Below are positions 1 to 64,000 of a stretch of DNA of 64,000 bases, piece by piece (the stretch's first letter is position 1; every line of letters starts with the position of its first letter). A program made the translations under genes and the position numbers. The notes under the pieces were generated by a model. The model was not told where the DNA came from. It did not search any database and was given only the letters and a program-made list of their open reading frames with translations. This DNA comes from Blastococcus haudaquaticus. GTDB lineage: Bacteria > Actinomycetota > Actinomycetes > Mycobacteriales > Geodermatophilaceae. The DNA is taken from positions 62,001 to 126,000 of the forward strand of contig NZ_OCNK01000002.1 of NCBI RefSeq assembly GCF_900230285.1, in the 5' to 3' direction.

Positions 1-21
1 TCGCCCGACACCGACGACTGA
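1..21 (+). CDS. C-terminal tail of an unidentified upstream gene
   Basis: Read in frame 1 the first 18 bases encode Ser-Pro-Asp-Thr-Asp-Asp, followed by a TGA stop at 19-21. This could be the acidic end of a gene that begins before the window and runs in the same direction as gcvH. In mycobacteria a DUF881 protein gene precedes gcvH, but six residues are too few to identify the family, and an open frame this short may be chance. Confidence 0.25.
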   Translation, partial: SPDTDD

Positions 22-66
22 CAAAGGACCTCGGTGCCCCCACCACGACGCCTGGAGACGCCCCAC

Positions 67-471
67 ATGGCAACGCCTGACGACCGCCGCTACACCGACC
101 AGCACGAGTGGGCGCTGGTCCAGGGCACCGACGGCACCTCCACGGTCGTCCGGGTGGGCATCACCGACCACGCGCAGGACGCCCTCGGCGACATCGTCTT
201 CGTGCAGCTGCCCGCCGTGGGCGACGAGGTGGCCCCCGGCACGCCGGTCGGGGAGGTGGAGTCCACCAAGTCCGTGTCCGACATCTACGCGCCGGTCGCC
301 GGCGTCGTGGCCGCCGTGAACGACGCGCTCACGGACGCTCCCGAGACGATCAACGCCGATCCGTACGGCGCGGGCTGGCTGATCGACATCAGCGTGCCGG
401 GCGAGGGCGGCGACCCCATCGGCGGCCTGCTGGACGCCGACGCCTACCAGGCCGTGGTCGACGGCTCGTGA
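67..471 (+). CDS. gcvH: Glycine cleavage system H protein
   Basis: Lipoyl carrier protein of the glycine cleavage complex. It takes the aminomethyl group from GcvP and presents it to GcvT and lipoamide dehydrogenase. The 134-residue product has the family opening RYTDQHEW at about residues 8-15 and the lipoylation motif ESTKSVSD, with the modified lysine at K68. I chose the ATG at 67 because GGAG at 54-57 lies nine bases upstream and the protein then begins like other H proteins. A GTG at 34, with AGGA before it, would add eleven residues. The gcvH-garA-ftsR-nuclease-MerR-gcvP order matches Rv1826-Rv1832 of M. tuberculosis. gcvT and lpd are not in the window. Confidence 0.95.
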   Translation: MATPDDRRYTDQHEWALVQGTDGTSTVVRVGITDHAQDALGDIVFVQLPAVGDEVAPGTPVGEVESTKSVSDIYAPVAGVVAAVNDALTDAPETINADPYGAGWLIDISVPGEGGDPIGGLLDADAYQAVVDGS

Positions 472-511
472 CGGCCCCGCCGTCCGGCCATGGCGGCGCG
501 GCGATCACTAT

Positions 512-541
512 GATCTCGTGGGAGCGGATCTCGTGGGAGCG
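512..541 (+). repeat. Perfect 15-bp tandem duplication upstream of garA
   Basis: The unit GATCTCGTGGGAGCG occurs twice in direct succession, at 512-526 and 527-541, in the 277-bp gap between gcvH and garA. TATGAT at 509-514 overlaps the first copy and resembles a -10 element, but no matching -35 is evident. TTGACC at 596-601 is another weak promoter candidate. The duplication may be a doubled regulator half-site or simple slippage; the sequence does not decide. Confidence 0.6.
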
Positions 542-748
542 CCGGAACCCCGGTGACCAGCACGGGGACCGCGGTCCCACACCCTGAACGTCCGGTTGAC
601 CCTCGGGTCGACCGGCTGGTTCCATGACCACGGTCCGCCGCCTCCGCGGCGGCCGACCCACGACGGACCGTCCGGCTCGTCGTCCGCCGGCCGCTCGCGG
701 CCCGTTCCGAGGCCCGCGGCGGGGCCCCTCGCACAGGAGGAGACAGAC

Positions 749-1267
749 GTGCACTGCACTCGATGTGGCCACGAGAACCCCGAGGGCAGTCGCTTCTGCG
801 CGCAGTGCGGCTCGGCCCTCGCCCAGGAGCGGGTCGGTGAGTCGACGAGCGTGATCCCCAAGGTCGGCGGGGAGGACTCGGCCGAGCAGCCCGAGATCAC
901 CGAGTCGGCGGCCGATGCCCACGCGGGCGCGGTCGAGTCGCTCCCGGCGGGCTCGGCCCTGCTGGTCGTCAAGCGTGGACCGAACGCGGGCAGCCGCTTC
1001 CTCCTCGACCAGGACGTCACCACGGCGGGCCGCCACCCCGACAGCGACATCTTCCTCGACGACGTCACCGTCAGCCGGCGGCACGTGGAGTTCCACCGTG
1101 AGGGCGGCGGCTTCTCGGTGCACGACGTCGGCAGCCTCAACGGCACCTACGTCAACCGCGAGCCGGTCGACGTCGCCAGTCTCGCCGGGGGTGACGAGGT
1201 GCAGATCGGCAAGTTCCGCCTCGTCTACCTGACCGGCCCCCGCACCGGCGAGCCGGCCGCTCGCTAG
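749..1267 (+). CDS. garA: GarA/OdhI-type FHA regulator with N-terminal zinc ribbon
   Basis: Phosphorylation-controlled FHA protein. In mycobacteria and corynebacteria GarA/OdhI binds and inhibits 2-oxoglutarate dehydrogenase and controls glutamate enzymes in response to PknB/PknG. The 172-residue product starts at GTG 749 behind AGGAGGAG (735-742). Residues 3-20 form a CxxC...CxxC zinc ribbon absent from the mycobacterial protein. GESTSV at 30-35 corresponds to the mycobacterial ETTSV phosphosite, placing the likely phosphothreonine at T33. The FHA domain fills the C-terminal half, with the conserved strings GRHPDSDIFLDD, SRRH and GSLNGTYVNREPVD nearly identical to GarA. The stop overlaps the ftsR start by one base. 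Confidence 0.92.
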   Translation: MHCTRCGHENPEGSRFCAQCGSALAQERVGESTSVIPKVGGEDSAEQPEITESAADAHAGAVESLPAGSALLVVKRGPNAGSRFLLDQDVTTAGRHPDSDIFLDDVTVSRRHVEFHREGGGFSVHDVGSLNGTYVNREPVDVASLAGGDEVQIGKFRLVYLTGPRTGEPAAR

Positions 1268-2016
1268 TGAGCGTGCCCGAGCGCGAGAGCGCGCTCGGGG
1301 ACGCCGCCGATCAGCGCACGCCTCGTCTGACCATCGGCGAGGTGCTGGCTGTTCTTCGCGACGACTTCCCCGACGTGACGATCAGCAAGATCCGGTACCT
1401 GGAGTCCGAGGACCTGGTGCACCCGCAGCGGACGCCGTCGGGGTACCGGAAGTTCTCGCGCGCCGACGTGAGCCGGCTGCGGTACGTCCTGGCCGCCCAG
1501 CGCGACCAGTACCTGCCGCTGCGCGTCATCAAGGAGCACCTCGAGGCCCTCGACCGCGGTGAACCCCTGCCCGCCGCGACCGGCGGCTCGACCCCGCCGC
1601 CACCCGCCGTCGACAGCGACGGCGACGGCGACGGCGTGGCCGGGGTGCCCCCGCTGACCGCGGAGCAGTTCGCCCGGGCGGCGGGCCTCGAGCCCGAGCA
1701 GCTGGCCGACCTGGTGCAGTTCGGCCTGCTCGCCACGGACGCCGACGGTCGGCACCCGGCCGGGGACCTCCCGGTCGCGCGCGCCGCCGCCGGGCTGGCC
1801 CGGCACGGCATCGAGCCCCGGCACCTGCGGGTCTACCGCAGCGGGGTGGAGCGCGAGGCCGGGCTCGTCGAGCAGCTGGTCGCCCCGGTGCTGCGCGCCC
1901 GCTCCGAGGAGGCCCGGACCCGCGCCACGGAGAAGCTGCGCGAACTCGCGACGCTGTCCGCCCAGCTGCACACCGCCCTCCTGGAAGCACGCCTCCGGGA
2001 TCTCCTGCGTCCCTGA
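1267..2016 (+). CDS. ftsR: MerR-family regulator FtsR
   Basis: Ortholog by sequence and position of Rv1828/FtsR, an activator of ftsZ in corynebacteria. The 249-residue protein has an N-terminal MerR DNA-binding domain, including TIGEVLAVL, the TISKIRYLESE helix-turn-helix and the wing TPSGYRKFS (about residues 18-65). A Pro/Asp-rich linker precedes a C-terminal alpha-helical effector domain at about 125-249. The GTG at 1267 shares its G with the garA stop, implying translational coupling; a GTG at 1273 is possible. No ligand can be predicted. Confidence 0.88.
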   Translation: MSVPERESALGDAADQRTPRLTIGEVLAVLRDDFPDVTISKIRYLESEDLVHPQRTPSGYRKFSRADVSRLRYVLAAQRDQYLPLRVIKEHLEALDRGEPLPAATGGSTPPPPAVDSDGDGDGVAGVPPLTAEQFARAAGLEPEQLADLVQFGLLATDADGRHPAGDLPVARAAAGLARHGIEPRHLRVYRSGVEREAGLVEQLVAPVLRARSEEARTRATEKLRELATLSAQLHTALLEARLRDLLRP

Positions 2017-2156
2017 GTCGGGCGTACCGTGAACGCGGCAGAACAGAAGCCGCGGAACGGGGCCGCCCGGCGTTCCCGACCGTCCACGGCGTCCGACCGC
2101 CGCCTGACCAGAACGAGCCGCCCACTTCCCCCGGGCCGCAGCCGAGGAGTCGCACC

Positions 2157-2645
2157 GTGCAGGAGCTTCGAGTCGTCGGTGTCCGCGTCGAGCTGCCCGG
2201 GAACCAGCCCATCCTGCTGCTCAAGGAGACGCAGGGGGAGCGGTACCTGCCGATCTGGATCGGCGCCGTCGAGGCCGCCGCGATCGCCTTCGAGCAGCAG
2301 GGCGTCCGGCCGGCCCGGCCCATGACGCACGACCTGCTCCGCGAGGTGGTCACCGCGCTGGGCGCGACCCTCGAGGCCGTGAACATCACCGAGATGCGCG
2401 ACGGCATCTACATCGCCGAGCTCGTCTTCGGCGACGAGCGCGTGGTCAGCGCGCGGCCGTCGGACGCCGTCGCCCTCGCCGTCCGCACCGGCGCCCCGAT
2501 CTACGGGGCCGACGACCTGCTCGACGAGGTGGGGATCGAGATCCCCGACGAGCAGGAGGACGAGGTCGAGAAGTTCCGCGAGTTCCTCGACCAGATCTCG
2601 CCCGAGGACTTCGGAGCCGGCTCCGGCTCGGGCGGTCCTGCGTGA
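2157..2645 (+). CDS. Bifunctional nuclease family protein (DUF151)
   Basis: The 162-residue product matches the DUF151 bifunctional DNase/RNase family (Rv1829 in M. tuberculosis) over its length: LLKETQGERYLPIWIGAVEAAAI at the N terminus and SARPSDAVALAVRTGAPIY in the middle. An acidic, flexible tail begins around residue 130. The start at GTG 2157 lies seven bases after GAGGAG (2144-2149). The family is named from weak nuclease activity of plant and thermophile members, so the role in actinobacteria is unknown. Its fixed place between ftsR and the second MerR gene suggests co-regulation. Confidence 0.88.
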   Translation: MQELRVVGVRVELPGNQPILLLKETQGERYLPIWIGAVEAAAIAFEQQGVRPARPMTHDLLREVVTALGATLEAVNITEMRDGIYIAELVFGDERVVSARPSDAVALAVRTGAPIYGADDLLDEVGIEIPDEQEDEVEKFREFLDQISPEDFGAGSGSGGPA

Positions 2646-2663
2646 GGTGAGGAATCACCTCAC
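2642..2663. repeat. Hairpin at the end of the nuclease gene
   Basis: A perfect inverted repeat, GTGAGGTGA and TCACCTCAC, encloses the tetraloop GGAA and contains the nuclease stop codon. GGAA is a GNRA-type loop, so the RNA hairpin should be stable. No T-run follows. It could attenuate or terminate the ftsR operon transcript, or act as an operator for the downstream MerR gene. Confidence 0.55.
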
Positions 2664-2905
2664 CCGTCCCACCGGTCACATCTCTGGCAAGTTCTGATGA
2701 TCGGCAGCTCCCCGGGTGTCCTCCACTCGAAATGATGAGCGGGCCGACACGCCGTCCCGCTCAGTTGACCCCACCCCTGGCCCGGCTTACGGTCGGCGAA
2801 CAACAACGGTGTGACATCCGCGGTCAGTGGGTGCAGTCGCCCCCTCGGGTGCGAGCCGTCGACCCGGACCGCGTGAGCGGGGCGGGACCAGAGGAGGACG
2901 CTGGA

Positions 2906-3478
2906 GTGAGCGACCAGAGGGACGGCTCCCAGGGTCAGCTGTTCAGCGATGCCGCAGTCGGGGCCCCGCCGTACGACGAGGTCGACACCGACCTCGTGGG
3001 TTACCGCGGCCCGACGGCGTGTGCCGCTGCAGGGATCACCTACCGCCAGCTGGACTACTGGGCCCGTACGGGTCTCGTGGCCCCGTCGGTGCGCAGCGCC
3101 ACGGGTTCGGGCACACAGCGGCTGTACTCCTTCCGCGACATCCTGGTCCTGAAGGTCGTCAAGCGGCTGCTCGACACCGGTGTCTCGCTGCAGAACATCC
3201 GCAAGGCCGTCGACCACCTGCGGACGCGGGGGATCAAGGACCTCGCGAACGTCACGCTCTTCTCCGACGGCGCCACCGTGTACGAGTGCACGTCGGCCGA
3301 GGAGGTCGTCGACCTCCTGGCCGGCGGCCAGGGTGTGTTCGGCATCGCCGTCTCGGGCGCGCTGCGCGAGCTCTCCGGCGAACTGGCCGAGCTGCCTGCC
3401 GAACGCCTCGACGGCGGCCCCGTGCACGCGGCGGACGACGAGCTCTCGCTCCGCCGCCGCCGCCGCGCCGCGGTCTGA
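2906..3478 (+). CDS. MerR-family regulator (Rv1830-like)
   Basis: Second MerR protein of the locus, 190 residues, strongly resembling Rv1830. The recognisable core is LVGYRGPTACAAAGITYRQLDYWARTGLV (helix-turn-helix), the wing GSGTQRLYSF, and ILVLKVVKRLLDTGVSLQNIRKAVDHLRTRG. The C-terminal part, ANVTLFSDG...YECTSAEEVVDLL, is specific to this subfamily and ends in an Arg-rich tail. GTG 2906 follows GAGGAGGA (2891-2898) at seven bases; longer upstream reading is not needed. It sits immediately before gcvP and is a candidate regulator of it, which is inference. Confidence 0.88.
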   Translation: MSDQRDGSQGQLFSDAAVGAPPYDEVDTDLVGYRGPTACAAAGITYRQLDYWARTGLVAPSVRSATGSGTQRLYSFRDILVLKVVKRLLDTGVSLQNIRKAVDHLRTRGIKDLANVTLFSDGATVYECTSAEEVVDLLAGGQGVFGIAVSGALRELSGELAELPAERLDGGPVHAADDELSLRRRRRAAV

Positions 3479-3569
3479 GCATTGCTCGAACACGCTGAGT
3501 GGGCCCCGGAGGGGTCCGCGCAGGCGTGATGCAGCGGCGCCACGTCATGGGGTACGGCTGCTGATCGGT

Positions 3570-3607
3570 GTCGTCCGGAAGGACGACAGTGTTGTAGCGT
3601 TCATGCA
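3570..3607 (+). promoter_or_regulatory. Probable leaderless gcvP promoter with a dyad
   Basis: TAGCGT at 3595-3600 is a good actinobacterial -10 (TANNNT) and lies seven bases before the gcvP GTG, with no convincing ribosome-binding site between, so the mRNA probably begins at the start codon. A perfect dyad, GTCGTCC and GGACGAC around GGAA (3570-3587), covers the expected -35 position and is a candidate operator. The neighbouring MerR protein is the obvious but unproven ligand. Confidence 0.5.
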
Positions 3608-6649
<3,042 letters not shown>

Positions 6650-6684
6650 GCGCCGCTGCGGAAGCGTCGGGGGAGGCTGGCAGG

Positions 6685-7290
6685 GTGTCGACCATGACGA
6701 GCCCGGACGCCAAGGCCGACCTGCAGCGCTATCTCCAGAGCGCCCGCGACGCGCTGCTCTGGAAACTCGAGGGGTTGTCGGAGTACGACGTCCGGCGGCC
6801 GATGACGGCGACGGGCACGAACCTCCTGGGCCTGGTCAAGCACCTGGCCCATGTGGAGCTCGGCTACTTCGGGGAGACGTTCGGCCGGCCGGTGCCCGAG
6901 GCGGTCGGCTGGATCGAGGACGACGGCTCGGACCCCAACTGGGACATGTGGGCGACCGCGGCGGAGTCACGCGACGAGATCGTGGGGATGTACCGCGGCG
7001 CGTGGGCACATGCGGACGCCACGATCGCGGCGCTCCCGCTGGATGCTCCGGGGCGGGTGCCCTGGTGGCCCGGCGACCGCGCCTCGGTGACGCTGCACCG
7101 CGTGCTCGTCCACGTCATCGCCGAGACCGACCGGCACGCCGGTCACGCCGACGTGGTGCGGGAGCTGATCGACGGCGCCGCCGGCCTGCGACCCGGCAAC
7201 GACAACCTCCCCGACGGCGCCGACCAGGACTGGTGGGCGCGCTACCGCGACCGGCTGGAGCAGGCCGCGCGGGAGGCCGGGACGGCCTGA
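6685..7290 (+). CDS. DinB-like protein (DUF664)
   Basis: Member of the DinB/YfiT four-helix metal-binding superfamily, DUF664 type, 201 residues. Typical features are the first helix DALLWKLEGLSEYDVRRPM, LVKHLAHVELGYFG with the first metal-ligand histidine, LHRVLVHVIAETDRHAGHADVVREL with further histidines, and the WWARYRDRLE tail. Relatives include thiol-dependent isomerases and transferases using mycothiol or bacillithiol, but the substrate is unknown. GTG 6685 lies eight bases after GGGAGG; an ATG at 6694 would be too far from it. It ends four bases from a convergent gene. Confidence 0.8.
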   Translation: MSTMTSPDAKADLQRYLQSARDALLWKLEGLSEYDVRRPMTATGTNLLGLVKHLAHVELGYFGETFGRPVPEAVGWIEDDGSDPNWDMWATAAESRDEIVGMYRGAWAHADATIAALPLDAPGRVPWWPGDRASVTLHRVLVHVIAETDRHAGHADVVRELIDGAAGLRPGNDNLPDGADQDWWARYRDRLEQAAREAGTA

Positions 7291-7294
7291 AGCC

Positions 7295-7486
7295 TCAGGC
7301 GGGGGCGAGCCAGGTGTGGTGGTCGGGGACGGCGCTGCCATCCGGCAGCAGCTCGCCGTCGTCGTCGAAGAGGACGACGCCGTTGCACAGCAGGCGCCAG
7401 CCCTGCTCGGGGTGGCTGCTGACGACGGCGGCGAGGTCACGCGCGTCGCTGGTGACCTCGGGACAGGGCCTGGGGTGGTGGCACAT
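7295..7486 (-). CDS. DUF5999 small protein
   Basis: A 63-residue protein with an N-terminal CHHPRPCP metal-site-like motif and the sequence SSHPEQGWRLLCNGVVLFDDDGELLPDG, which I recognise as the DUF5999 family common in actinobacteria and often found near regulatory or antibiotic genes. The function is unknown. The ATG (complement of 7484-7486) follows GAGGA at about seven bases. The 215-bp gap on its 5' side, up to coaA, shows no other gene. Confidence 0.75.
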   Translation of the reverse strand: MCHHPRPCPEVTSDARDLAAVVSSHPEQGWRLLCNGVVLFDDDGELLPDGSAVPDHHTWLAPA

Positions 7487-7701
7487 GGTGTTTCCTCTTC
7501 GTCCGGTATCCACGAGCCGCTCCGTAGTCACGCAACGCGCTCGTCTACTCACTGGATTCGGCAAGTGTGCGGGCGAACTGGAGCATCCCGGAGTGAAGTG
7601 GGTCACCAGATCACCCCAACGAGTCGGCAGGTCCTGCCATACGTCCGCGGCCGGAGCGGCGTCCGCCCAGCTCGCGGGCGGCGTGTCCGATCCCCGGGCG
7701 G

Positions 7702-8655
7702 TCAGAGTTTGCGGAGCAGGACCCGGCGCACGGAGTGGTCTGCCGACTTCTGCAGGACCAGCCGGGCCCGCGACCGGGTGGGCGCGATGTTGCTCCGCAG
7801 ATTGGGGCCGTTGACGGCACCCCAGATGCCGAGCGCCGTCTCGCGGGCCTGGTCGTCGGTCAGCTCGGCGAACCGGTGGAAGTAGGCGGTCGTGTCGCGG
7901 AAGGCGGTCCGGCGCAGCGCGAGGAACCGCTCGACGTACCAGCGCTGGATGTCGCCCTCGGCAGCGTCGACGTAGACGGAGAAGTCGAAGAAGTCCGAGA
8001 GGAACACCTGGGGCGCCGTCCCGTCGGCGCGGCCCCCGGCCTGCAGCACGTTGAGCCCCTCCAGGACCAGGATGTCCGGCCGGTCCACGGCCTGCCGCGC
8101 TCCCGGGACGATGTCGTAGGCCTGGTGGTCGTACACCGGCGCGGACACCTCGTCGCGGCCGGACTTCACGTCGGCGAGGAAGCGGACCAGCGCACGACGG
8201 TCGTAGCTCTCCGGGAAGCCCTTCCGGCCGAGCAGCCCGCGCGCCTCCAGGACGGCGTTGGGCAGCAGGAAGCCGTCGGTGGTCACCAGGTCGACCCGGG
8301 GCGCCCCGGGTGCGGCCGCCAGCAGGTGCTGCAGCAGACGCGAGGTGGTGCTCTTGCCGACGGCGACGCTGCCGGCCACCGCGATGACGAAGGGGACCTT
8401 GGCGGTGGTGTTGCCGAGGAACTCGCTCTGCGCGGCCCAGAGCCGGCGGCTGGCGGCGACGTGCAGGCCGAGCAGCTCGGCGAGCGGCAGGTAGACCGTG
8501 GACACCTCGTCCAGGTCGATGCGGTCACCCAGGCTGGCCAGCTCGCGCAGCTCGGCCTCGTCCATGGGCAGCCGCGACCCGGCGGCGAGCGCGCGCCACG
8601 AGGCGCGGTCGAACACCGCGTAGGGCGAGATGGAGCTGCTCGGACCGGCCGTCAC
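7702..8655 (-). CDS. coaA: Type I pantothenate kinase
   Basis: Phosphorylates pantothenate in the first, CoA-feedback-inhibited step of coenzyme A synthesis. The 317-residue length matches the bacterial type I (prokaryotic) family. Visible features are the P-loop GSVAVGKST at residues 95-103, [44 protein letters not shown], and the C-terminal [21 protein letters not shown]. The start is GTG at 8655 (VTAGPSSS); no in-frame ATG lies near. It is divergent from the acetyltransferase gene, with 120 bp between. Confidence 0.93.
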
Positions 8656-8775
8656 GCGCCCATCGTGCCGTCCGGTCGGCCGCTCCCGTTCCTCCGGGTC
8701 ACCCGGGCGGGTGGGGGAGGCCCTCCGGACGGACGGCAGGCGGACGCAGAGCCCCCGCGCGTCTAGGGTTTCGCT

Positions 8776-9588
8776 GTGCCGACCCGACCGGGGCTGCTCG
8801 AGTGCATCGAGCGCTACTTCGCCGCCGCTCCGCTCCCGGACGCGCGGATCGAGGCGGTGGGCGCACTCGACGTCCCCATCGGTGACCCGGCGTGGCCCTA
8901 TCCCGCACGGCCCCGCCGGGACGGCGGGCCGGTGACGGCCGACGACGTGCGCGCGGCTGCGGCCCTCCAGGAGGAGGCAGGACTGCCCGCTGCCCTGGAG
9001 TGGGTGCCCGAGCGCTCGCCCGGGACCGCCGCGGCGGCCCGGGCGGCCGGGCTGACGGTGGAGGAGCTGCCGCTGCTGGTCGCGGTCGACCCGGTCGAAC
9101 TGCTCCTGCCCGTCGGGGTGCGGCTCTACGTCGTCGGCGCCGACGACCCGGAGCTGCCGCACTACCAGCGGGTGGCGGCCACGGCCTTCGCCCATCCCGG
9201 CGGCCCCGCCGACGTGCACGACGTGCCGCTCGACACCTCCGAGACGGCTCGGGCGCGCACCCGGGCGCTGCGCGAGCGGATCGCCTCGGGGCGCACCGTG
9301 ATGATGGTGGCGGTCGACGACGGCGAGGCGGTCGCCGTCGGCTCCCACCAGCCGGTGGACGTCGACGGCACCGAGGTCAGCGAGATCGTCGGTGTGGCGA
9401 CCTCGCCGCGGCTGCGGGGCCGGGGTCTGGGCGCCGGCCTGGCCTCGGCGCTCGCCGCGCACGCGACCGAGACCGCCGACACGGTCTTCCTCGCCGCGGG
9501 CGACGACGACGTCGCCCGGGTGTACGAGCGCGTGGGTTTCGCCCGCCTGGCGACCTCCGCCGTCGCCGACCGCAGCCCCTCCTGCTGA
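8776..9588 (+). CDS. GNAT-family N-acetyltransferase
   Basis: A 270-residue protein with a C-terminal GNAT domain. The acetyl-CoA binding loop is [28 protein letters not shown], followed by the strand [19 protein letters not shown]. The N-terminal half (about 1-120) is a divergent GNAT-like lobe ([32 protein letters not shown]), as in tandem-GNAT proteins. The substrate is unknown. The GTG at 8776 lies six bases after TAGGGT (8764-8769), suggesting leaderless transcription. Confidence 0.78.
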
Positions 9589-9595
9589 GCCGGGT

Positions 9596-10501
9596 TCAGG
9601 GCCCGGCGGGTGCCGGGACGGCGGACGCCGCAGCGGTCAGTGCGCCGCACGCGTCGTCGTAGCCCGTCCCGCGGGGCACCTCGCTGAGCAGCACGACGAC
9701 GCGGTGCCCGACGATCCCCACCGAGTGCAGGTGCCGGTTGCCGCCGACGCAGCACATCCAGCCCTGCTTGACCGCCGTCTGCGGCGGCGCCGTCCCGAGG
9801 ACCCCGAAGCGCTGGTCGAAGCCGTCGGCGGCCAGCGGCGTGGCCTCGCGCATCCACCCCAGCAGGGCGCCGGCGTCGTCGGGATGGGCTGCCGAGGGCA
9901 GGGTCGCCAGGAACCTGGCGAGGTCCCTCGCCGTCGTCGTCGCCTCGCCCCATCGACCGGGCACCTGCGGCGGAGCGGTGCCGGTGAGCCGGTAGCGCCG
10001 GGCGACGTCGATGACCATCTGCCCGCCGCCGTAGCGGACCCACAGCTCCGAGGCGGCCGGATCGTCGGAGCTGCGGATCATCTCCCGCAGGAGCGCCGGG
10101 TCGTCGGGGCGCAGCACGAGCCTGCCGGCGCGCGCGCGGTGCAGGATGTCCTCCGCCATGAACAGCTTCACCATGGACGCCGTGGGGAAGGGCCGGTCGG
10201 CCGCCGCGTTACCGGCGGTGGAGGCGGCCAGCCGGGCACTCCGCGCCTCCGCCGCCCGGACGGACAGCCCGTCGACCGGGACCTGCTGCTTCGCGACCAC
10301 CACCGCGAGCGTCCCGAGCGGGGGATAGGCCGCCACCACCGCCGGGACGACCTGGGCGGCGGGCGGACCGCCCGCCGCCGCCCGCCGGTCGTGCGGTAGC
10401 AGCGTCCCGGCTACGACCAGCGAGAGCAGACTCAGCGACAGCAGCACCCGCCGGCGCACCGCACGGGCGCGGCCGACCGGGGGAGCGCTGGCGGACGCCA
10501 T
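9596..10501 (-). CDS. Exported serine hydrolase, class A beta-lactamase fold
   Basis: A 301-residue protein with an N-terminal signal/anchor: RRR followed by the hydrophobic stretch [16 protein letters not shown] at about residues 19-35. The penicillin-recognising fold is indicated by SMVK (nucleophile S109, K112), SDD in place of the SDN motif, and KQG in place of KTG. Such proteins are widespread in actinobacteria and may be peptidases, carboxypeptidases or beta-lactamases; the changed KTG motif argues against calling it a resistance enzyme. It converges on the acetyltransferase gene with seven bases between. Confidence 0.75.
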
Positions 10502-10590
10502 GTCCCCATCGTCCCCCTGGAACGGGGGGATGCTTCACCGTTCATGGACCGTTTCCGTGGCCCTGACGCGGCGTGCGCGCGCGATGGCGA

Positions 10591-11136
10591 TCAGTCCTCC
10601 TCGTAGGTCACCACCATGGTGGCCCTGGCCAGCGTGTGGAAGAACAGGTTGAACCCGAGTACCGCAGGCGTGGTGTCGGCGGTGACGTCGAGGGCCTCGG
10701 TGTCGACGGCGTGCACGACCACGAAGTACCGGTGGGCACCGTGGCCCGACGGGGGAGCGGCCCCGACGTAGCCGGCGAAGCCGCTGTCGTTGCGCAGCTG
10801 GAGGGCACCCTGCGGCAGGGTGGGCGCGTCCTTGTCGCCGGCGCCGCTGGACAGCTCGGTGACCGACGCCGGGATGTTGGCCACCGCCCAATGCCAGAAG
10901 CCGCTGGCCGTGGGCGCGTCGGGGTCGAACACGGTGACGGCGAAGCTCTTCGTCCCCTCGGGGAAGCCCGACCAGCTCAGCTGGGGGGAGCGGTCCTCGC
11001 CACCGGCACCCATGACCCCGCTGACGTGCGGCATCGCCAGCGTCGCCCCGTCGGCGCAGTCGCTGCTGGTGACGGTGAACGACGGCACGCTGGGCAGGTG
11101 CTCGTAGGGGTCGTAGGTCAGCGGCCGGTCGGCCAT
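10591..11136 (-). CDS. YbhB/YbcL family PEBP-like protein
   Basis: Phosphatidylethanolamine-binding-protein fold, 181 residues. Diagnostic elements are [26 protein letters not shown] (the DPDxP ligand loop), [11 protein letters not shown], the [18 protein letters not shown] loop, and the C-terminal [14 protein letters not shown]. Bacterial members are cytosolic or periplasmic proteins of uncertain role, some linked to kinase regulation. The ATG at 11136 follows AGAGGAG. No signal peptide is seen. Confidence 0.88.
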
Positions 11137-11295
11137 GGCGGGCTCTCCTCTTCTCGGACGGGCTCGGTTCGCACGGTGCGGCTCCCGCCGCGACCCTAGG
11201 CACGCAGCCCCGGGCGCGCTCCTCGGCGATCGGCGTTGCACGCCTGCAGCGGTTCCGACACGTGGACGATGCGTCCCGCCGGTAGCGTCGCGCGC

Positions 11296-12042
11296 GTGCC
11301 CGTTCCCGGACCCCTCGGCCTCCCGGACTCGATCCGCGTGTGCCTCTTCGACCTCGACGGCGTCCTCACCCGGACGGCGACGGTCCACTTCGCCGCCTGG
11401 AAGCGGACCTTCGACGAGTTCCTCCGCCGCGACCACCCCGACCAGCCCGAGTTCAGCCAGCTCGACTACAACAGCTTCGTCGACGGCAAGCACCGGGCCG
11501 ACGGGGTGCGCGGCTTCCTCGCCAGCCGCGGGATCACGCTGCCCGAGGGCGCTGCCGGTGACCCGCCGGACGCCGCGACGGTGCAGGCCCTCTCGACGCG
11601 GAAGAACGACATGGTCCTGCGCGAGCTCGACGAGCACGGTGTCGAGGTCTACCCCGGCTCGGTCGACTACCTGCGCGCCGTCAAGGAGGCCGGCATCCCG
11701 ACCGCGGTCGTGACCGCGTCCGCGAACGGCGAGAAGGTGATCGCCGCCGGTGGCTTCGCCGACCTGATCGACGTCCGCGTCGACGGTGTCGTCGCCGCGC
11801 GGGACGGCCTGCGGGGCAAGCCCGAGCCCGACACCTTCCTCGCCGGCGCGCGCCTGCTGGGGGTGGGACCGGAGGCCGCGGTGGTCTTCGAGGACGCGCT
11901 GTCGGGGGTGGCCGCCGGCCGGGCCGGCGGCTTCGGCTACGTCGTGGGCGTCGACCGCGTCGGCCAGGCCGACGCGCTGGCGGCCGAGGGTGCGGACGTC
12001 GTCGTCCAGGACCTCGCGGAGCTGCTGGGGGACCGGGCATGA
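11296..12042 (+). CDS. Beta-phosphoglucomutase-type HAD phosphatase
   Basis: HAD-superfamily sugar phosphomutase, 248 residues, with nucleophile motif FDLDGVLT (D19, acid/base D21), cap domain with [21 protein letters not shown], motif II (VVTAS), and motif [14 protein letters not shown] and [10 protein letters not shown]. The paired downstream GH65 gene (4-base ATGA overlap) supports beta-phosphoglucomutase, which would isomerise the beta-glucose 1-phosphate released by a disaccharide phosphorylase. TAGCGT at 11283-11288 lies seven bases before GTG 11296, so a leaderless transcript is likely. Confidence 0.88.
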
Positions 12043-14399
12043 CGGAGGGCCGCGCGACCTTCCCCATCGAGCCCTGGTCGCTCACCGAGGTCGGGCTCGA
12101 TCACGCCTCGCTCGCGGTGCACGAGTCCGTGTTCGCACTGACCAACGGCCACATCGGGATGCGCGGATCGTTCGACGAGGGCGAGCCCGTCGTCGTCCCC
12201 GGCACGTACCTCAACGGCTTCTTCGAGGAGCGCCCGCTGCCCTACGCGGAGGCCGGCTACGGCTTCCCGGAGCAGGGCCAGACGATGGTCAACGTCACCG
12301 ACGGCAAGCTGATCCGGCTGCTGGTGAAGGACTCGCCGCTGGACCTCGAGTACGGCGAGATCATCGACCACACGCGCACCCTGGACCTGCGGGCCGGCGT
12401 GCTGCGCCGGTCCACCGAGTGGCGCTCGCCGGGTGGCCGGACGGTCCGGGTCACCAGCACCCGCCTGGTGTCGCTCGCGCGCCGCTCCATCGCCGCGATC
12501 GAGTACAAGGTCGAGCTCACCGACGACCTGGGCGACCTCTACGTCGCCCTGCAGTCGGACCTGCTCGCCAACGAGGCGGTGCACAGCGACGGGGACGACG
12601 ACCCGCGGGCGGCCGCGGCCCTGGCCAAGCCTCTGACGTGCGAGCAGGCGGTCGGGCGCGGCCGGCGTGCGGTCCTCGTGCACCAGACCAAGCGCAGCAA
12701 GCTGCGCATGGCGGCCGGCATGGACCACGTCATCGAGATCCCCGACAGCAGCACCGAGGACATCGAGGCCTCCGGCGACCTCGCGCGCTACACGCTCGCC
12801 GCGCGGATCCCGCAGGGCGGCAGCCTGAAGCTGGTCAAGTTCCTCGCCTACGGCTGGTCCTCCCGCCGGTCCGGCGCGGCCCTGCGCGACCAGGTGGAGG
12901 CCGCCCTGGCGACGGCGAAGCTGGCCGGCTGGGACCGTCTCGCCCGCGAGCAGCGGGAGATCCTGGACCAGCACTGGGACGAGGCCGACGTCGAGATCGA
13001 GGGCGACGACGAGCTGCAGCAGGCCGTGCGCGTGGGCATGTTCCACGTCCTGCAGTCCGGGCTGCGCGCCGAGCGGCAGCCGATCCCCGCGAAGGGGCTC
13101 ACCGGTCCCGGCTACGACGGGCACACCTTCTGGGACACCGAGACCTACGTCCTGCCGGTGCTGACCTACACCGCACCGCACGCGGTCCGCGACGCGCTCC
13201 GGTGGCGGCACTCGACGCTGGAGATGGCGCGGGCGCGGGCGCGGGAACTGGGCCGCCGGGGAGCGGCCTTCCCCTGGCGGACCATCCGCGGCGAGGAGAC
13301 GTCGGGCTACTGGCCGGCGGGCACGGCGGCCTTCCACATCAACGCCGACATCGCCGATGCCGTCGTCCGCTACTGGAACGCCACCCTCGACGACGACTTC
13401 GACCGCGACTTCGGTGCGGAGCTGCTCATCGAGACCGCCCGGCTGTGGGCGTCGCTCGGGCACTTCGACACCGAGCACGGCTTCCGCATCGACGGCGTCA
13501 CCGGGCCCGACGAGTACACCGCGGTCGTCGACAACAACGTCTACACGAACCTCATGGCGCAGCGGAACCTGCGCGAGGCCGCCGAGGCGGTCAAGCGGCA
13601 GCCGGACGTCGCGGGCCGCCTGGACGTCACCGGCGACGAGGTGGAGGTCTGGCTGCGGGCCGCCTCGCTGATGGCCGTGCCCTACGACACCCAGCGCGGC
13701 GTGCACATGCAGTCCGACGCGTTCACCCACCACGAGGAGTGGGACTTCGCGAACACGCCGATGGAGAACTACCCCCTGCTGCTGCACTACCCGTACTTCG
13801 AGATCTACCGCAAGCAGGTGGTGAAGCAGGCCGACCTGGTCATGGCCCTGCACCTGCGGGGCGATGCGTTCACCCTCGAGGAGAAGATCGCCAACTTCGC
13901 CTACTACGAGGAGCGGACGACGCGGGACTCGTCGCTGTCGGCGAGCCAGCAGGCCGTCGTCGCGGCCGAGACCGGCCACCTGCAGCTGGCCTACGACTAC
14001 TGGGCCGAGGCGGCGCTCACCGACCTGCAGAACCTGCACCACAACAGCGGGCACGGGCTGCACATCGCGTCGCTGGCGGGGGGCTGGACGGTCGCGGTCG
14101 CCGGGTTCGGCGGAATGCGCGACCACAACGGTGAGCTCACCTTCGGCCCGCGGCTGCCGGAGCGGATCACCCGCATGCGCTTCCGCGTCGTCTACCGGGG
14201 CCGCAAGCTGACGGTGACGGTCACGCACGAGTGCGCCACCTACCGGCTGGAGGACGGCGAACCGCTCGACATCCGCCACCACGGCCGTCAGGTGACCGTG
14301 GACCACTCCGACCTGGTGCTGGAGATCCCGCCGCCCCCGCAGGTCGAGCCGGTCCGTCAGCCGGTGGGCCTCGGACCGCGCCGCCGCGCCCGGAAGTAG
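12039..14399 (+). CDS. Glycoside hydrolase family 65 disaccharide phosphorylase
   Basis: 786-residue GH65 protein with the N-terminal super-sandwich domain ([22 protein letters not shown]), a linker and an (alpha/alpha)6 catalytic barrel. The general acid is E492 in TGPDEYT, and [20 protein letters not shown] and the phosphate-loop region near [17 protein letters not shown] are typical. GH65 inverting phosphorylases act on maltose, trehalose, kojibiose or nigerose; the sequence alone does not separate these. Co-translation with beta-phosphoglucomutase fits release of beta-glucose 1-phosphate. Location is cytosolic. Confidence 0.9.
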
Positions 14400-14418
14400 C
14401 GGAAGGACCCCCCTGCCC

Positions 14419-14444
14419 CCCGCCACTCGCGAGCTCGCGGCGGG
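14419..14444. terminator. Possible bidirectional terminator
   Basis: Between the convergent GH65 and M50-like genes, CCCGCC (14419-14424) pairs with GGCGGG (14439-14444) around an internally palindromic loop that includes CGCGAGCTCGC. There is no U-tract. The position favours a shared terminator, but the stem is short. Confidence 0.35.
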
Positions 14445-14462
14445 CCCCTGCAGGAGGGCCGG

Positions 14463-15170
14463 TCAGAGGAATAACAAGCGGGCACCGAGCACGAGCGCCC
14501 CGACGTCGACCAGCAGGAAGACGCCCACCCAGAACAGCCCCGGGAACGGGGTGAGGCGGGCGAGCTGGTCGGCGTCGGAGTCCGGTGCGCCGCCGCGGCG
14601 GCGGCGTTTGGCCTGCAGCTCCAGGACCGTCTTCGGTGCGGCGAGCAGCAGGAACCAGGTCGCCCCGGCGGCGAACACGGCCTGGCCCTCGGGCGGCAGC
14701 CACCAGGTCGCGGCGAGGACGAGCAGGCCGGTGACCAGCACCGACCACAGCCCGTACCAGTTGCGGATCTGCGCCAGCAGCAGCGCCAGCAGGAGCAGCA
14801 GGACCCAGAGCAGACCGATCGCGTGCCCGGCGTCGAGCAGGGCCGCCGCACCCAGGCCGAAGAGCGCGGGTCCGGTGTAGCCGGCGGCACAGGTGAGCAC
14901 CATGCCGAGCCCGGTGGGCCGTCCCGCGGAGACGGTGACCCCGGAGGTGTCCGAGTGCAGCCGGATGCCCGCCAGTCGCCGGCCGGCCGCCAGGGCGACC
15001 AGCCCGTGCGCCCCCTCGTGCGCGATCGTCACCGCGTGCCGGGTGGCCCGCCAGGTGACCGGGTGCAGGATCAGCACCAGGGCGACCGCCGCGGTGAGCA
15101 GCAGGACGGTGAGGGACAGGTCGGGGACGGTGACCGTGACGCGGGTCCAGAACCGGCCGACGACGTCCAC
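14463..15170 (-). CDS. M50-like membrane metalloprotease
   Basis: A 235-residue integral membrane protein with about six hydrophobic segments. The zinc site HEGAH (H51-E52-H55) lies in the second segment, and SGVTVSAGRPTGLGMVLTCAAGYTGPALFG matches the M50B peptidase-like family. These are relatives of site-2 proteases, though this short form has no PDZ domain and its substrate is unknown. The DNA-proximal tail LELQAKRRRRGG is positively charged and probably cytoplasmic. Confidence 0.78.
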   Translation of the reverse strand: MDVVGRFWTRVTVTVPDLSLTVLLLTAAVALVLILHPVTWRATRHAVTIAHEGAHGLVALAAGRRLAGIRLHSDTSGVTVSAGRPTGLGMVLTCAAGYTGPALFGLGAAALLDAGHAIGLLWVLLLLLALLLAQIRNWYGLWSVLVTGLLVLAATWWLPPEGQAVFAAGATWFLLLAAPKTVLELQAKRRRRGGAPDSDADQLARLTPFPGLFWVGVFLLVDVGALVLGARLLFL

Positions 15171-15288
15171 GGCACCGAGTCAACCGCACCTGCCTGGGGA
15201 ACCCGGGGGAGCGGAGCGTGTCGCACTGCGGCCGGACTCACACCCGATCGGGGACGACGGGGAGCCCGCGGGCCGCGATCCTGGAGCG

Positions 15289-15888
15289 GTGAGCACCCCG
15301 ACCCCCGTCCTGCCGCAGGACCTCCCGGTCACGGTGTCGTTCACGCGACGCGCGGATCCCGGTCACGCGCGGGAGATGACCGCCTGGATCCGCGCCGGGC
15401 TGAGCATGGCGGAGGGCTTCCCGGGATTCCTGGGGGGCGGCTGGGTGCGTCCGCGCGGGGACGCCGACGAGTGGCACATGCTCTGCCGCTTCGCCGACCA
15501 GCGGTCGCTGGCCGCGTGGGACTCCTCGCCGGAACGGCAGTGGTGGCTGCGCTCGGGACAGGGCCTGGCCGAGGTGACCCGCACCGAGCGGCGCACCGGC
15601 ATCGAGGGGTGGTTCGACGCCCCGGTCGCGGCGGAGGTGAGCGCTCCGGTGACCCGGCCGGCGCCGCCCCGCTGGAAGCAGGCGACGACCATCTGGCTGG
15701 TCTTCTTCCCGCTCAACCTGCTGGCGACGCTCACCCTGGGCCGGCTGCTGGACGACGTCCCGGTGGTCCTGCGGGTGGCGGCCGTGACCCTCACCCTGAC
15801 GCCGATCATGACCTACGCCCTGCTGCCGTGGATCACCGCGCGGCTGGGCTGGTGGCTCGAGGGACGGCGCTTCCGCGACCGGTCATAG
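15289..15888 (+). CDS. ABM-domain protein fused to two membrane helices
   Basis: 199 residues. About 1-115 resembles the antibiotic-biosynthesis-monooxygenase dimeric ferredoxin fold: VTVSFTRRADPGHAREMTAWIRAGLSMAEGFPGFLGGGWVRP...EWHMLCRFADQRSLAAWDSSPERQWWL. The C-terminal third has two transmembrane segments, ATTIWLVFFPLNLLATLTLG and VAAVTLTLTPIMTYALLPWI. This fusion is recurrent in actinobacteria and has no assigned reaction. The GTG at 15289 follows GGAG closely. Confidence 0.75.
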   Translation: MSTPTPVLPQDLPVTVSFTRRADPGHAREMTAWIRAGLSMAEGFPGFLGGGWVRPRGDADEWHMLCRFADQRSLAAWDSSPERQWWLRSGQGLAEVTRTERRTGIEGWFDAPVAAEVSAPVTRPAPPRWKQATTIWLVFFPLNLLATLTLGRLLDDVPVVLRVAAVTLTLTPIMTYALLPWITARLGWWLEGRRFRDRS

Positions 15889-15927
15889 TCGCTCGACGGC
15901 GGGGGAGCGGAGTGCCAATCTGCGGGT

Positions 15928-16569
15928 GTGGACCTGCTCGTCTCCCTGCCGGCGTTCCTGCTGGCCGTGCTGCTGATCTCCGCCTCGCCCGGGCCGGCGA
16001 TGGCGCTGATCGTCCGCCGTGCCGCCCTGCGGGGTCTGCGTGGCGCCGTGCCGACGGTGCTCGGGCTCGAGGCCGGGCTGTACGTCTGGGCGCTCCTCGC
16101 CGGAGCGGGCTTCGCGGCGCTGGTGGCGGCGTCGGAGGTCGCCTACCTGGTGCTGCGGATCGTGGGTGCCGCGGTGCTGTTCGTCCTCGGCCTCCGGGCG
16201 CTGCGGGCGGCGTGGCGGGGGAGAGGGGGCCGGATCGAGCCCGGACCGGCCCCGCCTCCGGGCCGACGGCGCTGGTGGTCGGCGTTCGGCGAGGGCGTCG
16301 TGGTGCAGCTGGCCAACCCGAAGGCCGCAGTCTTCATGATCGCGTTCTATCCGCAGTTCGTCCCGGCCGACGGACCGGTCTTCGCCACCACGGCGGTGCT
16401 CGGGCTGCTGCAGGTGACCCTGGAGACGGGGCTCTACCTCGCGCTCGCCGCCGGTGTGGCGCGCGCGGGTGCGTGGTTCCGACGGCCGCGCATCCGCACC
16501 CGGCTGGAGGCCGTGAGCGGCTCGGTGCTCATCGCGCTCGGCCTGCGGGTCGCGGTCTCCGGCCGCTGA
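15928..16569 (+). CDS. LysE/RhtB-family exporter
   Basis: 213-residue membrane protein with the family opening LLVSLPAFLLAVLLISASPGPAMALIVRRAALRGLRGA and five to six hydrophobic segments, including AYLVLRIVGAAVLFVLGLRALRAAWRG and the conserved LANPKAAVFMIAFYPQFVP. Members export amino acids or homoserine lactones; the substrate here is unknown. CAATCT six bases before GTG 15928 is a weak -10 candidate. Confidence 0.85.
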   Translation: MDLLVSLPAFLLAVLLISASPGPAMALIVRRAALRGLRGAVPTVLGLEAGLYVWALLAGAGFAALVAASEVAYLVLRIVGAAVLFVLGLRALRAAWRGRGGRIEPGPAPPPGRRRWWSAFGEGVVVQLANPKAAVFMIAFYPQFVPADGPVFATTAVLGLLQVTLETGLYLALAAGVARAGAWFRRPRIRTRLEAVSGSVLIALGLRVAVSGR

Positions 16570-16573
16570 CGGG

Positions 16574-16765
16574 TCAGTTGCCGGGCTTGACCGCCTTTCC
16601 GCGCTCCTGCTCGGCGTCGTCGGCCTCGTAGGCGCCCGGGACGGCGGTCGGACCGTCGTCGTCGCTGCCCGGCGTCGCGGGCTTCTGGATGAGGTCGTCC
16701 GGGCCGGGGGAGGGCGTGCCGGCCGGCTCGCCTCGCTCGTCGGTGTCGGGTCGCTGATCGGTCAT
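16574..16765 (-). CDS. Short disordered acidic hypothetical protein
   Basis: 63 residues rich in Asp, Glu, Pro and Gly (TDQRPDTDERGEPAG...YEADDAEQERGKAVKPGN), with no predicted fold or motif. GGAG lies six bases before the ATG at 16765. It may be a real small protein, since it occupies an otherwise empty interval, but the function is unknown. Confidence 0.55.
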   Translation of the reverse strand: MTDQRPDTDERGEPAGTPSPGPDDLIQKPATPGSDDDGPTAVPGAYEADDAEQERGKAVKPGN

Positions 16766-16857
16766 GCGAGCTCCGCTACCCGGCAGCACCAGCGGAAACG
16801 CCTCCACGATCGAGTGGGACCGCGGGTTCCGACGGGCCGCCGTGCCAGCATCGCCCG

Positions 16858-17118
16858 GTGAGCAACTACCGGTACCGGCCCAGCAAGCCCGTCGCGGTCC
16901 TCGGCGCCGTGATCGGCGCGGCCATCCTGGTGTTCGGGCTCGTCCGCATGCTGGACGGCGGGGCCGCACAGGACGGCGGGGGACTGGCCTTCCTGATCCT
17001 GTGGTGCGTCGCCGGCGTAGCGGTCGTCGGATCCAACCTCTGGGCGGCCTTCGCGAAGAACGGCTCCCTGGCCACCTTCTCGCGCGTACCGGACGACGAG
17101 GACCGTCCGGCCCGCTGA
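16858..17118 (+). CDS. Small two-helix membrane protein
   Basis: 86 residues with two hydrophobic helices, PVAVLGAVIGAAILVFGLV (about 11-29) and GLAFLILWCVAGVAVVGSNLW (about 42-62), flanked by basic and acidic termini. No family function is known. It starts at GTG 16858 and converges on the VOC gene with no space between the stops. Confidence 0.65.
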   Translation: MSNYRYRPSKPVAVLGAVIGAAILVFGLVRMLDGGAAQDGGGLAFLILWCVAGVAVVGSNLWAAFAKNGSLATFSRVPDDEDRPAR

Positions 17119-17481
17119 TCAGAGTTGCTGCGTCAGGTTGACCGCATTGCCGTCCGGGTCGGTGATGTGCGCGACTCGCTGCCCCCACGGCATGTCGTTG
17201 GCCCCGCCGCCGGGTGAACCACCCAGCTCCTCGACCGTGGGCAGCAGCGCCTCGACGTCGGCCACCTCGATGCTCAGCAGCATGCGGCCGGGCTTCCCGG
17301 GCGGCGCACCGGAGCCCGTCGTCAGCCCCAGCTCCGCGTCCTCCCACGCCAGGCCCACGTAGAAGGCCGGTCCGTCCTCCGGCATCCGCACGACCTCGTG
17401 GGCGTCGAAGAGGCCGGTGTAGAAGGCGCGCAGCCGCTCCAGGTCCTCGCTGACGATGATCGGCCGGATGGTCGACGGCAT
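17119..17481 (-). CDS. VOC-family protein
   Basis: 120-residue protein of the vicinal-oxygen-chelate fold with paired beta-alpha-beta units: IIVSEDLERLRAFYTGLF at the N terminus and MLLSIEVADVEALLPTVEELGGSPGG...VAHITDPDGNAVNLTQQL at the C terminus. Relatives include glyoxalases, dioxygenases and drug-binding proteins. The reaction cannot be inferred. Confidence 0.8.
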   Translation of the reverse strand: MPSTIRPIIVSEDLERLRAFYTGLFDAHEVVRMPEDGPAFYVGLAWEDAELGLTTGSGAPPGKPGRMLLSIEVADVEALLPTVEELGGSPGGGANDMPWGQRVAHITDPDGNAVNLTQQL

Positions 17482-17548
17482 GGTGCCTCCAGTTCTGGGG
17501 GAGCGGTTCCCTCCTGAGGACGCCGACGCCCCCGGGAACTCATCGGTG

Positions 17549-18220
17549 TCAGAGGAGGCCGGCGTCGTGGACGAGCAGCGCCACCTGTACCCGGTTCGCC
17601 GCCTCGAGCTTGGTGAGCAGGCGGGAGACGTGCGCCTTGACCGTTGCGACACTCATGTAGAGCTCCGCGGCGATCTGGGCGTTGGACAGCCCCCGGCCCA
17701 CGGCGAGGGCCACCTCCCGTTCGCGCTCGCTGAGTCGGGCCAGCAGGGAGAGGGCCTGGGCGGCGCCGTCGTCGGCCCCGGTCGCAGCGTCGGCCGATGC
17801 GACGTGGCTCATGAGCTGGCGGGTCACGGTGGGGGAGAGCATGGGCTCCCCGGCGACGACCCGGTGGACGGCCGCCACGATCGCCGCGGGCGGGGTGTCC
17901 TTGAGCAGGAACCCGCTGGCGCCGGCCCGCAGGGCACGCAGCACGGAGGCATCGGCGTCGAACGTGGTCAGCACGATGACCTCCGGAGCACCCGGCCGCG
18001 AGCGGAGCTCCTCGGTCGCCGTCAGACCGTCGGTGCGCGGCATGCGGATGTCCATGAGGACGACGTCCGGCGCGGTCGCGGACACCGCCGCGGCCACCTC
18101 GTCGCCGTCGGTGGCCTCCCCGACCAGGACCAGCCCCTCCGCGCCGCCCAGCACCATGGCCAGGGCGGCCCGGACGAGCGGGTCGTCGTCCACCACGAGC
18201 ACGCGCACCGGTGCGGTCAC
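17549..18220 (-). CDS. NarL/LuxR-type response regulator
   Basis: 223-residue response regulator. The receiver has acidic pocket DDD at 11-13, phosphoacceptor D57 (VVLMDIRMP), T/S at LTTFDADAS and lysine in GFLLKDTPP. The output domain is LuxR-type: LSEREREVALAVGRGLSNAQIAAELYMSVATVKAHVSRLLTKL. Its GTG overlaps the kinase stop (GTGA, 4 bases), so kinase and regulator are co-translated. The likely target is the divergent ABC operon at 19649. Confidence 0.92.
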   Translation of the reverse strand: MTAPVRVLVVDDDPLVRAALAMVLGGAEGLVLVGEATDGDEVAAAVSATAPDVVLMDIRMPRTDGLTATEELRSRPGAPEVIVLTTFDADASVLRALRAGASGFLLKDTPPAAIVAAVHRVVAGEPMLSPTVTRQLMSHVASADAATGADDGAAQALSLLARLSEREREVALAVGRGLSNAQIAAELYMSVATVKAHVSRLLTKLEAANRVQVALLVHDAGLL

Positions 18221-19509
18221 GCTGCTGCTCCGTCGGCCGCCCAGGGCAGCCACACCCGCAGCCGGAAGTCGCTGTCCGCCGTCCAGCCGTGCTCGAGATG
18301 GCCGCCGGCGAGCCCGACCCGCTCCAGCAGGCCGACCAGGCCCGTCCCGGCGCCCGGTAGCGCGACGTCCGGTTCCTGACCCAGGCCGGCGGGGTTGGCG
18401 ACGCACACCGTCACCCCGTCGCCCGGGCCGCCGGTGACGGTGACCGTCGCGACGGCGCCGGGGGCGTGCTTGCGGGCGTTGGTGAGACCCTCCTGCACCA
18501 CGCGGTAGGCGGTCCGGCCGACCGATGCCGGCGCGGAGGCCAGGTCGGCGACCCGGTACTCCGCCCGCACCCGCAGGCCGGCCCGGCGGTTCTCCTCGAT
18601 CAGCGCGGGCACGTCGCTCAGGGTGGGCTGCGGCCGTTCGGCGCCCGTCTCGGCGGTGTCCCGCAGCACCCCGACGACCTCGCGCAGGTCCTCCAGCGCC
18701 TGGCGGGCGCTGGCTCGGACCACGCCGGCGGCCCGGGCCACCTCCGCCGGTGGGGCGTCCGGACGGAACTCCAGGGCGCCCGCGTGCATGCTCAGCAGCG
18801 ACAGCCGGTGCGCCAGGACGTCGTGCATCTCGCGCGCGATGCGGGTGCGCTCCAGCTGCCGGGCCTGGTCCACCCGGAGCCGCTGCTCCTCCTCGGCGCG
18901 GACCGCCCGCTCGCGCAGCGAGTGCACGAGCTGCCGCCGCGCGCGGACGAACATGCCCCAGGCGACGACGGCGGCGGTCAGCACGACCAGGAGTGCCCCG
19001 ACGACGGGGACCGGGAGGTCCGGGTCCGGCCGGAGGAAGACGTAGACGCCGGCGGCCGCCGCGTTGAGCGCGGCCACCAGCGCCACCGTCCGCCAGGGCC
19101 GGTGGACGGCGACGGTGAAGAGGGTGATGAGCACCGCGGCGCCGGCCATGTCGGAGAAGGTGCCGATGAGTGCCAGCAGCAGCGCGACGCCCACGGGCCA
19201 GCGCCGCCGTCCCCACAGGGCGACGCAGCCCAGCGAGCCGACCACCAGGTCCAGGAACAGCAGGCCGTCGGTCGGCGGGTCCGGCCGGCTCCAGGCCTCG
19301 GCGACGACGAGCAGACCGAACAGGACCGCGACGACGAAGAGCACTCCGTCGACGAGCCAGTCGCGCACGCTTCGGCGGACCGGTCCGCCCGGGCGGGCCT
19401 CGCCGCCGGCGGGGTCCCCGGACAGCGAGTCGGCCAGCAGCAACGCCGGCACCAGCGAGGGGTGCTCCACCCCGGGTGGCGGACTGACGGGGCGTATGGC
19501 GGTGCTCAC
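18217..19509 (-). CDS. Sensor histidine kinase, HisKA_3 (DesK/NarX-like)
   Basis: 430 residues. Four to six hydrophobic segments lie between about residues 50 and 190, with almost no extracytoplasmic domain, so it may sense the membrane itself. A coiled region (RERAVRAEEEQRLRVDQARQLERTR) precedes the HisKA_3 box AREMHDVLAHRLSLLSMHA with H229. The HATPase_c domain includes the N box VVQEGLTNARKHAPG and G box GTGLVGLLERVGLAGG. Such kinases next to ABC exporters usually respond to envelope-active compounds. Confidence 0.92.
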   Translation of the reverse strand: MSTAIRPVSPPPGVEHPSLVPALLLADSLSGDPAGGEARPGGPVRRSVRDWLVDGVLFVVAVLFGLLVVAEAWSRPDPPTDGLLFLDLVVGSLGCVALWGRRRWPVGVALLLALIGTFSDMAGAAVLITLFTVAVHRPWRTVALVAALNAAAAGVYVFLRPDPDLPVPVVGALLVVLTAAVVAWGMFVRARRQLVHSLRERAVRAEEEQRLRVDQARQLERTRIAREMHDVLAHRLSLLSMHAGALEFRPDAPPAEVARAAGVVRASARQALEDLREVVGVLRDTAETGAERPQPTLSDVPALIEENRRAGLRVRAEYRVADLASAPASVGRTAYRVVQEGLTNARKHAPGAVATVTVTGGPGDGVTVCVANPAGLGQEPDVALPGAGTGLVGLLERVGLAGGHLEHGWTADSDFRLRVWLPWAADGAAA

Positions 19510-19540
19510 CTCAGCAGGCTACGAGCGCGGGCGGCCGATC

Positions 19541-19592
19541 GATACCGACCAAGGTCGAGATCCATCCCCGGGGCGGGGATACCGAAGTCGGT
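19541..19592. promoter_or_regulatory. Two dyads in the divergent two-component/ABC promoter
   Basis: The kinase-ABC intergenic region contains CGACC-AA-GGTCG (19546-19557) and ACCGA-AG-TCGGT (19581-19592), both starting within a GATACCGA string (19541 and 19579, 38 bp apart). Between them is the dyad ATCCCC and GGGGAT (19564-19580). The repeated GATACCGA boxes are good candidates for response-regulator binding that controls both directions; this is inference. Confidence 0.5.
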
Positions 19593-19648
19593 GGAGCAGG
19601 GCCGCCCGGCCGATGCGCGGGCCCGGCCGTCGCCGCCAGGGTCGGCCC

Positions 19649-20575
19649 ATGATCTCGGTCGACTCCCTCACCAAGCGGTACGGCGCCCAAGTGGCCGTCT
19701 CCGACGTCTCCTTCTCCTGTCCGCCCGGCACCGTGACCGGCTTCCTCGGGCCGAACGGCGCCGGCAAGTCCACGACGCTGCGGGCCCTGTGCGGACTCAC
19801 CACCCCCACGAGCGGCAGCGCGGTGGTCGGCGGCCGGCGGTTCCGCGACCTGCCCAACGCCGGCCGCACGGTCGGGGTCCTCCTCGACGCCGGCGCTCAG
19901 CACGCGGGACGCACGGGACGGGAGTCCCTCCGGCTGTCCGCGGCGGTGCTCGGCGTACCCCGCACCCGCGTGGACGAGGTGCTGGAGCAGGTGGGTCTCG
20001 CCGGGCGGCCCGCGGACAAGCGGCTGCGGCAGTACTCCCTGGGCATGCGACAGCGGCTCGGCCTGGCGACGGCGCTGCTGGGCGACCCGCAGGTGCTCGT
20101 CCTCGACGAGCCGGCCAACGGCCTGGACCCCGAGGGCATCTTCTGGATGCGCGGTCTGCTCCGGGGCTTCGCCGACCGTGGCGGCACCGTGCTCCTCTCC
20201 TCGCACCTCCTCCGCGAGGTGGAGGCGGTCGCCGACCAGCTCGTCGTGATCGCGGGCGGCCGCATCGTGGCCGCCGGCACCACCCAGGAGCTGTTGGCCG
20301 GTAGCGGAACGCTCGTGCGGGCCCGGGACCGCGCCGCCCTCGCGGCGGCCCTCGCGGCGGCCGGCATCGCCGTGGGAGGCGGATCCGGCGACGCGCTGGT
20401 AACCGACGCGACCGCGGACGCCGTCGGCGAGGCGGCCGCAGCCGCAGGAGTGGTGCTCCGCGAACTGCGCCCCGCCGGGGGAGAGGGGCTCGAGGAGCTG
20501 TTCCGCTCGCTCACCGCAGGCTCACCGGCGGGGACCGTCCCGGCCGCACAGCAGGTCCAGGAGGCCCGGGCATGA
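19649..20575 (+). CDS. ABC transporter ATP-binding protein
   Basis: 308-residue ATPase with Walker A GPNGAGKST at 34-42, signature QYSLGMRQRLGLA, Walker B VLVLDEPANGLDPEG and switch histidine in LLSSHLLREVEAV. A C-terminal extension of about 80 residues follows the ATPase core, as in DrrA/CcmA-type exporters. The next gene overlaps by ATGA and encodes the permease. The system probably exports a lipid-like or antimicrobial compound under control of the adjacent two-component system. Confidence 0.9.
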   Translation: MISVDSLTKRYGAQVAVSDVSFSCPPGTVTGFLGPNGAGKSTTLRALCGLTTPTSGSAVVGGRRFRDLPNAGRTVGVLLDAGAQHAGRTGRESLRLSAAVLGVPRTRVDEVLEQVGLAGRPADKRLRQYSLGMRQRLGLATALLGDPQVLVLDEPANGLDPEGIFWMRGLLRGFADRGGTVLLSSHLLREVEAVADQLVVIAGGRIVAAGTTQELLAGSGTLVRARDRAALAAALAAAGIAVGGGSGDALVTDATADAVGEAAAAAGVVLRELRPAGGEGLEELFRSLTAGSPAGTVPAAQQVQEARA

Positions 20576-21363
20576 CCACCACCACCCTTCCCGCGACGCC
20601 CGATCGGCGGGCGGCGGCCGAGCCGGCCGCCCCGTCGCTGGCGACCCTCACCCGGGTCGAACTGCGGAAGTCCTACGACACCCGGGCGGGCTTCTGGCTG
20701 CTGGTCGTCATCGGGCTCGCCTCGCTGGCCGTCGTCCTGCTGCAGCTGTTCTTCGACGACGGCCCGAACCGGACCTTCGCCGGCTACTTCGCGACGACGC
20801 AGCTTCCGGTGGGCGTGCTGCTGCCGGTGCTCGGCATCCTGCTCGTCACCAGCGAGTGGTCGCAGCGGACCGCGATGACGACCTTCACGCTGGTCCCCGT
20901 CCGGTCGCGCGTGCTCACGGCGAAGGTGCTGGCCGCCTCGGTCCTCGCCGTGCTGGGGGTCGCCGCCGCGTCCGTGGCCGCCGCGCTGGGAACACTGCTC
21001 ACGCCCCTGTTCACCGAGAACGCGGCTGACTGGTCGCTGTCGGCCGCCCAGGTGGGCCAGGTGGTGATCGTGCAGGTGATCACGGTGCTGGTCGGGGTGG
21101 CGTTCGGCATGCTGCTGCTCAGCTCGCCCCTGGCGATCGTCCTGTACTTCGTGCTGCCGACCGTGGTCACGATCCTGGTGAACGCGGTCGGGGCGCTGGA
21201 CTGGGTCCGCGACTGGCTGGACCTGACCTCGACGACGGTGCCGATGTACGAGGGTGCCCTCGACGGCCAGGGCTGGCTCCAGGTCGGGACCTCGGTGGCG
21301 CTGTGGGGAGCGCTGCCGATGGTGGCGGGCTGGCTACGCATCGAGCGCAGCGAGATCGGCTGA
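20572..21363 (+). CDS. ABC transporter permease (ABC-2 type)
   Basis: 263-residue membrane protein with about six transmembrane segments: FWLLVVIGLASLAVVLLQLFF, LPVGVLLPVLGILLVTSE, VLAASVLAVLGVAAASVAAAL, VVIVQVITVLVGVAFGMLL, LAIVLYFVLPTVVTILVNAV and a C-terminal ALWGALPMVAGWL. The SEWSQRTAMTTFTLVPVRSRVL loop is typical of ABC-2 permeases. It works with the overlapping upstream ATPase. Confidence 0.88.
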   Translation: MTTTTLPATPDRRAAAEPAAPSLATLTRVELRKSYDTRAGFWLLVVIGLASLAVVLLQLFFDDGPNRTFAGYFATTQLPVGVLLPVLGILLVTSEWSQRTAMTTFTLVPVRSRVLTAKVLAASVLAVLGVAAASVAAALGTLLTPLFTENAADWSLSAAQVGQVVIVQVITVLVGVAFGMLLLSSPLAIVLYFVLPTVVTILVNAVGALDWVRDWLDLTSTTVPMYEGALDGQGWLQVGTSVALWGALPMVAGWLRIERSEIG

Positions 21364-21380
21364 CGAAAGCCGTGACGAAA

Positions 21381-21412
21381 GGCCGGGCGCTGCAGGGGAG
21401 CGGCGCCCGGCC
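21381..21412. terminator. Hairpin terminator between convergent genes
   Basis: GGCCGGGCGC (21381-21390) pairs perfectly with GCGCCCGGCC (21403-21412) across a 12-base loop, between the permease stop and the stop of the convergent 195-residue gene. No T-run is present, as is common in GC-rich actinobacteria. Confidence 0.65.
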
Positions 21413-21417
21413 CGGAG

Positions 21418-22005
21418 TCAGGCCGGGGTGAGGAGCCAGCGGGCGAAGGCCGACTCGTCGTCGAGCTCCACCATCCAGCGGATGGACAACCGGTAGGTCC
21501 CGGGCAGGACGCGCAGGAGCGGACCGCCGGCGTCGTCGGCCGCTGCGTCGTACTCGGACGACGTCGGGGCCGGGCCCGAGGACTCGGGCGCCAGGGGAGC
21601 GCCGTCCGGGCCCCAGCCGTCGAGCGCGGCGCTGATCAGCGCGAGACGCCCGGTCGGTACCGACAGGGAGTCGCCGTCCTCGTCGTCGTCGGTGGGATGG
21701 GCGAGCGCGGCGCCGAGGATGCCGGGGTAGTCGGGTCCACCGGCCTGGATGATCGCGATCGCGCCGTCGTCGTCGCGGAAGACCTCGAGCCAGCCCTCGT
21801 CACCGACGTCCCCGTCGGTGAGGACGAGCGCCGCCGAGCCGCGCCCGATGGGAACGCTGGTCTTCTCGTAGGAGAGGTCCGGGACGAGCCGCTCGTAGGC
21901 GCCGCCGCTCATGCCGAACCACTCGCCGAGGAGATCGGCGTCGAGCGCCAGGAAGGGCTCGCCGTTGGTCCAGCAGCGGCCGACGTGGGACCAGGTGCGC
22001 GGCAT
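21418..22005 (-). CDS. Hypothetical protein, possibly Imm21-like
   Basis: 195 residues, acidic and without membrane segments. Recognisable strings are GSAALVLTDGDVGDEGWLEVFRDDDGAIAIIQ and the C-terminal YRLSIRWMVELDDESAFARWLL. The latter distantly recalls Imm21-type immunity proteins, but I cannot establish that and no toxin gene is adjacent. The ATG at 22005 is the first plausible start. Treat as function unknown. Confidence 0.6.
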   Translation of the reverse strand: MPRTWSHVGRCWTNGEPFLALDADLLGEWFGMSGGAYERLVPDLSYEKTSVPIGRGSAALVLTDGDVGDEGWLEVFRDDDGAIAIIQAGGPDYPGILGAALAHPTDDDEDGDSLSVPTGRLALISAALDGWGPDGAPLAPESSGPAPTSSEYDAAADDAGGPLLRVLPGTYRLSIRWMVELDDESAFARWLLTPA

Positions 22006-22062
22006 GGGCACCAGTCTGCGGCCTGTCCGCACACGGGCGGTGGCTGCTCCTAGGCTGCCGGC

Positions 22063-22617
22063 ATGACCACGATCTCCGATCGTCCGAACACCGCGCTCCT
22101 GGTCATCGACGTGCAGAACGACGTGGTGGGCGGAGCCCACCGACGCGACGACGTGGTGGCCAACATCGGCACGCTGGTGGGCCGGGCGCGGGCGCACCGC
22201 GTGCCGGTCGTCTGGGTCCAGCACTCCGACGAGCACCTCGAGCAGGGGAGCGCCGGCTGGGAACTGGTCCCCGAGCTCGACCCGGATCCCGGCGAGCCGC
22301 TGGTGCACAAGAACTTCGGCGACTCCTTCGAGGGCACCGACCTGGAGCAGACGCTGGCGCAGGCAGGAGTGGGCCACCTGGTCGTCGCGGGCGCGCAGAG
22401 CGACGCGTGCATCCGGTCGACCATCCACGGCGCGTTCACCCGGGGCTACGACGTCACGCTGGTCGGCGACGCGCACACGACGGAGGACCAGAGCGCCTGG
22501 GGAGCACCGGCGCCCGAGCAGGTCGTCGCGCACACGAACCTCTACTGGGGCTACCAGGCGGCGCCCGGCCGAACCGCACGGGTCGCCGCGACCGCGGACG
22601 TCTCGTTCACCGGCTGA
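22063..22617 (+). CDS. Isochorismatase-like cysteine hydrolase
   Basis: 184-residue hydrolase with the catalytic triad of the family: D16 in LLVIDVQND, K83 in LVHKNFGDSF and C116 in AQSDACIRST. It lacks the carrier domain of true siderophore isochorismatases, so a nicotinamidase- or amidase-like activity is equally possible. TAGGCT (22051-22056) lies six bases before ATG 22063, so the mRNA is probably leaderless. It is the last gene before the dif interval. Confidence 0.88.
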   Translation: MTTISDRPNTALLVIDVQNDVVGGAHRRDDVVANIGTLVGRARAHRVPVVWVQHSDEHLEQGSAGWELVPELDPDPGEPLVHKNFGDSFEGTDLEQTLAQAGVGHLVVAGAQSDACIRSTIHGAFTRGYDVTLVGDAHTTEDQSAWGAPAPEQVVAHTNLYWGYQAAPGRTARVAATADVSFTG

Positions 22618-22657
22618 GTCGCCGGGGAGGGGCCGCGCTGCCCGCCGACGAACGATG

Positions 22658-22685
22658 AGTTGACATAATGTGCATTATCGGCGCA
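22658..22685 (-). other. dif: Candidate chromosomal dif site (XerCD recombination)
   Basis: On the minus strand the 28 bases read as an XerC-type arm TGCGCCGATAA, a six-base centre TGCACA, and an XerD-type arm TTATGTCAACT. This matches the actinobacterial dif consensus as I recall it (TTSRCCGATAAT, VN, ACATTATGTCAAGT) at all but two positions, and it has the same 11-6-11 architecture as E. coli dif. XerC/XerD resolve chromosome dimers here with FtsK help. The site is intergenic, as expected. It implies the window covers the replication terminus. Confidence 0.88.
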
Positions 22686-22921
22686 CGCGGACGAGCGTCG
22701 GAAGGGGCTCGTCCCGGGCCATGATCATCAGTCACCGTCCCGTTCGACCATCCTCCACCTGTGCGCGATGTCGACGCGCTGCGCCGGCCCGCGCGGCCGC
22801 CGCCAGGACGGCGCACCTGGCAGCCACAGCGCGACGCGGGACCTCCAGCGTGATGCGGGAGTTCGGCGACCGACCCTGACGGTCGCAGACCCCGCCACTC
22901 CGGTGGACGACTCCCCCATGA

Positions 22922-22966
22922 GTTGATCTTGTCCGAGTTGATCTTGCATTGGTTGATCTTGGTTCG
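22922..22966 (+). repeat. Three 15-bp tandem repeats with a GTTGATCTTG core
   Basis: GTTGATCTTG occurs at 22922, 22937 and 22952, at an exact 15-bp period. The five-base spacers differ (TCCGA, CATTG, GTTCG), so the core is conserved while the spacer is free. That pattern suggests iterated protein-binding sites more than recent slippage. The core is AT-rich for this genome and lies 264 bp from the dif site. Confidence 0.7.
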
Positions 22967-23031
22967 GACGTTCGGCGCCGTCCTGGTCGCCCGTCGACGC
23001 TCAGGGCGCCACCGGTTCCCGCCTCCCTGGT

Positions 23032-23086
23032 CCGCCCACATCACCGTCATTACGTCACGGTGACGTAATGACGGTGATGTGGGCGG
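23032..23086. repeat. Perfect 55-bp palindrome (27-bp arms, 1-bp centre)
   Basis: The left arm 23032-23058 begins CCGCCCACATCACC and ends TTACGTCAC; the right arm 23060-23086 is its exact reverse complement, separated by one G. Bases beyond each end no longer match. It lies 41 bp before the small lipoprotein gene and 346 bp from dif. It could be a mobile or REP-like element, a strong protein-binding site, or a cruciform-forming terminator; no T-run follows. Confidence 0.8.
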
Positions 23087-23127
23087 CTCGACGGGCGCCG
23101 ACGGCCGAGTGTTCGTAGGGTCGGGTC

Positions 23128-23370
23128 ATGCAACTCCGACGCCCGATCGCCACTCTGTTCACCGCCTTGGCGCTCTTCGGCGGTGGCGTCACGATGACCG
23201 CCTGCGAGTCGGCCGGCCAGGGGCAGAACGACGGAACGACCGACGACAGCGAGAACTCCGGCGGCAGCGACGTCAGCGACGAGGAGTCGGACCGCGAGAA
23301 CCTGCCGGACAACAGCAACCAGGAGCCGAACGACGAGGACGACGGCGACGACCAGCAGGACCCGGACTGA
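23128..23370 (+). CDS. Small acidic lipoprotein
   Basis: 80 residues. An n-region QLRRP, a hydrophobic stretch IATLFTALALFGGGV and a plausible lipobox MTAC (cysteine about residue 26) suggest export and lipidation. The remainder is a low-complexity Asp/Glu/Asn/Ser tail (TTDDSENSGGSDVSDEESD...DDGDDQQDPD), probably unfolded. Similar short acidic lipoproteins occur widely in actinobacteria without known function. Confidence 0.65.
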   Translation: MQLRRPIATLFTALALFGGGVTMTACESAGQGQNDGTTDDSENSGGSDVSDEESDRENLPDNSNQEPNDEDDGDDQQDPD

Positions 23371-23376
23371 TCCGGG

Positions 23377-23742
23377 TCAGCCGGCGCGCTCGCTGACCCA
23401 GAGCCGGTCCAGCCGACCCGTGGAGCGCACCAGCTCGGCGAGCTGCCGTTCCAGTTCGGCCTTGGTCGGCTTCTCGGTCAGCAGGGTCTGGGCGTCCTCG
23501 AGCGCGCAGCGGAGCTGGTACAGCCGGTCCTGCAGCCCGTCCAGCTCGTTGCGCGACACCAGGACGACGTCGCCGGGCAGGCCGGCCTTCGCCGTGGCGG
23601 AGCGCTGCTCGTACGCGCGCTGACGACAGGCCTGCCCGCAGTACAGGCGGGGCCGGCCGACGGATCCCTGGGACGGCAGGACCCGGCGGCACCATCCGCA
23701 GCGCCGTTGCTCGTCGCTCCCCCGGTTCGGGATCGGCGACAT
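23377..23742 (-). CDS. Zinc-ribbon plus coiled-coil hypothetical protein
   Basis: 121 residues. The N-terminal CGWCRR...YCGQACRQRAYEQR (about 14-45) is a four-cysteine zinc motif with a basic tail reminiscent of CGNR/FmdB-type DNA-binding ribbons. The C-terminal half is a predicted amphipathic helix or coiled coil (LDGLQDRLYQLRCALEDAQTLLTEKPTKAELERQLAELVRSTGRLD). The start at ATG 23742 is the best of weak options. The function is unknown; it is the first minus-strand gene past dif. Confidence 0.6.
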   Translation of the reverse strand: MSPIPNRGSDEQRRCGWCRRVLPSQGSVGRPRLYCGQACRQRAYEQRSATAKAGLPGDVVLVSRNELDGLQDRLYQLRCALEDAQTLLTEKPTKAELERQLAELVRSTGRLDRLWVSERAG

Positions 23743-23882
23743 CGGCGTCTCGGTGAGCGTGCCTGCTGCGTGTCGTTCTGCCACGTCTTCGCACGGTAGA
23801 CGCCCGGGACGACAGCTCCCGGGGACACGCCACAGCGAACGGGCGGTGAACGCTCGATCCGCGACGACGGAAGGCGCATCAC

Positions 23883-25058
23883 ATGGACGACACCGACTCC
23901 CCGCTCGGCTTCGACGCCCTCTCCGAGGACTCGCTGCGGGCCGCCGGCAGCCTGAAGTGGACGCGCTACGGGCCGGCGATCGGGGCCTTCGTCGCCGAGA
24001 TGGACTTCGGTACCGCACCGGCGGTCACCACGGCGCTCCACGAGGCCGTCGACCGCGGCCGGCTGGGCTACCTGACCAGCGAGGCCGCCGAGGACATGGC
24101 CCGGGCCTGCTCCGGGTGGCAGCGGCGACGGTACGGCTGGGAGGTGCCTCCGCACCGCATCACGCCGCTCGCCGACGTCGTCGCGGGTCTCCAGGCCGCC
24201 ATCGAGCACTTCACCCCGCCCGGTGGCGCGGTCGTGCTCCCCACGCCCGCGTACATGCCGTTCCTGGCCGTCCCGGGGCTGATGGGCCGGGAGCTCATCC
24301 AGGTCCCCATGGTCGAGCGGCACGGCCGGATGGCCTACGACCTGGACGCGACCGCCGCCGCCTTCGGTCGCGGCGGGCAGCTGTTCGTGCACGTGAACCC
24401 GCACAACCCGCTCGGGCGGGTGTTCGGCGCCGAGGAGCAGCTGGCCCTCGCGGACGTGGTCGAGGCGGCCGGCGTCCGGGTCTTCGCCGACGAGATCCAC
24501 GCCCCGCTGGTGCTCCCGGGGGCGGCCCACCGCCCCTACGCCTCCTTGTCGGCGGCGACGGCCCGGCACACGGTGACGGCCACGTCGGCGTCGAAGGCGT
24601 GGAACCTGCCGGGCCTCAAGGCGGCGCAGCTGCTCCTGAGCAACGACGAGGACGCCGCCCACTGGGAGCGGGTCGGCTTCCTGGCCACGCACGGTGCCTC
24701 GACGCCCGGCGTGCTGGCCAGCACGGCCGCCTACGACGACGGCGGCCCCTGGCTGGACGGCGTCCTGGCGTACCTGGACGGCAACCGGGAGCACCTCGGC
24801 GCGCTGCTCACGGAGCGGCTCCCCGGCGTCCGCTGGACCCCGCCCGAGGGCACGTACCTGGCCTGGCTCGACTGCCGCGCCCTGGACCTGCCCGCGTCGC
24901 CGGGCGCGTTCTTCCTCCAGCAGGCAGGCGTGGCCATGGTGGACGGACCCGAGTGCGGGGCACCGGGCGCCGGGCACGTGCGGCTCAACCTCGCCACGCC
25001 CCGGCCGGTGCTGACGACCATCGTCGAGCGCATGGCCGACGCGGTGCTCCGCAGCTGA
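23883..25058 (+). CDS. PLP-dependent aminotransferase/C-S lyase, MalY/PatB type
   Basis: 391-residue fold-type I PLP enzyme. The family signature is W(T)RYGPAIGAFVAEMDFGTAPAV near the N terminus, HVNPHNPLGRVF, FADEIHAPLVLPG and the PLP lysine K238 in TSASKAWNLPGLKAAQ. The MalY/PatB subgroup includes cystathionine beta-lyases and aminotransferases, so beta-lyase activity is possible but not proven. Upstream 140 bp are free of other genes. Confidence 0.85.
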   Translation: MDDTDSPLGFDALSEDSLRAAGSLKWTRYGPAIGAFVAEMDFGTAPAVTTALHEAVDRGRLGYLTSEAAEDMARACSGWQRRRYGWEVPPHRITPLADVVAGLQAAIEHFTPPGGAVVLPTPAYMPFLAVPGLMGRELIQVPMVERHGRMAYDLDATAAAFGRGGQLFVHVNPHNPLGRVFGAEEQLALADVVEAAGVRVFADEIHAPLVLPGAAHRPYASLSAATARHTVTATSASKAWNLPGLKAAQLLLSNDEDAAHWERVGFLATHGASTPGVLASTAAYDDGGPWLDGVLAYLDGNREHLGALLTERLPGVRWTPPEGTYLAWLDCRALDLPASPGAFFLQQAGVAMVDGPECGAPGAGHVRLNLATPRPVLTTIVERMADAVLRS

Positions 25059-25126
25059 TCACGGCTCTCCCCGGCGGGATCCGGGGCCCCGCGCCGGCGT
25101 CGGGGGGTGCCACTAGCGTGGACGGC

Positions 25127-25903
25127 GTGCCCGCCGCGCATTACGCCTATCTCGACGGGCCCACGCCGTTGGCGATGGCGCACCGCGGCGGCGCCATCGA
25201 GCACCTCGAGAACACGATGCCGGCCTTCCAGGCGTGCGTGGACCTCGGGTACCGGTACCTGGAGACCGACGTCCGGGTCACCGCCGACGGCGTCCTCGTC
25301 GTCTTCCACGACCCCACCCTCGAGCGGGTCACCGACCTGACGGGGCGGGTGGAGCACCTGTCCTGGGCCGAGGTCTCGCAGGCCCGCATCGGGGGCCGCG
25401 AGCCGATCCTGCGCCTGGAGGACCTGCTCGGCGCCTGGCCCGACGTGCGGTTCAACCTCGACATCAAGGCCGCCGGCGTGCTGGCGCCGTTGGTGCGCAC
25501 GGTCCGGCGGCTGGGGGTCGCCGACCGCATCTGCCTCGGGTCGTTCTCCGACGCCCGCATCGCCGCGGCCCGGCGGCTGTTCGGCCCGTCGGTGTGCACG
25601 TCCCTCGGCCCGCGCGGGGTGGCGGCGCTCCGGCTGTCCTCCTACTCCCCCAGGGCAGCGGGGCTGGTGCGCATCCAGGCCGGGTGCGCGCAGGTGCCGC
25701 TCCAGCTGGGCGGGCGGGCCCTGGTCGACGAGCGGTTCCTCGCCGCCGCCCATGCGCGCGGGCTGCAGGTGCACGTGTGGACGGTCGACACCGAGCCGGA
25801 GGCCTCCCGGATGCTGGATCTCGGCGTCGACGGCGTCATGACGGACCGGCCGGCCATGCTCCGGGAGCTGCTGGAGAAGCGCGGCCAGTGGTCCCCGCGG
25901 TGA
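25127..25903 (+). CDS. Glycerophosphodiester phosphodiesterase
   Basis: 258-residue GDPD TIM barrel. Catalytic features are AHRGGAIEHLENT (HR and E/N), ETDVRVTADGVLVVFHDPTLERVT (metal-binding E, D and catalytic H), LNLDIKAAG and VHVWTVDTEPEASRMLDLGVDGVMTDRP. It hydrolyses lipid-derived glycerophosphodiesters to glycerol 3-phosphate. No signal peptide is seen. TAGCGT (25114-25119) lies seven bases before GTG 25127, favouring that start over GTG 25118. GTGA overlap links it to the acyltransferase. Confidence 0.88.
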   Translation: MPAAHYAYLDGPTPLAMAHRGGAIEHLENTMPAFQACVDLGYRYLETDVRVTADGVLVVFHDPTLERVTDLTGRVEHLSWAEVSQARIGGREPILRLEDLLGAWPDVRFNLDIKAAGVLAPLVRTVRRLGVADRICLGSFSDARIAAARRLFGPSVCTSLGPRGVAALRLSSYSPRAAGLVRIQAGCAQVPLQLGGRALVDERFLAAAHARGLQVHVWTVDTEPEASRMLDLGVDGVMTDRPAMLRELLEKRGQWSPR

Positions 25904-26790
25904 GCCTCGGCGAGCGACTGCGCACCTGGCACCCGCGCCCACCGGCCCTGCCCGAGGACCTCGCCCGACTGCTCCGGTCGGACGACCCCGACTGGTTCGC
26001 CCGGGAGCTGGCCATCGCGGCGGCACCACCCTGGTGGTTCTGGCTGTTCGTGCTGCGCCGTTTCTCGTGGCTCGTGGGCATCTTCGGTCGGGTCGAGGTC
26101 ACCGGCGGCGTCGAGGACGGGCTCCGGGACGGGCCCTTGCTCCTGGCCGCCAACCACATCGGCGACTTCGACCCGTTCGTCGTCGCGGTCGCCCTGCACA
26201 AGGCCGGCGTGACGCCACGCATCATGGCGACCGGCGGGATCCTCTCCGCGCCCGTGGTCGGCCCGCTGCTGGAACGGACCGGCGCCATCCGGGTCGAGCG
26301 AGGCACGGAGCTCGCCCGCCACGCGGTACGGGTCACCGAGGTCGCCCTCGTCTCCGGTGGGCACGTCGTCGCCTACCCCGAGGGGCGGGTCGGCCTGGCG
26401 CCGGACGCGTGGCCGGAGCGGGGCCGGACCGGCATGGCGCGCCTCGCCCTCGGCCTGGGTGTCCCGGTCATCCCCGTCAGCCAGTGGGGGGCGCACGAGG
26501 TCCTCCAGTACGGCAACGACTGGGGGAAGCTGCGCACCGCGGCGCGGGCGGTGCTGCGGCGTCCCCGGCTGCAGGTGCACCTCGGGACGCCGGTGCGGCT
26601 GGACGACCTGCAGATGGGCCGGGTCGGCGACGCCAACCGGGCGCGCTACCGCATCGCGGCCGCGATCACCCGCGGGCTCGTGCCGCTGCGGGCGGGTGAG
26701 CGGGACCGGCCGGCGTTCGACGACCCGACCCGGCCGACGACGGCCGTGGCCGCGTACCCCGGTGGTGTGGTTCCGGAGGACATTCCGTGA
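25900..26790 (+). CDS. 1-acyl-glycerol-3-phosphate acyltransferase-like protein
   Basis: 296-residue PlsC-family acyltransferase with the catalytic NHIGDFD box (H86, D91), the GAIRVERG motif, VAYPEGRVG and VPVIPVSQWGAHEV. A hydrophobic segment PPWWFWLFVLRRFSWLVGIFG at about 43-63 probably anchors it to the membrane. It overlaps the phosphodiesterase by four bases (GTGA), so the two form a small lipid-remodelling unit. The acceptor may be lysophosphatidic acid or another lipid. Confidence 0.86.
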   Translation: MSLGERLRTWHPRPPALPEDLARLLRSDDPDWFARELAIAAAPPWWFWLFVLRRFSWLVGIFGRVEVTGGVEDGLRDGPLLLAANHIGDFDPFVVAVALHKAGVTPRIMATGGILSAPVVGPLLERTGAIRVERGTELARHAVRVTEVALVSGGHVVAYPEGRVGLAPDAWPERGRTGMARLALGLGVPVIPVSQWGAHEVLQYGNDWGKLRTAARAVLRRPRLQVHLGTPVRLDDLQMGRVGDANRARYRIAAAITRGLVPLRAGERDRPAFDDPTRPTTAVAAYPGGVVPEDIP

Positions 26791-26842
26791 CCGTCCCGGC
26801 TCGGTGCTGGACCGGCCGTCCGGCGGCTGGGAACCTGCGCCC

Positions 26843-28216
26843 GTGACCACCGCGACGCCCGCCACCGGAGCCGGGGCCGCCGACCCTCCCGGCGGCCCGA
26901 CCGACGACAGCGCCGTGAAGCGCGAGCGGTTCGGGTGGTACTCCTACGACTGGGCGATGTCGGTCTTCAACACCTCGGTGACGACGGTCTTCCTCGGCCC
27001 GTACCTCACCGCGATCGCCCGGGACGCCGCCGGACCCGACGAGCGGCTGTCCTTCCTGGGGCTGTCGATCGCGGCCGGCAGCTGGTTCTCCTACGTGCTG
27101 TCGGCGTCGGTGATCCTGCAGGTGCTCGTGCTCCCGCTGACCGGCGCCGTCGCCGACCGCACCGGCCGCAAGCGCGAGATGCTCACCGGCTTCGCGATCC
27201 TCGGCGCCCTGGCCACCACGGCCATGTTCTTCGTCGGCGACGGCCGCTGGCTGCTGGGCGCCGTGCTGTTCGTCGTGGCCAACATCGCCTTCGGTGCCGC
27301 CACCGTCGTCTACTACTCGTGGCTGCCCGACCTGGCCGGGCCCGACGACCGCGACGCCGTGTCGAGCAAGGGATGGGCCTTCGGCTACGTCGGCGGCGCG
27401 CTGCTGCTCGCCGTCCACCTGGGGCTCGTGGTCGCCGCGGAGGACCTGGGCCTGACCACCGGGGAGGCCGTGCGCATCTGCCTGGCCACCGCCGGCCTGT
27501 GGTGGGGAGCGTTCACGCTGTTCTCCGTCTCCCGCCTGCGCAACCGGCCCGTCGCGGCGTCCGTGGCCCGGTCGGGCAGCAGCTTCCGGCAGCTGGCGTC
27601 CACGTTCCGGGACATGCGCGCGTTCCCGCTGACCCTGTGGTTCCTCGGCGCCTACCTGCTCTTCAACGACGGCGTGCAGACCGTCATCTCGCTGTCGGCG
27701 ACCTACGCCACCGAGGAGCTGGACCTCAGCCAGGACGTGCTCACCGGCGCCATCCTCATGGTGCAGGTCGTCGCCATCTTCGGGGCGCTGGGGCTCGGCC
27801 GGATGGCCGGCCGCTACGGCGCGAAGCGGGTGATCCTCGGCGCGCTGGTGGCCTGGATCGGGGTGCTGTTCGCCGCGTTCTTCCTGCAGACCGGGGCGGT
27901 CGCCCAGTTCTACGCCCTGGCGGCGGTCATCGGCCTCGTGCAGGGCGGCACCCAGGCGCTCTCCCGGTCGCTGTTCAGCCAGCTCATCCCGGCGGGCAAG
28001 GAGGCCGAGTACTACGGCTTCTACGAGATCAGCGACCGTGGCACCAGCTGGCTCGGGCCGCTGGCCTTCGGGCTCACCTACCAGCTGACCGGGTCCTACC
28101 GGCTGGCGATCGTCAGCCTCGTCGTCTTCTTCGTGGCCGGGTTCATCGCCCTGGCCGCGCTGCCGCTGCGACGCGCCGTCGTGGCGGCCGGCAACACCCC
28201 ACCGGAGCGCCTGTGA
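26843..28216 (+). CDS. MFS transporter of the UMF1/Atg22 family
   Basis: 457-residue membrane protein with about 12 helices. Family features include FGWYSYDWAMSVFNTSVTTVFLGPYL, the loop TGAVADRTGRKREMLTGF, AATVVYYSWLPDLA and SRSLFSQLIPAGKEAEYYGFYEISDRGTSWLGPL, which is characteristic of the UMF1 (Atg22-like) group. The substrate is unknown. Its stop overlaps the thymidine kinase GTG. Confidence 0.88.
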   Translation: MTTATPATGAGAADPPGGPTDDSAVKRERFGWYSYDWAMSVFNTSVTTVFLGPYLTAIARDAAGPDERLSFLGLSIAAGSWFSYVLSASVILQVLVLPLTGAVADRTGRKREMLTGFAILGALATTAMFFVGDGRWLLGAVLFVVANIAFGAATVVYYSWLPDLAGPDDRDAVSSKGWAFGYVGGALLLAVHLGLVVAAEDLGLTTGEAVRICLATAGLWWGAFTLFSVSRLRNRPVAASVARSGSSFRQLASTFRDMRAFPLTLWFLGAYLLFNDGVQTVISLSATYATEELDLSQDVLTGAILMVQVVAIFGALGLGRMAGRYGAKRVILGALVAWIGVLFAAFFLQTGAVAQFYALAAVIGLVQGGTQALSRSLFSQLIPAGKEAEYYGFYEISDRGTSWLGPLAFGLTYQLTGSYRLAIVSLVVFFVAGFIALAALPLRRAVVAAGNTPPERL

Positions 28217-28965
28217 CCGTGTCCGCCCAGGATCCCGCGGATGCCCCCTCCCCCGTGCCCGGCCTCTCCTCCGTGCCGGCGTCCGGCGACCGGCGGCGCC
28301 ATCCGGCACCGGCGCACCTGCGGTTCTTCCACGGCCCGATGGACTGCGGGAAGTCGACCCTCGCGCTGCAGGTGGACCACAACCACAGCCGGCAGGGGCG
28401 GCACGGGCTGCTGGTGACCCAGGGAGACCGCTCGGCCGCGCCGCAGATCAGCTCGCGGGTGGGCCTCTCCCGGGAGGCGACCGAGATCGGCGAGGACACG
28501 GACCTGCGCCGGCTGGTCCGCGACCGCTGGCGGGCGGGTGTGCGGGTGGACTACCTGATCGTCGACGAGGCCCAGTTCCTCACCTCCGCGCAGGTCGACC
28601 AGCTCGCCCAGCTGGTCGACGAGTGGCACGTCGACGTCTACGCGTTCGGGCTCACCACCGACTTCCGCACCCGGCTGTTCCCGGGCACCCAGCGGCTGCT
28701 GGAGGTCGCCGACGACGTGCAGCGGGTGCAGGTGGAGGTCCTGTGCTGGTGCGGCCTCCCCGGGCTGCTCAACGCCCGGGTGGTCGACGGGGCGATGGTG
28801 CGGTCGGGCGAGACCGTCGTGGTCGCCGACACGGCACCGGCCGAGCTGCCCGGGAGCGGTTCGGCCTCCCCCGCCGTCCGCTACCAGGTGCTCTGCCGGA
28901 GGCACTACGTGCGCGGTGAACTGGGCCCCACCCCGGCCGGACCGGGCCAGTTGGCGCTGTCCTGA
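28213..28965 (+). CDS. tdk: Thymidine kinase, type II
   Basis: 250-residue salvage kinase phosphorylating thymidine. P-loop GPMDCGKST is at 41-49. Walker B is YLIVDEAQFL. The lasso and zinc domain includes VEVLCWCGLPGLLNARVV and a final CRRHY. The ITSR equivalent SSRVGLSREA is altered. The first 35 residues are a Pro/Ser-rich extension that may be untranslated if a later start is used, but GTG 28213 overlaps the upstream stop (GTGA). Type II kinases of this kind are scattered in actinobacteria. Confidence 0.88.
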   Translation: MTVSAQDPADAPSPVPGLSSVPASGDRRRHPAPAHLRFFHGPMDCGKSTLALQVDHNHSRQGRHGLLVTQGDRSAAPQISSRVGLSREATEIGEDTDLRRLVRDRWRAGVRVDYLIVDEAQFLTSAQVDQLAQLVDEWHVDVYAFGLTTDFRTRLFPGTQRLLEVADDVQRVQVEVLCWCGLPGLLNARVVDGAMVRSGETVVVADTAPAELPGSGSASPAVRYQVLCRRHYVRGELGPTPAGPGQLALS

Positions 28966-28967
28966 CG

Positions 28968-29010
28968 GCCCGGGCATCGCGGGGCTCACCCCTCCGAGGG
29001 GCACCCGGGC
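28968..29010 (+). terminator. Possible terminator after tdk
   Basis: GCCCGGG and CCCGGGC (outer arms, from 28968 and to 29010) enclose a smaller hairpin, CCCCT-CCG-AGGGG at 28989-29001. It lies immediately after the thymidine kinase stop and before the rbpA promoter, where insulation would be expected. No U-tract is seen. Confidence 0.4.
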
Positions 29011-29051
29011 GCCTGATCTGCCCCCATGCGATGATTCCTCACTGGTTCGAC

Positions 29052-29077
29052 GGAATCCTTCCGTGATTTCTGTCGTT
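29052..29077 (+). promoter_or_regulatory. SigR/SigH-type promoter of rbpA
   Basis: GGAAT at 29052-29056 and GTT at 29075-29077 are separated by exactly 18 bases, the consensus of the thiol-oxidative-stress sigma factor SigR of Streptomyces (SigH in mycobacteria). In Streptomyces coelicolor rbpA belongs to the SigR regulon, so both sequence and gene identity agree. The rbpA start codon lies about 90 bp downstream. Confidence 0.7.
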
Positions 29078-29167
29078 CATCTCAGTGACTCCTTGATCCG
29101 TGGGTATGGCCCCCGGCAGCTGGACATCGAGTCGCGACCGACACCACGAACGAGAGGACGGTGTGCC

Positions 29168-29512
29168 ATGGGCGAGCGTTCCCTGCGCGGCAGCCGATTG
29201 GGCAGCGTCAGCTACGAGACGGAGCGGAACACCGCACCGATCGACCGGCAGTACGCCGAGTACCGCTGCGCGTCTGGTCACCTGTTCACGGTGCCCTTCG
29301 CCGACGACGCCGAGCTCCCCGACACCTGGGAGTGCAAGTTCGACGGTTCGGCGGCGAAGCTGGTCGGCGGCGCTGAGCCGGCACCCAAGAAGGTCAAGCC
29401 CCCGCGCACCCACTGGGACATGCTGCTCGAGCGTCGTTCCGTGGAGGACCTCGAAGAGGTGCTCGCCGAGCGCCTCGACGTGCTCCGCGGCCGGCGGACC
29501 CGCGCCAGCTGA
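29168..29512 (+). CDS. rbpA: RNA polymerase-binding protein RbpA
   Basis: 114-residue actinobacterial transcription initiation factor that stabilises the open complex and binds sigma-A/sigma-B-type factors. Its order is an N-terminal tail with RGSRLGSVSYETE, the core domain YRCASGHLFTVPFADDAELPDTWECKFDG (zinc- or core-type Cys pair), a basic linker KKVKPPRTHWDM and the sigma-interacting helix LERRSVEDLEEVLAERLDVLRG. AGAGGA lies nine bases before ATG 29168. A SigR-type promoter precedes it and a strong terminator follows. Confidence 0.97.
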   Translation: MGERSLRGSRLGSVSYETERNTAPIDRQYAEYRCASGHLFTVPFADDAELPDTWECKFDGSAAKLVGGAEPAPKKVKPPRTHWDMLLERRSVEDLEEVLAERLDVLRGRRTRAS

Positions 29513-29527
29513 CCCACAGCAGTACCC

Positions 29528-29563
29528 GAACGGCCCCGGTGGAGCGATCCACCGGGGCCGTTC
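29528..29563. terminator. Strong rho-independent-type hairpin after rbpA
   Basis: A 16-bp perfect stem, GAACGGCCCCGGTGGA with TCCACCGGGGCCGTTC, closes on a GCGA (GNRA) tetraloop. It lies between the convergent rbpA and fxsA genes and can act in both directions. No long T-run follows. Confidence 0.85.
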
Positions 29564-29574
29564 TGCGTCCGCCG

Positions 29575-30102
29575 TCAGGTCAGCGGGCGCCCGTCGGGGC
29601 CGCGCACGACCTCGCCCTCGATGACCAGGCGGGTGCTGCCGGAGCCGTGGGGCGGGACGTCGTCAGCGGCGCGGGGCACCTCGGCGGTCCGGACGCTCTC
29701 CACCCGCACCGGAGGCCGGAGGGCATCCGGCAGACGGGCGACCACGAGCCGGGTGAGGGCGCCGCGCACCAGGTTCCGCGTGCCCGGCAGCAGGCAGAGC
29801 AGGCCCACCACATCGCCGATGAAGCCGGGCAGGACCATGAGCAGGCCCCCGGCGGCGACCAGCCCCGCGTTGCCCAGTTCCGTCCCGGGCGAGCGGCGGG
29901 TGCGGGCTCGCTCGCGGAGGTCGGCGAGCGCCTTGGTGCCCTGGCGGGCCAGCAGCACCCAGCCGAGCACGCTGGTCGCCAGCGTGGCCAGGATCGTCCA
30001 GCCGACGCCGATCCACTGCGCCACGAGCACGTAGACGACCAGCTCGGCCAGTACCAGCAGCCCGGCGACCATCCGGATCCGGCGCCCCACGGTGTCACTC
30101 AT
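29575..30102 (-). CDS. fxsA: FxsA-family membrane protein
   Basis: 175-residue cytoplasmic membrane protein. It has N-terminal helices VAGLLVLAELVVYVLVAQWIGVGWTILATLATSVLGWVLL and the family signature region GNAGLVAAGGLLMVLPGFIGDVVGLLCLLPGTRNLVR. FxsA of E. coli prevents exclusion of phage T7 when overproduced; the native role is unknown. The C-terminal 50 residues are polar. Its start lies eight bases inside the end of the upstream mannosyltransferase gene. Confidence 0.88.
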   Translation of the reverse strand: MSDTVGRRIRMVAGLLVLAELVVYVLVAQWIGVGWTILATLATSVLGWVLLARQGTKALADLRERARTRRSPGTELGNAGLVAAGGLLMVLPGFIGDVVGLLCLLPGTRNLVRGALTRLVVARLPDALRPPVRVESVRTAEVPRAADDVPPHGSGSTRLVIEGEVVRGPDGRPLT

Positions 30103-30880
30103 GCTGTTCTGCCTCTCTGCGGCCGGCTCGCGCCGGTACCGGACGGCGCACGCGGCCCGGCAGCCAGTCGGCCAGCCGGTCCCGCAGGCCCCACACGGTG
30201 ACCCGTACCAATGCCTCCCTAACGATCCAGCCGCTCATCTTGCTCCTGCCGAAGGCACGTTCGGTGAACGTGATCGGCACCTCCACGACGGTCGCCCCCG
30301 CCCGGACCGCCCGCCAGGCCCAGTCGACCTGGAAGCAGTACCCCTGACTGGCGACGTCGCCGAAGGGCAGCCGGTCGATCAGCTCCGCGCGCGCCGCCCG
30401 GTACCCGCCGGTGGCGTCGCTCAGCGGCAGCCGCAGCGCCCAGCGGGTGTAGCGGTTGCCCATGCGCGACAGGAGCAGGCGGTGCGCCGGCCAGTCCGTC
30501 ACCGCTCCCCCGGGCACGTAGCGCGACCCCAGGGCCAGGTCGGCCGTGCCCAGGGCGGCCAGCAGGTCGGGCAGTTGCTCGGGGGCGTGCGAGCCGTCCG
30601 CGTCCATCTCGACCAGCACGTCGTAGCCGCGCTCCCGTCCCCACGCGAAGCCGGCGACGTACGCCCGGCCGAGACCCAGCTTGGCGGTGCGGCGCAGGAC
30701 GTGGACGCGGTCGTCGGCCGCGGCGAGCTTCTCGGCGAGCTCACCGGTGCCGTCCGGCGACCCGTCGTCGACGACCAGGGCGTGCGCCTCGGGAACGCTC
30801 GCGTGCAGCCGGTCGAGGATCGCCTCGAGGTTCTCCACCTCGTTGAAGGTCGGGACGACGACCAGCACCCGGTCGGTCAC
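30095..30880 (-). CDS. ppm1: Polyprenol monophosphomannose synthase
   Basis: 261-residue GT2 glycosyltransferase transferring mannose from GDP-mannose to polyprenyl phosphate, providing mannose for lipoglycans and protein O-mannosylation. Motifs are VVVPTFNEVENLEAIL, LVVDDGSPDGTG, the DxD-type EMDADGSH, ALGSRYVPGG and GYCFQVDWAWRAVRAG, as in Dpm1. It has no C-terminal membrane domain. Its GTG overlaps the lnt stop (GTGA). In M. tuberculosis the two activities are fused in one protein, Ppm1/Lnt (Rv2051c); here they are separate, adjacent genes. Confidence 0.92.
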   Translation of the reverse strand: MTDRVLVVVPTFNEVENLEAILDRLHASVPEAHALVVDDGSPDGTGELAEKLAAADDRVHVLRRTAKLGLGRAYVAGFAWGRERGYDVLVEMDADGSHAPEQLPDLLAALGTADLALGSRYVPGGAVTDWPAHRLLLSRMGNRYTRWALRLPLSDATGGYRAARAELIDRLPFGDVASQGYCFQVDWAWRAVRAGATVVEVPITFTERAFGRSKMSGWIVREALVRVTVWGLRDRLADWLPGRVRRPVPARAGRREAEQHE

Positions 30881-32535
30881 CGCGCCGCCCGCCGCCGCAG
30901 GCCGAGGGCGACGACGAGCGCCCCGGCCCCCACCGCCGTCAGGGCCCACTCGGGCGCGGCGCCGATCCGCTGGGCGACGGTGGCGGAGCTCCGCTGGGCG
31001 ATGTCTTCGACGAAGACGTCGGGGGTGAAGAGCTGCGAGGACTCGGTGATCGAGCCGTCGGGCGCCACGATGGCCGAGATGCCGCTGGTCGCCGCCACGA
31101 CGACGGTCCGCCCGAACTCCACGGCCCGCAGCCGGCTCATGGCCAGCTGCTGGGCGCTCTCGTCGGTGTACCCGAAGGTCGCGTTGTTCGTCTGGACCAC
31201 GATCATCCCGGCGCCGTCGTCGACGACGTCGTGCACCAGGCCGTCGTAGACGACCTCGAAGCAGATGAGGTCGCCGAGCCGGGTGCCGCCGATGTCCAGC
31301 ACGCCGACCTCGTCGCCGGCGATGAAGTCCCGCCGGACGAGGTCGACCTTGTCGCTGAAGAACCGGAAGAAGTCGCGTGCGGGCACGTACTCGGCCAGCG
31401 GGACCGGGTGCCGTTTGACGTAGGTGTCGCCCGGCCCCTCCTCGGGGTCCCAGACGATCGCGGTGTTGCTGAGGTTCTCCCCCGGCCCCTCGACGACGGC
31501 GCCGACCAGGATCGGCGCGCTGACGGCGCTGGCCGCCCGGTCGATCTGGCGCGCGGCATCGGCGTTCGTGTACGGGTCGATGTCGGAGCTGTTCTCCGGC
31601 CACACGACGACGTCGGGCTGCGGCTCCTTCCCCGCCGCGACGGCCTCCGCGAGCTCGAGGGTCCGCTGCACGTGGTTGTCGAGGACCGCCCGCCGCTGGG
31701 CGTTGAAGTCCAGCCCGGCGCGGGGCACGTCGCCCTGGATCACGGCCACCGTCGAGGCGGGTCCGCCCGCGGTGAGCGAGCTGCCGGGCAGCGGGAGCCA
31801 CGCGAGCATGCCCACGAGCGGCACGGCCAGGAGAAGGACCACGCTGCCCCCCACCGCTCGCAGGCTCGCGGCGGGCACCTGCAGCGCGGTCGTTCCAGCC
31901 TCTCGCCGGGCCCGGAGGAGGGCGAGCACGGCTGCGGCCAGCAGCGCGCCGACGAGGGCGACGGCGAAGGTGACCAACGGGACGCCGCCGTACGCGGCGA
32001 GGGCCAGCAGCGGTCCCTCGGTCTGGCTGAAGCCGAGCCGGCCCCACGGGAAGCCGTCCAGGACGAACCGCCCGCGCAGGGCCTCGTCGGCCACCCACAG
32101 GGCCGCCGTCCAGACCGGCCAGAGGCGCAGCCGGGAGGTGAGGGCGGTGGCGCCGCCCAGCAGGGCGAGGTGCACGGCCTCCCAGCCGGCGAGCGCCAGC
32201 CACGGGAAGGAGCCGACGTAGATGCCCGTCCAGGACAGCAGCGGGACGAAGAACGCGAGACCGAACGCGAGCCCCAGCCACAGTCCGGAGCGCAGTCGCT
32301 GGCCGTGCACGGCGAGGGCCAGCGCGGCCGGGCCGAGGACCGCCAGGCCCACCAGGTCGTAGCCCGGGAACGCCAGGACGAGGACGAGCCCTCCGGCCAC
32401 CGCGAGGAGGGTGCGCCAGGGCCATCGGGACCGGGCCGCGGGCCGGGCGGCCCACGTGGTCGGCGGGTTCGGCCGCGGCAGCGTGCCGACCGCCGGCTCC
32501 CCTGCTCCTGCCGGCGCCCCTGCCCCTGCCGACAC
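30877..32535 (-). CDS. lnt: Apolipoprotein N-acyltransferase
   Basis: 552-residue membrane enzyme adding the third acyl chain to lipoproteins. Eight or so hydrophobic segments precede and follow the nitrilase-like domain. The catalytic triad is E314 (VVVWPENSS), K374 (YVKRHPVPLAEYVP) and C425 (LICFEVVYD). I start at GTG 32535 because GGGAGG lies six bases upstream; an ATG at 32655 would add 40 poorly conserved residues. Its product acts on secreted lipoproteins, and the next gene, ppm1, overlaps it. Confidence 0.9.
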   Translation of the reverse strand: MSAGAGAPAGAGEPAVGTLPRPNPPTTWAARPAARSRWPWRTLLAVAGGLVLVLAFPGYDLVGLAVLGPAALALAVHGQRLRSGLWLGLAFGLAFFVPLLSWTGIYVGSFPWLALAGWEAVHLALLGGATALTSRLRLWPVWTAALWVADEALRGRFVLDGFPWGRLGFSQTEGPLLALAAYGGVPLVTFAVALVGALLAAAVLALLRARREAGTTALQVPAASLRAVGGSVVLLLAVPLVGMLAWLPLPGSSLTAGGPASTVAVIQGDVPRAGLDFNAQRRAVLDNHVQRTLELAEAVAAGKEPQPDVVVWPENSSDIDPYTNADAARQIDRAASAVSAPILVGAVVEGPGENLSNTAIVWDPEEGPGDTYVKRHPVPLAEYVPARDFFRFFSDKVDLVRRDFIAGDEVGVLDIGGTRLGDLICFEVVYDGLVHDVVDDGAGMIVVQTNNATFGYTDESAQQLAMSRLRAVEFGRTVVVAATSGISAIVAPDGSITESSQLFTPDVFVEDIAQRSSATVAQRIGAAPEWALTAVGAGALVVALGLRRRAAR

Positions 32536-32911
32536 CCACAGCCTCCCGGAACGGCTCCGGCGCCCGGGGTGGTCACCCGGGTACCGGTCACTCCCCCGAG
32601 CCGGTCGGACGGGGTCCGGACCGCCGCGCCGTCGGCTGCGGTCCTGACCCAGCATCCCATCCGGCGCACGTTTGCCGCCGGTCCGTCATCCATCCGGGTC
32701 GGCGGGCCAGCAGGTGCTCCGCGCCGTCTCCGCATCTTCGGGCCGGACGGCCGGTCGCTGGTCGCGATCGGCTCGACCGTTGTCTGATGACGCGGATCCG
32801 AGCAGGCCCCGCCGGAGTGGCCGATCCGCACGTCTCCGACCCGGGCCGCGCGCTCCCTCGACCCGGGATGACCGGAGGGCGTCGCGGCTCGATCCGGAGG
32901 AGCGCATCACG
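32536..32911. other. 376-bp interval upstream of lnt
   Basis: No conserved protein is recognisable on either strand; open frames here have Arg/Pro/Ser-rich products typical of antisense or wrong-frame reading. The interval should contain the lnt promoter. GCGGATC and GATCCGC form an inverted repeat with a loop of about 24 bases near 32793-32830. Its right end holds the ribosome-binding site GGAGGAG (32896-32902) of the micro-ORF below. If lnt starts at 32655 the gap is 256 bp. Confidence 0.5.
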
Positions 32912-32998
32912 GTGCCCCCGAATGGAACTGCAGCGACTGTAGGAACTGCACGCTGCTGCGCGTGTACCTGCGGTGACTGCGGGAGCTACTGTGACTGA
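32912..32998 (+). CDS. Cysteine-rich micro-ORF (28 residues)
   Basis: A GTG at 32912 lies nine bases after a near-ideal ribosome-binding site GGAGGAG (32896-32902) and opens a 28-codon frame ending TGA at 32996-32998. The N-terminal half is small and Thr/Ala/Gly-rich (NGTAATVGTA). The C-terminal half RCCACTCGDCGSYCD has six cysteines in 13 positions (15, 16, 18, 20, 23, 27). GGAACTGCA is repeated at 18-bp spacing within it. It could be a metal-binding peptide or a modified-peptide precursor, or a chance frame; no partner modification gene is adjacent, though the beta-lysine genes follow convergently. Confidence 0.4.
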   Translation: MPPNGTAATVGTARCCACTCGDCGSYCD

Positions 32999-33013
32999 AT
33001 CGTTATCGCGCCG

Positions 33014-33421
33014 TCAAGGGGTCGGGACGACGAGCGTCGCCGTCGCCTCCACCACCGGGAGGGGCGGGTCGAGGACCGCCGCGGCCGACGGCCCGCGCTC
33101 CGGCTCGGCCCGCGCCACGACCCGGGCCGTGCAGCGCAGTTCGCGGCTGCGGCGGCCGATCCGGACCACCTCGCAGGTGGCCTCCAGGACGTCGCCGGCA
33201 CGGACCGGACCGAGGAAGGACACCTCCGAGTAGCCGGCCAGCAGGCCCTCGTCGCCGTCCATCACGATCGCGACCTCGGTGGCCACGTCGCCGAAGAGGC
33301 CGAGCGTGTAGGCGCCGTCGACCAGGGCGCCGCCGTAGTGGGCGTGGGCGTACGGGACGTACCGGCGGTGGGTGACGGTCAGCCCCAGACGGGAGTCATC
33401 GCGGGGGTCGGGCTCGGTCAT
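33014..33421 (-). CDS. kal: 3-aminobutyryl-CoA ammonia-lyase
   Basis: 135-residue hotdog-fold protein, the last lysine-specific enzyme of the beta-lysine pathway, releasing ammonia from 3-aminobutyryl-CoA to give crotonyl-CoA. Seen motifs are RRYVPYAHAHYGGALVDGAYTLGLFGDVATEVAIVMDGDEGLLAGYSEVSFLGPVRAGDVLEATCEV, characteristic of Kal rather than of ordinary thioesterases. Its ATG overlaps the kamE stop (ATGA). The identification leans partly on context. Confidence 0.85.
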   Translation of the reverse strand: MTEPDPRDDSRLGLTVTHRRYVPYAHAHYGGALVDGAYTLGLFGDVATEVAIVMDGDEGLLAGYSEVSFLGPVRAGDVLEATCEVVRIGRRSRELRCTARVVARAEPERGPSAAAVLDPPLPVVEATATLVVPTP

Positions 33422-34185
33422 GCGGGCTCCTTCACCAGTGCGTGGACCAGGTAGCTGGCCACCTCTCCGGGGGTCGTCCCCCGGCCGAAGACCTTGTCGA
33501 CACCGAGGTCGGTCGCCATCGCCGGGTCGAAGCGCGGGCCACCCACGACCAGCAGCGGGCGCGACTCCCCCATCGCCTCGCGGAAGGCGGCGGCGAGCTC
33601 CCGGGTGTTGCGCAGGTGCGCGTCCTTCTGGGTGACCACCTGCGAGACCAGGACGGCGTCGGCACGGGCGGCGCGCGCCCTGGCGACGAGCTCGGGCACC
33701 GTCACTTGCGCGCCGAGATTCGTCACGGCCATCTCGCGCAGGTACTCCAGGCCCTTCTCCCCGGCGAAGCCCTTGACGTTGAGGATCGCGTCGATGCCGA
33801 CCGTGTGGGCGTCGGTGCCGATGCACGCGCCCAGGACGACCAGCTTGCGGTTCAGCCCGGTGCGGATCGCGGCGTTGATCTCCGACGACGACAGCAGCGG
33901 GTAGGCCCGCTCCTCGACGACGACGGCGTCGAGGTCGACCAGGTGCTGGACGCTGCCGTACACGACGAAGAAGGTGTAGCCGCTGTCGATGGCGTGGCTG
34001 TGCACGACCATCGCCGGCCGGATGCCCATCTTGTCCGCCAGCTGCAGCGCGGCGCCCTCGGCCTTCGGACCGGCGGGCACAGGCAGGGTGAAGGAGGTCT
34101 GCACCATCCCGTCGCCCGTGGTGTCCCCGTACGGCCGCACGATCCCCGCGGGGCCCTTGTGGCCACTATGGCCCTGCTCAGGCAC
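33418..34185 (-). CDS. kamE: Beta-lysine 5,6-aminomutase, small (cobalamin) subunit
   Basis: 255-residue adenosylcobalamin- and PLP-dependent subunit. The base-off cobalamin motif DxHxxG is D125-A-H127-T-V-G130. K138 lies eleven residues after H127, the spacing of the PLP-binding lysine relative to this histidine in the clostridial enzyme. A Rossmann-type domain follows (ADAVLVSQVVTQKDAHLRNT...LLVVGGPRFD). With KamD it moves the terminal amino group of beta-lysine to C5. It overlaps kamD by eight bases. Confidence 0.93.
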   Translation of the reverse strand: MPEQGHSGHKGPAGIVRPYGDTTGDGMVQTSFTLPVPAGPKAEGAALQLADKMGIRPAMVVHSHAIDSGYTFFVVYGSVQHLVDLDAVVVEERAYPLLSSSEINAAIRTGLNRKLVVLGACIGTDAHTVGIDAILNVKGFAGEKGLEYLREMAVTNLGAQVTVPELVARARAARADAVLVSQVVTQKDAHLRNTRELAAAFREAMGESRPLLVVGGPRFDPAMATDLGVDKVFGRGTTPGEVASYLVHALVKEPA

Positions 34186-35767
34186 GGGAGACCCCCTCCT
34201 CCAGCAGCTCCAGGGCGGGGTTGTAGGCGTCGGGCCCGGTGGCGACGACGCCGTCCAGGCCCTTGCCGCCGTCGGCCGGGCGCTTCGTGATGCCGAAGGT
34301 GCCGTCGGCGATCGCCTGGATCAGGCCCTCCGGGTGGTCGGCGATCTTCTCCAGCAGACCCACGGCCTCGCTGAGCACGGTGTGCGCCCGCCGGTCGATG
34401 AAACCGCCCGGTGGGGGTGCGAAGTCCTCCGCGAGGTTCCCTGCGGAGTTCAGCACGTAGCGGACGTTGCGCAGCGCCAGGTCGCGGTCGGACAGCCACG
34501 GGGTGACGACGGCCTCGGTCATCATCCCGACCAGCAGGATGCCCTGGCCGGTGAGCGCCCCGGCGAGGTTGAAGAAGCCGTCGAGCAGGTAGCCGCGGAA
34601 CACGTCGCCGGTCATGTGCTTGGTGGGCGGCATCCACTTCAGCGGCGCGTCCGGGAAGAGCCCCCGCGCGAGCAGGGCGTGCGCCAGCTCCAGCCGGAAC
34701 GACTCGGGGACGCCGGGGTCGATCTCGAAGGCGTGCCCGAGGCCCAGCTGCCAGTCCTCGAGGCCGGCCTCCTTGGCCAGCGTCTCGTTGAGCAGCTGGC
34801 TGACCGTGACGGTGTGCGCCTCGTCGACGGCGTCGGCGGTGGTGAGGTAGTTGTCCTCGCCGGTGTTGATGATGATCCCGGCACGGGCGTGCACCATCCG
34901 GCTGAACCGCTGGTCGACGAAGGTGCGCCGCGGATTGATGTCGCGGAAGAGGATCCCGTACATGGCGTCGTTGAGCATCATGTCCAGCCGCTCCAGCCCG
35001 GCCAGGACGGCGATCTCCGGCATGCAGAGCCCCGACGCGTAGTTGGTCAGCCGGACGTAGCGGCCGAGCTCCGCGCTGACGTCGTCCAAGGCGGCCCGCA
35101 TGAGCCGGAAGTTCTCCTGGGTGGCGTAGGTGCCCGCGTAGCCGGTGCGGGTGGCGCCCTCGGGCACGTAGTCCAGCAGCGACTGCCCGGTCGAGCGGAT
35201 GACGGCGATGACGTCGGCCCCGGCCCGGGCGGCCGCCTGGGCCTGCGGGATGTCCTCGTGGATGTCCCCGGTCGCCACGATCAGGTAGATCCAGGGACGG
35301 CGGGGCGGGTCTCCGTGGGTGGCGACCAGTTCCTCCCGCCGCCGGCGGTTGGCGTCGATCCGCGCGATGCCCGCGGCGGCGGCGTCCCGGGCGGCCACGC
35401 GTGCCCGGTCGGCGTCCGCGCCGGTGGGGATCTCGAAGCGTGCCGTCCCGGCGCCGACGTCCTCGGCGAGCTGCTGCAGCGTCCTGCCGGGGGCGAGGGC
35501 GTGCCAGACCGGCAGGGCCGCGCCCGACTCCAGGCCCACCTGGTCGCGGACGGCGTCGACGACCCGGTTGGCCCAGGGCACCCGGTCCTCCAGCCTCCCC
35601 TCCCCCGTCACCGGGTCGGTGCCCGTCAGGCCGGCGAGCCGGAGCACCGCCCGCTCGACCGACACGGTGGTGTGCCGGGAGGCCAGGTCGATCACCGGCT
35701 GCGCGGCTCGGGCGGCCAGCTCGCGGGCGCGGGCCACCAGCGTCGGGTCGAGGTCGAGGGTGCTCAC
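34178..35767 (-). CDS. kamD: Beta-lysine 5,6-aminomutase, large subunit
   Basis: 529-residue alpha subunit containing the catalytic barrel. Family features are VERAVLRLAGLTG near the N terminus, PWIYLIVATGDIHEDIPQAQAAARAGADVIAVIRSTGQSLLDYVPEGAT, YATQENFRLMR, SGLCMPEIAVLAGLERLDMMLNDAMYGILFRDINP and LKWMPPTKHMTG. It converts L-beta-lysine to 3,5-diaminohexanoate with KamE and B12. GTG 35767 overlaps the amidohydrolase stop (GTGA). No B12 riboswitch is visible in the operon leader. Confidence 0.94.
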   Translation of the reverse strand: MSTLDLDPTLVARARELAARAAQPVIDLASRHTTVSVERAVLRLAGLTGTDPVTGEGRLEDRVPWANRVVDAVRDQVGLESGAALPVWHALAPGRTLQQLAEDVGAGTARFEIPTGADADRARVAARDAAAAGIARIDANRRRREELVATHGDPPRRPWIYLIVATGDIHEDIPQAQAAARAGADVIAVIRSTGQSLLDYVPEGATRTGYAGTYATQENFRLMRAALDDVSAELGRYVRLTNYASGLCMPEIAVLAGLERLDMMLNDAMYGILFRDINPRRTFVDQRFSRMVHARAGIIINTGEDNYLTTADAVDEAHTVTVSQLLNETLAKEAGLEDWQLGLGHAFEIDPGVPESFRLELAHALLARGLFPDAPLKWMPPTKHMTGDVFRGYLLDGFFNLAGALTGQGILLVGMMTEAVVTPWLSDRDLALRNVRYVLNSAGNLAEDFAPPPGGFIDRRAHTVLSEAVGLLEKIADHPEGLIQAIADGTFGITKRPADGGKGLDGVVATGPDAYNPALELLEEGVSRA

Positions 35768-37278
35768 GCGAGGTCTCCGATCGGCTCGCCGTCGACGAGC
35801 AGGCCGCGGCACGACGGCACCGCGCGCTGCGACAGGACGGCGGAGAGGGTCTGTTCGGTGGCCCAGAGCGCCAGGTGCGCGGGGGCGCCGACGGCCAGCG
35901 GTCCGACGGGGTGCTCGGCCCGGGCGGCGTACCAGCCGCCGTGGGTGTGCGCGTCGAACGCGTCGAAGGGGCGCAGCCCGGAGCCCGGCGTCCGGTGGTC
36001 CACGGCGGCGTGCACGCCGCCCCACGGGTCCAGCGGGGTCACCGGTGCGTCGCTGCCGAGGGCGAGCGGCACGCCGGCGTCGGCGAGATCGGCGAAGGGG
36101 TTCGTGGCCAGGGCCCGGTCCAGGCCGAGCCGCTCGACGTACATGCCCGCGTCGCCGCCCCAGGCGGCGTCGAACGCCGGCTGCACGCTGGCGACCATGC
36201 CCCAGGCCCGCATCCGGTCCAGCACGGCGTCGTCGCACATCTCCAGGTGCTCGAGCCGGTGGCGGCAGGCGCGGACGGCGGCGACGCCGAGCTGGTCGAC
36301 CACGGCGCCGACCGCGTCGAGCACCTGCCCCACCGCGGCGTCGCCGATGCAGTGGAACCCCGCCTGGATCGATGCCTGCGTGCACGCGCGGACGTGGTCG
36401 ACGAGGGAGGCGGTCTCGAAGCGGAGTGCGCCGGAGGTGTCCGGCCGGTCGGCGTAGGGGGCGCTCAGTGCGGCGGTGTGCGATCCGAAGGCGCCGTCGC
36501 AGAACAGGTCGCCGCCGGCACCGGCGAGGCCGAGCTCGCGCACGACGTCGAGCCCGCCGCGCTCGGCGAGCTCGCCCCAGTAGCCGGTCACCAGGGGGCC
36601 CGGCTCCTCCGCCGCCACGGCCAGGAGGCCGGCCAGGTCGTCGGCGCCGGCGATCTCCGGGCCGCTCATCTCGTGCAGGCTGCCGATGCCCAGCGCCGCG
36701 GCGGCTGCGCGGGTGGCGCGCTGCGCCGCCCGGCGCTGGTCGGCTCCGACCGCTCCGTAGGCCGCCTGGCGGGCAGCGTGGTGGGCGTCGATCCGCAGCT
36801 GCCCGTCGGGGTCGTACCCCGGTAGGCCGGTGATGCCGGGGATGCGGTCGAGCAGGGCCGTGGAGACCGTCGCCGAGTGCACGTCGACCCGCGCCAGGTA
36901 AGCGGGCCGGTCCCCCACGAGGGCGTCGAGGTCGTGGCGGGTCAGCCCGCGCCCCTCCGGCCAGCCCGTCTCGTCCCAGCCGGTGCCGAGCACGATGCCG
37001 GTCGGCGTGCGTCCGACGTGCGCGCGGAGAGCGGCCAGCGCATCGGCCACACTCAGGCTCGAGTGGAGGTCGAGGCCGGTCAGCGCGAGGCCGGTCGCCG
37101 TGGCGTGCACGTGCGCGTCGACGAAGGACGGCGTCACCAGCGCCCCGGCACCGGCGATGACCCGGTCCCCCGCCGGGGCGTCCGCGGCGTCGCCGAGCCA
37201 GGCGATGCGGCCGTCGACCACGGACACCGCACGCCCCGGACGGTCCCCGACGGTCACGTCGGTGATCAGGAGGCTCAC
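35764..37278 (-). CDS. Amidohydrolase family protein (YtcJ-like)
   Basis: 504-residue metal-dependent hydrolase of the YtcJ/amidohydrolase-3 type. The metal site HVHAT follows ALVTPSFVDA, with FHCIGDAAVGQVL, RHRLEHLEMC and a final ALGSDAPVTPLDPWGGV containing the catalytic Asp. It lies inside the beta-lysine operon, fused by overlap to kamD. No step of the textbook pathway needs it; it might deacylate an N-acylated lysine intermediate, which is speculation. AGGAGG precedes the GTG at 37278. Confidence 0.85.
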   Translation of the reverse strand: MSLLITDVTVGDRPGRAVSVVDGRIAWLGDAADAPAGDRVIAGAGALVTPSFVDAHVHATATGLALTGLDLHSSLSVADALAALRAHVGRTPTGIVLGTGWDETGWPEGRGLTRHDLDALVGDRPAYLARVDVHSATVSTALLDRIPGITGLPGYDPDGQLRIDAHHAARQAAYGAVGADQRRAAQRATRAAAAALGIGSLHEMSGPEIAGADDLAGLLAVAAEEPGPLVTGYWGELAERGGLDVVRELGLAGAGGDLFCDGAFGSHTAALSAPYADRPDTSGALRFETASLVDHVRACTQASIQAGFHCIGDAAVGQVLDAVGAVVDQLGVAAVRACRHRLEHLEMCDDAVLDRMRAWGMVASVQPAFDAAWGGDAGMYVERLGLDRALATNPFADLADAGVPLALGSDAPVTPLDPWGGVHAAVDHRTPGSGLRPFDAFDAHTHGGWYAARAEHPVGPLAVGAPAHLALWATEQTLSAVLSQRAVPSCRGLLVDGEPIGDLA

Positions 37279-37351
37279 TCCGCCTCCTCGCTGGCGCTCG
37301 TCAGCTGCCTGACCCTCGGCTGCTCCGCCTTCGGTGCGCTCGCAAGCCCGC

Positions 37352-38380
37352 TCACAGGTGCACCCGGGGATCGATGAGCGCACGCACGCCCGGCGTGCGC
37401 CGGTAGAGGTCGAGCGCCAGGGCCGCATGCCCGGGCGTGTAGCCGTTGCCGACCAGCATCGTCACGTCCGCCGCCATCCCCTCCGCGCCCAGTGCCGCCG
37501 CCGAGAAGGACGTGGCCATGGAGAAGAAGACCACGGTGCCGCCGTCCGCCGTCGCCAGGACGGCCCCGTGCTCGGCGCCGGCCACGTCGACGCACACGAC
37601 GGTGAGGTCGGCCGGGGCGCCGACCGCCGCCGCCACGGCGAGCGGGTCCGTCGCGTCGGCGACCACGACGCGGTCCGCCAGTCCGGTGGCGCGCAGCGCG
37701 GCGGCCTCGGCGTCGTCCCGGACCAGTCCGGTGAGCTGCGAGGCGCCGGCGGCACGGGCGGCGGCGAGCGACAGGCAGCCCGACTTCCCCGCGGCACCCA
37801 GCACCGCGACCGACCGCGCCCCGGTCCGCGCCACCACGCGGGCGGTCGCGGCCGGCGCGCCGCAGACGTCCAGCACGGCGAGGGACACGGGATCGGGCAG
37901 GTCGTCGGGCAGCACCGCGGCGATCGACCGGGCGAAGAGGATCGCGGTGCCGGTGGCCGGCACCTGCTCGCTGCGGCCGTCCCAGCCGGTCAGGCCGTCG
38001 GTGATCCGCAGCGGGGTGAGGGTCAGCGACACCAGGGTGGCGACCCGCTGCCCCACGGCCAGACCGAGCGGCGACTCCGGGCCGACGGCGTCGACGACAC
38101 CGATCAGCATCCCGCCCGAGCCCGTCACCGGGTTCTGCATCTTCCCGCGGCTGGCGACGATCTCCAGGACGGCCGCGCGGACGGCGTCGCCGTCGCCGTG
38201 GCAGGACTCCGAGAGCTGGCGGAACGACGCGGCGTCGAGGTTGAGCCGCTGCACCGCGATCCGCACCTCGTCGGGACCGACGGCCGGTTCGGCGTCCAGA
38301 CGCAACGCCGCCTGCGGCAGCACGTCCCGCGGTTCCAGGACGCGGTGCACCCCGAGGGCCCGCTCGACCGATCCACCCAC
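37352..38380 (-). CDS. kdd: L-erythro-3,5-diaminohexanoate dehydrogenase
   Basis: 342-residue NAD-dependent dehydrogenase oxidising 3,5-diaminohexanoate to 5-amino-3-oxohexanoate. Family regions are LNLDAASFRQLSE, VASRGKMQNPVTGSGGMLIGVVDAVGP, TLVSLTLTPLRI, the nucleotide-binding turn VAVLGAAGKSGCLSLAAARAAGA and VFFSMATSFSAAALGAEGMAADVTMLVGNGYTPGHA, which are specific to Kdd. GTG 38380 lies close after GGGAGAG. It is the first gene of the minus-strand unit and diverges from kamA with 125 bp between. Confidence 0.93.
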   Translation of the reverse strand: MGGSVERALGVHRVLEPRDVLPQAALRLDAEPAVGPDEVRIAVQRLNLDAASFRQLSESCHGDGDAVRAAVLEIVASRGKMQNPVTGSGGMLIGVVDAVGPESPLGLAVGQRVATLVSLTLTPLRITDGLTGWDGRSEQVPATGTAILFARSIAAVLPDDLPDPVSLAVLDVCGAPAATARVVARTGARSVAVLGAAGKSGCLSLAAARAAGASQLTGLVRDDAEAAALRATGLADRVVVADATDPLAVAAAVGAPADLTVVCVDVAGAEHGAVLATADGGTVVFFSMATSFSAAALGAEGMAADVTMLVGNGYTPGHAALALDLYRRTPGVRALIDPRVHL

Positions 38381-38505
38381 GTGACTCTCCCGCCTCACCC
38401 GTTCGATGCAGAAGAACCTATCGCGTGCGACACGTTCTGCCGAAGATCCTCCCGTAGGCTCACCCGTGTTGCGGAGAAGCGTGACCGGACCCAGGAGGCG
38501 GCACC

Positions 38506-39915
38506 GTGCTCGAACAGCCCTACGAGTACGTCGCACGTGAGCTCGTCGAGCCCGACTGGCGGCGGCTCCCCGGTTTCGCGGACGTCACCGACGAGCAGTG
38601 GCGCAGCGCCCAGTGGCAGCGCGTCAACTGCGTGAAGAACCTCCGGCAGCTGCGGGGGGTCTACGGCGAGCTGCTCGACGAGTCCTTCTACGCCGACGTC
38701 GAGGCCGACCAGGCCGGCCGGGCGACCATGTCGCTGCTGCTGCCGCCGCAGATGCTCAACACGATGGTGCCCGCGGAGGTGCCCTCGACCGCGGCGATGC
38801 TGGCGGACCCGGTGCGCCGGTACATGCTCCCCGTGGCTTCCGACCGGCTGCCCGGCGCAGCCGCCAGCCACCCCTACGCCGCGCGCGACTCGCTGCACGA
38901 GCACGAGATGTGGGCCGTGGAGGGGCTGACCCACCGGTACCCGACCAAGGTCCTCGCCGAGCTGCTGTCGACCTGCCCGCAGTACTGCGGCCACTGCACC
39001 CGGATGGACCTCGTGGGCAACTCGACGCCGGCCGTCCCGAAGCTGAAATTCGAGCTCAAGCCGGTCGACCGGCAGACGGCGATGCTCGACTACCTGCGCC
39101 GGACCCCCGGCGTCCGCGACGTCGTGGTCTCCGGTGGCGACGTCGCCAACCTGCCGTTCAAGAACCTCGAGGCGTTCGTCGCCGGCCTGCTGGAGATCGA
39201 GTCGGTCCGCGACATCCGGCTGGCCTCGAAGGCGCTGATGGGTCTCCCGCAGCACTGGCTGCAGGACGACGTCGTCGCGGGCATGGGCCGGCTCGGGACC
39301 ACCGCCCGCGAGCGCGGCGTGTCCCTCGCCGTGCACACCCACGTGAACTCCGCCCAGTCGGTGACCCCGCTGGTGGCCGAGGCGGCGCAGGCGATGCTCG
39401 CGGCCGGTGTGCGCGACGTGCGCAACCAGGGCGTGCTGCTCGAGGGCGTCAACGCGACCGCCGGGCAGCTGCTCGACCTCTGCTTCGCGCTCCAGGACGG
39501 CGCCTCGATCACGCCGTACTACTTCTACATGTGCGACATGATCCCGAGCGCCGAGCACTGGCGGGTGTCGCTGGCCCAGGCCCAGACGCTGCAGCACGAC
39601 ATCATGGGCTACCTGCCGGGCTTCGCGACGCCGCGGATCGTCTGCGACGTCCCCTACGTCGGCAAGCGCTGGGTGCACCAGGTCGCCGAGTACGACCGCG
39701 AGCGCGGCATCAGCTACTGGACGAAGAACTACCGCACCGGCATCGAGCGCACCGACGAGGCCGCGCTCGACCGCCGGTACACGTACTACGACCCGATCTC
39801 GACGCTGCCGGAGAGCGGCCGGGCCTGGTGGGCGGAGCGGGACAGCGACCCGGTCGCGGCGGAAGCGCGCGCGGCCGGCTCGCGGGCCGCGTCGGTGGCC
39901 GACCTACCGGCCTGA
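38506..39915 (+). CDS. kamA: Lysine 2,3-aminomutase (radical SAM)
   Basis: 469-residue PLP- and S-adenosylmethionine-dependent enzyme making L-beta-lysine from L-lysine. The iron-sulfur motif CPQYCGHC gives C157, C161 and C164. VVVSGGDVANLPFKNL, IRLASKALMGLPQHWLQ and LAVHTHVNSAQSVTPLV are typical barrel segments, followed by TPYYFYMCDMIP. Length and order match clostridial KamA rather than the shorter EpmB. AGGAGG precedes GTG 38506, and TAGGCT (38455-38460) is a possible -10. A shared regulator with the divergent kdd unit is plausible. Confidence 0.93.
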   Translation: MLEQPYEYVARELVEPDWRRLPGFADVTDEQWRSAQWQRVNCVKNLRQLRGVYGELLDESFYADVEADQAGRATMSLLLPPQMLNTMVPAEVPSTAAMLADPVRRYMLPVASDRLPGAAASHPYAARDSLHEHEMWAVEGLTHRYPTKVLAELLSTCPQYCGHCTRMDLVGNSTPAVPKLKFELKPVDRQTAMLDYLRRTPGVRDVVVSGGDVANLPFKNLEAFVAGLLEIESVRDIRLASKALMGLPQHWLQDDVVAGMGRLGTTARERGVSLAVHTHVNSAQSVTPLVAEAAQAMLAAGVRDVRNQGVLLEGVNATAGQLLDLCFALQDGASITPYYFYMCDMIPSAEHWRVSLAQAQTLQHDIMGYLPGFATPRIVCDVPYVGKRWVHQVAEYDRERGISYWTKNYRTGIERTDEAALDRRYTYYDPISTLPESGRAWWAERDSDPVAAEARAAGSRAASVADLPA

Positions 39916-39943
39916 CCGCGGCCGGTCGCCGACGGGTTCGAGG

Positions 39944-40807
39944 TCAGCGCCGGCGACGGAGCCGCGCGGTCAGCCGCTTCACCGGGTGCGGTCGCTCCGC
40001 GGTCACTTCCTTGCCCGCGGCACGGAGTGAGTCGCTCACGGACGCCTCCTCGGGCGTCGGTGCCGTGCCGCCGAGGTGCGCGGGCAGCCACCACCGGTCG
40101 TCCGGCCCGGCCGGCTGCTGCGGATAGCTGCGCTGGGCCTCGTCGAGCAGCGCCTCCATCGCGGTCCGCGTGCGGCGGAGCAGGGCCTGCGGCCGCTCCC
40201 CCGGCTCCGGCACGAGCGGCTCGCCGAGGAGAACGGTCACCTGGACGCCCCTGCGCCACTGCACCTTGTGGCCCTTGGTGGCGATGCGCTGCCCGCCCCA
40301 GACCGCGGCCGGGATGATCGGTACGCCGGCGTCCACGGCCATCCGGGCGACCCCGGCCTTGAGGTCCTTGACGGTGAAGCTGGTGCTGATCGTCGCCTCG
40401 GGGAACACGCCGACGACCTCGCCGTCCTTGAGCGCCCGCACCGCGGACTCGAAGGCGGCGGTCCCGGCCTTGCGGTCGACCGGGATGTGCTGCATGGCCC
40501 GCATGAAGGGGCCGGAGAGCCAGTGGTGGAACACGGCGGCCTTCGCCATGAACCGGACCAGACGGAACCGCGGGAGGGCGCCGAGGCCCAGGAACATGAA
40601 GTCGAAGAAGCTCACGTGGTTGCTGGAGATGATCGCGCCGCCGCTGAGGGGCACGTGCTCCGAGCCGCGGACGTCGAAGCGGAAGCCGAACGCCTTGAAC
40701 ACCAGCAGGACGATGCGGTCGATGACGCGGTAGGGCTTGTCCCGCGGGTCCGGGGACGGGCCGAACAGGTCACGGCGGACGACGTCGCGCCAGCTCGCGG
40801 TGTACAT
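39944..40807 (-). CDS. 1-acyl-sn-glycerol-3-phosphate acyltransferase
   Basis: 287-residue PlsC-type acyltransferase. Motif I is NHVSFFD (H64, D69), motif II IPVDRKAGT, motif III VGVFPEATIS, and motif IV VPIIPAAVWGGQR. The amphipathic segment VIDRIVLLVFKAFGFRFDVRG may bind the membrane. The C-terminal 60 residues are a basic extension. TAGATT six bases before the ATG (minus strand 40819-40814) suggests a leaderless transcript. It is distinct from the acyltransferase at 25900. Confidence 0.88.
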   Translation of the reverse strand: MYTASWRDVVRRDLFGPSPDPRDKPYRVIDRIVLLVFKAFGFRFDVRGSEHVPLSGGAIISSNHVSFFDFMFLGLGALPRFRLVRFMAKAAVFHHWLSGPFMRAMQHIPVDRKAGTAAFESAVRALKDGEVVGVFPEATISTSFTVKDLKAGVARMAVDAGVPIIPAAVWGGQRIATKGHKVQWRRGVQVTVLLGEPLVPEPGERPQALLRRTRTAMEALLDEAQRSYPQQPAGPDDRWWLPAHLGGTAPTPEEASVSDSLRAAGKEVTAERPHPVKRLTARLRRRR

Positions 40808-40816
40808 GATCGGAAT

Positions 40817-42004
40817 CTAGCCCGTCGCGCTGTGCGTCGCCCGAGCGGAGCGCTCGGGCGGCTCGGTCGTCAGCGCCACCGCCGCGCGCACGACGGCAGT
40901 CAGATCGCCGGTCTCCCGGTGGACCCGGCGCTGGAGGTCGGCCCCGGTCCCCCGGTGCCGGATCTCCCGCACCCCCTCGGTCACCCGGAGCTCGTCGCCG
41001 GCGTCGGCCAGGGCGGGCCGGACGTGCGCCAGGAGTGCGTCGACGACGTCGTTCGCCGGAGCCGGGCGGCCGGTGAGCGGATGGACCAGGTCGCCGGTCA
41101 GCCCGGAGCGGCCGGCCCGCCAGGCGGCCATCCGCAGCACGGCAGCCGGCACGTCGGGTGGCGGGTTCCCGGCGCGGGCGTGCTGCGCCGCGGTCTCGAC
41201 CAGTCCCCGGACGAGCCCGGCGAGGGTGACGGCGTCCTCGACCCGGAGGGCGACGTCGGCCGTGCGGATCTCGACGGTGGGCCAGGTGGCCGACAGCCGG
41301 GCGTCGAAATAGACCATGCCGTCGTCGAGGACCGTGTCGGTGGCCAGCACCTGCTCGACGAGGCGGTGGTAGGCGGCGGCGTCCCCGAAGACCTCGTTCG
41401 GCCCGGCCGACGGCCAACGGCGCCAGGCCTGCGAGCGGTAGCTGGCGTAGCCGGTGTCCTCGCCCTGCCAGAACGGCGAGTTCGCCGTGAGCGCCGTCAG
41501 CACGGGCAGCCACCCGCGGATGCGGTCGAGGACGGCGACGCCCTCCTCGTCGTCGGCGACGGAGACGTGCACGTGGCAGCCGCAGGTGAGCATCTCGCGT
41601 GCGGTGACCCCGAAGGCGTCGAGCATGCGGGCGTAGCGGTCCCCGGCGGTCGGCACCGGGTCGACGGCGAGCGGTGAGGTGGCGAGCGCCGCCACGTGGC
41701 CTCCGGTCGACGCCGCAGCCGACTCCGCGCGGGCCCGCCAGTGCCGGAGCTGTTGTGCCACCTCGGGGAGCGTGGAGCAGACCGGGGTCCCGAGCTCGAG
41801 CTGCTGGGCCTTGAGCTCCGGCATCAGGTGTGCGGTCGATCCGTCGTCGTCGGCCCGCTCCGCCTGCTCGTGCTCCTGCGGGGTCTCGCCCTCACCGCGC
41901 CGGGAGGCGACCTGGAGCGCGGCAGGTCCCCAGGCGACGGGTCGCCCGGTGTCGTCGACCACGAGCAGTTCTTCCTCGACCCCGACCGTCCGCACGTCGT
42001 CCAT
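40817..42004 (-). CDS. YbdK-type glutamate-cysteine ligase
   Basis: 395-residue carboxylate-amine ligase family 2 (YbdK/GCS2). Family strings are VGVEEELLVVDDTGRPV, LKAQQLELGTPVCSTLPEVAQQL, MLTCGCHVHVSVADDEEGV, ANSPFWQGEDTGYASYRSQAWRRWP and MVYFDARLSATWPTVEIRTADV. These proteins make gamma-glutamylcysteine weakly in vitro; in a mycothiol-producing actinobacterium the physiological product is unclear. AAGGAAGG precedes ATG 42004. Its upstream region shares an inverted repeat with the divergent integrase-like gene. Confidence 0.88.
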   Translation of the reverse strand: MDDVRTVGVEEELLVVDDTGRPVAWGPAALQVASRRGEGETPQEHEQAERADDDGSTAHLMPELKAQQLELGTPVCSTLPEVAQQLRHWRARAESAAASTGGHVAALATSPLAVDPVPTAGDRYARMLDAFGVTAREMLTCGCHVHVSVADDEEGVAVLDRIRGWLPVLTALTANSPFWQGEDTGYASYRSQAWRRWPSAGPNEVFGDAAAYHRLVEQVLATDTVLDDGMVYFDARLSATWPTVEIRTADVALRVEDAVTLAGLVRGLVETAAQHARAGNPPPDVPAAVLRMAAWRAGRSGLTGDLVHPLTGRPAPANDVVDALLAHVRPALADAGDELRVTEGVREIRHRGTGADLQRRVHRETGDLTAVVRAAVALTTEPPERSARATHSATG

Positions 42005-42077
42005 GATCGCCTTCCTTCCCCACGGGTCGGCCGAGGTGACGACGACGCCACTCCATCGGGGCAGCGGACAGTGCTGC

Positions 42078-42255
42078 ACCGTTATGCCCAACATCGAGGT
42101 GCATGACGGGACCTGTGGTCCCGCCACTCCCCCTGGTCACCCTGCGTCGCCCACGGCGGGGTTCGCCATTGCTGCCGCGGCGCCCGGAGGGCGCCGGCAC
42201 TCGGCGTCGGCAGGTGCCCACAAAGTTCGGGCGCGTTCTTGTTGGGCATAACGGT
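42078..42255. repeat. Pair of 16-bp inverted repeats in a divergent promoter
   Basis: ACCGTTATGCCCAACA at 42078-42093 is the exact reverse complement of TGTTGGGCATAACGGT at 42240-42255, enclosing 146 bp. The right copy ends on the first base of TAGTAT (42255-42260), the probable -10 of the integrase-like gene. Inside are two more perfect hairpins, CGGGACC-TGT-GGTCCCG (42107-42123) and CGGCGCCC-GGA-GGGCGCCG (42178-42196). The pair could be twin operators, or ends of an invertible segment. Confidence 0.7.
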
Positions 42256-42266
42256 AGTATTGCGAC

Positions 42267-43139
42267 ATGCGAGGTGGGTGGCAGCAGCCGCTGCCCGACA
42301 TGCCGGCTCCTCCGGCGGCGCGTGCCTGGCGCCGGTTGGACGCCCCACCGGGTTACGAGGTCCAGTGGCGGCGCCTGTGCGAGGCCGCACTGGAGCTGGG
42401 GCTGGGCCCCGAGCAGCTGAGCGAGACCGGCCTCGATCCGTTGACGGCGGCCCGCGGCTGGAAGCCGGCGACGGTGGCGCTGTACACGAAGGTCCTGCGG
42501 TACGGCGGGGTGGCGCTGCCGCGGGTGGCCACGCCGGAACCCGATCCGCCGGAGCTCGACCTGCGGCCGCTCACCCGGATCCGCAACGAGGATCCCGAGC
42601 ACCTGAGGACCGTCGCCTGGTGCGCGATGGCGTTGGGCTGGCCGGCGCCGGTGGGGGCGTTCCGGTCGCTGCGCCGGGATCAGGTGCGTGCCACCGCTCG
42701 ACGGCTGATCGTGTCGACCGACGACGGCGAGTGGTCGGTACCCGGGGCCCTCACCGCCTGGCACGCCTGGGAGTCGGTGCGGTCCCGGTTCCCGGCGCTC
42801 GCCGAGAGCCCGTGGGTGCTCCCCGCGCTGCGGCGAGGGCCGGGCTTCGACTCGCGCATCGGGGGACGGTTGTCCAACCAGGCGCTGCAGACGACCTTCG
42901 CCAAGCACGCCGTCCGGACCGCGCAGCACCTGCGGGCGACCGCCCCGCCGTCCCGTGCCGCCTGGGCGGACGAGCTGGCGGTGGCGTACCGCGACCTGTC
43001 CTACGACTCCTACCGGCGGCTGGCGCTCGCCGCGGGGGCTCCCCCTGTCTCGCCGCGCGGTGTCGTGCGGGCGACCCGTGCCGTCGCCCGATCGGCCCGT
43101 CTGGCCGACACGACGGTCCGTCAGAGCAGGGTGAGCTGA
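42267..43139 (+). CDS. Integrase-like protein of unknown function
   Basis: 290 residues, no membrane segments. The arrangement recalls tyrosine recombinases: an N-terminal helical part with WKPATVALYTKVLRYGG, then a domain with AWCAMALGWPAPVGAFRSLRRDQV, TFAKHAVRTAQHLR and a late YRDLSYDSYRRLALAAGAPP. However, the usual R...HxxR...Y catalytic set is not convincingly present, so it may be a degenerate relative or an unrelated fold. TAGTAT lies six bases before ATG 42267, a strong leaderless promoter. Its last 19 bp overlap the convergent radical SAM gene. Confidence 0.55.
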   Translation: MRGGWQQPLPDMPAPPAARAWRRLDAPPGYEVQWRRLCEAALELGLGPEQLSETGLDPLTAARGWKPATVALYTKVLRYGGVALPRVATPEPDPPELDLRPLTRIRNEDPEHLRTVAWCAMALGWPAPVGAFRSLRRDQVRATARRLIVSTDDGEWSVPGALTAWHAWESVRSRFPALAESPWVLPALRRGPGFDSRIGGRLSNQALQTTFAKHAVRTAQHLRATAPPSRAAWADELAVAYRDLSYDSYRRLALAAGAPPVSPRGVVRATRAVARSARLADTTVRQSRVS

Positions 43140-45295
43140 TCGCCCTCGTCCGGGGCCGTACCGGCACGCAGGACCGAGGCCAACTCGCTCTTCGGCCGAA
43201 CCCCCGGCATGCCACCGGTGGGCAGGCTGCCGTCCGGGAAGCCCACCTCCGGGTCGCCCGGGACGCCGCTGGTGATGACGGGGTCGACCACCTTCCGGGC
43301 CGTGCCGCCGCTGTGCCGGTCCAGGCTGTGCTTCGTCAACAACGGCGCGACCCGCTGCGCCAGCCAGGTGCGGTACTCGGCCGGCACGTACGCGCGCCGC
43401 GCGTAGAGCTGCTGGTAGCGCGGGACGAGTTCGGGGTGCTCCCGCGCCAGCCACGCCATGAACCACTCGCGGGCACCGGGGCGCAGGTGCAGCGGGATCA
43501 CCGTGACCCCGGTGGCCCCCGCCGCAGCGATCGCTCCCAGGGCAGCGTCGAGATCGTCGACGCCGTCTGTCAGGGCGGGCAGCACCGGCGCGAGGAAGAC
43601 ACCACAGGGCAGCCCGGCATCGGCGAGCGCCCGGACCAGGTCGAGGCGGGCCTTCGGGGTCGGGACGCCCGGCTCCAGTCCGTTGTGCAGCTCGTCGTCC
43701 CATATCGCCAGGGAGACGCCGAGCCCGAGCGGGACCTGACCGGCCGCCTCGACGAGAAGCGGGATGTCCCTGCGCAGCAGGGTGCCTTTCGTCAGGATGG
43801 AGAACGGCGTCCCGGAGTCGGCCAGCGCCCGGATGACGCCCGGCATGAGCTTGTACCGACCCTCGGCCCGCTGGTACGGGTCGGTGTTCGTACCGAGTGC
43901 CACGTGCTCGTGCTTCCAGGACGGTCGCGACAGCTCGCGGCGCAGGACGTCGGCGAGGTTGGTCTTGACGACCACCTGCGAGTCGAAATCGCGCCCGGAG
44001 TCCATCTCCAGCCATTCGTGCGTCTTCCTGGCGAAGCAGTTGTGGCTGATCACCCCGTTCGCGACGAAGTCCCCGGTGCCGGTGGTGATGTCGAACATCG
44101 GCATCTCGCGGCCGAGATCCTCGATACACACGACCCGGAGATCGGCGTCGCTCTTGACGGCCATTCCGTCGACGGTGCATTTCCGGACGGCCGGATCGAC
44201 CAGGTGGACGAACCGCAGGTGCTCTCGCAGTCCTCCGCGTAGGCGGACCGTCCGTACGCGGTTGGTCAGGCCAGTGTCCTCCAGCACCGCGTCGAAGCCG
44301 AACGCCGCGAATGCTTCCCCGGTCCGGCGAAGGATCTCGTCGTCTGCGTTGCTGATCCGCAGGACACCCTGGCTGCGGGAACCTCCGGCGTCGAAGATCC
44401 CGGCCAAGAATCCCCGCTGCCATGCCGTGGTGGTCTCTCCAGGCCATTCGGTGAGGCGCATGATCCGGGCGACCGAGGCCGCGGCCGAGGTTCGGATGGC
44501 CGTCATCGCCCGGCGCCTCTCGGTGGCCGGCGTGAAGTCGAACCAGTCAGTGGTCACGCCCTCCTGCGTCAGGTCGGCGTGCGTTCGATGTAGGCCCTCG
44601 CGATCGGCGAGTGCCAGTCGGAACCGGTGGACGTCGCCGTGCTTCCGTCCGGAACGGGCGTAGCGATACACCTTGAGGTCGGCGTCTCCCCGCACCATTC
44701 CGGTGAGGTAACCGCGACGGTAGTCGTCGCACGCGTCGAGCGCGCCCACGGTCCTCCCGAAGCCTAGAAGGCTGTCGTTGGTTGTGAGGTAGGGCCGTTG
44801 GCCCGCACCGCTCATCGACCCGGTGACGTGCTTCCAGCCGCGGCCGGTGAGAAATCGATGATCCCCGCTGGCCACGATCTCCGTCCCGTCGCGGAGGATG
44901 ACCCGGTGCGCGGGCTTCACCGTCGACCAATGAGCCAGGACCTCGGTCTCGACGTAGTGGCGATACGTCCCGCGCTTCTCGGTCCCGACGATGCGGTCGC
45001 CGACACGTAGGTCCGAGAGATTCCGTTGGCTTCCGTCCGCCATCAGGATCCGGGTGTCCCCGCTCAGGCAGTACACGCAGGAATGACTGCATCCGCGGTA
45101 CGGATTGATGGTCCATGGAAACGGCATCGCCGATTCGCCCGGCACGTGGTTCAGGGCGCTCTTCGCGCGCACCTCGTGGAACGTCAACCCAGGGAACTCC
45201 GGCACCTGGACGCTCCGCAGCAGCCCGCGGATGCTCGGCATGCCGGGCAGCGTCGTGGGCTCCTCGAGGTCGAGTCGCTGCGCATCCCATCGCAT
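43121..45295 (-). CDS. Rv2578c-family radical SAM protein, interrupted by an intein
   Basis: 724-codon gene; after removal of a 344-residue intein the product is about 380 residues, matching Rv2578c and related SplB-like proteins. N-extein: FHEVRAKSALNHVP...YRGCSHSCVY with cysteines 69 and 73. The third [4Fe-4S] cysteine is C420, the first C-extein residue, followed by FARKTHEWLEMDSG, FDSQVVVKTN and VALGTNTDPYQRAEGRYKLMPG. Thus the enzyme should be inactive before splicing. ATG 45295 corresponds to the Rv2578c start; ATG 45304 adds three residues. A LexA box lies just upstream. The function is unknown, probably DNA-damage related. Confidence 0.93.
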   Translation of the reverse strand: MRWDAQRLDLEEPTTLPGMPSIRGLLRSVQVPEFPGLTFHEVRAKSALNHVPGESAMPFPWTINPYRGCSHSCVYCLSGDTRILMADGSQRNLSDLRVGDRIVGTEKRGTYRHYVETEVLAHWSTVKPAHRVILRDGTEIVASGDHRFLTGRGWKHVTGSMSGAGQRPYLTTNDSLLGFGRTVGALDACDDYRRGYLTGMVRGDADLKVYRYARSGRKHGDVHRFRLALADREGLHRTHADLTQEGVTTDWFDFTPATERRRAMTAIRTSAAASVARIMRLTEWPGETTTAWQRGFLAGIFDAGGSRSQGVLRISNADDEILRRTGEAFAAFGFDAVLEDTGLTNRVRTVRLRGGLREHLRFVHLVDPAVRKCTVDGMAVKSDADLRVVCIEDLGREMPMFDITTGTGDFVANGVISHNCFARKTHEWLEMDSGRDFDSQVVVKTNLADVLRRELSRPSWKHEHVALGTNTDPYQRAEGRYKLMPGVIRALADSGTPFSILTKGTLLRRDIPLLVEAAGQVPLGLGVSLAIWDDELHNGLEPGVPTPKARLDLVRALADAGLPCGVFLAPVLPALTDGVDDLDAALGAIAAAGATGVTVIPLHLRPGAREWFMAWLAREHPELVPRYQQLYARRAYVPAEYRTWLAQRVAPLLTKHSLDRHSGGTARKVVDPVITSGVPGDPEVGFPDGSLPTGGMPGVRPKSELASVLRAGTAPDEGDQLTLL
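44039..45070 (-). mobile_element. Intein with a LAGLIDADG homing endonuclease domain
   Basis: 344-residue protein-splicing element. Block A begins CLSGDTRILMADGS (nucleophile C1), block B includes ASGDHRFLTGRGW, and the end is ANGVISHN followed by Cys (penultimate His, terminal Asn, C+1). The middle contains two LAGLIDADG-like helices, GYLTGMVRGDADL and GFLAGIFDAGGS. In the second the usual acidic residue of FDAEG is Gly (codon GGA), so DNA cleavage is probably weakened or lost while splicing residues are intact. Boundaries are exact at Cys 45070-45068 and Asn 44041-44039. Confidence 0.95.
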
Positions 45296-45305
45296 GACGT
45301 CCATG

Positions 45306-45330
45306 CGAACACATGTTCGAACGCATGTCC
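45306..45330 (-). promoter_or_regulatory. LexA (SOS) box upstream of the radical SAM gene
   Basis: GAACACATGTTC at 45307-45318 is a perfect GAAC-N4-GTTC dyad with flanking CG...GA, matching the gram-positive/mycobacterial consensus TCGAAC-N4-GTTCGA at all but one outer base. A second, imperfect copy GAAC-GCAT-GTCC follows directly at 45319-45330. The core lies 11 bases before the radical SAM start codon, so LexA binding should block its transcription until DNA damage. Confidence 0.75.
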
Positions 45331-45581
45331 ATGGTGCTCGCCCACATTTCCGGCAGGTGGTACCGCCGACTCGTCCCCTCAGTGCGTGCGAGGCGGGATC
45401 GGCGCGCTCGGACACGGTCACCGCAACGTCCCCGGCGCACGAGCCAGGATGTCGAGATCAGCGCGACGGCTCCGCACCACAGGTACTGGTTGCGGCTCGG
45501 GACCGAGCCATCGACCCGGCTACTGGCCTTGCCGACCACGGCCCGCGCCACGAACAGCACGAGACACAGGAAGCAGGAGTC

Positions 45582-46021
45582 ATGTCCATCAAGCTCGAGA
45601 ACGTCGGCATCGCCGTCCGCGACCTCGACGAGACGATCGCCTTCTTCACCGACCTCGGCCTGACCGTCCTCGGTCGTGACACGGTCAGTGGAGAGTGGAC
45701 CGACACCGCCGTCGGCCTCGACGGCAACCACGCCAAGATCGCCATGCTCCAGACGCCGGACGGCAACGGTCGCCTCGAGCTCTTCGAGTACATCCACCCG
45801 GACGCGATCGAGACGAACCCGACCCAGCCCAACGAGATCGGGATGCACCGCGTCGCGTTCTCCGTGGACGACATCGACGAGGCGCTGGCGATCGCAGCGG
45901 GTGGCACGGCTGCCACCCGCTGCGCGGCGTGGCGACGTACGGGGACGTCTACAAGCTCTCCTACGTCCGCGGCCCCAGCGGCATCATCGTGATGCTCGCC
46001 GAAGAGCTGAACAGGAGCTGA
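45582..46021 (+). pseudogene. VOC-family gene with a frameshift near its 3' end
   Basis: From ATG 45582 the frame encodes a methylmalonyl-CoA epimerase/glyoxalase-like protein (KLENVGIAVRDLDETIAFFTDLGL...GMHRVAFSVDDIDEALAIAA). After about 45900 the continuation (HGCHPLRGVATYGDVYKLSYVRGPSGIIVMLAEELN, stop 46019-46021) is in a different frame, while the original frame runs into an unrelated tail ending at 45992. One base appears to be missing in GCAGCGGGTGGC. Either the gene is broken or the assembly has an error. AGGAAG lies eight bases before the ATG. The 277-bp upstream gap also holds the dyad GGCTCGG-GA-CCGAGCC at 45494-45509. Confidence 0.75.
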
Positions 46022-46039
46022 CCGCAGGACCGCCGGCCA

Positions 46040-46474
46040 TCAGACGGGCGGGCGGTCCTCGTAGAACGTGGACAGCACGACCGTCGTCCTCGTGGTGACG
46101 TTGGCCGCCGCCCGGATGTCCTGCAGCAGGGTCTCGAGCAGGTCCGGGGACGCCACCCGCACCTTGAGGATGTAGCTCTCCATCCCCGCCACCGAGTGGC
46201 ACTCCTCGATGGCGGACAGGTGCGCCAGCCGGGCGGGTGCGTCGTCGGGCTGGGCGACGTCGATCGGCGTGATGGAGACGAACGCGGTGAGCGGCAGCCC
46301 GAGCGCCTTCGCGTCCAGGGTGGCGCGGTAGCCGGTGATCAGCCCGCGCTGCTCGAGCCGGCGCACCCGCTGGTGGACGGCGGACACCGAGAGCCCCACC
46401 TTCTCGGCCAGGTCGGTGTAGCTGGCGCGGCCGTCGCGGGCGAGGGCCGCGAGCAGGGCGCGGTCGACGTCCAC
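46040..46474 (-). CDS. Lrp/AsnC-family transcriptional regulator
   Basis: 144-residue feast/famine regulator. The helix-turn-helix is LLAALARDGRASYTDLAEKVGLSVSAVHQRVRRLEQRGLITGYRATLDAKALG, and the RAM ligand domain follows (AFVSITPIDV...IEECHSVAGMESYILKVRVASPDLLETLLQDI). GTG 46474 is the first usable start after the peptidase stop, though its ribosome-binding site is weak. It lies 22 bp behind the M24 peptidase gene and probably shares its transcript. The ligand, probably an amino acid, is unknown. Confidence 0.88.
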   Translation of the reverse strand: MDVDRALLAALARDGRASYTDLAEKVGLSVSAVHQRVRRLEQRGLITGYRATLDAKALGLPLTAFVSITPIDVAQPDDAPARLAHLSAIEECHSVAGMESYILKVRVASPDLLETLLQDIRAAANVTTRTTVVLSTFYEDRPPV

Positions 46475-46496
46475 GGCGGGGGTGACCCCGCCGGGC

Positions 46497-47651
46497 TCAG
46501 CCGGGGAGTTCGACGAGCTCACGCGGGCCCTCGTTGAGTACGCGGACGCCGTCCTCGGTGCACACGACGATGTCCTCGATGCGGGCACCGCAGCGCCCGG
46601 CCAGGTAGATGCCCGGCTCCACCGAGAAGGCCATGCCCGGGACGAGCGGGATGTCGTTGCCGGCGACGATGTAGGGCGCCTCGTGGGTGTCCAGACCGAT
46701 GCCGTGGCCGGTCCGGTGGATGAAGTGCTCACCCCAGCCGGCGTCGGCGATGACGGTCCTGGCCGCCTCGTCGATCGCCTCCGCGGTCACGCCGGGGCGG
46801 ACGGCGGCGACCGATGCCGACTGGGCGGCCTGCAGGACCGCGTACCACTCGGCGACGTCGGCACTCGGCGGGCCGCCCACGGTGTAGGTGCGGGTGCAGT
46901 CGGAGCGGTAGCCCGTGGGGATGCCGCCCCCGAGGTCGACGACGACGACGTCCCCGGCCTCGATCGTGCGGTCGGACAGCTCGTGGTGCGGGCTCGCCCC
47001 GTTCGGGCCCGAGCCGACGATCACGAAGTCGACGCTCACGTGGCCCTCGTCCAGGATCGCCGCCGCGATGTCCGCGCCCACTTCGGCCTCGGTGCGCCCG
47101 ACGCGGAGCCACTCCCCCATGTGGGCGTGCACCCGGTCGATCGCCGCACCGGCGACGGCGAGCTCCTCGACCTCCGCCGCCGACTTGACCATGCGCAGCC
47201 GGTCGATGACGGGGCTGGCCAGGCCGAGCTCGGACCCGGCCACCGCGCACTGCACGCCCAGGGCGTGCTCGGCCCAGCTGCGCGCGCCGACGGCCACCCG
47301 GCCAGGCGCGCGCCCCAGCCGCGCCGTGGCGGCGCCGGCCAGCATCGCGAAGGGGTCGTCGGTCTCGTCCCAGGCCAGCACGTCGAGCCCCAGGCTGCCG
47401 GCGGGGCTCGCCGCGACCATCGGCGCCTCCAGGCGCGGCACCACCAGGAAGGCCTCGCCGCGCGCGGGGACCGCCAGGGCGGTCAGCCGCTCCAGCGGGT
47501 GCGCGTTGTAGCCCACCAGGTAGCGCAGGTCGGACCCGGGGGTCAGCACCATCAGGTCGACGCCGGTCTCGGCCGCGATCTCTCGGGCGGCGTGCACCCG
47601 GTCGATCGTCACGAGAGGGCCGGTTCCGGCCGGTGCAGTCGCGGTTCCCAC
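46497..47651 (-). CDS. M24-family metallopeptidase (Xaa-Pro dipeptidase-like)
   Basis: 384-residue pita-bread peptidase. An N-terminal creatinase-like domain (about 1-150) precedes the catalytic domain with the five metal ligands: D in VVVDLGGGI, D in YRSDCTRTYTVGG, H in HRTGHGIGLDTHE, E in FSVEPGIYLAG and E in RIEDIVVCTEDG. It should remove residues from short, probably proline-containing peptides. TACTCT six bases before the GTG at 47651 (minus strand) suggests a leaderless mRNA. Confidence 0.92.
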   Translation of the reverse strand: MGTATAPAGTGPLVTIDRVHAAREIAAETGVDLMVLTPGSDLRYLVGYNAHPLERLTALAVPARGEAFLVVPRLEAPMVAASPAGSLGLDVLAWDETDDPFAMLAGAATARLGRAPGRVAVGARSWAEHALGVQCAVAGSELGLASPVIDRLRMVKSAAEVEELAVAGAAIDRVHAHMGEWLRVGRTEAEVGADIAAAILDEGHVSVDFVIVGSGPNGASPHHELSDRTIEAGDVVVVDLGGGIPTGYRSDCTRTYTVGGPPSADVAEWYAVLQAAQSASVAAVRPGVTAEAIDEAARTVIADAGWGEHFIHRTGHGIGLDTHEAPYIVAGNDIPLVPGMAFSVEPGIYLAGRCGARIEDIVVCTEDGVRVLNEGPRELVELPG

Positions 47652-47718
47652 CCGCGCAGAGTAGCCACGGGCACCGCCGTTCTCCGCAATCGTTTCCAGA
47701 CCGCTACCGTCCGCCTCC

Positions 47719-48645
47719 GTGACGACGATGCTGCTGGACGCGGCCAGCCTCTACTTCCGGGCCTTCTACGGCGTGCCCACCAGCGTGAGCACGCCGGACG
47801 GCCGGCCGATCAACGCCGTCCGCGGATTCCTCGACATGACGGCCCGGCTGCTCACCACGCACGGGCCCGACCGGCTCGTCGCCTGCTGGGACGACGACTG
47901 GCGGCCGGCCTTCCGTGTCGAGGCGCTGCCGTCCTACAAGGCGCACCGCGTCGCGCCCGCCGGCGGGGAGGAGGTGCCCGACGAGCTCAGCCCGCAGGTG
48001 CCGATCCTCGTCGAGGTCCTCGCCGCGGCCGGCATCCACCGCGTCGGTGCCCCCGGCTACGAGGCCGACGACGTCATCGGCACGCTCGCGACCCGCGCCC
48101 GCGGGCCGGTCGACGTGGTCACCGGCGACCGCGACCTGTTCCAGCTGGTCGACGACGCCCGCGGCATCCGGGTGCTCTACACCGCCCGCGGGATCACCGA
48201 CATCGAGTTCGTCGACGAGGCGGCGGTGGCGGCCAAGTACGGCATCCCGGGCCGGGCCTACGCCGACTTCGCGGTGCTGCGGGGGGACCCCAGCGACGGG
48301 CTGCCCGGGGTGTCCGGCGTCGGCGCCAAGACGGCGGCCGCGCTGATCAACGAGTTCGGCGACCTCGCGGGGATCCGCGCCGCCGTGGCGCGGACCGTCG
48401 TCGCGAAGCCACCGCTGACCGCCGCCGTCCTGAAGAAGATGCACGCGGCCGCCGACTACCTCGACGCCGCGCCCGTGGTCGTGGCCGTCGCGAAGACGAT
48501 CGACCTGCCGCCGGTCGAGGGCACGCTCCCCCGGACCCCGACGGATCCGCGGGCCCTGGGGGAACTGGCCGAGCGGCACGGGCTCGAGTCGTCGCTCAAG
48601 CGGCTGGGAGCGGCCCTCGGCTGGCCCGCGGACGCGGTGGGCTGA
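47719..48645 (+). CDS. 5'-3' exonuclease (FEN family)
   Basis: 308-residue protein equivalent to the N-terminal exonuclease domain of DNA polymerase I, here free-standing. Metal-site motifs are LLLDAASLYFRAFYG, RLVACWDDDWRP, YEADDVIGTLATRA, VVTGDRDLFQLVDD and GDPSDGLPGVSGVGAKTAAALI (helix-hairpin-helix). Stand-alone FEN proteins aid lagging-strand maturation or repair. TACCGT (47705-47710) lies eight bases before GTG 47719. Confidence 0.93.
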   Translation: MTTMLLDAASLYFRAFYGVPTSVSTPDGRPINAVRGFLDMTARLLTTHGPDRLVACWDDDWRPAFRVEALPSYKAHRVAPAGGEEVPDELSPQVPILVEVLAAAGIHRVGAPGYEADDVIGTLATRARGPVDVVTGDRDLFQLVDDARGIRVLYTARGITDIEFVDEAAVAAKYGIPGRAYADFAVLRGDPSDGLPGVSGVGAKTAAALINEFGDLAGIRAAVARTVVAKPPLTAAVLKKMHAAADYLDAAPVVVAVAKTIDLPPVEGTLPRTPTDPRALGELAERHGLESSLKRLGAALGWPADAVG

Positions 48646-48648
48646 CGA

Positions 48649-49326
48649 TCAGGGCTCGGTCCACGTGTACGCGGCGGTGTCCTCGTCGGTGATGGCGATC
48701 TGCAGCGTCACGTCCTCGCCGTCCGCCGTCGTGCCGGTGCACTCGTAGGTGGCGTCGGACTCGACCTTCATCTCCTGGGCGCACTCCAGCTCGACGGCCA
48801 CCCCCTCCCGCTCCTCGAACTGCGCGGCGACGTCGCGCTGGACGGCGTTCCGGTCGAGCACCGTCGACGACATGGTCATGGCCAGGACCACGCCGACGCC
48901 GATCAGGACGAGCAGGCCGACCGTCACCGCGGCGATGAGTCCCACCCGGGACTTCTTCGCGGGCGCGGGCTGCCCGTAGGGGGCGCCCGGCCCGCCGTAG
49001 GGCGGCTGCCCGTACGGGCCCTGCTGCCCGTACGGCGGCTGCCCGTACTGCGGCGGAGGGCCATACTGCTGGGGCGCGCCGTAGGGCTGCTGACCGGCCT
49101 GCTGGGGCGGGCCGTACTGCGGCTGCTGCCCGTAGGGCTGCTGGCCGGACTGCTGCGGCGGGCCGTACTGCGGCTGCTGCCCGGGGGCGGGCTGGCCGTA
49201 GGGCTGGGGTGGGGGCTGCTGCTGCGGCTGGCCGTACGGGATCACCGGCTGGGTGGGGTGGCGATCGGCATCCGGACGCTCCCCGGGGCGGCCCGGCTCG
49301 TCGCTGCCCTGCGGCGGGTTGGTCAT
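48649..49326 (-). CDS. DUF4333 membrane protein with a Gln/Pro/Tyr-rich tail
   Basis: 225 residues. The first about 120 are a low-complexity cytoplasmic region built from [11 protein letters not shown] repeats, then KKSR, one transmembrane helix [23 protein letters not shown] (about 128-150) and an external DUF4333 domain with two cysteines (LECAQEM, YECTGT). Such proteins are common in actinobacteria; the Q/P-rich tail is often seen in proteins near the cell-wall synthesis machinery. No function is assigned. Confidence 0.82.
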
Positions 49327-49419
49327 GGTCGCTCCCCGGTCCGGCGTCCTCCCCCTGCGGCCAGGGGCGGTGGAATTCTGCCCTACGACGACGCCTCGCG
49401 GCCCGCCCCGACCCGCCCG

Positions 49420-52266
49420 TCAGCCGCCGACGGCCACGGCCACCACACCGCGGCGCACCCGGGCCACGGCGGCCCGGACCACCCCGGCGACCGGTTCCTC
49501 GGCCACCTTCGCCAGCTGGTCGAGCAGGTCCACGAGCTGGCGCATCCACCGCACGAAGTCGCCGCCGGAGAGCTCGGTGCCGGCCTGCTCGGCGCCGGCC
49601 AGGACCCGGTCCAGGCTCTGCCCGTCGGCCCACCGGTAGGCCGCCCAGGCGAAGCCGAGATCGAGGTCGCGGGTCACCCGCACGCCGTGGTCGGCCTCGA
49701 CGTCGTGCAGCCGGGCCCTGATCCGGCGCATCTCGGCGATCGCGGCGGCCACCTTCCCGGCCGGCACCGCGGGCAGGGCAGGGTTGTCCCGTCGGGCTTC
49801 GAAGACCGCGGTGGACGCGGCGGCGGCCAGCTCGGCCGGGTTCAACCCGCGCCACGCGCCGGAGCGGAGGCACTCGGCGACCAGCAGGTCGGCCTCCGAC
49901 CAGATCCTGGCCAGCCGGCGTCCGTCGTCGGTGACCACGGGGACGTCGTCCAGCGCGCCGACCTCCGCGGTGTCGGCCGGGACCAACGGGACCGCCTCCG
50001 GCACCAGGTAGCCCAGCTCCTCGAGGACGTCGCAGGTCGCGTCGAACTGGCGGGCCAGCGAGCCGGTCCGATCGGTCATCTTCCGGTGCAGGGCGTCGGC
50101 CTCCTGGACCGACCGCAGCCAACGCTCGGCGACCCGCACCCGCTCCTCGCGGTCGGGCAGCTGGTGCACCGGGTGGTTGCGCAGCGCCTGGCGCAGGTCG
50201 GCGAGCACCGGGTCGTCGGCCGCGGCGGACCGGTTCTTGATCCGCCGCGCCCCCAGGTCGTTCTCCACGCGGGCGTTGCGCAGGGTGGAGGCCAGGTCCC
50301 GCCGGGCGTGCGGGCTGCGGTGGTTGAAGTTCTTGGGCACCTTGACCCGGGCGAGGGCGTTGACGGGCGTCGGGAAGTCGACGGAGCCCAGCCGGCCGGA
50401 CCACTTGTCCTCGGTCACCACGAGCGGACGGGGATCCGCCAGGTCGGTGATCCCGGCGTCGATGACGACGGCCAGCCCCTGCCGCCGGCCCGACGGCACC
50501 CGGATGACGTCGCCGGGGCGCAGGGCGGCCAGCGCCTCGGCGGCCGCCATGCGCCGCTTGGCCTGCGAGTCCCGGGACAGCTCCTTCTCCCGGTCGGCGA
50601 TCTCCCGCCGGATCCGGGCGTACGCGGCGACGTCCCCCCGGTCGGAGTGCATGTCCGCGGCGTTCCGCTCCGCGTCCTGCTCGTGCCGGGCGGCGGCCCG
50701 GGCGAGCCCCACCACCGACCGGTCGGCCTGGAACTGGGCGAACGACTGCGCCAGGAGCTCGCGCGCCCGGGCCCGACCGAACGAGCTGACCAGGTTGACC
50801 GCCATGTTGTAGCTGGGCCGGAACGACGAGCGCAGCGGGAACGTGCGGGTGCTGGCCAGGCCGGCGACGACGGAGGGATCCATCCCCGGCGCCCAGACGA
50901 CCACCGCGTGGCCCTCGACGTCGATGCCCCGGCGCCCGGCGCGGCCGGTGAGCTGCGTGTACTCCCCCGGCGTGACGTCGACGTGCGCCTCTCCGTTCCA
51001 CTTCGTCAACCGCTCGAGGACGACGCTGCGCGCGGGCATGTTGATGCCCAGGGCGAGGGTCTCCGTCGCGAACACGGCCTTCACCAGGCCGCGGACGAAG
51101 CACTCCTCGACCGTCTCCTTGAACGCGGGCACCAGTCCCGCGTGGTGCGCGGCGAGGCCGGCCAGCAGGCCTTCGCGCCACTCCCAGAAGCCCAGGACGT
51201 GCAGGTCCTCCTCCGGCAGGGAGCCGGTGCGCCGGTCGATGATCTCGGCGATCTCGGCCCGTTCGGCCTCGTCGGTGAGCCGCAGGCCCGCCATCAGGCA
51301 CGAGTGGACGGCGGCGTCGCAGCCGTTGCGGCTGAAGACGAAGGTGATCGCCGGCAGCAGACCGGCGGCGTCCAGCCGGGTCACGACGTCGGGCCGCGAC
51401 GGCGCGCGGTAGCGCGGCCTGGCGAAGGACTCGCGGCGGGAGTTCCCCGGCCCGCCGCCGTGCCAGGAGTCGAGCCGCCGCTCGTGCTCGCGCACGTAAC
51501 GGACCAGCTCGGGGTCGACGACGGACGATCCGCGCTCGCGGGTGGACAGCTCGCGTGGGTTCTCCCCCTGCTCCCCCGCGTGCGCGGCGGGGCGCAGGGA
51601 GAACAGGTCGAACACCCGGTTGCCGACCAGCATGTGCTGCCAGAGCGGGACGGGGCGGACCTCGCTGACCACCACCGTCGTGTGCCCGCGGACCGTGACC
51701 AGCCAGTCCCCGAACTCCTCGGCATTGCTCACCGTGGCCGACAGCGAGACGAGGGTGACCGACTGCGGGAGGTGGATGATCACCTCCTCCCACACCGCGC
51801 CGCGGAACCGGTCGGCGAGGTAGTGCACCTCGTCCATGACGACGTAGCCGAGGCCGTCGATGGCCGGGGAGTCGGCGTAGAGCATGTTGCGCAGCACCTC
51901 GGTGGTCATCACCACCACGGGCGCCCCGCCGTTGACCGCGTTGTCCCCGGTGAGCAGGCCGACGTTCTTCTCGCCGTACCGCTCGACCAGGTCGGCGTAC
52001 TTCTGGTTGGACAGCGCCTTGATCGGCGTCGTGTAGAACGCCTTGCGGCCCTCGGCGAGGGCCTTGTGGATGGCGAACTCACCCACGACCGTCTTGCCGG
52101 CTCCGGTCGGCGCGCAGACCAGGACGCCGGACCCCTCGTCGAGGGCCTCGCAGGCCTCCACCTGGAAGGGGTCGAGCGAGAAGCCCAGTTCGGCGGTGAA
52201 GTCCGACAGCGTGGGGTGCGCGGTCCGCCGCCGGGCAGCCGCGTACCGCTCAGCGGGGCTGGACAT
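49420..52266 (-). CDS. helY: HelY/Mtr4-like DExH helicase
   Basis: 948-residue superfamily 2 helicase. Walker A is APTGAGKTVVGEF (about 52-64), motif II DEVHYLADRFRG, motif III LSATVSN, motif VI TGRAGRRGIDVEG. The long C-terminal region (about 550-948) corresponds to the Mtr4/SKI2 arch and DSHCT domain. M. tuberculosis HelY (Rv2092c) occupies the same place beside tatC. TACTGT six bases before the ATG, together with GGAGG, gives a strong start. A role in RNA processing or decay is likely but unproven. Confidence 0.9.
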   Translation of the reverse strand: MSSPAERYAAARRRTAHPTLSDFTAELGFSLDPFQVEACEALDEGSGVLVCAPTGAGKTVVGEFAIHKALAEGRKAFYTTPIKALSNQKYADLVERYGEKNVGLLTGDNAVNGGAPVVVMTTEVLRNMLYADSPAIDGLGYVVMDEVHYLADRFRGAVWEEVIIHLPQSVTLVSLSATVSNAEEFGDWLVTVRGHTTVVVSEVRPVPLWQHMLVGNRVFDLFSLRPAAHAGEQGENPRELSTRERGSSVVDPELVRYVREHERRLDSWHGGGPGNSRRESFARPRYRAPSRPDVVTRLDAAGLLPAITFVFSRNGCDAAVHSCLMAGLRLTDEAERAEIAEIIDRRTGSLPEEDLHVLGFWEWREGLLAGLAAHHAGLVPAFKETVEECFVRGLVKAVFATETLALGINMPARSVVLERLTKWNGEAHVDVTPGEYTQLTGRAGRRGIDVEGHAVVVWAPGMDPSVVAGLASTRTFPLRSSFRPSYNMAVNLVSSFGRARARELLAQSFAQFQADRSVVGLARAAARHEQDAERNAADMHSDRGDVAAYARIRREIADREKELSRDSQAKRRMAAAEALAALRPGDVIRVPSGRRQGLAVVIDAGITDLADPRPLVVTEDKWSGRLGSVDFPTPVNALARVKVPKNFNHRSPHARRDLASTLRNARVENDLGARRIKNRSAAADDPVLADLRQALRNHPVHQLPDREERVRVAERWLRSVQEADALHRKMTDRTGSLARQFDATCDVLEELGYLVPEAVPLVPADTAEVGALDDVPVVTDDGRRLARIWSEADLLVAECLRSGAWRGLNPAELAAAASTAVFEARRDNPALPAVPAGKVAAAIAEMRRIRARLHDVEADHGVRVTRDLDLGFAWAAYRWADGQSLDRVLAGAEQAGTELSGGDFVRWMRQLVDLLDQLAKVAEEPVAGVVRAAVARVRRGVVAVAVGG

Positions 52267-52315
52267 GCCTCCACAGTAAGGACGTTCCCGCCCCCCTGCA
52301 GACAGGCCGTCGGGC

Positions 52316-53218
52316 TCAGGTCCGGTGGGTACCGATCACGGTCAGCGCACCCGGGACGCACTCCGCGACAGCGGGCAACGGGGCGACCGGCTCGCCGTCG
52401 GCATAGGTGGTGACGCCGGGGCTGGACAGCCGCACGCGGGACGCACGGAAGACCGACACCGACGGGTGGTCCACGTGCGTGCCCTCGGTCAGCCGCGGCT
52501 TGGTGCGCATCAGCTCGAGGCGGCTGGTCGCGCCCACGACGGTCACGTCGAACACCCCGTCGGTGGGATCGGCACCCGGGCAGATCCGGAGTCCACCGCC
52601 GTACCAGGCGGTGTTGCCGACGGCGACCATCGTGATCGGCAGGGTCTGCGACTCGCCGTCGAGCACGAGGGTCAGCTCGCGCGGCCGGAGCCGGGCCAGC
52701 TCCGCGAGGACCGCGACGTCGTACCGGCGGCGGCCCCTCGGCCAGCGCATCCGGTTGGCCCGGTCGCTGACGGCGGAGTCGAACCCGCAGCACAGGACCG
52801 TCGCCCACCAGCGGTCGCCGGTGCGCCCGGCGTCGACGGTGCGGACGGTACCGGCCTCCAGGTCCTCCGCGGCGGCACGGGCGGCCGCCATCGGGTCGGT
52901 CGGCCCGCCGAGGGCACGGACGAGGTCGTTGCCGGTGCCGGCCGGGACGAGGGCCAACGGTGTGGTCGTGCCGGCGACGGCCTGCAGCGCGGCGTGCACG
53001 GTGCCGTCGCCCCCGACGGCGACGACCGCCCGGGTACCGGCGGCCACCGCCTCGCCCGCCTGGCGCTCCGCCTGGGCGCCGGTGGTGGCGGGCAGCAGCC
53101 CGGGCGCGAACCCGGCGTCCCGGAAGGCGCCCAGCACGGCGCCGGCCAGTGCGGTGCCGCGGCCCCGACCGGCGGCCGGGCTGACGAGGACGGCGACATC
53201 GGCCGCCGGGGAGCTCAC
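52316..53218 (-). CDS. Diacylglycerol kinase-like lipid kinase
   Basis: 300-residue DagK/YegS-type kinase with the nucleotide-binding motif VAVGGDGTVHAAL (GGDGT 69-73), the conserved VPAGTGNDLVRAL, GFDSAVSDRANRM and a C-terminal beta-rich domain. It probably phosphorylates diacylglycerol or a related lipid. It sits two bases after tatC and before the helicase gene, inside the Tat block, which differs from M. tuberculosis where tatC and helY are adjacent. Confidence 0.88.
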   Translation of the reverse strand: MSSPAADVAVLVSPAAGRGRGTALAGAVLGAFRDAGFAPGLLPATTGAQAERQAGEAVAAGTRAVVAVGGDGTVHAALQAVAGTTTPLALVPAGTGNDLVRALGGPTDPMAAARAAAEDLEAGTVRTVDAGRTGDRWWATVLCCGFDSAVSDRANRMRWPRGRRRYDVAVLAELARLRPRELTLVLDGESQTLPITMVAVGNTAWYGGGLRICPGADPTDGVFDVTVVGATSRLELMRTKPRLTEGTHVDHPSVSVFRASRVRLSSPGVTTYADGEPVAPLPAVAECVPGALTVIGTHRT

Positions 53219-53220
53219 GC

Positions 53221-54117
53221 TCAGCCGCGCGGGGCCGGCGACGCGTCGTCGAGGGGCGACGGCGTGGCGTCCAGCGGCGACGCCTCGTCGTCGCCGATGT
53301 CGTGGAAGCCCTCGATCGCCTCCCGCTTCGCCCGCCGCTTGTCGACGACGCGGGCGATCTGGATGGCCAGCTCGAACAGCACGATCATCGGCCCGGCCAT
53401 GAGCAGCATGGTGAAGGGGTCCTGGGTCGGCGTCACGAACGCGGCGAACACGATGGTCAGGAAGAAGATCCAGCGCCGGCTCCGGGCGAGCACCTCATGG
53501 CTGAGCACGCCGACCAGGTTCAGCGCGATCGCGATCAGCGGGACCTCGAAGCTGACCCCGAACGCGACCAGCAGCGAGAGCACGAACCCGATGTAGTCCT
53601 GGGCGGTGAGCGCGATGACGACGCCGTCGCCGGCCAGCGTGAGCAGCAGCTCCAGGCCCTTGGCCAGGGAGACGTAGGCCAGGAAGGCGCCGAGCGCGAA
53701 CAGCAGCGAGGAGACGGCGACGAAGCCGATCCCGTAGCGCTTCTCCTGGCGCTTGAGCCCCGGGGTGACGAACGCCCAGAGCTGGTACAGCCAGAAGGGC
53801 GCCGACAGCACCGCGCCGGCGAGGAACGCGACCTTCAGGCGGATGAACACGCCGCCGAAGACGTCGGTGATCAGCAGGCCGCAGCCGCCGGAGTCCGTGC
53901 CGCCGTAGCGCAGTTCCTCGTCGAGGCCGCAGTAGGGGGCGCGGATGAACTCGCCCAGGCCGTGCTCGTACCACCAGAACGAGATCGCGGTGGCGACGAG
54001 CAGCGCCAGCAGCGCCTTGAAGATCCGGTTGCGCAGCTCGGTGAGATGGGCGACCAGGGACATGGTCGCCGCGGCGTCGCGCGAGGCGCGGCGCCGTCGC
54101 AGCCGGGGACCGCTCAC
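53221..54117 (-). CDS. tatC: Sec-independent protein translocase TatC
   Basis: 298-residue multispanning receptor for twin-arginine signal peptides. It has six hydrophobic segments. Signature regions are MSLVAHLTELRNRIFKALLALL, FGGVFIRLKVAFLAGAVLSAPFWLYQLWAFVTPGLKRQEKR and SFEVPLIAIALNLVGVLS, with a C-terminal acidic tail. tatA is 25 bp upstream; tatB is not in the window. TatC acts with TatA to export folded proteins. Confidence 0.95.
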   Translation of the reverse strand: MSGPRLRRRRASRDAAATMSLVAHLTELRNRIFKALLALLVATAISFWWYEHGLGEFIRAPYCGLDEELRYGGTDSGGCGLLITDVFGGVFIRLKVAFLAGAVLSAPFWLYQLWAFVTPGLKRQEKRYGIGFVAVSSLLFALGAFLAYVSLAKGLELLLTLAGDGVVIALTAQDYIGFVLSLLVAFGVSFEVPLIAIALNLVGVLSHEVLARSRRWIFFLTIVFAAFVTPTQDPFTMLLMAGPMIVLFELAIQIARVVDKRRAKREAIEGFHDIGDDEASPLDATPSPLDDASPAPRG

Positions 54118-54142
54118 CGTCGTCCTGCCTGGTGCGGGTGGG

Positions 54143-54484
54143 TCAGCGGGAGCCGTCGGCCGCGCGGGTCTGCTCGGCGCGCGCCCGGAGCTCGGCCGCG
54201 CGCGCCTCGGCGACGCGGGCCTCCTCGTGCAGCTGTGCGGCCAGGTCGCCGTCGGCCGGGGTCGCCGGGGAGGCGGGCGCGACGATCTCGCCGCGGACCG
54301 GGGTGGCCGAGGTCTGGGCGGCGTCCCGCGTGCGGACGTCGTCGTCCTTCATGCCCTTCATCTCGCCCTTGAAGATGCGCAGGGAGCGACCGAGGGAGCG
54401 GGACGCGTCCGGCAGCTTCTTGTAGCCGAAGAGCAGCAGGATCGCCAGGACGATCAGGGCGATCTCCAGCGGGCCGAGATTCAC
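54143..54484 (-). CDS. tatA: Twin-arginine translocase subunit TatA
   Basis: 113-residue TatA with an N-terminal helix LEIALIVLAILLLFGYKKLPDASRSLGRSLRIFKGEMKG (membrane helix, hinge, amphipathic helix) and a long variable charged tail. Expected to form the pore for folded substrates with TatC. The small size and LP hinge favour TatA over TatB. Confidence 0.93.
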   Translation of the reverse strand: MNLGPLEIALIVLAILLLFGYKKLPDASRSLGRSLRIFKGEMKGMKDDDVRTRDAAQTSATPVRGEIVAPASPATPADGDLAAQLHEEARVAEARAAELRARAEQTRAADGSR

Positions 54485-54579
54485 TGGTCCTCCAGGGGTG
54501 GGGTCTGCGGCGATGCTACGCCGAGAGGCCTTCGTTCCCGGCCCTCTCCACGGATGGGTGGCCCGGTGTCACCGATGGT

Positions 54580-54786
54580 TCAGCCGCGGTTCGCCGAGCG
54601 GTCGCCGATCTCCGCGGCCCGGGCGGAGGTCGCCTGAGCCTGGTCGAGCAGCGGGCGGACGTCCCGCTCGGCCGCGGCGAGTTCCCGGTCGAGCCGGCCG
54701 AACGCGCCGAGCACGACGTAGCCGACGACCCCGAGCACGACGAGCGCGAGCAGGAGCACCACGCCGAGCACGACCCAGAAGAGCAC
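54580..54786 (-). CDS. Small membrane protein of the Tat/PafC block
   Basis: 68 residues: an N-terminal helix LFWVVLGVVLLLALVVLGVVGYVVLG and a C-terminal helical, charged part (FGRLDRELAAAERDVRPLLDQAQATSARAAEIGD). The single-helix plus coiled-coil plan resembles small envelope proteins of unknown role. It lies nine bases from the pafC stop, suggesting co-transcription with pafBC. Confidence 0.65.
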   Translation of the reverse strand: MLFWVVLGVVLLLALVVLGVVGYVVLGAFGRLDRELAAAERDVRPLLDQAQATSARAAEIGDRSANRG

Positions 54787-54795
54787 GGGCCGACC

Positions 54796-55773
54796 CTAGC
54801 CGGTGGGTGCGGCGCCGTACCGCGCCAGCGCTGCCCGGGCGTCGGCGACCACCTGCGCGGCGAGCTCGGCCGGCTCGTCCACCTGCGCCTCGCCGCCCAG
54901 CGAGGCGACCAGCCGCCGGGCCCACGCCAGGTCCTGCGTCCGCACCGTCACCGCCAGACCGCCCGGCGGGTCGTCGACGGGCTCCACGGTGTCCACCGGG
55001 TAGTAGTCGGCCACCCAGCGGGCGCTGCGGGAGAGCCGGAGGCGCACGGCCGGCGACTCGGGGTCCGGCTGGTAGACGCCGTTGTCGACGTCCCGCTCGT
55101 GCGCCTGCGGCGGGGGTGCCGCGCGCTCGTCGAGGACCACGACGTCGTCCACCCGGTCGAGCCGGAACAGGCGCACCCCCTCCGCCCGGCGGCACCAGGC
55201 CTCCAGGTACCACTTGCCGTCGACGAGCAGCAGCCGCATCGGGTCCACCGTGCGCTCGGTCCGCTCGTCCCGCGTCGGCACGTAGTAGTGCAGGTGCAGC
55301 GCGCGCTTGCGCTCCAGGCCGTCCCGGACGACGGCGAGGGCCTCCTCCCGGGCGTCGACGCTGACCGCCACCGGCGTGACCCGGTCGGCTGCGTGCCCGG
55401 CGACGGCCGAGACCTTGGCCAGGGCGCGGCCCACCGCGTCGCGCTCGGCGAGGCCCGGCAGCTCCAGCAGCGTCTTCAGGGCCACGAGCAGGGCGACCGC
55501 CTCGTCCGTGGACAACCGGAGCGGGCGGACCATCCCGGCCGGGAAGGTCACCCGCACCCGGTCGCCCTCGAAGGAGAGGTCGATGAGGTCACCCGGCCCG
55601 TAGCCCGGCAGACCGCACATCCAGAGCAGTTCCAGGTCGCTGCGCAGCTGCCGCTCGGGCACACCGAAGTCGCGGGCGGCCTCGGCCACGGCCACGCCGT
55701 CCTCGCGCGCGGTCAGGTACGGGATCAGGGCCAGCAGCCGTGTCATGCGGTCGGTCGTGCCGGTGACACTCAT
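54796..55773 (-). CDS. pafC: WYL-domain regulator PafC
   Basis: 325-residue helix-turn-helix WYL protein. The N-terminal wHTH (MTRLLALIPYLTAREDGVAVAEAARDFGVPERQLRSDLELLWMCGLPGYGPGD) is followed by the WYL domain, where WYLEAWCRRAEGVRLFRLDRVDDVVVLDE is the hallmark, and a C-terminal WCX extension. With PafB it forms the heterodimeric activator of the RecA-independent DNA-damage response in mycobacteria. ATG 55773 overlaps the pafB stop (ATGA). Confidence 0.9.
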   Translation of the reverse strand: MSVTGTTDRMTRLLALIPYLTAREDGVAVAEAARDFGVPERQLRSDLELLWMCGLPGYGPGDLIDLSFEGDRVRVTFPAGMVRPLRLSTDEAVALLVALKTLLELPGLAERDAVGRALAKVSAVAGHAADRVTPVAVSVDAREEALAVVRDGLERKRALHLHYYVPTRDERTERTVDPMRLLLVDGKWYLEAWCRRAEGVRLFRLDRVDDVVVLDERAAPPPQAHERDVDNGVYQPDPESPAVRLRLSRSARWVADYYPVDTVEPVDDPPGGLAVTVRTQDLAWARRLVASLGGEAQVDEPAELAAQVVADARAALARYGAAPTG

Positions 55774-56759
55774 GCGGACTCCCCCATCGTGGCGAGCCGG
55801 GTCAGCCGGGCGATCACGGCGTCGCGCATCTCCGGCGGGGCCTCCACCAGGATGCCGGCGCCGTAGGCCGCCAGCTGGTCGGCGAGACCGGAGGGCTCGG
55901 TCGTCCGCAGCTGGAGGCGGTCCTCGGTGCCGCCACGGCCGTCGTCGGCCGTCCCCAGCGGCGTGGCGTGCCGGCGCAGGCCGATGGCCGTCCCCGGGCG
56001 GGCGCGGACGACGACGAGCTGCTCGTCGCCGGTCACCTGACCGGCGACGACCTCGGCGAGGTCGAGCCCCTCGGGCGGCTCGAAGGCGGCGGGAGGACCC
56101 ACCGCCTTCGGCGTGCCGACGACCCGGGAGAGCCGGAAGACGCGGGGCGCGGCCCGGTCGAGGTCCTGACCGACGAGGTACCACCGGCCGTGCCAGGCCA
56201 CCACGCCCCAGGGCTGCACGCGGCGCGCGGCCGGGGTGTCCTCGTCGGGGCGCTGGTAGCCGAACTCCAGCCGACGGCGGTCGCGGGCCGCCGCGTACAC
56301 GGGTTCGAAAGCCGGCTCACCGGCGTCCAGACGTGGCTGCAGCGGGATCGTGCGCGAGCTGTCGACGTCGATGCCGGCGGCCTTGAGCTTCACCAGGGCG
56401 CTGTGCGCCGGCCCGGCGAGCTGCGCGGACTCCCAGAGCCGCAGCGCCAGGCCGACCGCCGCGGCCTCCTCCCCCGTCAGCCGGATCTCGGGCAGCTCGT
56501 AGTCCGCCCGGGCGATCCGGTAGCCGTCCTCGGTGTCGAAGGCGCTGGTGCGGCCGGTCTCCAGCGGGACGCCCATCTCCCGGAGCTCGGCCTTGTCGCG
56601 CTCGAACATCCGCTTGAAGGCCTCGTCGGCCCGTTCCGAGCCGTCGTCGGCCTCGTAACCGGGGACGATCGCGCGGATCCGGGCGGCCGTCACGTACTGC
56701 CGCGTGCTGAGCAGGGCGATGACCAGGTTCACCAGTCGTTCTGCCCGCTTGGCCGCCAT
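55770..56759 (-). CDS. pafB: WYL-domain regulator PafB
   Basis: 329-residue paralog of PafC: wHTH (ERLVNLVIALLSTRQYVTAARIRAIVPGYE), linker, WYL domain (RWYLVGQDLDRAAPRVFRLSRVVG) and WCX domain. It pairs with PafC, so the two ORFs form one heterodimer unit with a 4-base overlap. TAGCCT seven bases upstream of the ATG (minus strand) suggests a leaderless start. The name reflects the proteasome-accessory locus rather than a pupylation role. Confidence 0.9.
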   Translation of the reverse strand: MAAKRAERLVNLVIALLSTRQYVTAARIRAIVPGYEADDGSERADEAFKRMFERDKAELREMGVPLETGRTSAFDTEDGYRIARADYELPEIRLTGEEAAAVGLALRLWESAQLAGPAHSALVKLKAAGIDVDSSRTIPLQPRLDAGEPAFEPVYAAARDRRRLEFGYQRPDEDTPAARRVQPWGVVAWHGRWYLVGQDLDRAAPRVFRLSRVVGTPKAVGPPAAFEPPEGLDLAEVVAGQVTGDEQLVVVRARPGTAIGLRRHATPLGTADDGRGGTEDRLQLRTTEPSGLADQLAAYGAGILVEAPPEMRDAVIARLTRLATMGESA

Positions 56760-56828
56760 GCCGCTCAGGCTAGTCAGCCGCCGCGGCTCCGGTGCGCCGG
56801 TGTCGGCCGCGCTGGCTAGCCTCCTGGC

Positions 56829-57944
56829 ATGCCCTTCTCCTCGGCCCCTCCCCTGCCCTCGCGCATCCGCTGGCGCCGGGGGCGGGTCACGGAGACCGGT
56901 CGCCGGGGCCGCGACTCCGTCCAGCTCACCGTCGACGTCCCCGACGAGGGCCGGCTGCCGGCGCTCGCCTACCCGTCACTGGTCGGCATCCCGCAGGTCG
57001 GCGACGAGGTGCTGCTGAACACCACGGCGCTCGCGCAGGGCCTCGGTACCGGCGGGGTCGCCCTGGTCGTCGCCGTCCCCGACCGGCTGCCGCCGGACCC
57101 GGAGGGGCCCGGCCACCTGGTGAAGGCCCGGTACACGCCGCTGCAGGTCACGGTGAGCGGCGTCGACGAGCAGGGCACCGAGCACCACGGCCTGATGACC
57201 GAGGCCGACGACCTCGGCGGCATGCCGGTCGTCGTCGCCGACCTCCACTCGGCCCTGCCGGCGATCCTCATCGGGATGCTCGCCACCGACCCCGACCTGA
57301 AGGTCGCCTACGTGATGACCGACGGCGGGGCACTCCCGGCGGCGTTCTCCCGGACGCTGGACGCCCTGTCGAAGTCCTTCGTCGGCGTGATCACGGTCGG
57401 GCAGGCGTTCGGCGGTGACCTGGAAGCCGTCACGGTCCACACGGGGCTGCTGGCGGCGCGGCACGTGCTGGGCGCTGATCTGGCGATCGTCACCCAGGGG
57501 CCCGGCAATCTCGGCACCGGGACGCCCTGGGGCTTCTCGGGAGTGGCCGCCGGCGAGGCCTGCAACGCGGTGACGGTGCTGGGCGGGGCGGCGATCGGTG
57601 CGCTGCGGATCTCGGACGCGGACGAGCGGACGCGGCACCGTGGCGTCTCCCACCACTCGCTGACGGCGTTCGGCCGGGTCGCGCTGGGCGGAGTCACCCT
57701 GGTCGCCCCTCGAGGCCTCACCTCGGAGCTCGGCGGACAGGTCGACCAGGACCTCGCCGGTCAGCCCGCGCGCAATCCCGTCGTCTGGGTGGACACCGAC
57801 GGGCTGGACGACGCGCTCGTCCTCTCCCCCGTGCCGCTGCGCACCATGGGCCGGGGTTACCCCGAGGAGCGCGCGTACTTCCTGGCCGCCGCGGCGGCGG
57901 GCCGGTTCGCGGCCCTCCAGGTGCCGGTGCCCGAAGCGTCGTGA
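56829..57944 (+). CDS. DUF3866 family protein
   Basis: 371-residue conserved actinobacterial protein. Recognisable strings are HLVKARYTPLQVTVSGVDEQ, HGLMTEADDLGGMPVVVADLHSALPAIL, VITVGQAFGGDLEAVTVHTGL and VTQGPGNLGTGTPWGFSGVAAGEACNAV. No membrane segments or signal peptide are apparent. DUF3866 genes are often near pafA; the function is unknown. TAGCCT (56817-56822) six bases before ATG 56829 marks a leaderless start, giving a promoter divergent from pafB. Confidence 0.88.
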   Translation: MPFSSAPPLPSRIRWRRGRVTETGRRGRDSVQLTVDVPDEGRLPALAYPSLVGIPQVGDEVLLNTTALAQGLGTGGVALVVAVPDRLPPDPEGPGHLVKARYTPLQVTVSGVDEQGTEHHGLMTEADDLGGMPVVVADLHSALPAILIGMLATDPDLKVAYVMTDGGALPAAFSRTLDALSKSFVGVITVGQAFGGDLEAVTVHTGLLAARHVLGADLAIVTQGPGNLGTGTPWGFSGVAAGEACNAVTVLGGAAIGALRISDADERTRHRGVSHHSLTAFGRVALGGVTLVAPRGLTSELGGQVDQDLAGQPARNPVVWVDTDGLDDALVLSPVPLRTMGRGYPEERAYFLAAAAAGRFAALQVPVPEAS

Positions 57945-58234
57945 TCGTCGTCGCGGGCGAGCTCCGGGTGGCGTCCGTCGACCGGGATCGCTACCTGGCC
58001 GCCGTTGCGGAGGTGACCGCGCAGGCGCGACAGGCGCCGGGCTGCCTCGACTTCGTGCAGGCGGCCGACCCGCTCGATCCGGAGCGCATCGTCGTCCTCG
58101 AGCGCTGGGAGTCCGACGAGGACCTCCAGCGCTTCCGCAGCTCCGGTGACCCGGACGACGCCGGACCGGACCTCCCGGAGATCGTCTCCGCCGACGTCCG
58201 CAAGTACCGGATCTCCGCCGTCGAGGAGCCCTGA
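57941..58234 (+). CDS. ABM-domain monooxygenase-like protein
   Basis: 97-residue antibiotic-biosynthesis-monooxygenase (ferredoxin-like) protein: VAGELRVASVDRDRYLAAVAEVTAQARQAPGCLDFVQAADPLDPERIVVLERWESDEDLQRFRSSGDPDD. Such proteins are quinol or heme-related oxygenases or stress proteins. GTG 57941 overlaps the DUF3866 stop (GTGA), so the two are co-translated; the stop faces pafA four bases away. Confidence 0.85.
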   Translation: MIVVAGELRVASVDRDRYLAAVAEVTAQARQAPGCLDFVQAADPLDPERIVVLERWESDEDLQRFRSSGDPDDAGPDLPEIVSADVRKYRISAVEEP

Positions 58235-58238
58235 CGCC

Positions 58239-59597
58239 TCACATCGAGGCGATGAGCTTCTCCACCCGGTCGTCGACGGCCTTGAACGGGTCCTTGCACA
58301 GCACGGTGCGCTGGGCCTGGTCGTTGAGCTTGAGGTGGACCCAGTCGACGGTGAAGTCCCGGCGCTTCTCCTGGGCCTTGCGGATGAACTCGCCGCGCAG
58401 CCGGGCCCGCGTCGTCTGCGGCGGCACGTTCTTCGCCTCGAAGATGCGCGGCTCGTGCGCCACGCGCTCGACCTGACCGGCCCGCTCGAGCAGGTAGTAC
58501 AGGCCCCGGCGCCGGCTGATGTCGTGGTAGGCGAGGTCCATCTGCGCGATCCGCGGCGAGCTGAGGGGCAGGTCGCGCTTGGCGCGGTAGCGCTCCAGCA
58601 GGCTGAACTTGATCGCCCAGTCGATCTCGCGGTCGATGAGGGAGAGGTCCTCGGAGTCGACGGCCTTGAGCACCCGTCCCCACAACTCCAGCATCTGCCG
58701 GTGCACCGGGCTGCAGCCCTCGCGGTCGACGAACTCCATGGCCCGGGAGTGGTACTCGGACTGGATCTCGAGCGCCGACATCTCCTTGCCGTTGGCCAGG
58801 CGGACCTTGCGTCGTCCGGTCATGTCGTGGCTGATCTCGCGGATGGCCCGGATCGGGTTCTCCAGCGTCATGTCCTTGATCGGGGTGCCCGCCTCGATCA
58901 TCCGCAGCACCAGGTCGGTCATGGTGACCTTGAGCAGCGTCGTCGTCTCGCTCATGTTCGAGTCGCCGACGATGACGTGCAGCCGCCGGTAGCGCTCCGC
59001 GTCGGCGTGCGGCTCGTCGCGCGTGTTGATGATCGGCCGGGAGCGCGTGGTGGCGCTGGAGACGCCCTCCCAGATGTGCTCGGCGCGCTGGCTGACGCAG
59101 TAGATGGCCCCGCGCGGGGTCTGCAGGACCTTGCCGGCGCCCACCACGATCTGGCGGGAGACGAGGAACGGGATCAGGACGTCGGCCAGGCGGCTGAACT
59201 CGCCGTGCCGCCCGACGAGGTAGTTCTCGTGGCAGCCGTAGCTGTTGCCCGCGGAGTCGGTGTTGTTCTTGAACAGGTAGATGTCGCCGGTGACGCCCTC
59301 CTCGGCGAGGCGCTGCTCGGCGTCGACGAGCAGCCCCTCGAGGATCCGCTCGCCGGCCTTGTCGTGGACGACCAGCTCGGTGAGGTCGTCGCACTCGGCG
59401 GTGGCGTACTCCGGGTGGCTGCCGACGTCGAGGTACAGCCGGGAGCCGTTGCGGAGGAAGACGTTGGAGCTGCGGCCCCAGGAGACCACCCGCCGGAACA
59501 GGTAGCGGGCGACCTCGTCCGGCGACAGCCGGCGCTGGCCCTTGAAGGTGCACGTGACGCCGTACTCGGTCTCGATCCCGAAGATCCGTCGGTCCAC
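58239..59597 (-). CDS. pafA: Pup-protein ligase PafA
   Basis: 452-residue carboxylate-amine ligase (glutamine-synthetase fold) linking Pup's C-terminal glutamate to target lysines. N-terminal [16 protein letters not shown] is the nucleotide/metal site; [34 protein letters not shown] and [29 protein letters not shown] are the shared PafA/Dop motifs. C-terminal [29 protein letters not shown] is characteristic of PafA. TAGTCT six bases before GTG 59597 indicates a leaderless start. Confidence 0.96.
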
Positions 59598-59679
59598 GAT
59601 CCGAGACTAGGCGCCGGGAGCGACAGAAGGCGCGTCGCGGGCCACATCGCCGGTCACGAGCCGGTGAAGCCTGTCCCCG

Positions 59680-60030
59680 TCAGGAGTCTTTGGCGTCCAG
59701 CCGCTGCAGGAGTTCGTCGAACGCCTTCTCGATCGCATCGTGGTCGTTCTGGGCCGCGCGCTGCTTGCCGTGGATGAGGGCCGCCCGGTTGACCTTGGCG
59801 AAGTCGCCGTAGGGGAACTTGTAGCGGCCCTTCGTCTCCTCCGACGCGTCCGGGTCGACAGCCAGGTGCCACGCCCCGTAGCCCTCGTAGCCGTGCTCCT
59901 CGATCTCGGCGTTCCCCTCGTCGGCCGACGGCGCGGCGTCGGACCACTCGGTCTCGACGTCGACCTTCCCGTCGTCGATGAGCTGGCGTGCTTGCTTCAC
60001 GGCGTCCTGGTTGACGCGGTAGGACGGCAC
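59680..60030 (-). CDS. Conserved hypothetical protein between prcA and pafA
   Basis: 116 residues. The C-terminal half GRYKFPYGDFAKVNRAALIHGKQRAAQNDHDAIEKAFDELLQRLD resembles short proteins found in actinobacterial phages and chromosomes (FPVGDWxKVHRxGL type), whose function I do not know. The N-terminal half is acidic. GTG 60030 lies four bases after the prcA stop, so it is co-transcribed with the proteasome genes. It is not part of the textbook operon. Confidence 0.7.
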   Translation of the reverse strand: MPSYRVNQDAVKQARQLIDDGKVDVETEWSDAAPSADEGNAEIEEHGYEGYGAWHLAVDPDASEETKGRYKFPYGDFAKVNRAALIHGKQRAAQNDHDAIEKAFDELLQRLDAKDS

Positions 60031-60034
60031 GAGG

Positions 60035-60901
60035 TCAGCCCTCGTCGTCGCGGTGCGTGCCGCCGTGCTCGGCGCCGCCGGCGGTGTCCGGGTTGGCCGG
60101 GTCCCCCAGGCCGGCCGGGGTGCCCGGCTCCGGGACGCTCGGCGCGTGCGGGTGCGGCGGCGCGTCCTCGGTGACGTCGGGCGTCGGCTCGTCGCCGAGC
60201 AGCCGGCGCAGGGCGGATCCGGTGACACGCCGGAAGGCGCGCTTGGGACGGCGACGGTCGAGGACCGCGACCTCCAGCTGGGCGCCGGTCAGGCGGGTGG
60301 GGCCGCCGTTGGTGGCGCCGGCCGTGACGGGGCTGACCGCCGACAGCGCGCGGACGCCGACCTCGAGGGCGTCGGAGAGCCCCATGCCCTCGTGGAAGTG
60401 CTCGCGCAGGTTGCCGGTGACGGCCTCGGCCTGGCCACCCATGACGACGAACTTGGGCTCGTCGACGATGGAGCCGTCGAAGGTGAGCCGGTACAGCTGG
60501 TCGTTCTCGGGGCGGTCGCCGACCTCGGCGACGCAGAGCTCGACCTCGAACGGCTTGGTCTGCTGGGTGAAGATCTCGCCGAGGGTCTGGGCGTAGGCGT
60601 TGGCGATGACCCGGCCGGTGACGTCGCGGCGGTTGTAGGAGTAGCCGCGGACGTCGGCCAGGCGGACGCCGGCCACCCGGAGGCTCTCGAACTCGCTGTA
60701 GCGGCCGACGGCGGCGAAGCCGATGCGGTCGTAGAGCTCGCCGACCTTGTGCAGGGTGGAGCTGGGGTTCTCGGCGATGAACAGGACGCCGTCGGCGTAG
60801 GTGAGGACGGCGACGCTGCGGCCGCGGGAGATGCCCTTGCGGGCGTACTCCGAGCGGTCCCGCATGAGCTGCTCGGGAGAGGCGTAGTACGGCATGGTCA
60901 T
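60035..60901 (-). CDS. prcA: 20S proteasome alpha subunit
   Basis: 288-residue alpha-type subunit with N-terminal [71 protein letters not shown], the H0 helix and gate region, and the core [46 protein letters not shown]. The acidic C-terminal tail is unusually long and Pro-rich. It forms the outer rings of the 20S core that bind the ARC/Mpa ATPase. The prcB stop lies five bases before it. Confidence 0.96.
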
Positions 60902-60906
60902 GGTGC

Positions 60907-61764
60907 TCAGGCCTCCCGGTCCATGTTCTGGCGGTCGGCGGCCGCGCGCTCGGTGACGATGGTGTCGGCGACGGCGGCGATCTCCGCCTCGGTGAGGCGG
61001 ACGGCACCCTCGGCGTCGACGCGGTAGACGATCGGGTAGAGCCGGCGCACCGGGTCCGGGCCACCGGTGGCCGAGTCGTCGTCGGCGGCGTCGTAGAGGG
61101 CCTCCACGACCGTGCGGGTGGCGGCGTCGGCGGGCAGGCCGCTGCGCCAGGTCTTCTTGAGGCTGTTCTTGGCGAAGAGGGAGCCGGATCCGACGGCCGC
61201 GTACCCGCGCTCCTCGTAGTTCCCGCCGGTGACGTCGTAGCTGAAGATCCGGCCGGGCGGGGTGCCCGCCGCGGCGTCGAGGTCGAAGCCGGCGAACAGC
61301 GGGACGACGGCGAGGCCCTGCATGGCGGCGCCGAGATTGCCGCGGATCATCTGGGCGAGGCGGTTCGCCTTGCCGTCGAGGGACATCGTGAGCCCCTCGA
61401 TCTTCTCGTAGTGCTCGAGCTCGACCTGGTACAGCTTCACCATCTCGATGGCGATGCCCGCGGCGCCGGCGATGCCGATCGCGCTGTACGAGTCGGCCGG
61501 GTAGACCTTCTCGATGTCCCGGCTGGAGATCAGGTTGCCCATGGTGGCGCGACGGTCGCCGCCCATGAGGACGCCGCCCTCGTAGGTGACGGCGACGATC
61601 GTCGTGCCGTGCGGCGCGATGTCTCCCACGGGAAGCGTCGGCACGGGACGGCGGCCCGGCAGGAGATCAGGCGCCGCGGTGGCGAGGAAGTCGGTGAACG
61701 ACGAGCCCACCCGGTCCAGGTAGGCGGGCGGGAACCCGCTCCGACCGATCGACTGCTCGCTCAC
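60907..61764 (-). CDS. prcB: 20S proteasome beta subunit
   Basis: 285-residue beta subunit made as a precursor. The propeptide (about 53 residues) ends in HG, and the mature N-terminal nucleophile is T54 in [28 protein letters not shown], followed by the catalytic lysine region and [15 protein letters not shown]. Autocatalytic cleavage between G53 and T54 activates it. GTG 61764 overlaps the upstream endonuclease stop (GTGA), implying coupling. Confidence 0.96.
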
Positions 61765-62525
61765 CCATCCGCCTCTCCCGCCTGCGTCTGCCGGCGTGCA
61801 CCGCTGCTCCGCCCGGTGCTCCGCGTGCTCGTGCCGGGGGCTCCTGGGCGTCGTTGCGACCCTACCGGCGGCTCCCCCGGCCGGACGGGTCGGACCGGGC
61901 CGAGGCCGGCAGCGGCTGCGAGAGCGATCACGCGCTGACTCAGGGTGTGGAACCGGACGTACTCGGCCGCGGCGCGCAACACGTCCGGATCGTCCTTGAA
62001 CTGCCCCAGCCCGCCGTTGCAGTTGAAGCACAGCAGGGCTCGGACTGCACCCGTCGCGTGGTCATGATCGACATGCACCGCCGGGGCGGCCCGACAGATC
62101 GCGCATAGTCCGCCTTGATTGCGGAGCATGTGATCGGCCTCCGCGGCCGTGATTCCATAACGACGGGTCAGGTGGTACGTACGAGAACCGCCGACCTTGT
62201 CCTTCGCGCGCTTTCCTCTCGCGTTGTGACAAGGCTTGCAATAGGAGCCGAAGCCGGTGGCCGACGCGACGGTTCGGACGAAGTCGTCGACCGGCAGGAC
62301 GCGATCGCAGTCACCGCACCACTTGTGTCCGTCGGGGACAGCGACCTCTTCCGCCGGACGCCGTTGCACACGCGGGCGAGTCCGCCGGGCCTCGCGGCTG
62401 CGAAGGGCGCGCTCGGCCAGGTGCTCACGACAGTAGAAGGCGAGGCCGTCCCTCGTCCTAGCATTCCGCGAGAAGTGCGCTAGGGGGCGATAGTCGTCAC
62501 AGTCCTTGCAATACTTGAGAGCCAT
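61761..62525 (-). CDS. Endonuclease VII-like HNH protein in the proteasome operon
   Basis: 254 residues with three zinc-type modules: CKDC...YC at about 6-32, CGDC...[12 protein letters not shown] at about 70-106, and a recombination endonuclease VII domain at about 135-195, [34 protein letters not shown], with cysteines 141, 144, 166 and 169, HDH 154-156 and N170. The nuclease active site is intact. It lies 24 bp behind pup and overlaps prcB, so it travels with the proteasome genes. Similar genes occur at this place in other actinobacteria; the target is unknown. Its AT content is higher than its neighbours'. Confidence 0.85.
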
Positions 62526-62549
62526 TGTGCCGATTTTGCACGAGATTAT

Positions 62550-62759
62550 TCACTGGCCCCCCTTTTGTACATATTGCCTCACGAATTCCTCGCTATTCTC
62601 CTCCAATACCTCGTCAATTTCGTCGAGGAGAGAATCGACGTCTTCCGTCATTTCCTTGTGACGTTCGGCGACCTCGGTGTCGACCGAGGCCTCGACCTCG
62701 TCGGTCTCCTCGCGCGAACGCGTCGCCTTCTGCTGTCCGCCGGTGTCCCTGGTGGCCAT
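62550..62759 (-). CDS. pup: Prokaryotic ubiquitin-like protein Pup
   Basis: 69-residue intrinsically disordered tag. The C-terminal half VDSLLDEIDEVLEENSEEFVRQYVQKGGQ forms the coiled-coil helix bound by ARC/Mpa and ends in GGQ. The terminal Gln69 must be deamidated to Glu by Dop before PafA conjugates it to target lysines. GGAGGG lies just before the ATG. Confidence 0.97.
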   Translation of the reverse strand: MATRDTGGQQKATRSREETDEVEASVDTEVAERHKEMTEDVDSLLDEIDEVLEENSEEFVRQYVQKGGQ

Positions 62760-62846
62760 GGCTTGCCCTCCGGTTCTACGGAACTACTGCTGCCTGAAAG
62801 CTACCCGCCGCCGGTGACATCCACGGTCAGTCGGACGGGCTGGAGG

Positions 62847-64000
62847 TCACGATCCGGTGATGGTGTCGACAAGCTCCTGCGCCGTCGACGTCGACTCGAA
62901 CAGGGCTCCCACGTGCTCCCGGGTGCCCCGCAGCGGCTCCATCGTCGGGATGCGCACGAGGTTCTCCCGGCCCAGGTCGAAGACCACCGAGTCCCACGAC
63001 GCCGCGGCCACCTGGGCCGGGTAGCGCCGCAGGCACTCACCGCGGAAGAACGCGCGGGTGTCCACCGGCGGGTTGACCATCGCCCGGGTCACCTCGTCGT
63101 CGTTGAGCAGCCGCTGCATCGACCCGCGCGCCACCAGACGGTTGTAGAGCCCCTTGTCCGGCCGGATGTCGGAGTACTGCAGGTCGACCAGGTGCAGCCG
63201 CGAGTCCCCCCACGAGAGCCCGTCACGCGTGCGGTAGCCCTCGAGCAGCCGGAGCTTCGCCGGCCAGTCCAGCCGGTCCGCGCAGCGCATCGGGTCGATC
63301 GACAGGTCCTCGAGCACCTCGGCCCAGCGCCGCAGCACGTCGGCGGTCTGCTCGTCGGACTCCCCCTGGGTGGCCACGAACTTCTCGGCCTGCTCCAGGT
63401 AGATCCGCTGGAGGTCGAGGGCCGTCATCCGCCGGCCGTCGCGCAGTCGCACCAGGTGGGTGAGCGTCGGGTCGTGGCTGATCGCCTGGAGCGCCTCGAC
63501 CGGCTCCTCGAGGGCGAGGTCCCCCGGCAGTGCCCGCGCCTCGACCATCGCCAGGACCAGCGACGTCGTCCCGACCTTGAGATAGGTCGACAGCTCCGCC
63601 AGGTTCGCGTCGCCGATGATCACGTGCAGCCGGCGGTACTTGTCCGCGTCGGCGTGCGGCTCGTCGCGGGTGTTGATGATCGGCCGCTTGAGCGTCGTCT
63701 CCAGGCCCACCTCGACCTCGAAGAAGTCCGCCCGCGAGGACAGCTGGAAGCCCTGCGTCCGGCCTTCTGTGCCGATCCCCACCCGTCCGGCTCCGGCGAA
63801 CACCTGCCGCGTGACGAAGAACGGCACGAGACCACGGATGATGTCGATGAACGGCGTCCTGCGGTCCATCAGGTAGTTCTCGTGCGCCCCGTAGGAGGCG
63901 CCCTTGCCGTCGGTGTTGTTCTTGTACAGCTGGATCGTCGGCTGGCCGGGGATGCGGGCGGCGCGGCGGGCCGCCTCGGCCATCACCTGCTCCCCCGCCT
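62847..64000 (-). CDS. dop: Pup deamidase/depupylase Dop (partial)
   Basis: At least 384 residues, the N-terminal roughly 100-120 residues lying beyond the window end. It matches Dop: [92 protein letters not shown] and [21 protein letters not shown]. It deamidates Pup-GGQ to Pup-GGE and removes Pup from substrates. The Met at 63986 is internal. The pup gene follows after 87 bp. Confidence 0.95.

Follow-up and report, generated by a model that had tools for sequence, protein, structure and literature searches.

A dif site in Blastococcus haudaquaticus and conserved boxes beside it in part of the Geodermatophilaceae

The stretch of DNA analyzed here (the window; 64 kb, bases 62001-126000 of the 983,271-base contig 5) comes from the 4,512,672-base genome of Blastococcus haudaquaticus, which is assembled in 11 contigs. 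It contains the 28-mer TGCGCCGATAA-TGCACA-TTATGTCAACT, which a sequence-only reading had proposed as the chromosomal dif site. Direct checking of the sequence placed this 28-mer on the minus strand at the coordinates proposed (Table 1), with the 11-6-11 layout of the dif sites of the phylum, in which two partly palindromic 11-bp arms enclose a 6-bp center. The site is intergenic, as had been claimed, with an isochorismatase-family gene ending on one side of it and a small conserved open reading frame (ORF) starting on the other; two mechanically called ORFs of at least 80 amino acids touch it (22407-22658, plus strand; 22607-23050, minus strand), and their status as genes is unsupported. The two neighbor genes tested on the XerD side are not conserved in the family, with the isochorismatase-family gene present in two of 46 loci and an ABC-type membrane protein in five. 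The convergent ORF beyond the small ORF had no Pfam match above cut-off, and no tRNA was found within the 64-kb window. Repeats across the window are mostly imperfect matches. Two pairs of related stretches (one of 233 bp at 73% identity, one of 65 bp at 77%) lie 4.65 kb apart at 58819-59282 and 63466-63935 and perhaps belong to paralogous genes.

Table 1 Features at and around the dif site, in window coordinates.
Feature	Position	Strand	Remarks
Nearest full YGGGGGAG	20476-20483	plus	XerD side, pointing toward dif
Isochorismatase-family gene	22063-22617		PF00857; XerD side of dif
GGGGAG	22624-22629	plus	XerD side, 28 bases from dif and pointing toward it; shorter than the octamer
dif site, 28 bp	22658-22685	minus	Based on sequence, genome-wide uniqueness and conservation
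XerD-type arm, TTATGTCAACT	22658-22668	minus
Center, TGCACA	22669-22674	minus
XerC-type arm, TGCGCCGATAA	22675-22685	minus
Proximal C-box, CCCCTTCCG	22699-22707	minus	13 bases outside the XerC arm (14-22 positions out)
First polar octamer, TGGGGGAG	22911-22918	minus	XerC side, 225 bases from dif and pointing toward it; part of the distal element
Three CAAGATCAAC copies	22922-22931, 22937-22946, 22952-22961	minus	15-bp spacing; distal element
Perfect 55-bp palindrome	23032-23086		27-bp arms; single-copy in the genome
Small ORF	23128-23370		XerC side; lipoprotein-like by eye; relatives in 41/46 family loci
Convergent ORF	23377-~23770	minus	Cysteine pairs by eye; adjoins the dif region in 42/46 family loci

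The 28-mer is unique within the window at up to three mismatches, with no match in 100 shuffles, and a scan of the whole genome at the same tolerance returned this single match and no further copies. At ≤3 of 28 mismatches it was matched in 24 of 61 genomes, this one included, and its exact sequence occurs in 11 named sequence records (eight Blastococcus, two Geodermatophilus and one 'Frankiales bacterium'). The suggested dif site of Frankia alni (Kono et al. 2011, PMC3025954) is given in the accessible part of that paper with the common 11-6-11 layout, the core CGCCGATAATGCACATTATGTCAA and a place in the terminus region. Three of the 28 positions differ between that site and the present one, all of them among the two outermost bases of the arms (PMC3025954); the sequence-only reading had put the match to the actinobacterial consensus at all but two of 28 bases.

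Conservation was followed with a core pattern of 21 fixed positions, in which the outer and central positions were left free and ≤2 mismatches were allowed in the family and ≤3 in the class. The pattern has one match in the B. haudaquaticus genome at either threshold. It was found in 106 of 112 family genomes (reversed-pattern control, 0/112), with a single match per genome except in G014, where a second copy lies at a contig end. No core match at ≤2 mismatches was obtained in six of the 112 (G090, G017, G003, G032, G108 and G112), and diverged dif sites with three and four mismatches are present in G090 and G017, respectively. Across the class the core was found in 161 of 196 genomes (reversed-pattern control, 2/196), two matches at ≤3 mismatches occurring in six of the 196; positions for the class are those among the matches listed. 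The 35 class genomes without a core match at ≤3 mismatches comprise 18 from group f31/g51 and 17 others. In that group, whose genomes measure 6-11 Mb, all 18 sampled members were without the dif core, which is expected if their chromosomes are linear.

Short oriented sequences around the site were examined in a relative with a single-contig genome of 4,585,415 bases (G010), where 6-, 7- and 8-mers from 40 stretches were ranked by how strongly their orientation favors dif. The rankings were headed by GGGGGA, GGGGGAG and CGGGGGAG, respectively, with TGGGGGAG fifth among the 8-mers. In that relative, YGGGGGAG pointed toward dif in 98 of 106 cases over the 400 kb around dif and in 79 of 89 in 20 farther stretches, and the E. 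coli octamer GGGNAGGG had a far weaker lean (123 toward, 77 away). The B. haudaquaticus genome lay outside the set used for ranking, and the switch of oriented FtsK motifs, which the sequence-only reading had named as a check, was seen there: all 104 copies of YGGGGGAG within positions 1-286000 of the contig point toward dif, 35 from one side and 69 from the other. With the first base left free (NGGGGGAG), 122 copies in these 286 kb point toward dif and six away. The innermost octamers bracket dif and confine the switch in polarity to 2.4 kb. In a second relative (G012), 38 of 38 copies over 80 kb point toward dif. The same octamer, (T/C)GGGGGAG, is the architecture imparting sequence or KOPS of Corynebacterium aurimucosum (PMC2830990) and C. 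variabile (PMC3219685), and the accessible parts of both papers plot it on the leading strands with a change at dif.

The distance between origin and dif was taken from the two relatives G010 and G012, as the assembly of B. haudaquaticus itself is in contigs. With dnaA at 3,230,553 and dif at 778,605, the two arms of G010 measure ~2.45 and ~2.13 Mb (53/47%), which puts dif roughly opposite the origin; in G012, dnaA and dif share one contig and lie 2.49 Mb apart in a genome of ~5.2 Mb, consistent with the same arrangement. Together with the uniqueness and conservation of the site, the distance of dif from dnaA in G010 and the octamer switch at dif strongly support placing the window within the terminus region. 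The accompanying claim that the site fixes the end of replication goes too far, since dif lies near the termination point and need not coincide with it according to the accessible parts of two papers (PMC3025954, PMC13342612). The site marks dimer resolution, near termination, and we place the window in the terminus region only. GC skew was also tried as a test of the terminus: the arms of G010 did not differ significantly in 40 stretches (p = 0.14), and the profile of the window had no clear shift. The placement of dif anchors the terminus region of this genome, which belongs to a high-GC group and for which GC skew was too weak to help.

The genome contains two Xer-type matches and one FtsK gamma domain. 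The XerD-like gene lies on contig 5 (26033-26941), 58 kb from dif, and scored 318 bits against the XerD equivalog and 266 against that of XerC; the XerC-like gene, on contig 2 (42126-42995), scored 306 bits for XerC and 261 for XerD, and both proteins fall slightly below the NCBIfam equivalog cut-offs. The XerD-like gene of G010 (contig 1, 901443-902350) is matched in two pieces in different frames in this assembly; either the sequence contains an error or the gene is broken. By analogy with E. coli, XerC and XerD would bind the two 11-bp arms, and FtsK, guided by YGGGGGAG pointing to dif, would join two copies at the septum and activate XerD, whereupon the dimer would be resolved before division. 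Its uniqueness in the genome, its conservation, its distance from dnaA in a relative, the octamer switch and the XerC-, XerD- and FtsK-gamma-like genes together indicate that the minus-strand 28-mer is almost certainly the chromosomal dimer resolution site. As such, dif itself is an ordinary, expected component of a circular chromosome.

Conservation around the site extends beyond the 28 bp. After removal of duplicates and of loci that were too short, the statistics were based on 104 distinct family flanks. Two to three bases directly after the XerD arm (22655-22657) are conserved both in the family and in 70 flanks from other families, and we regard them as resembling an extension of dif because they are shared with those families; in actinobacteria, dif may extend a little beyond 28 bp. 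With relative entropies of 0.69 and 0.87, these bases are stronger than the C-box on the XerC side, which peaks at 0.73 (position -20); among 600 background positions the highest value was 0.22. The C-box pattern CCCCYYYC at -28 to -10 occurs in 46 of the 104 family flanks compared to four of 70 from other families, and in 0-2 of 104 in each of ten control windows. On the XerD side, counted up to 100 bp from dif in the 104 family loci, the shorter GGGGAG pointed toward dif in 35 cases and away in one. A hairpin on the XerD side (GGAG...CTCC) was considered and rejected, its mean best stem being 4.22 compared to 4.20 in shuffles.

A second conserved element lies farther out on the XerC side. 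An alignment of 28 of the 104 XerC-side flanks, mainly from groups g1 and g12, contained two conserved islands separated by 150-200 bp of unconserved DNA; these flanks were hand-picked, so the alignment serves as illustration and the counts come from pattern searches. In the aligned flanks, the distal element reads CAAGATCAAC, a few bases, then YGGGGGAGTC, and its repeat form in part of the family is CAAGATCA(A/T)C plus one octamer ~225 bp from dif. A loose form, GATC-N3-12-GGGGAGT, was present once each in 36 of 104 loci, always at -283 to -189 from dif, and in two of 104 a loose match was located on the XerD side, more than 1 kb away. By group, the loose form was found in ten of 15 loci of g1, 20 of 23 of g12, four of 22 of g7 and two of 11 others, and the pattern did not find it in g5 (0/25) or g4 (0/8). 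The genus-level group g12 shares the dif flank with B. aggregatus. A strict form, AAGATCA-N2-9-GGGGGAGT, gave 22 matches in 21 genomes when 108 whole genomes were searched, 20 of them 204-245 bases from dif and two elsewhere (G012 contig 1 and G014 contig 8). The spacing of the element to dif varies by some 40 bp. The flank of CAAGATCAAC repeats, octamer and C-box is thus present in part of the family only, and its absence from large groups and its variable spacing mark it as an addition to dif rather than a requirement. Outside the family, one of 30 loci (L218) has AAGATC at -344 followed 18 bases on by GGGGGAG at -326, suggesting that a similar element may exist in other families.

The perfect palindrome between the distal element and the small ORF had looked promising as a terminus element from its proximity to dif. 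Its core, CGTCA-N3-TGACG or a variant, lies ≤900 bp from dif in 86 of 104 family loci, and at ≤1 mismatch the core was found in 47 of 108 genomes, mostly within ~700 bp of dif (exceptions, G004, G020, G066 and G096). Around the conserved core, some outer arms differ between loci yet still pair. In 47 of 56 placements the palindrome is centered 69-72 bp upstream of the start of the small ORF, at any distance from dif, and in nine it lies elsewhere; palindrome and ORF also move together in loci L004, L013 and L167. This constant spacing, whatever the distance to dif, assigns the palindrome to the small gene and ruled it out as a terminus element. It could be an operator or an RNA hairpin, or be kept perfect by template switching. 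The distal element behaves in the opposite way. In L004 and L013, palindrome and gene are displaced to -612 and -582, while the distal element stays at -250 and -221, and over 28 loci with the palindrome 68-72 bp from the ORF the position of the element had a standard deviation of 10 bp relative to dif but 58 bp relative to the palindrome. The CAAGATCAAC/octamer element is anchored to dif rather than to the small gene. The proposal that repeats around the site are candidates for terminus functions accordingly survives for this element, which is tied to dif, and fails for the palindrome, which is tied to a gene start.

What the flank does was considered against known Xer sites. Chromosomal dif is usually described as needing only 28 bp and FtsK, and should the flank play a part in recombination, it would amount to an accessory arrangement at a chromosomal site. 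At the plasmid sites cer and psi, accessory DNA lies on the XerC side and recombination requires PepA with ArgR or ArcA. This accessory DNA is conserved and protein-binding, measures roughly 180-200 bp and adjoins the Xer core site according to the accessible part of one paper (PMC5357621), and the conserved DNA of roughly 200 bp beside the Xer core site in this case may be comparable. Here, unlike cer and psi, the site is chromosomal and accompanied by FtsK-type octamers, and any likeness lies in the conserved boxes. The Corynebacterium octamers differ as well, for in part of the present family one octamer is nearly fixed ~225 bp from dif beside CAAGATCAAC repeats. No description of conserved boxes beside an actinobacterial dif was found in the accessible parts of the open-access literature searched, and the accessible part of the Frankia alni paper (PMC3025954) does not mention boxes outside the 28 bp. 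The likeliest reading of the flank, though with the balance against it, is the hypothesis that a DNA-binding protein acts through these boxes to shape or position the dif complex in the manner of the cer and psi accessory sequences. More specifically, and with similar caution, dif in part of the family might be the core of a ~290-bp complex, made up of the repeats, the last FtsK octamer ~225 bp away and the C-box, in which a putative bound protein controls synapsis or adds a topological filter.

The flank boxes may instead be transcription signals, a promoter or operator that serves either the small gene at 23128 or a small RNA missing from the annotation, a reading we consider possible though not probable. 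A small gene does lie on the XerC side with a conserved palindrome upstream, and promoters typically have short conserved boxes separated by variable spacers, but the distal element stays in place relative to dif and not to the gene (L004 and L013), the DNA between the boxes is unconserved in the 28 aligned flanks, and the region 20000-26000 has no Rfam match at gathering score. It is rather unlikely that the boxes bind a terminus-organizing protein, MatP-like or a fork barrier, apart from Xer recombination. The boxes do lie at the terminus, and with ten occurrences of CAAGATCAAC in the genome, three of them in the distal element, a protein site is plausible; MatP- or Ter-type sites, however, are many and spread over the terminus, and the full element is nearly single-copy and sits beside dif.

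Other readings of the 28-mer itself, as opposed to dif, are far weaker. That a mobile element using XerCD left it behind as an attachment site, and that it is not the chromosome's own dif, is most improbable: an identical core in the viral contigs L189 and L192 indicates that elements may use such sites, but the 28-mer is single-copy, the octamers switch at it, its XerC-side neighbors are kept in 41-42 of 46 family loci and the four window proteins adjoining it that were searched matched no phage family. Nor is it credible as a flagellar-type sigma factor promoter, since although GCCGATAA, which we take to be the -10 sequence of that promoter class, sits in the XerC-type arm, no TAAA was seen by eye upstream at the usual distance, the opposite arm TTATGTCAA is conserved to an equal degree, and a single genomic copy marks the switch in octamer polarity.

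Among the viral contigs, the exact dif core lies at 4706-4729 in L189 (IMG/VR 3300025900_000037) and at 106-129 in L192 (IMG/VR 3300006931_000041), which overlap by 971 identical bp of 67% GC, and L188, L190 and L191 carry the dif core too. One protein of L189 is Rep_1-like, scoring just under the Pfam cut-off, and another, with a P-loop by eye, matches a PHROG named head morphogenesis. From their sequences, L189 and L192 look like filamentous-type phage that could integrate in an actinobacterium through the XerCD of the host.
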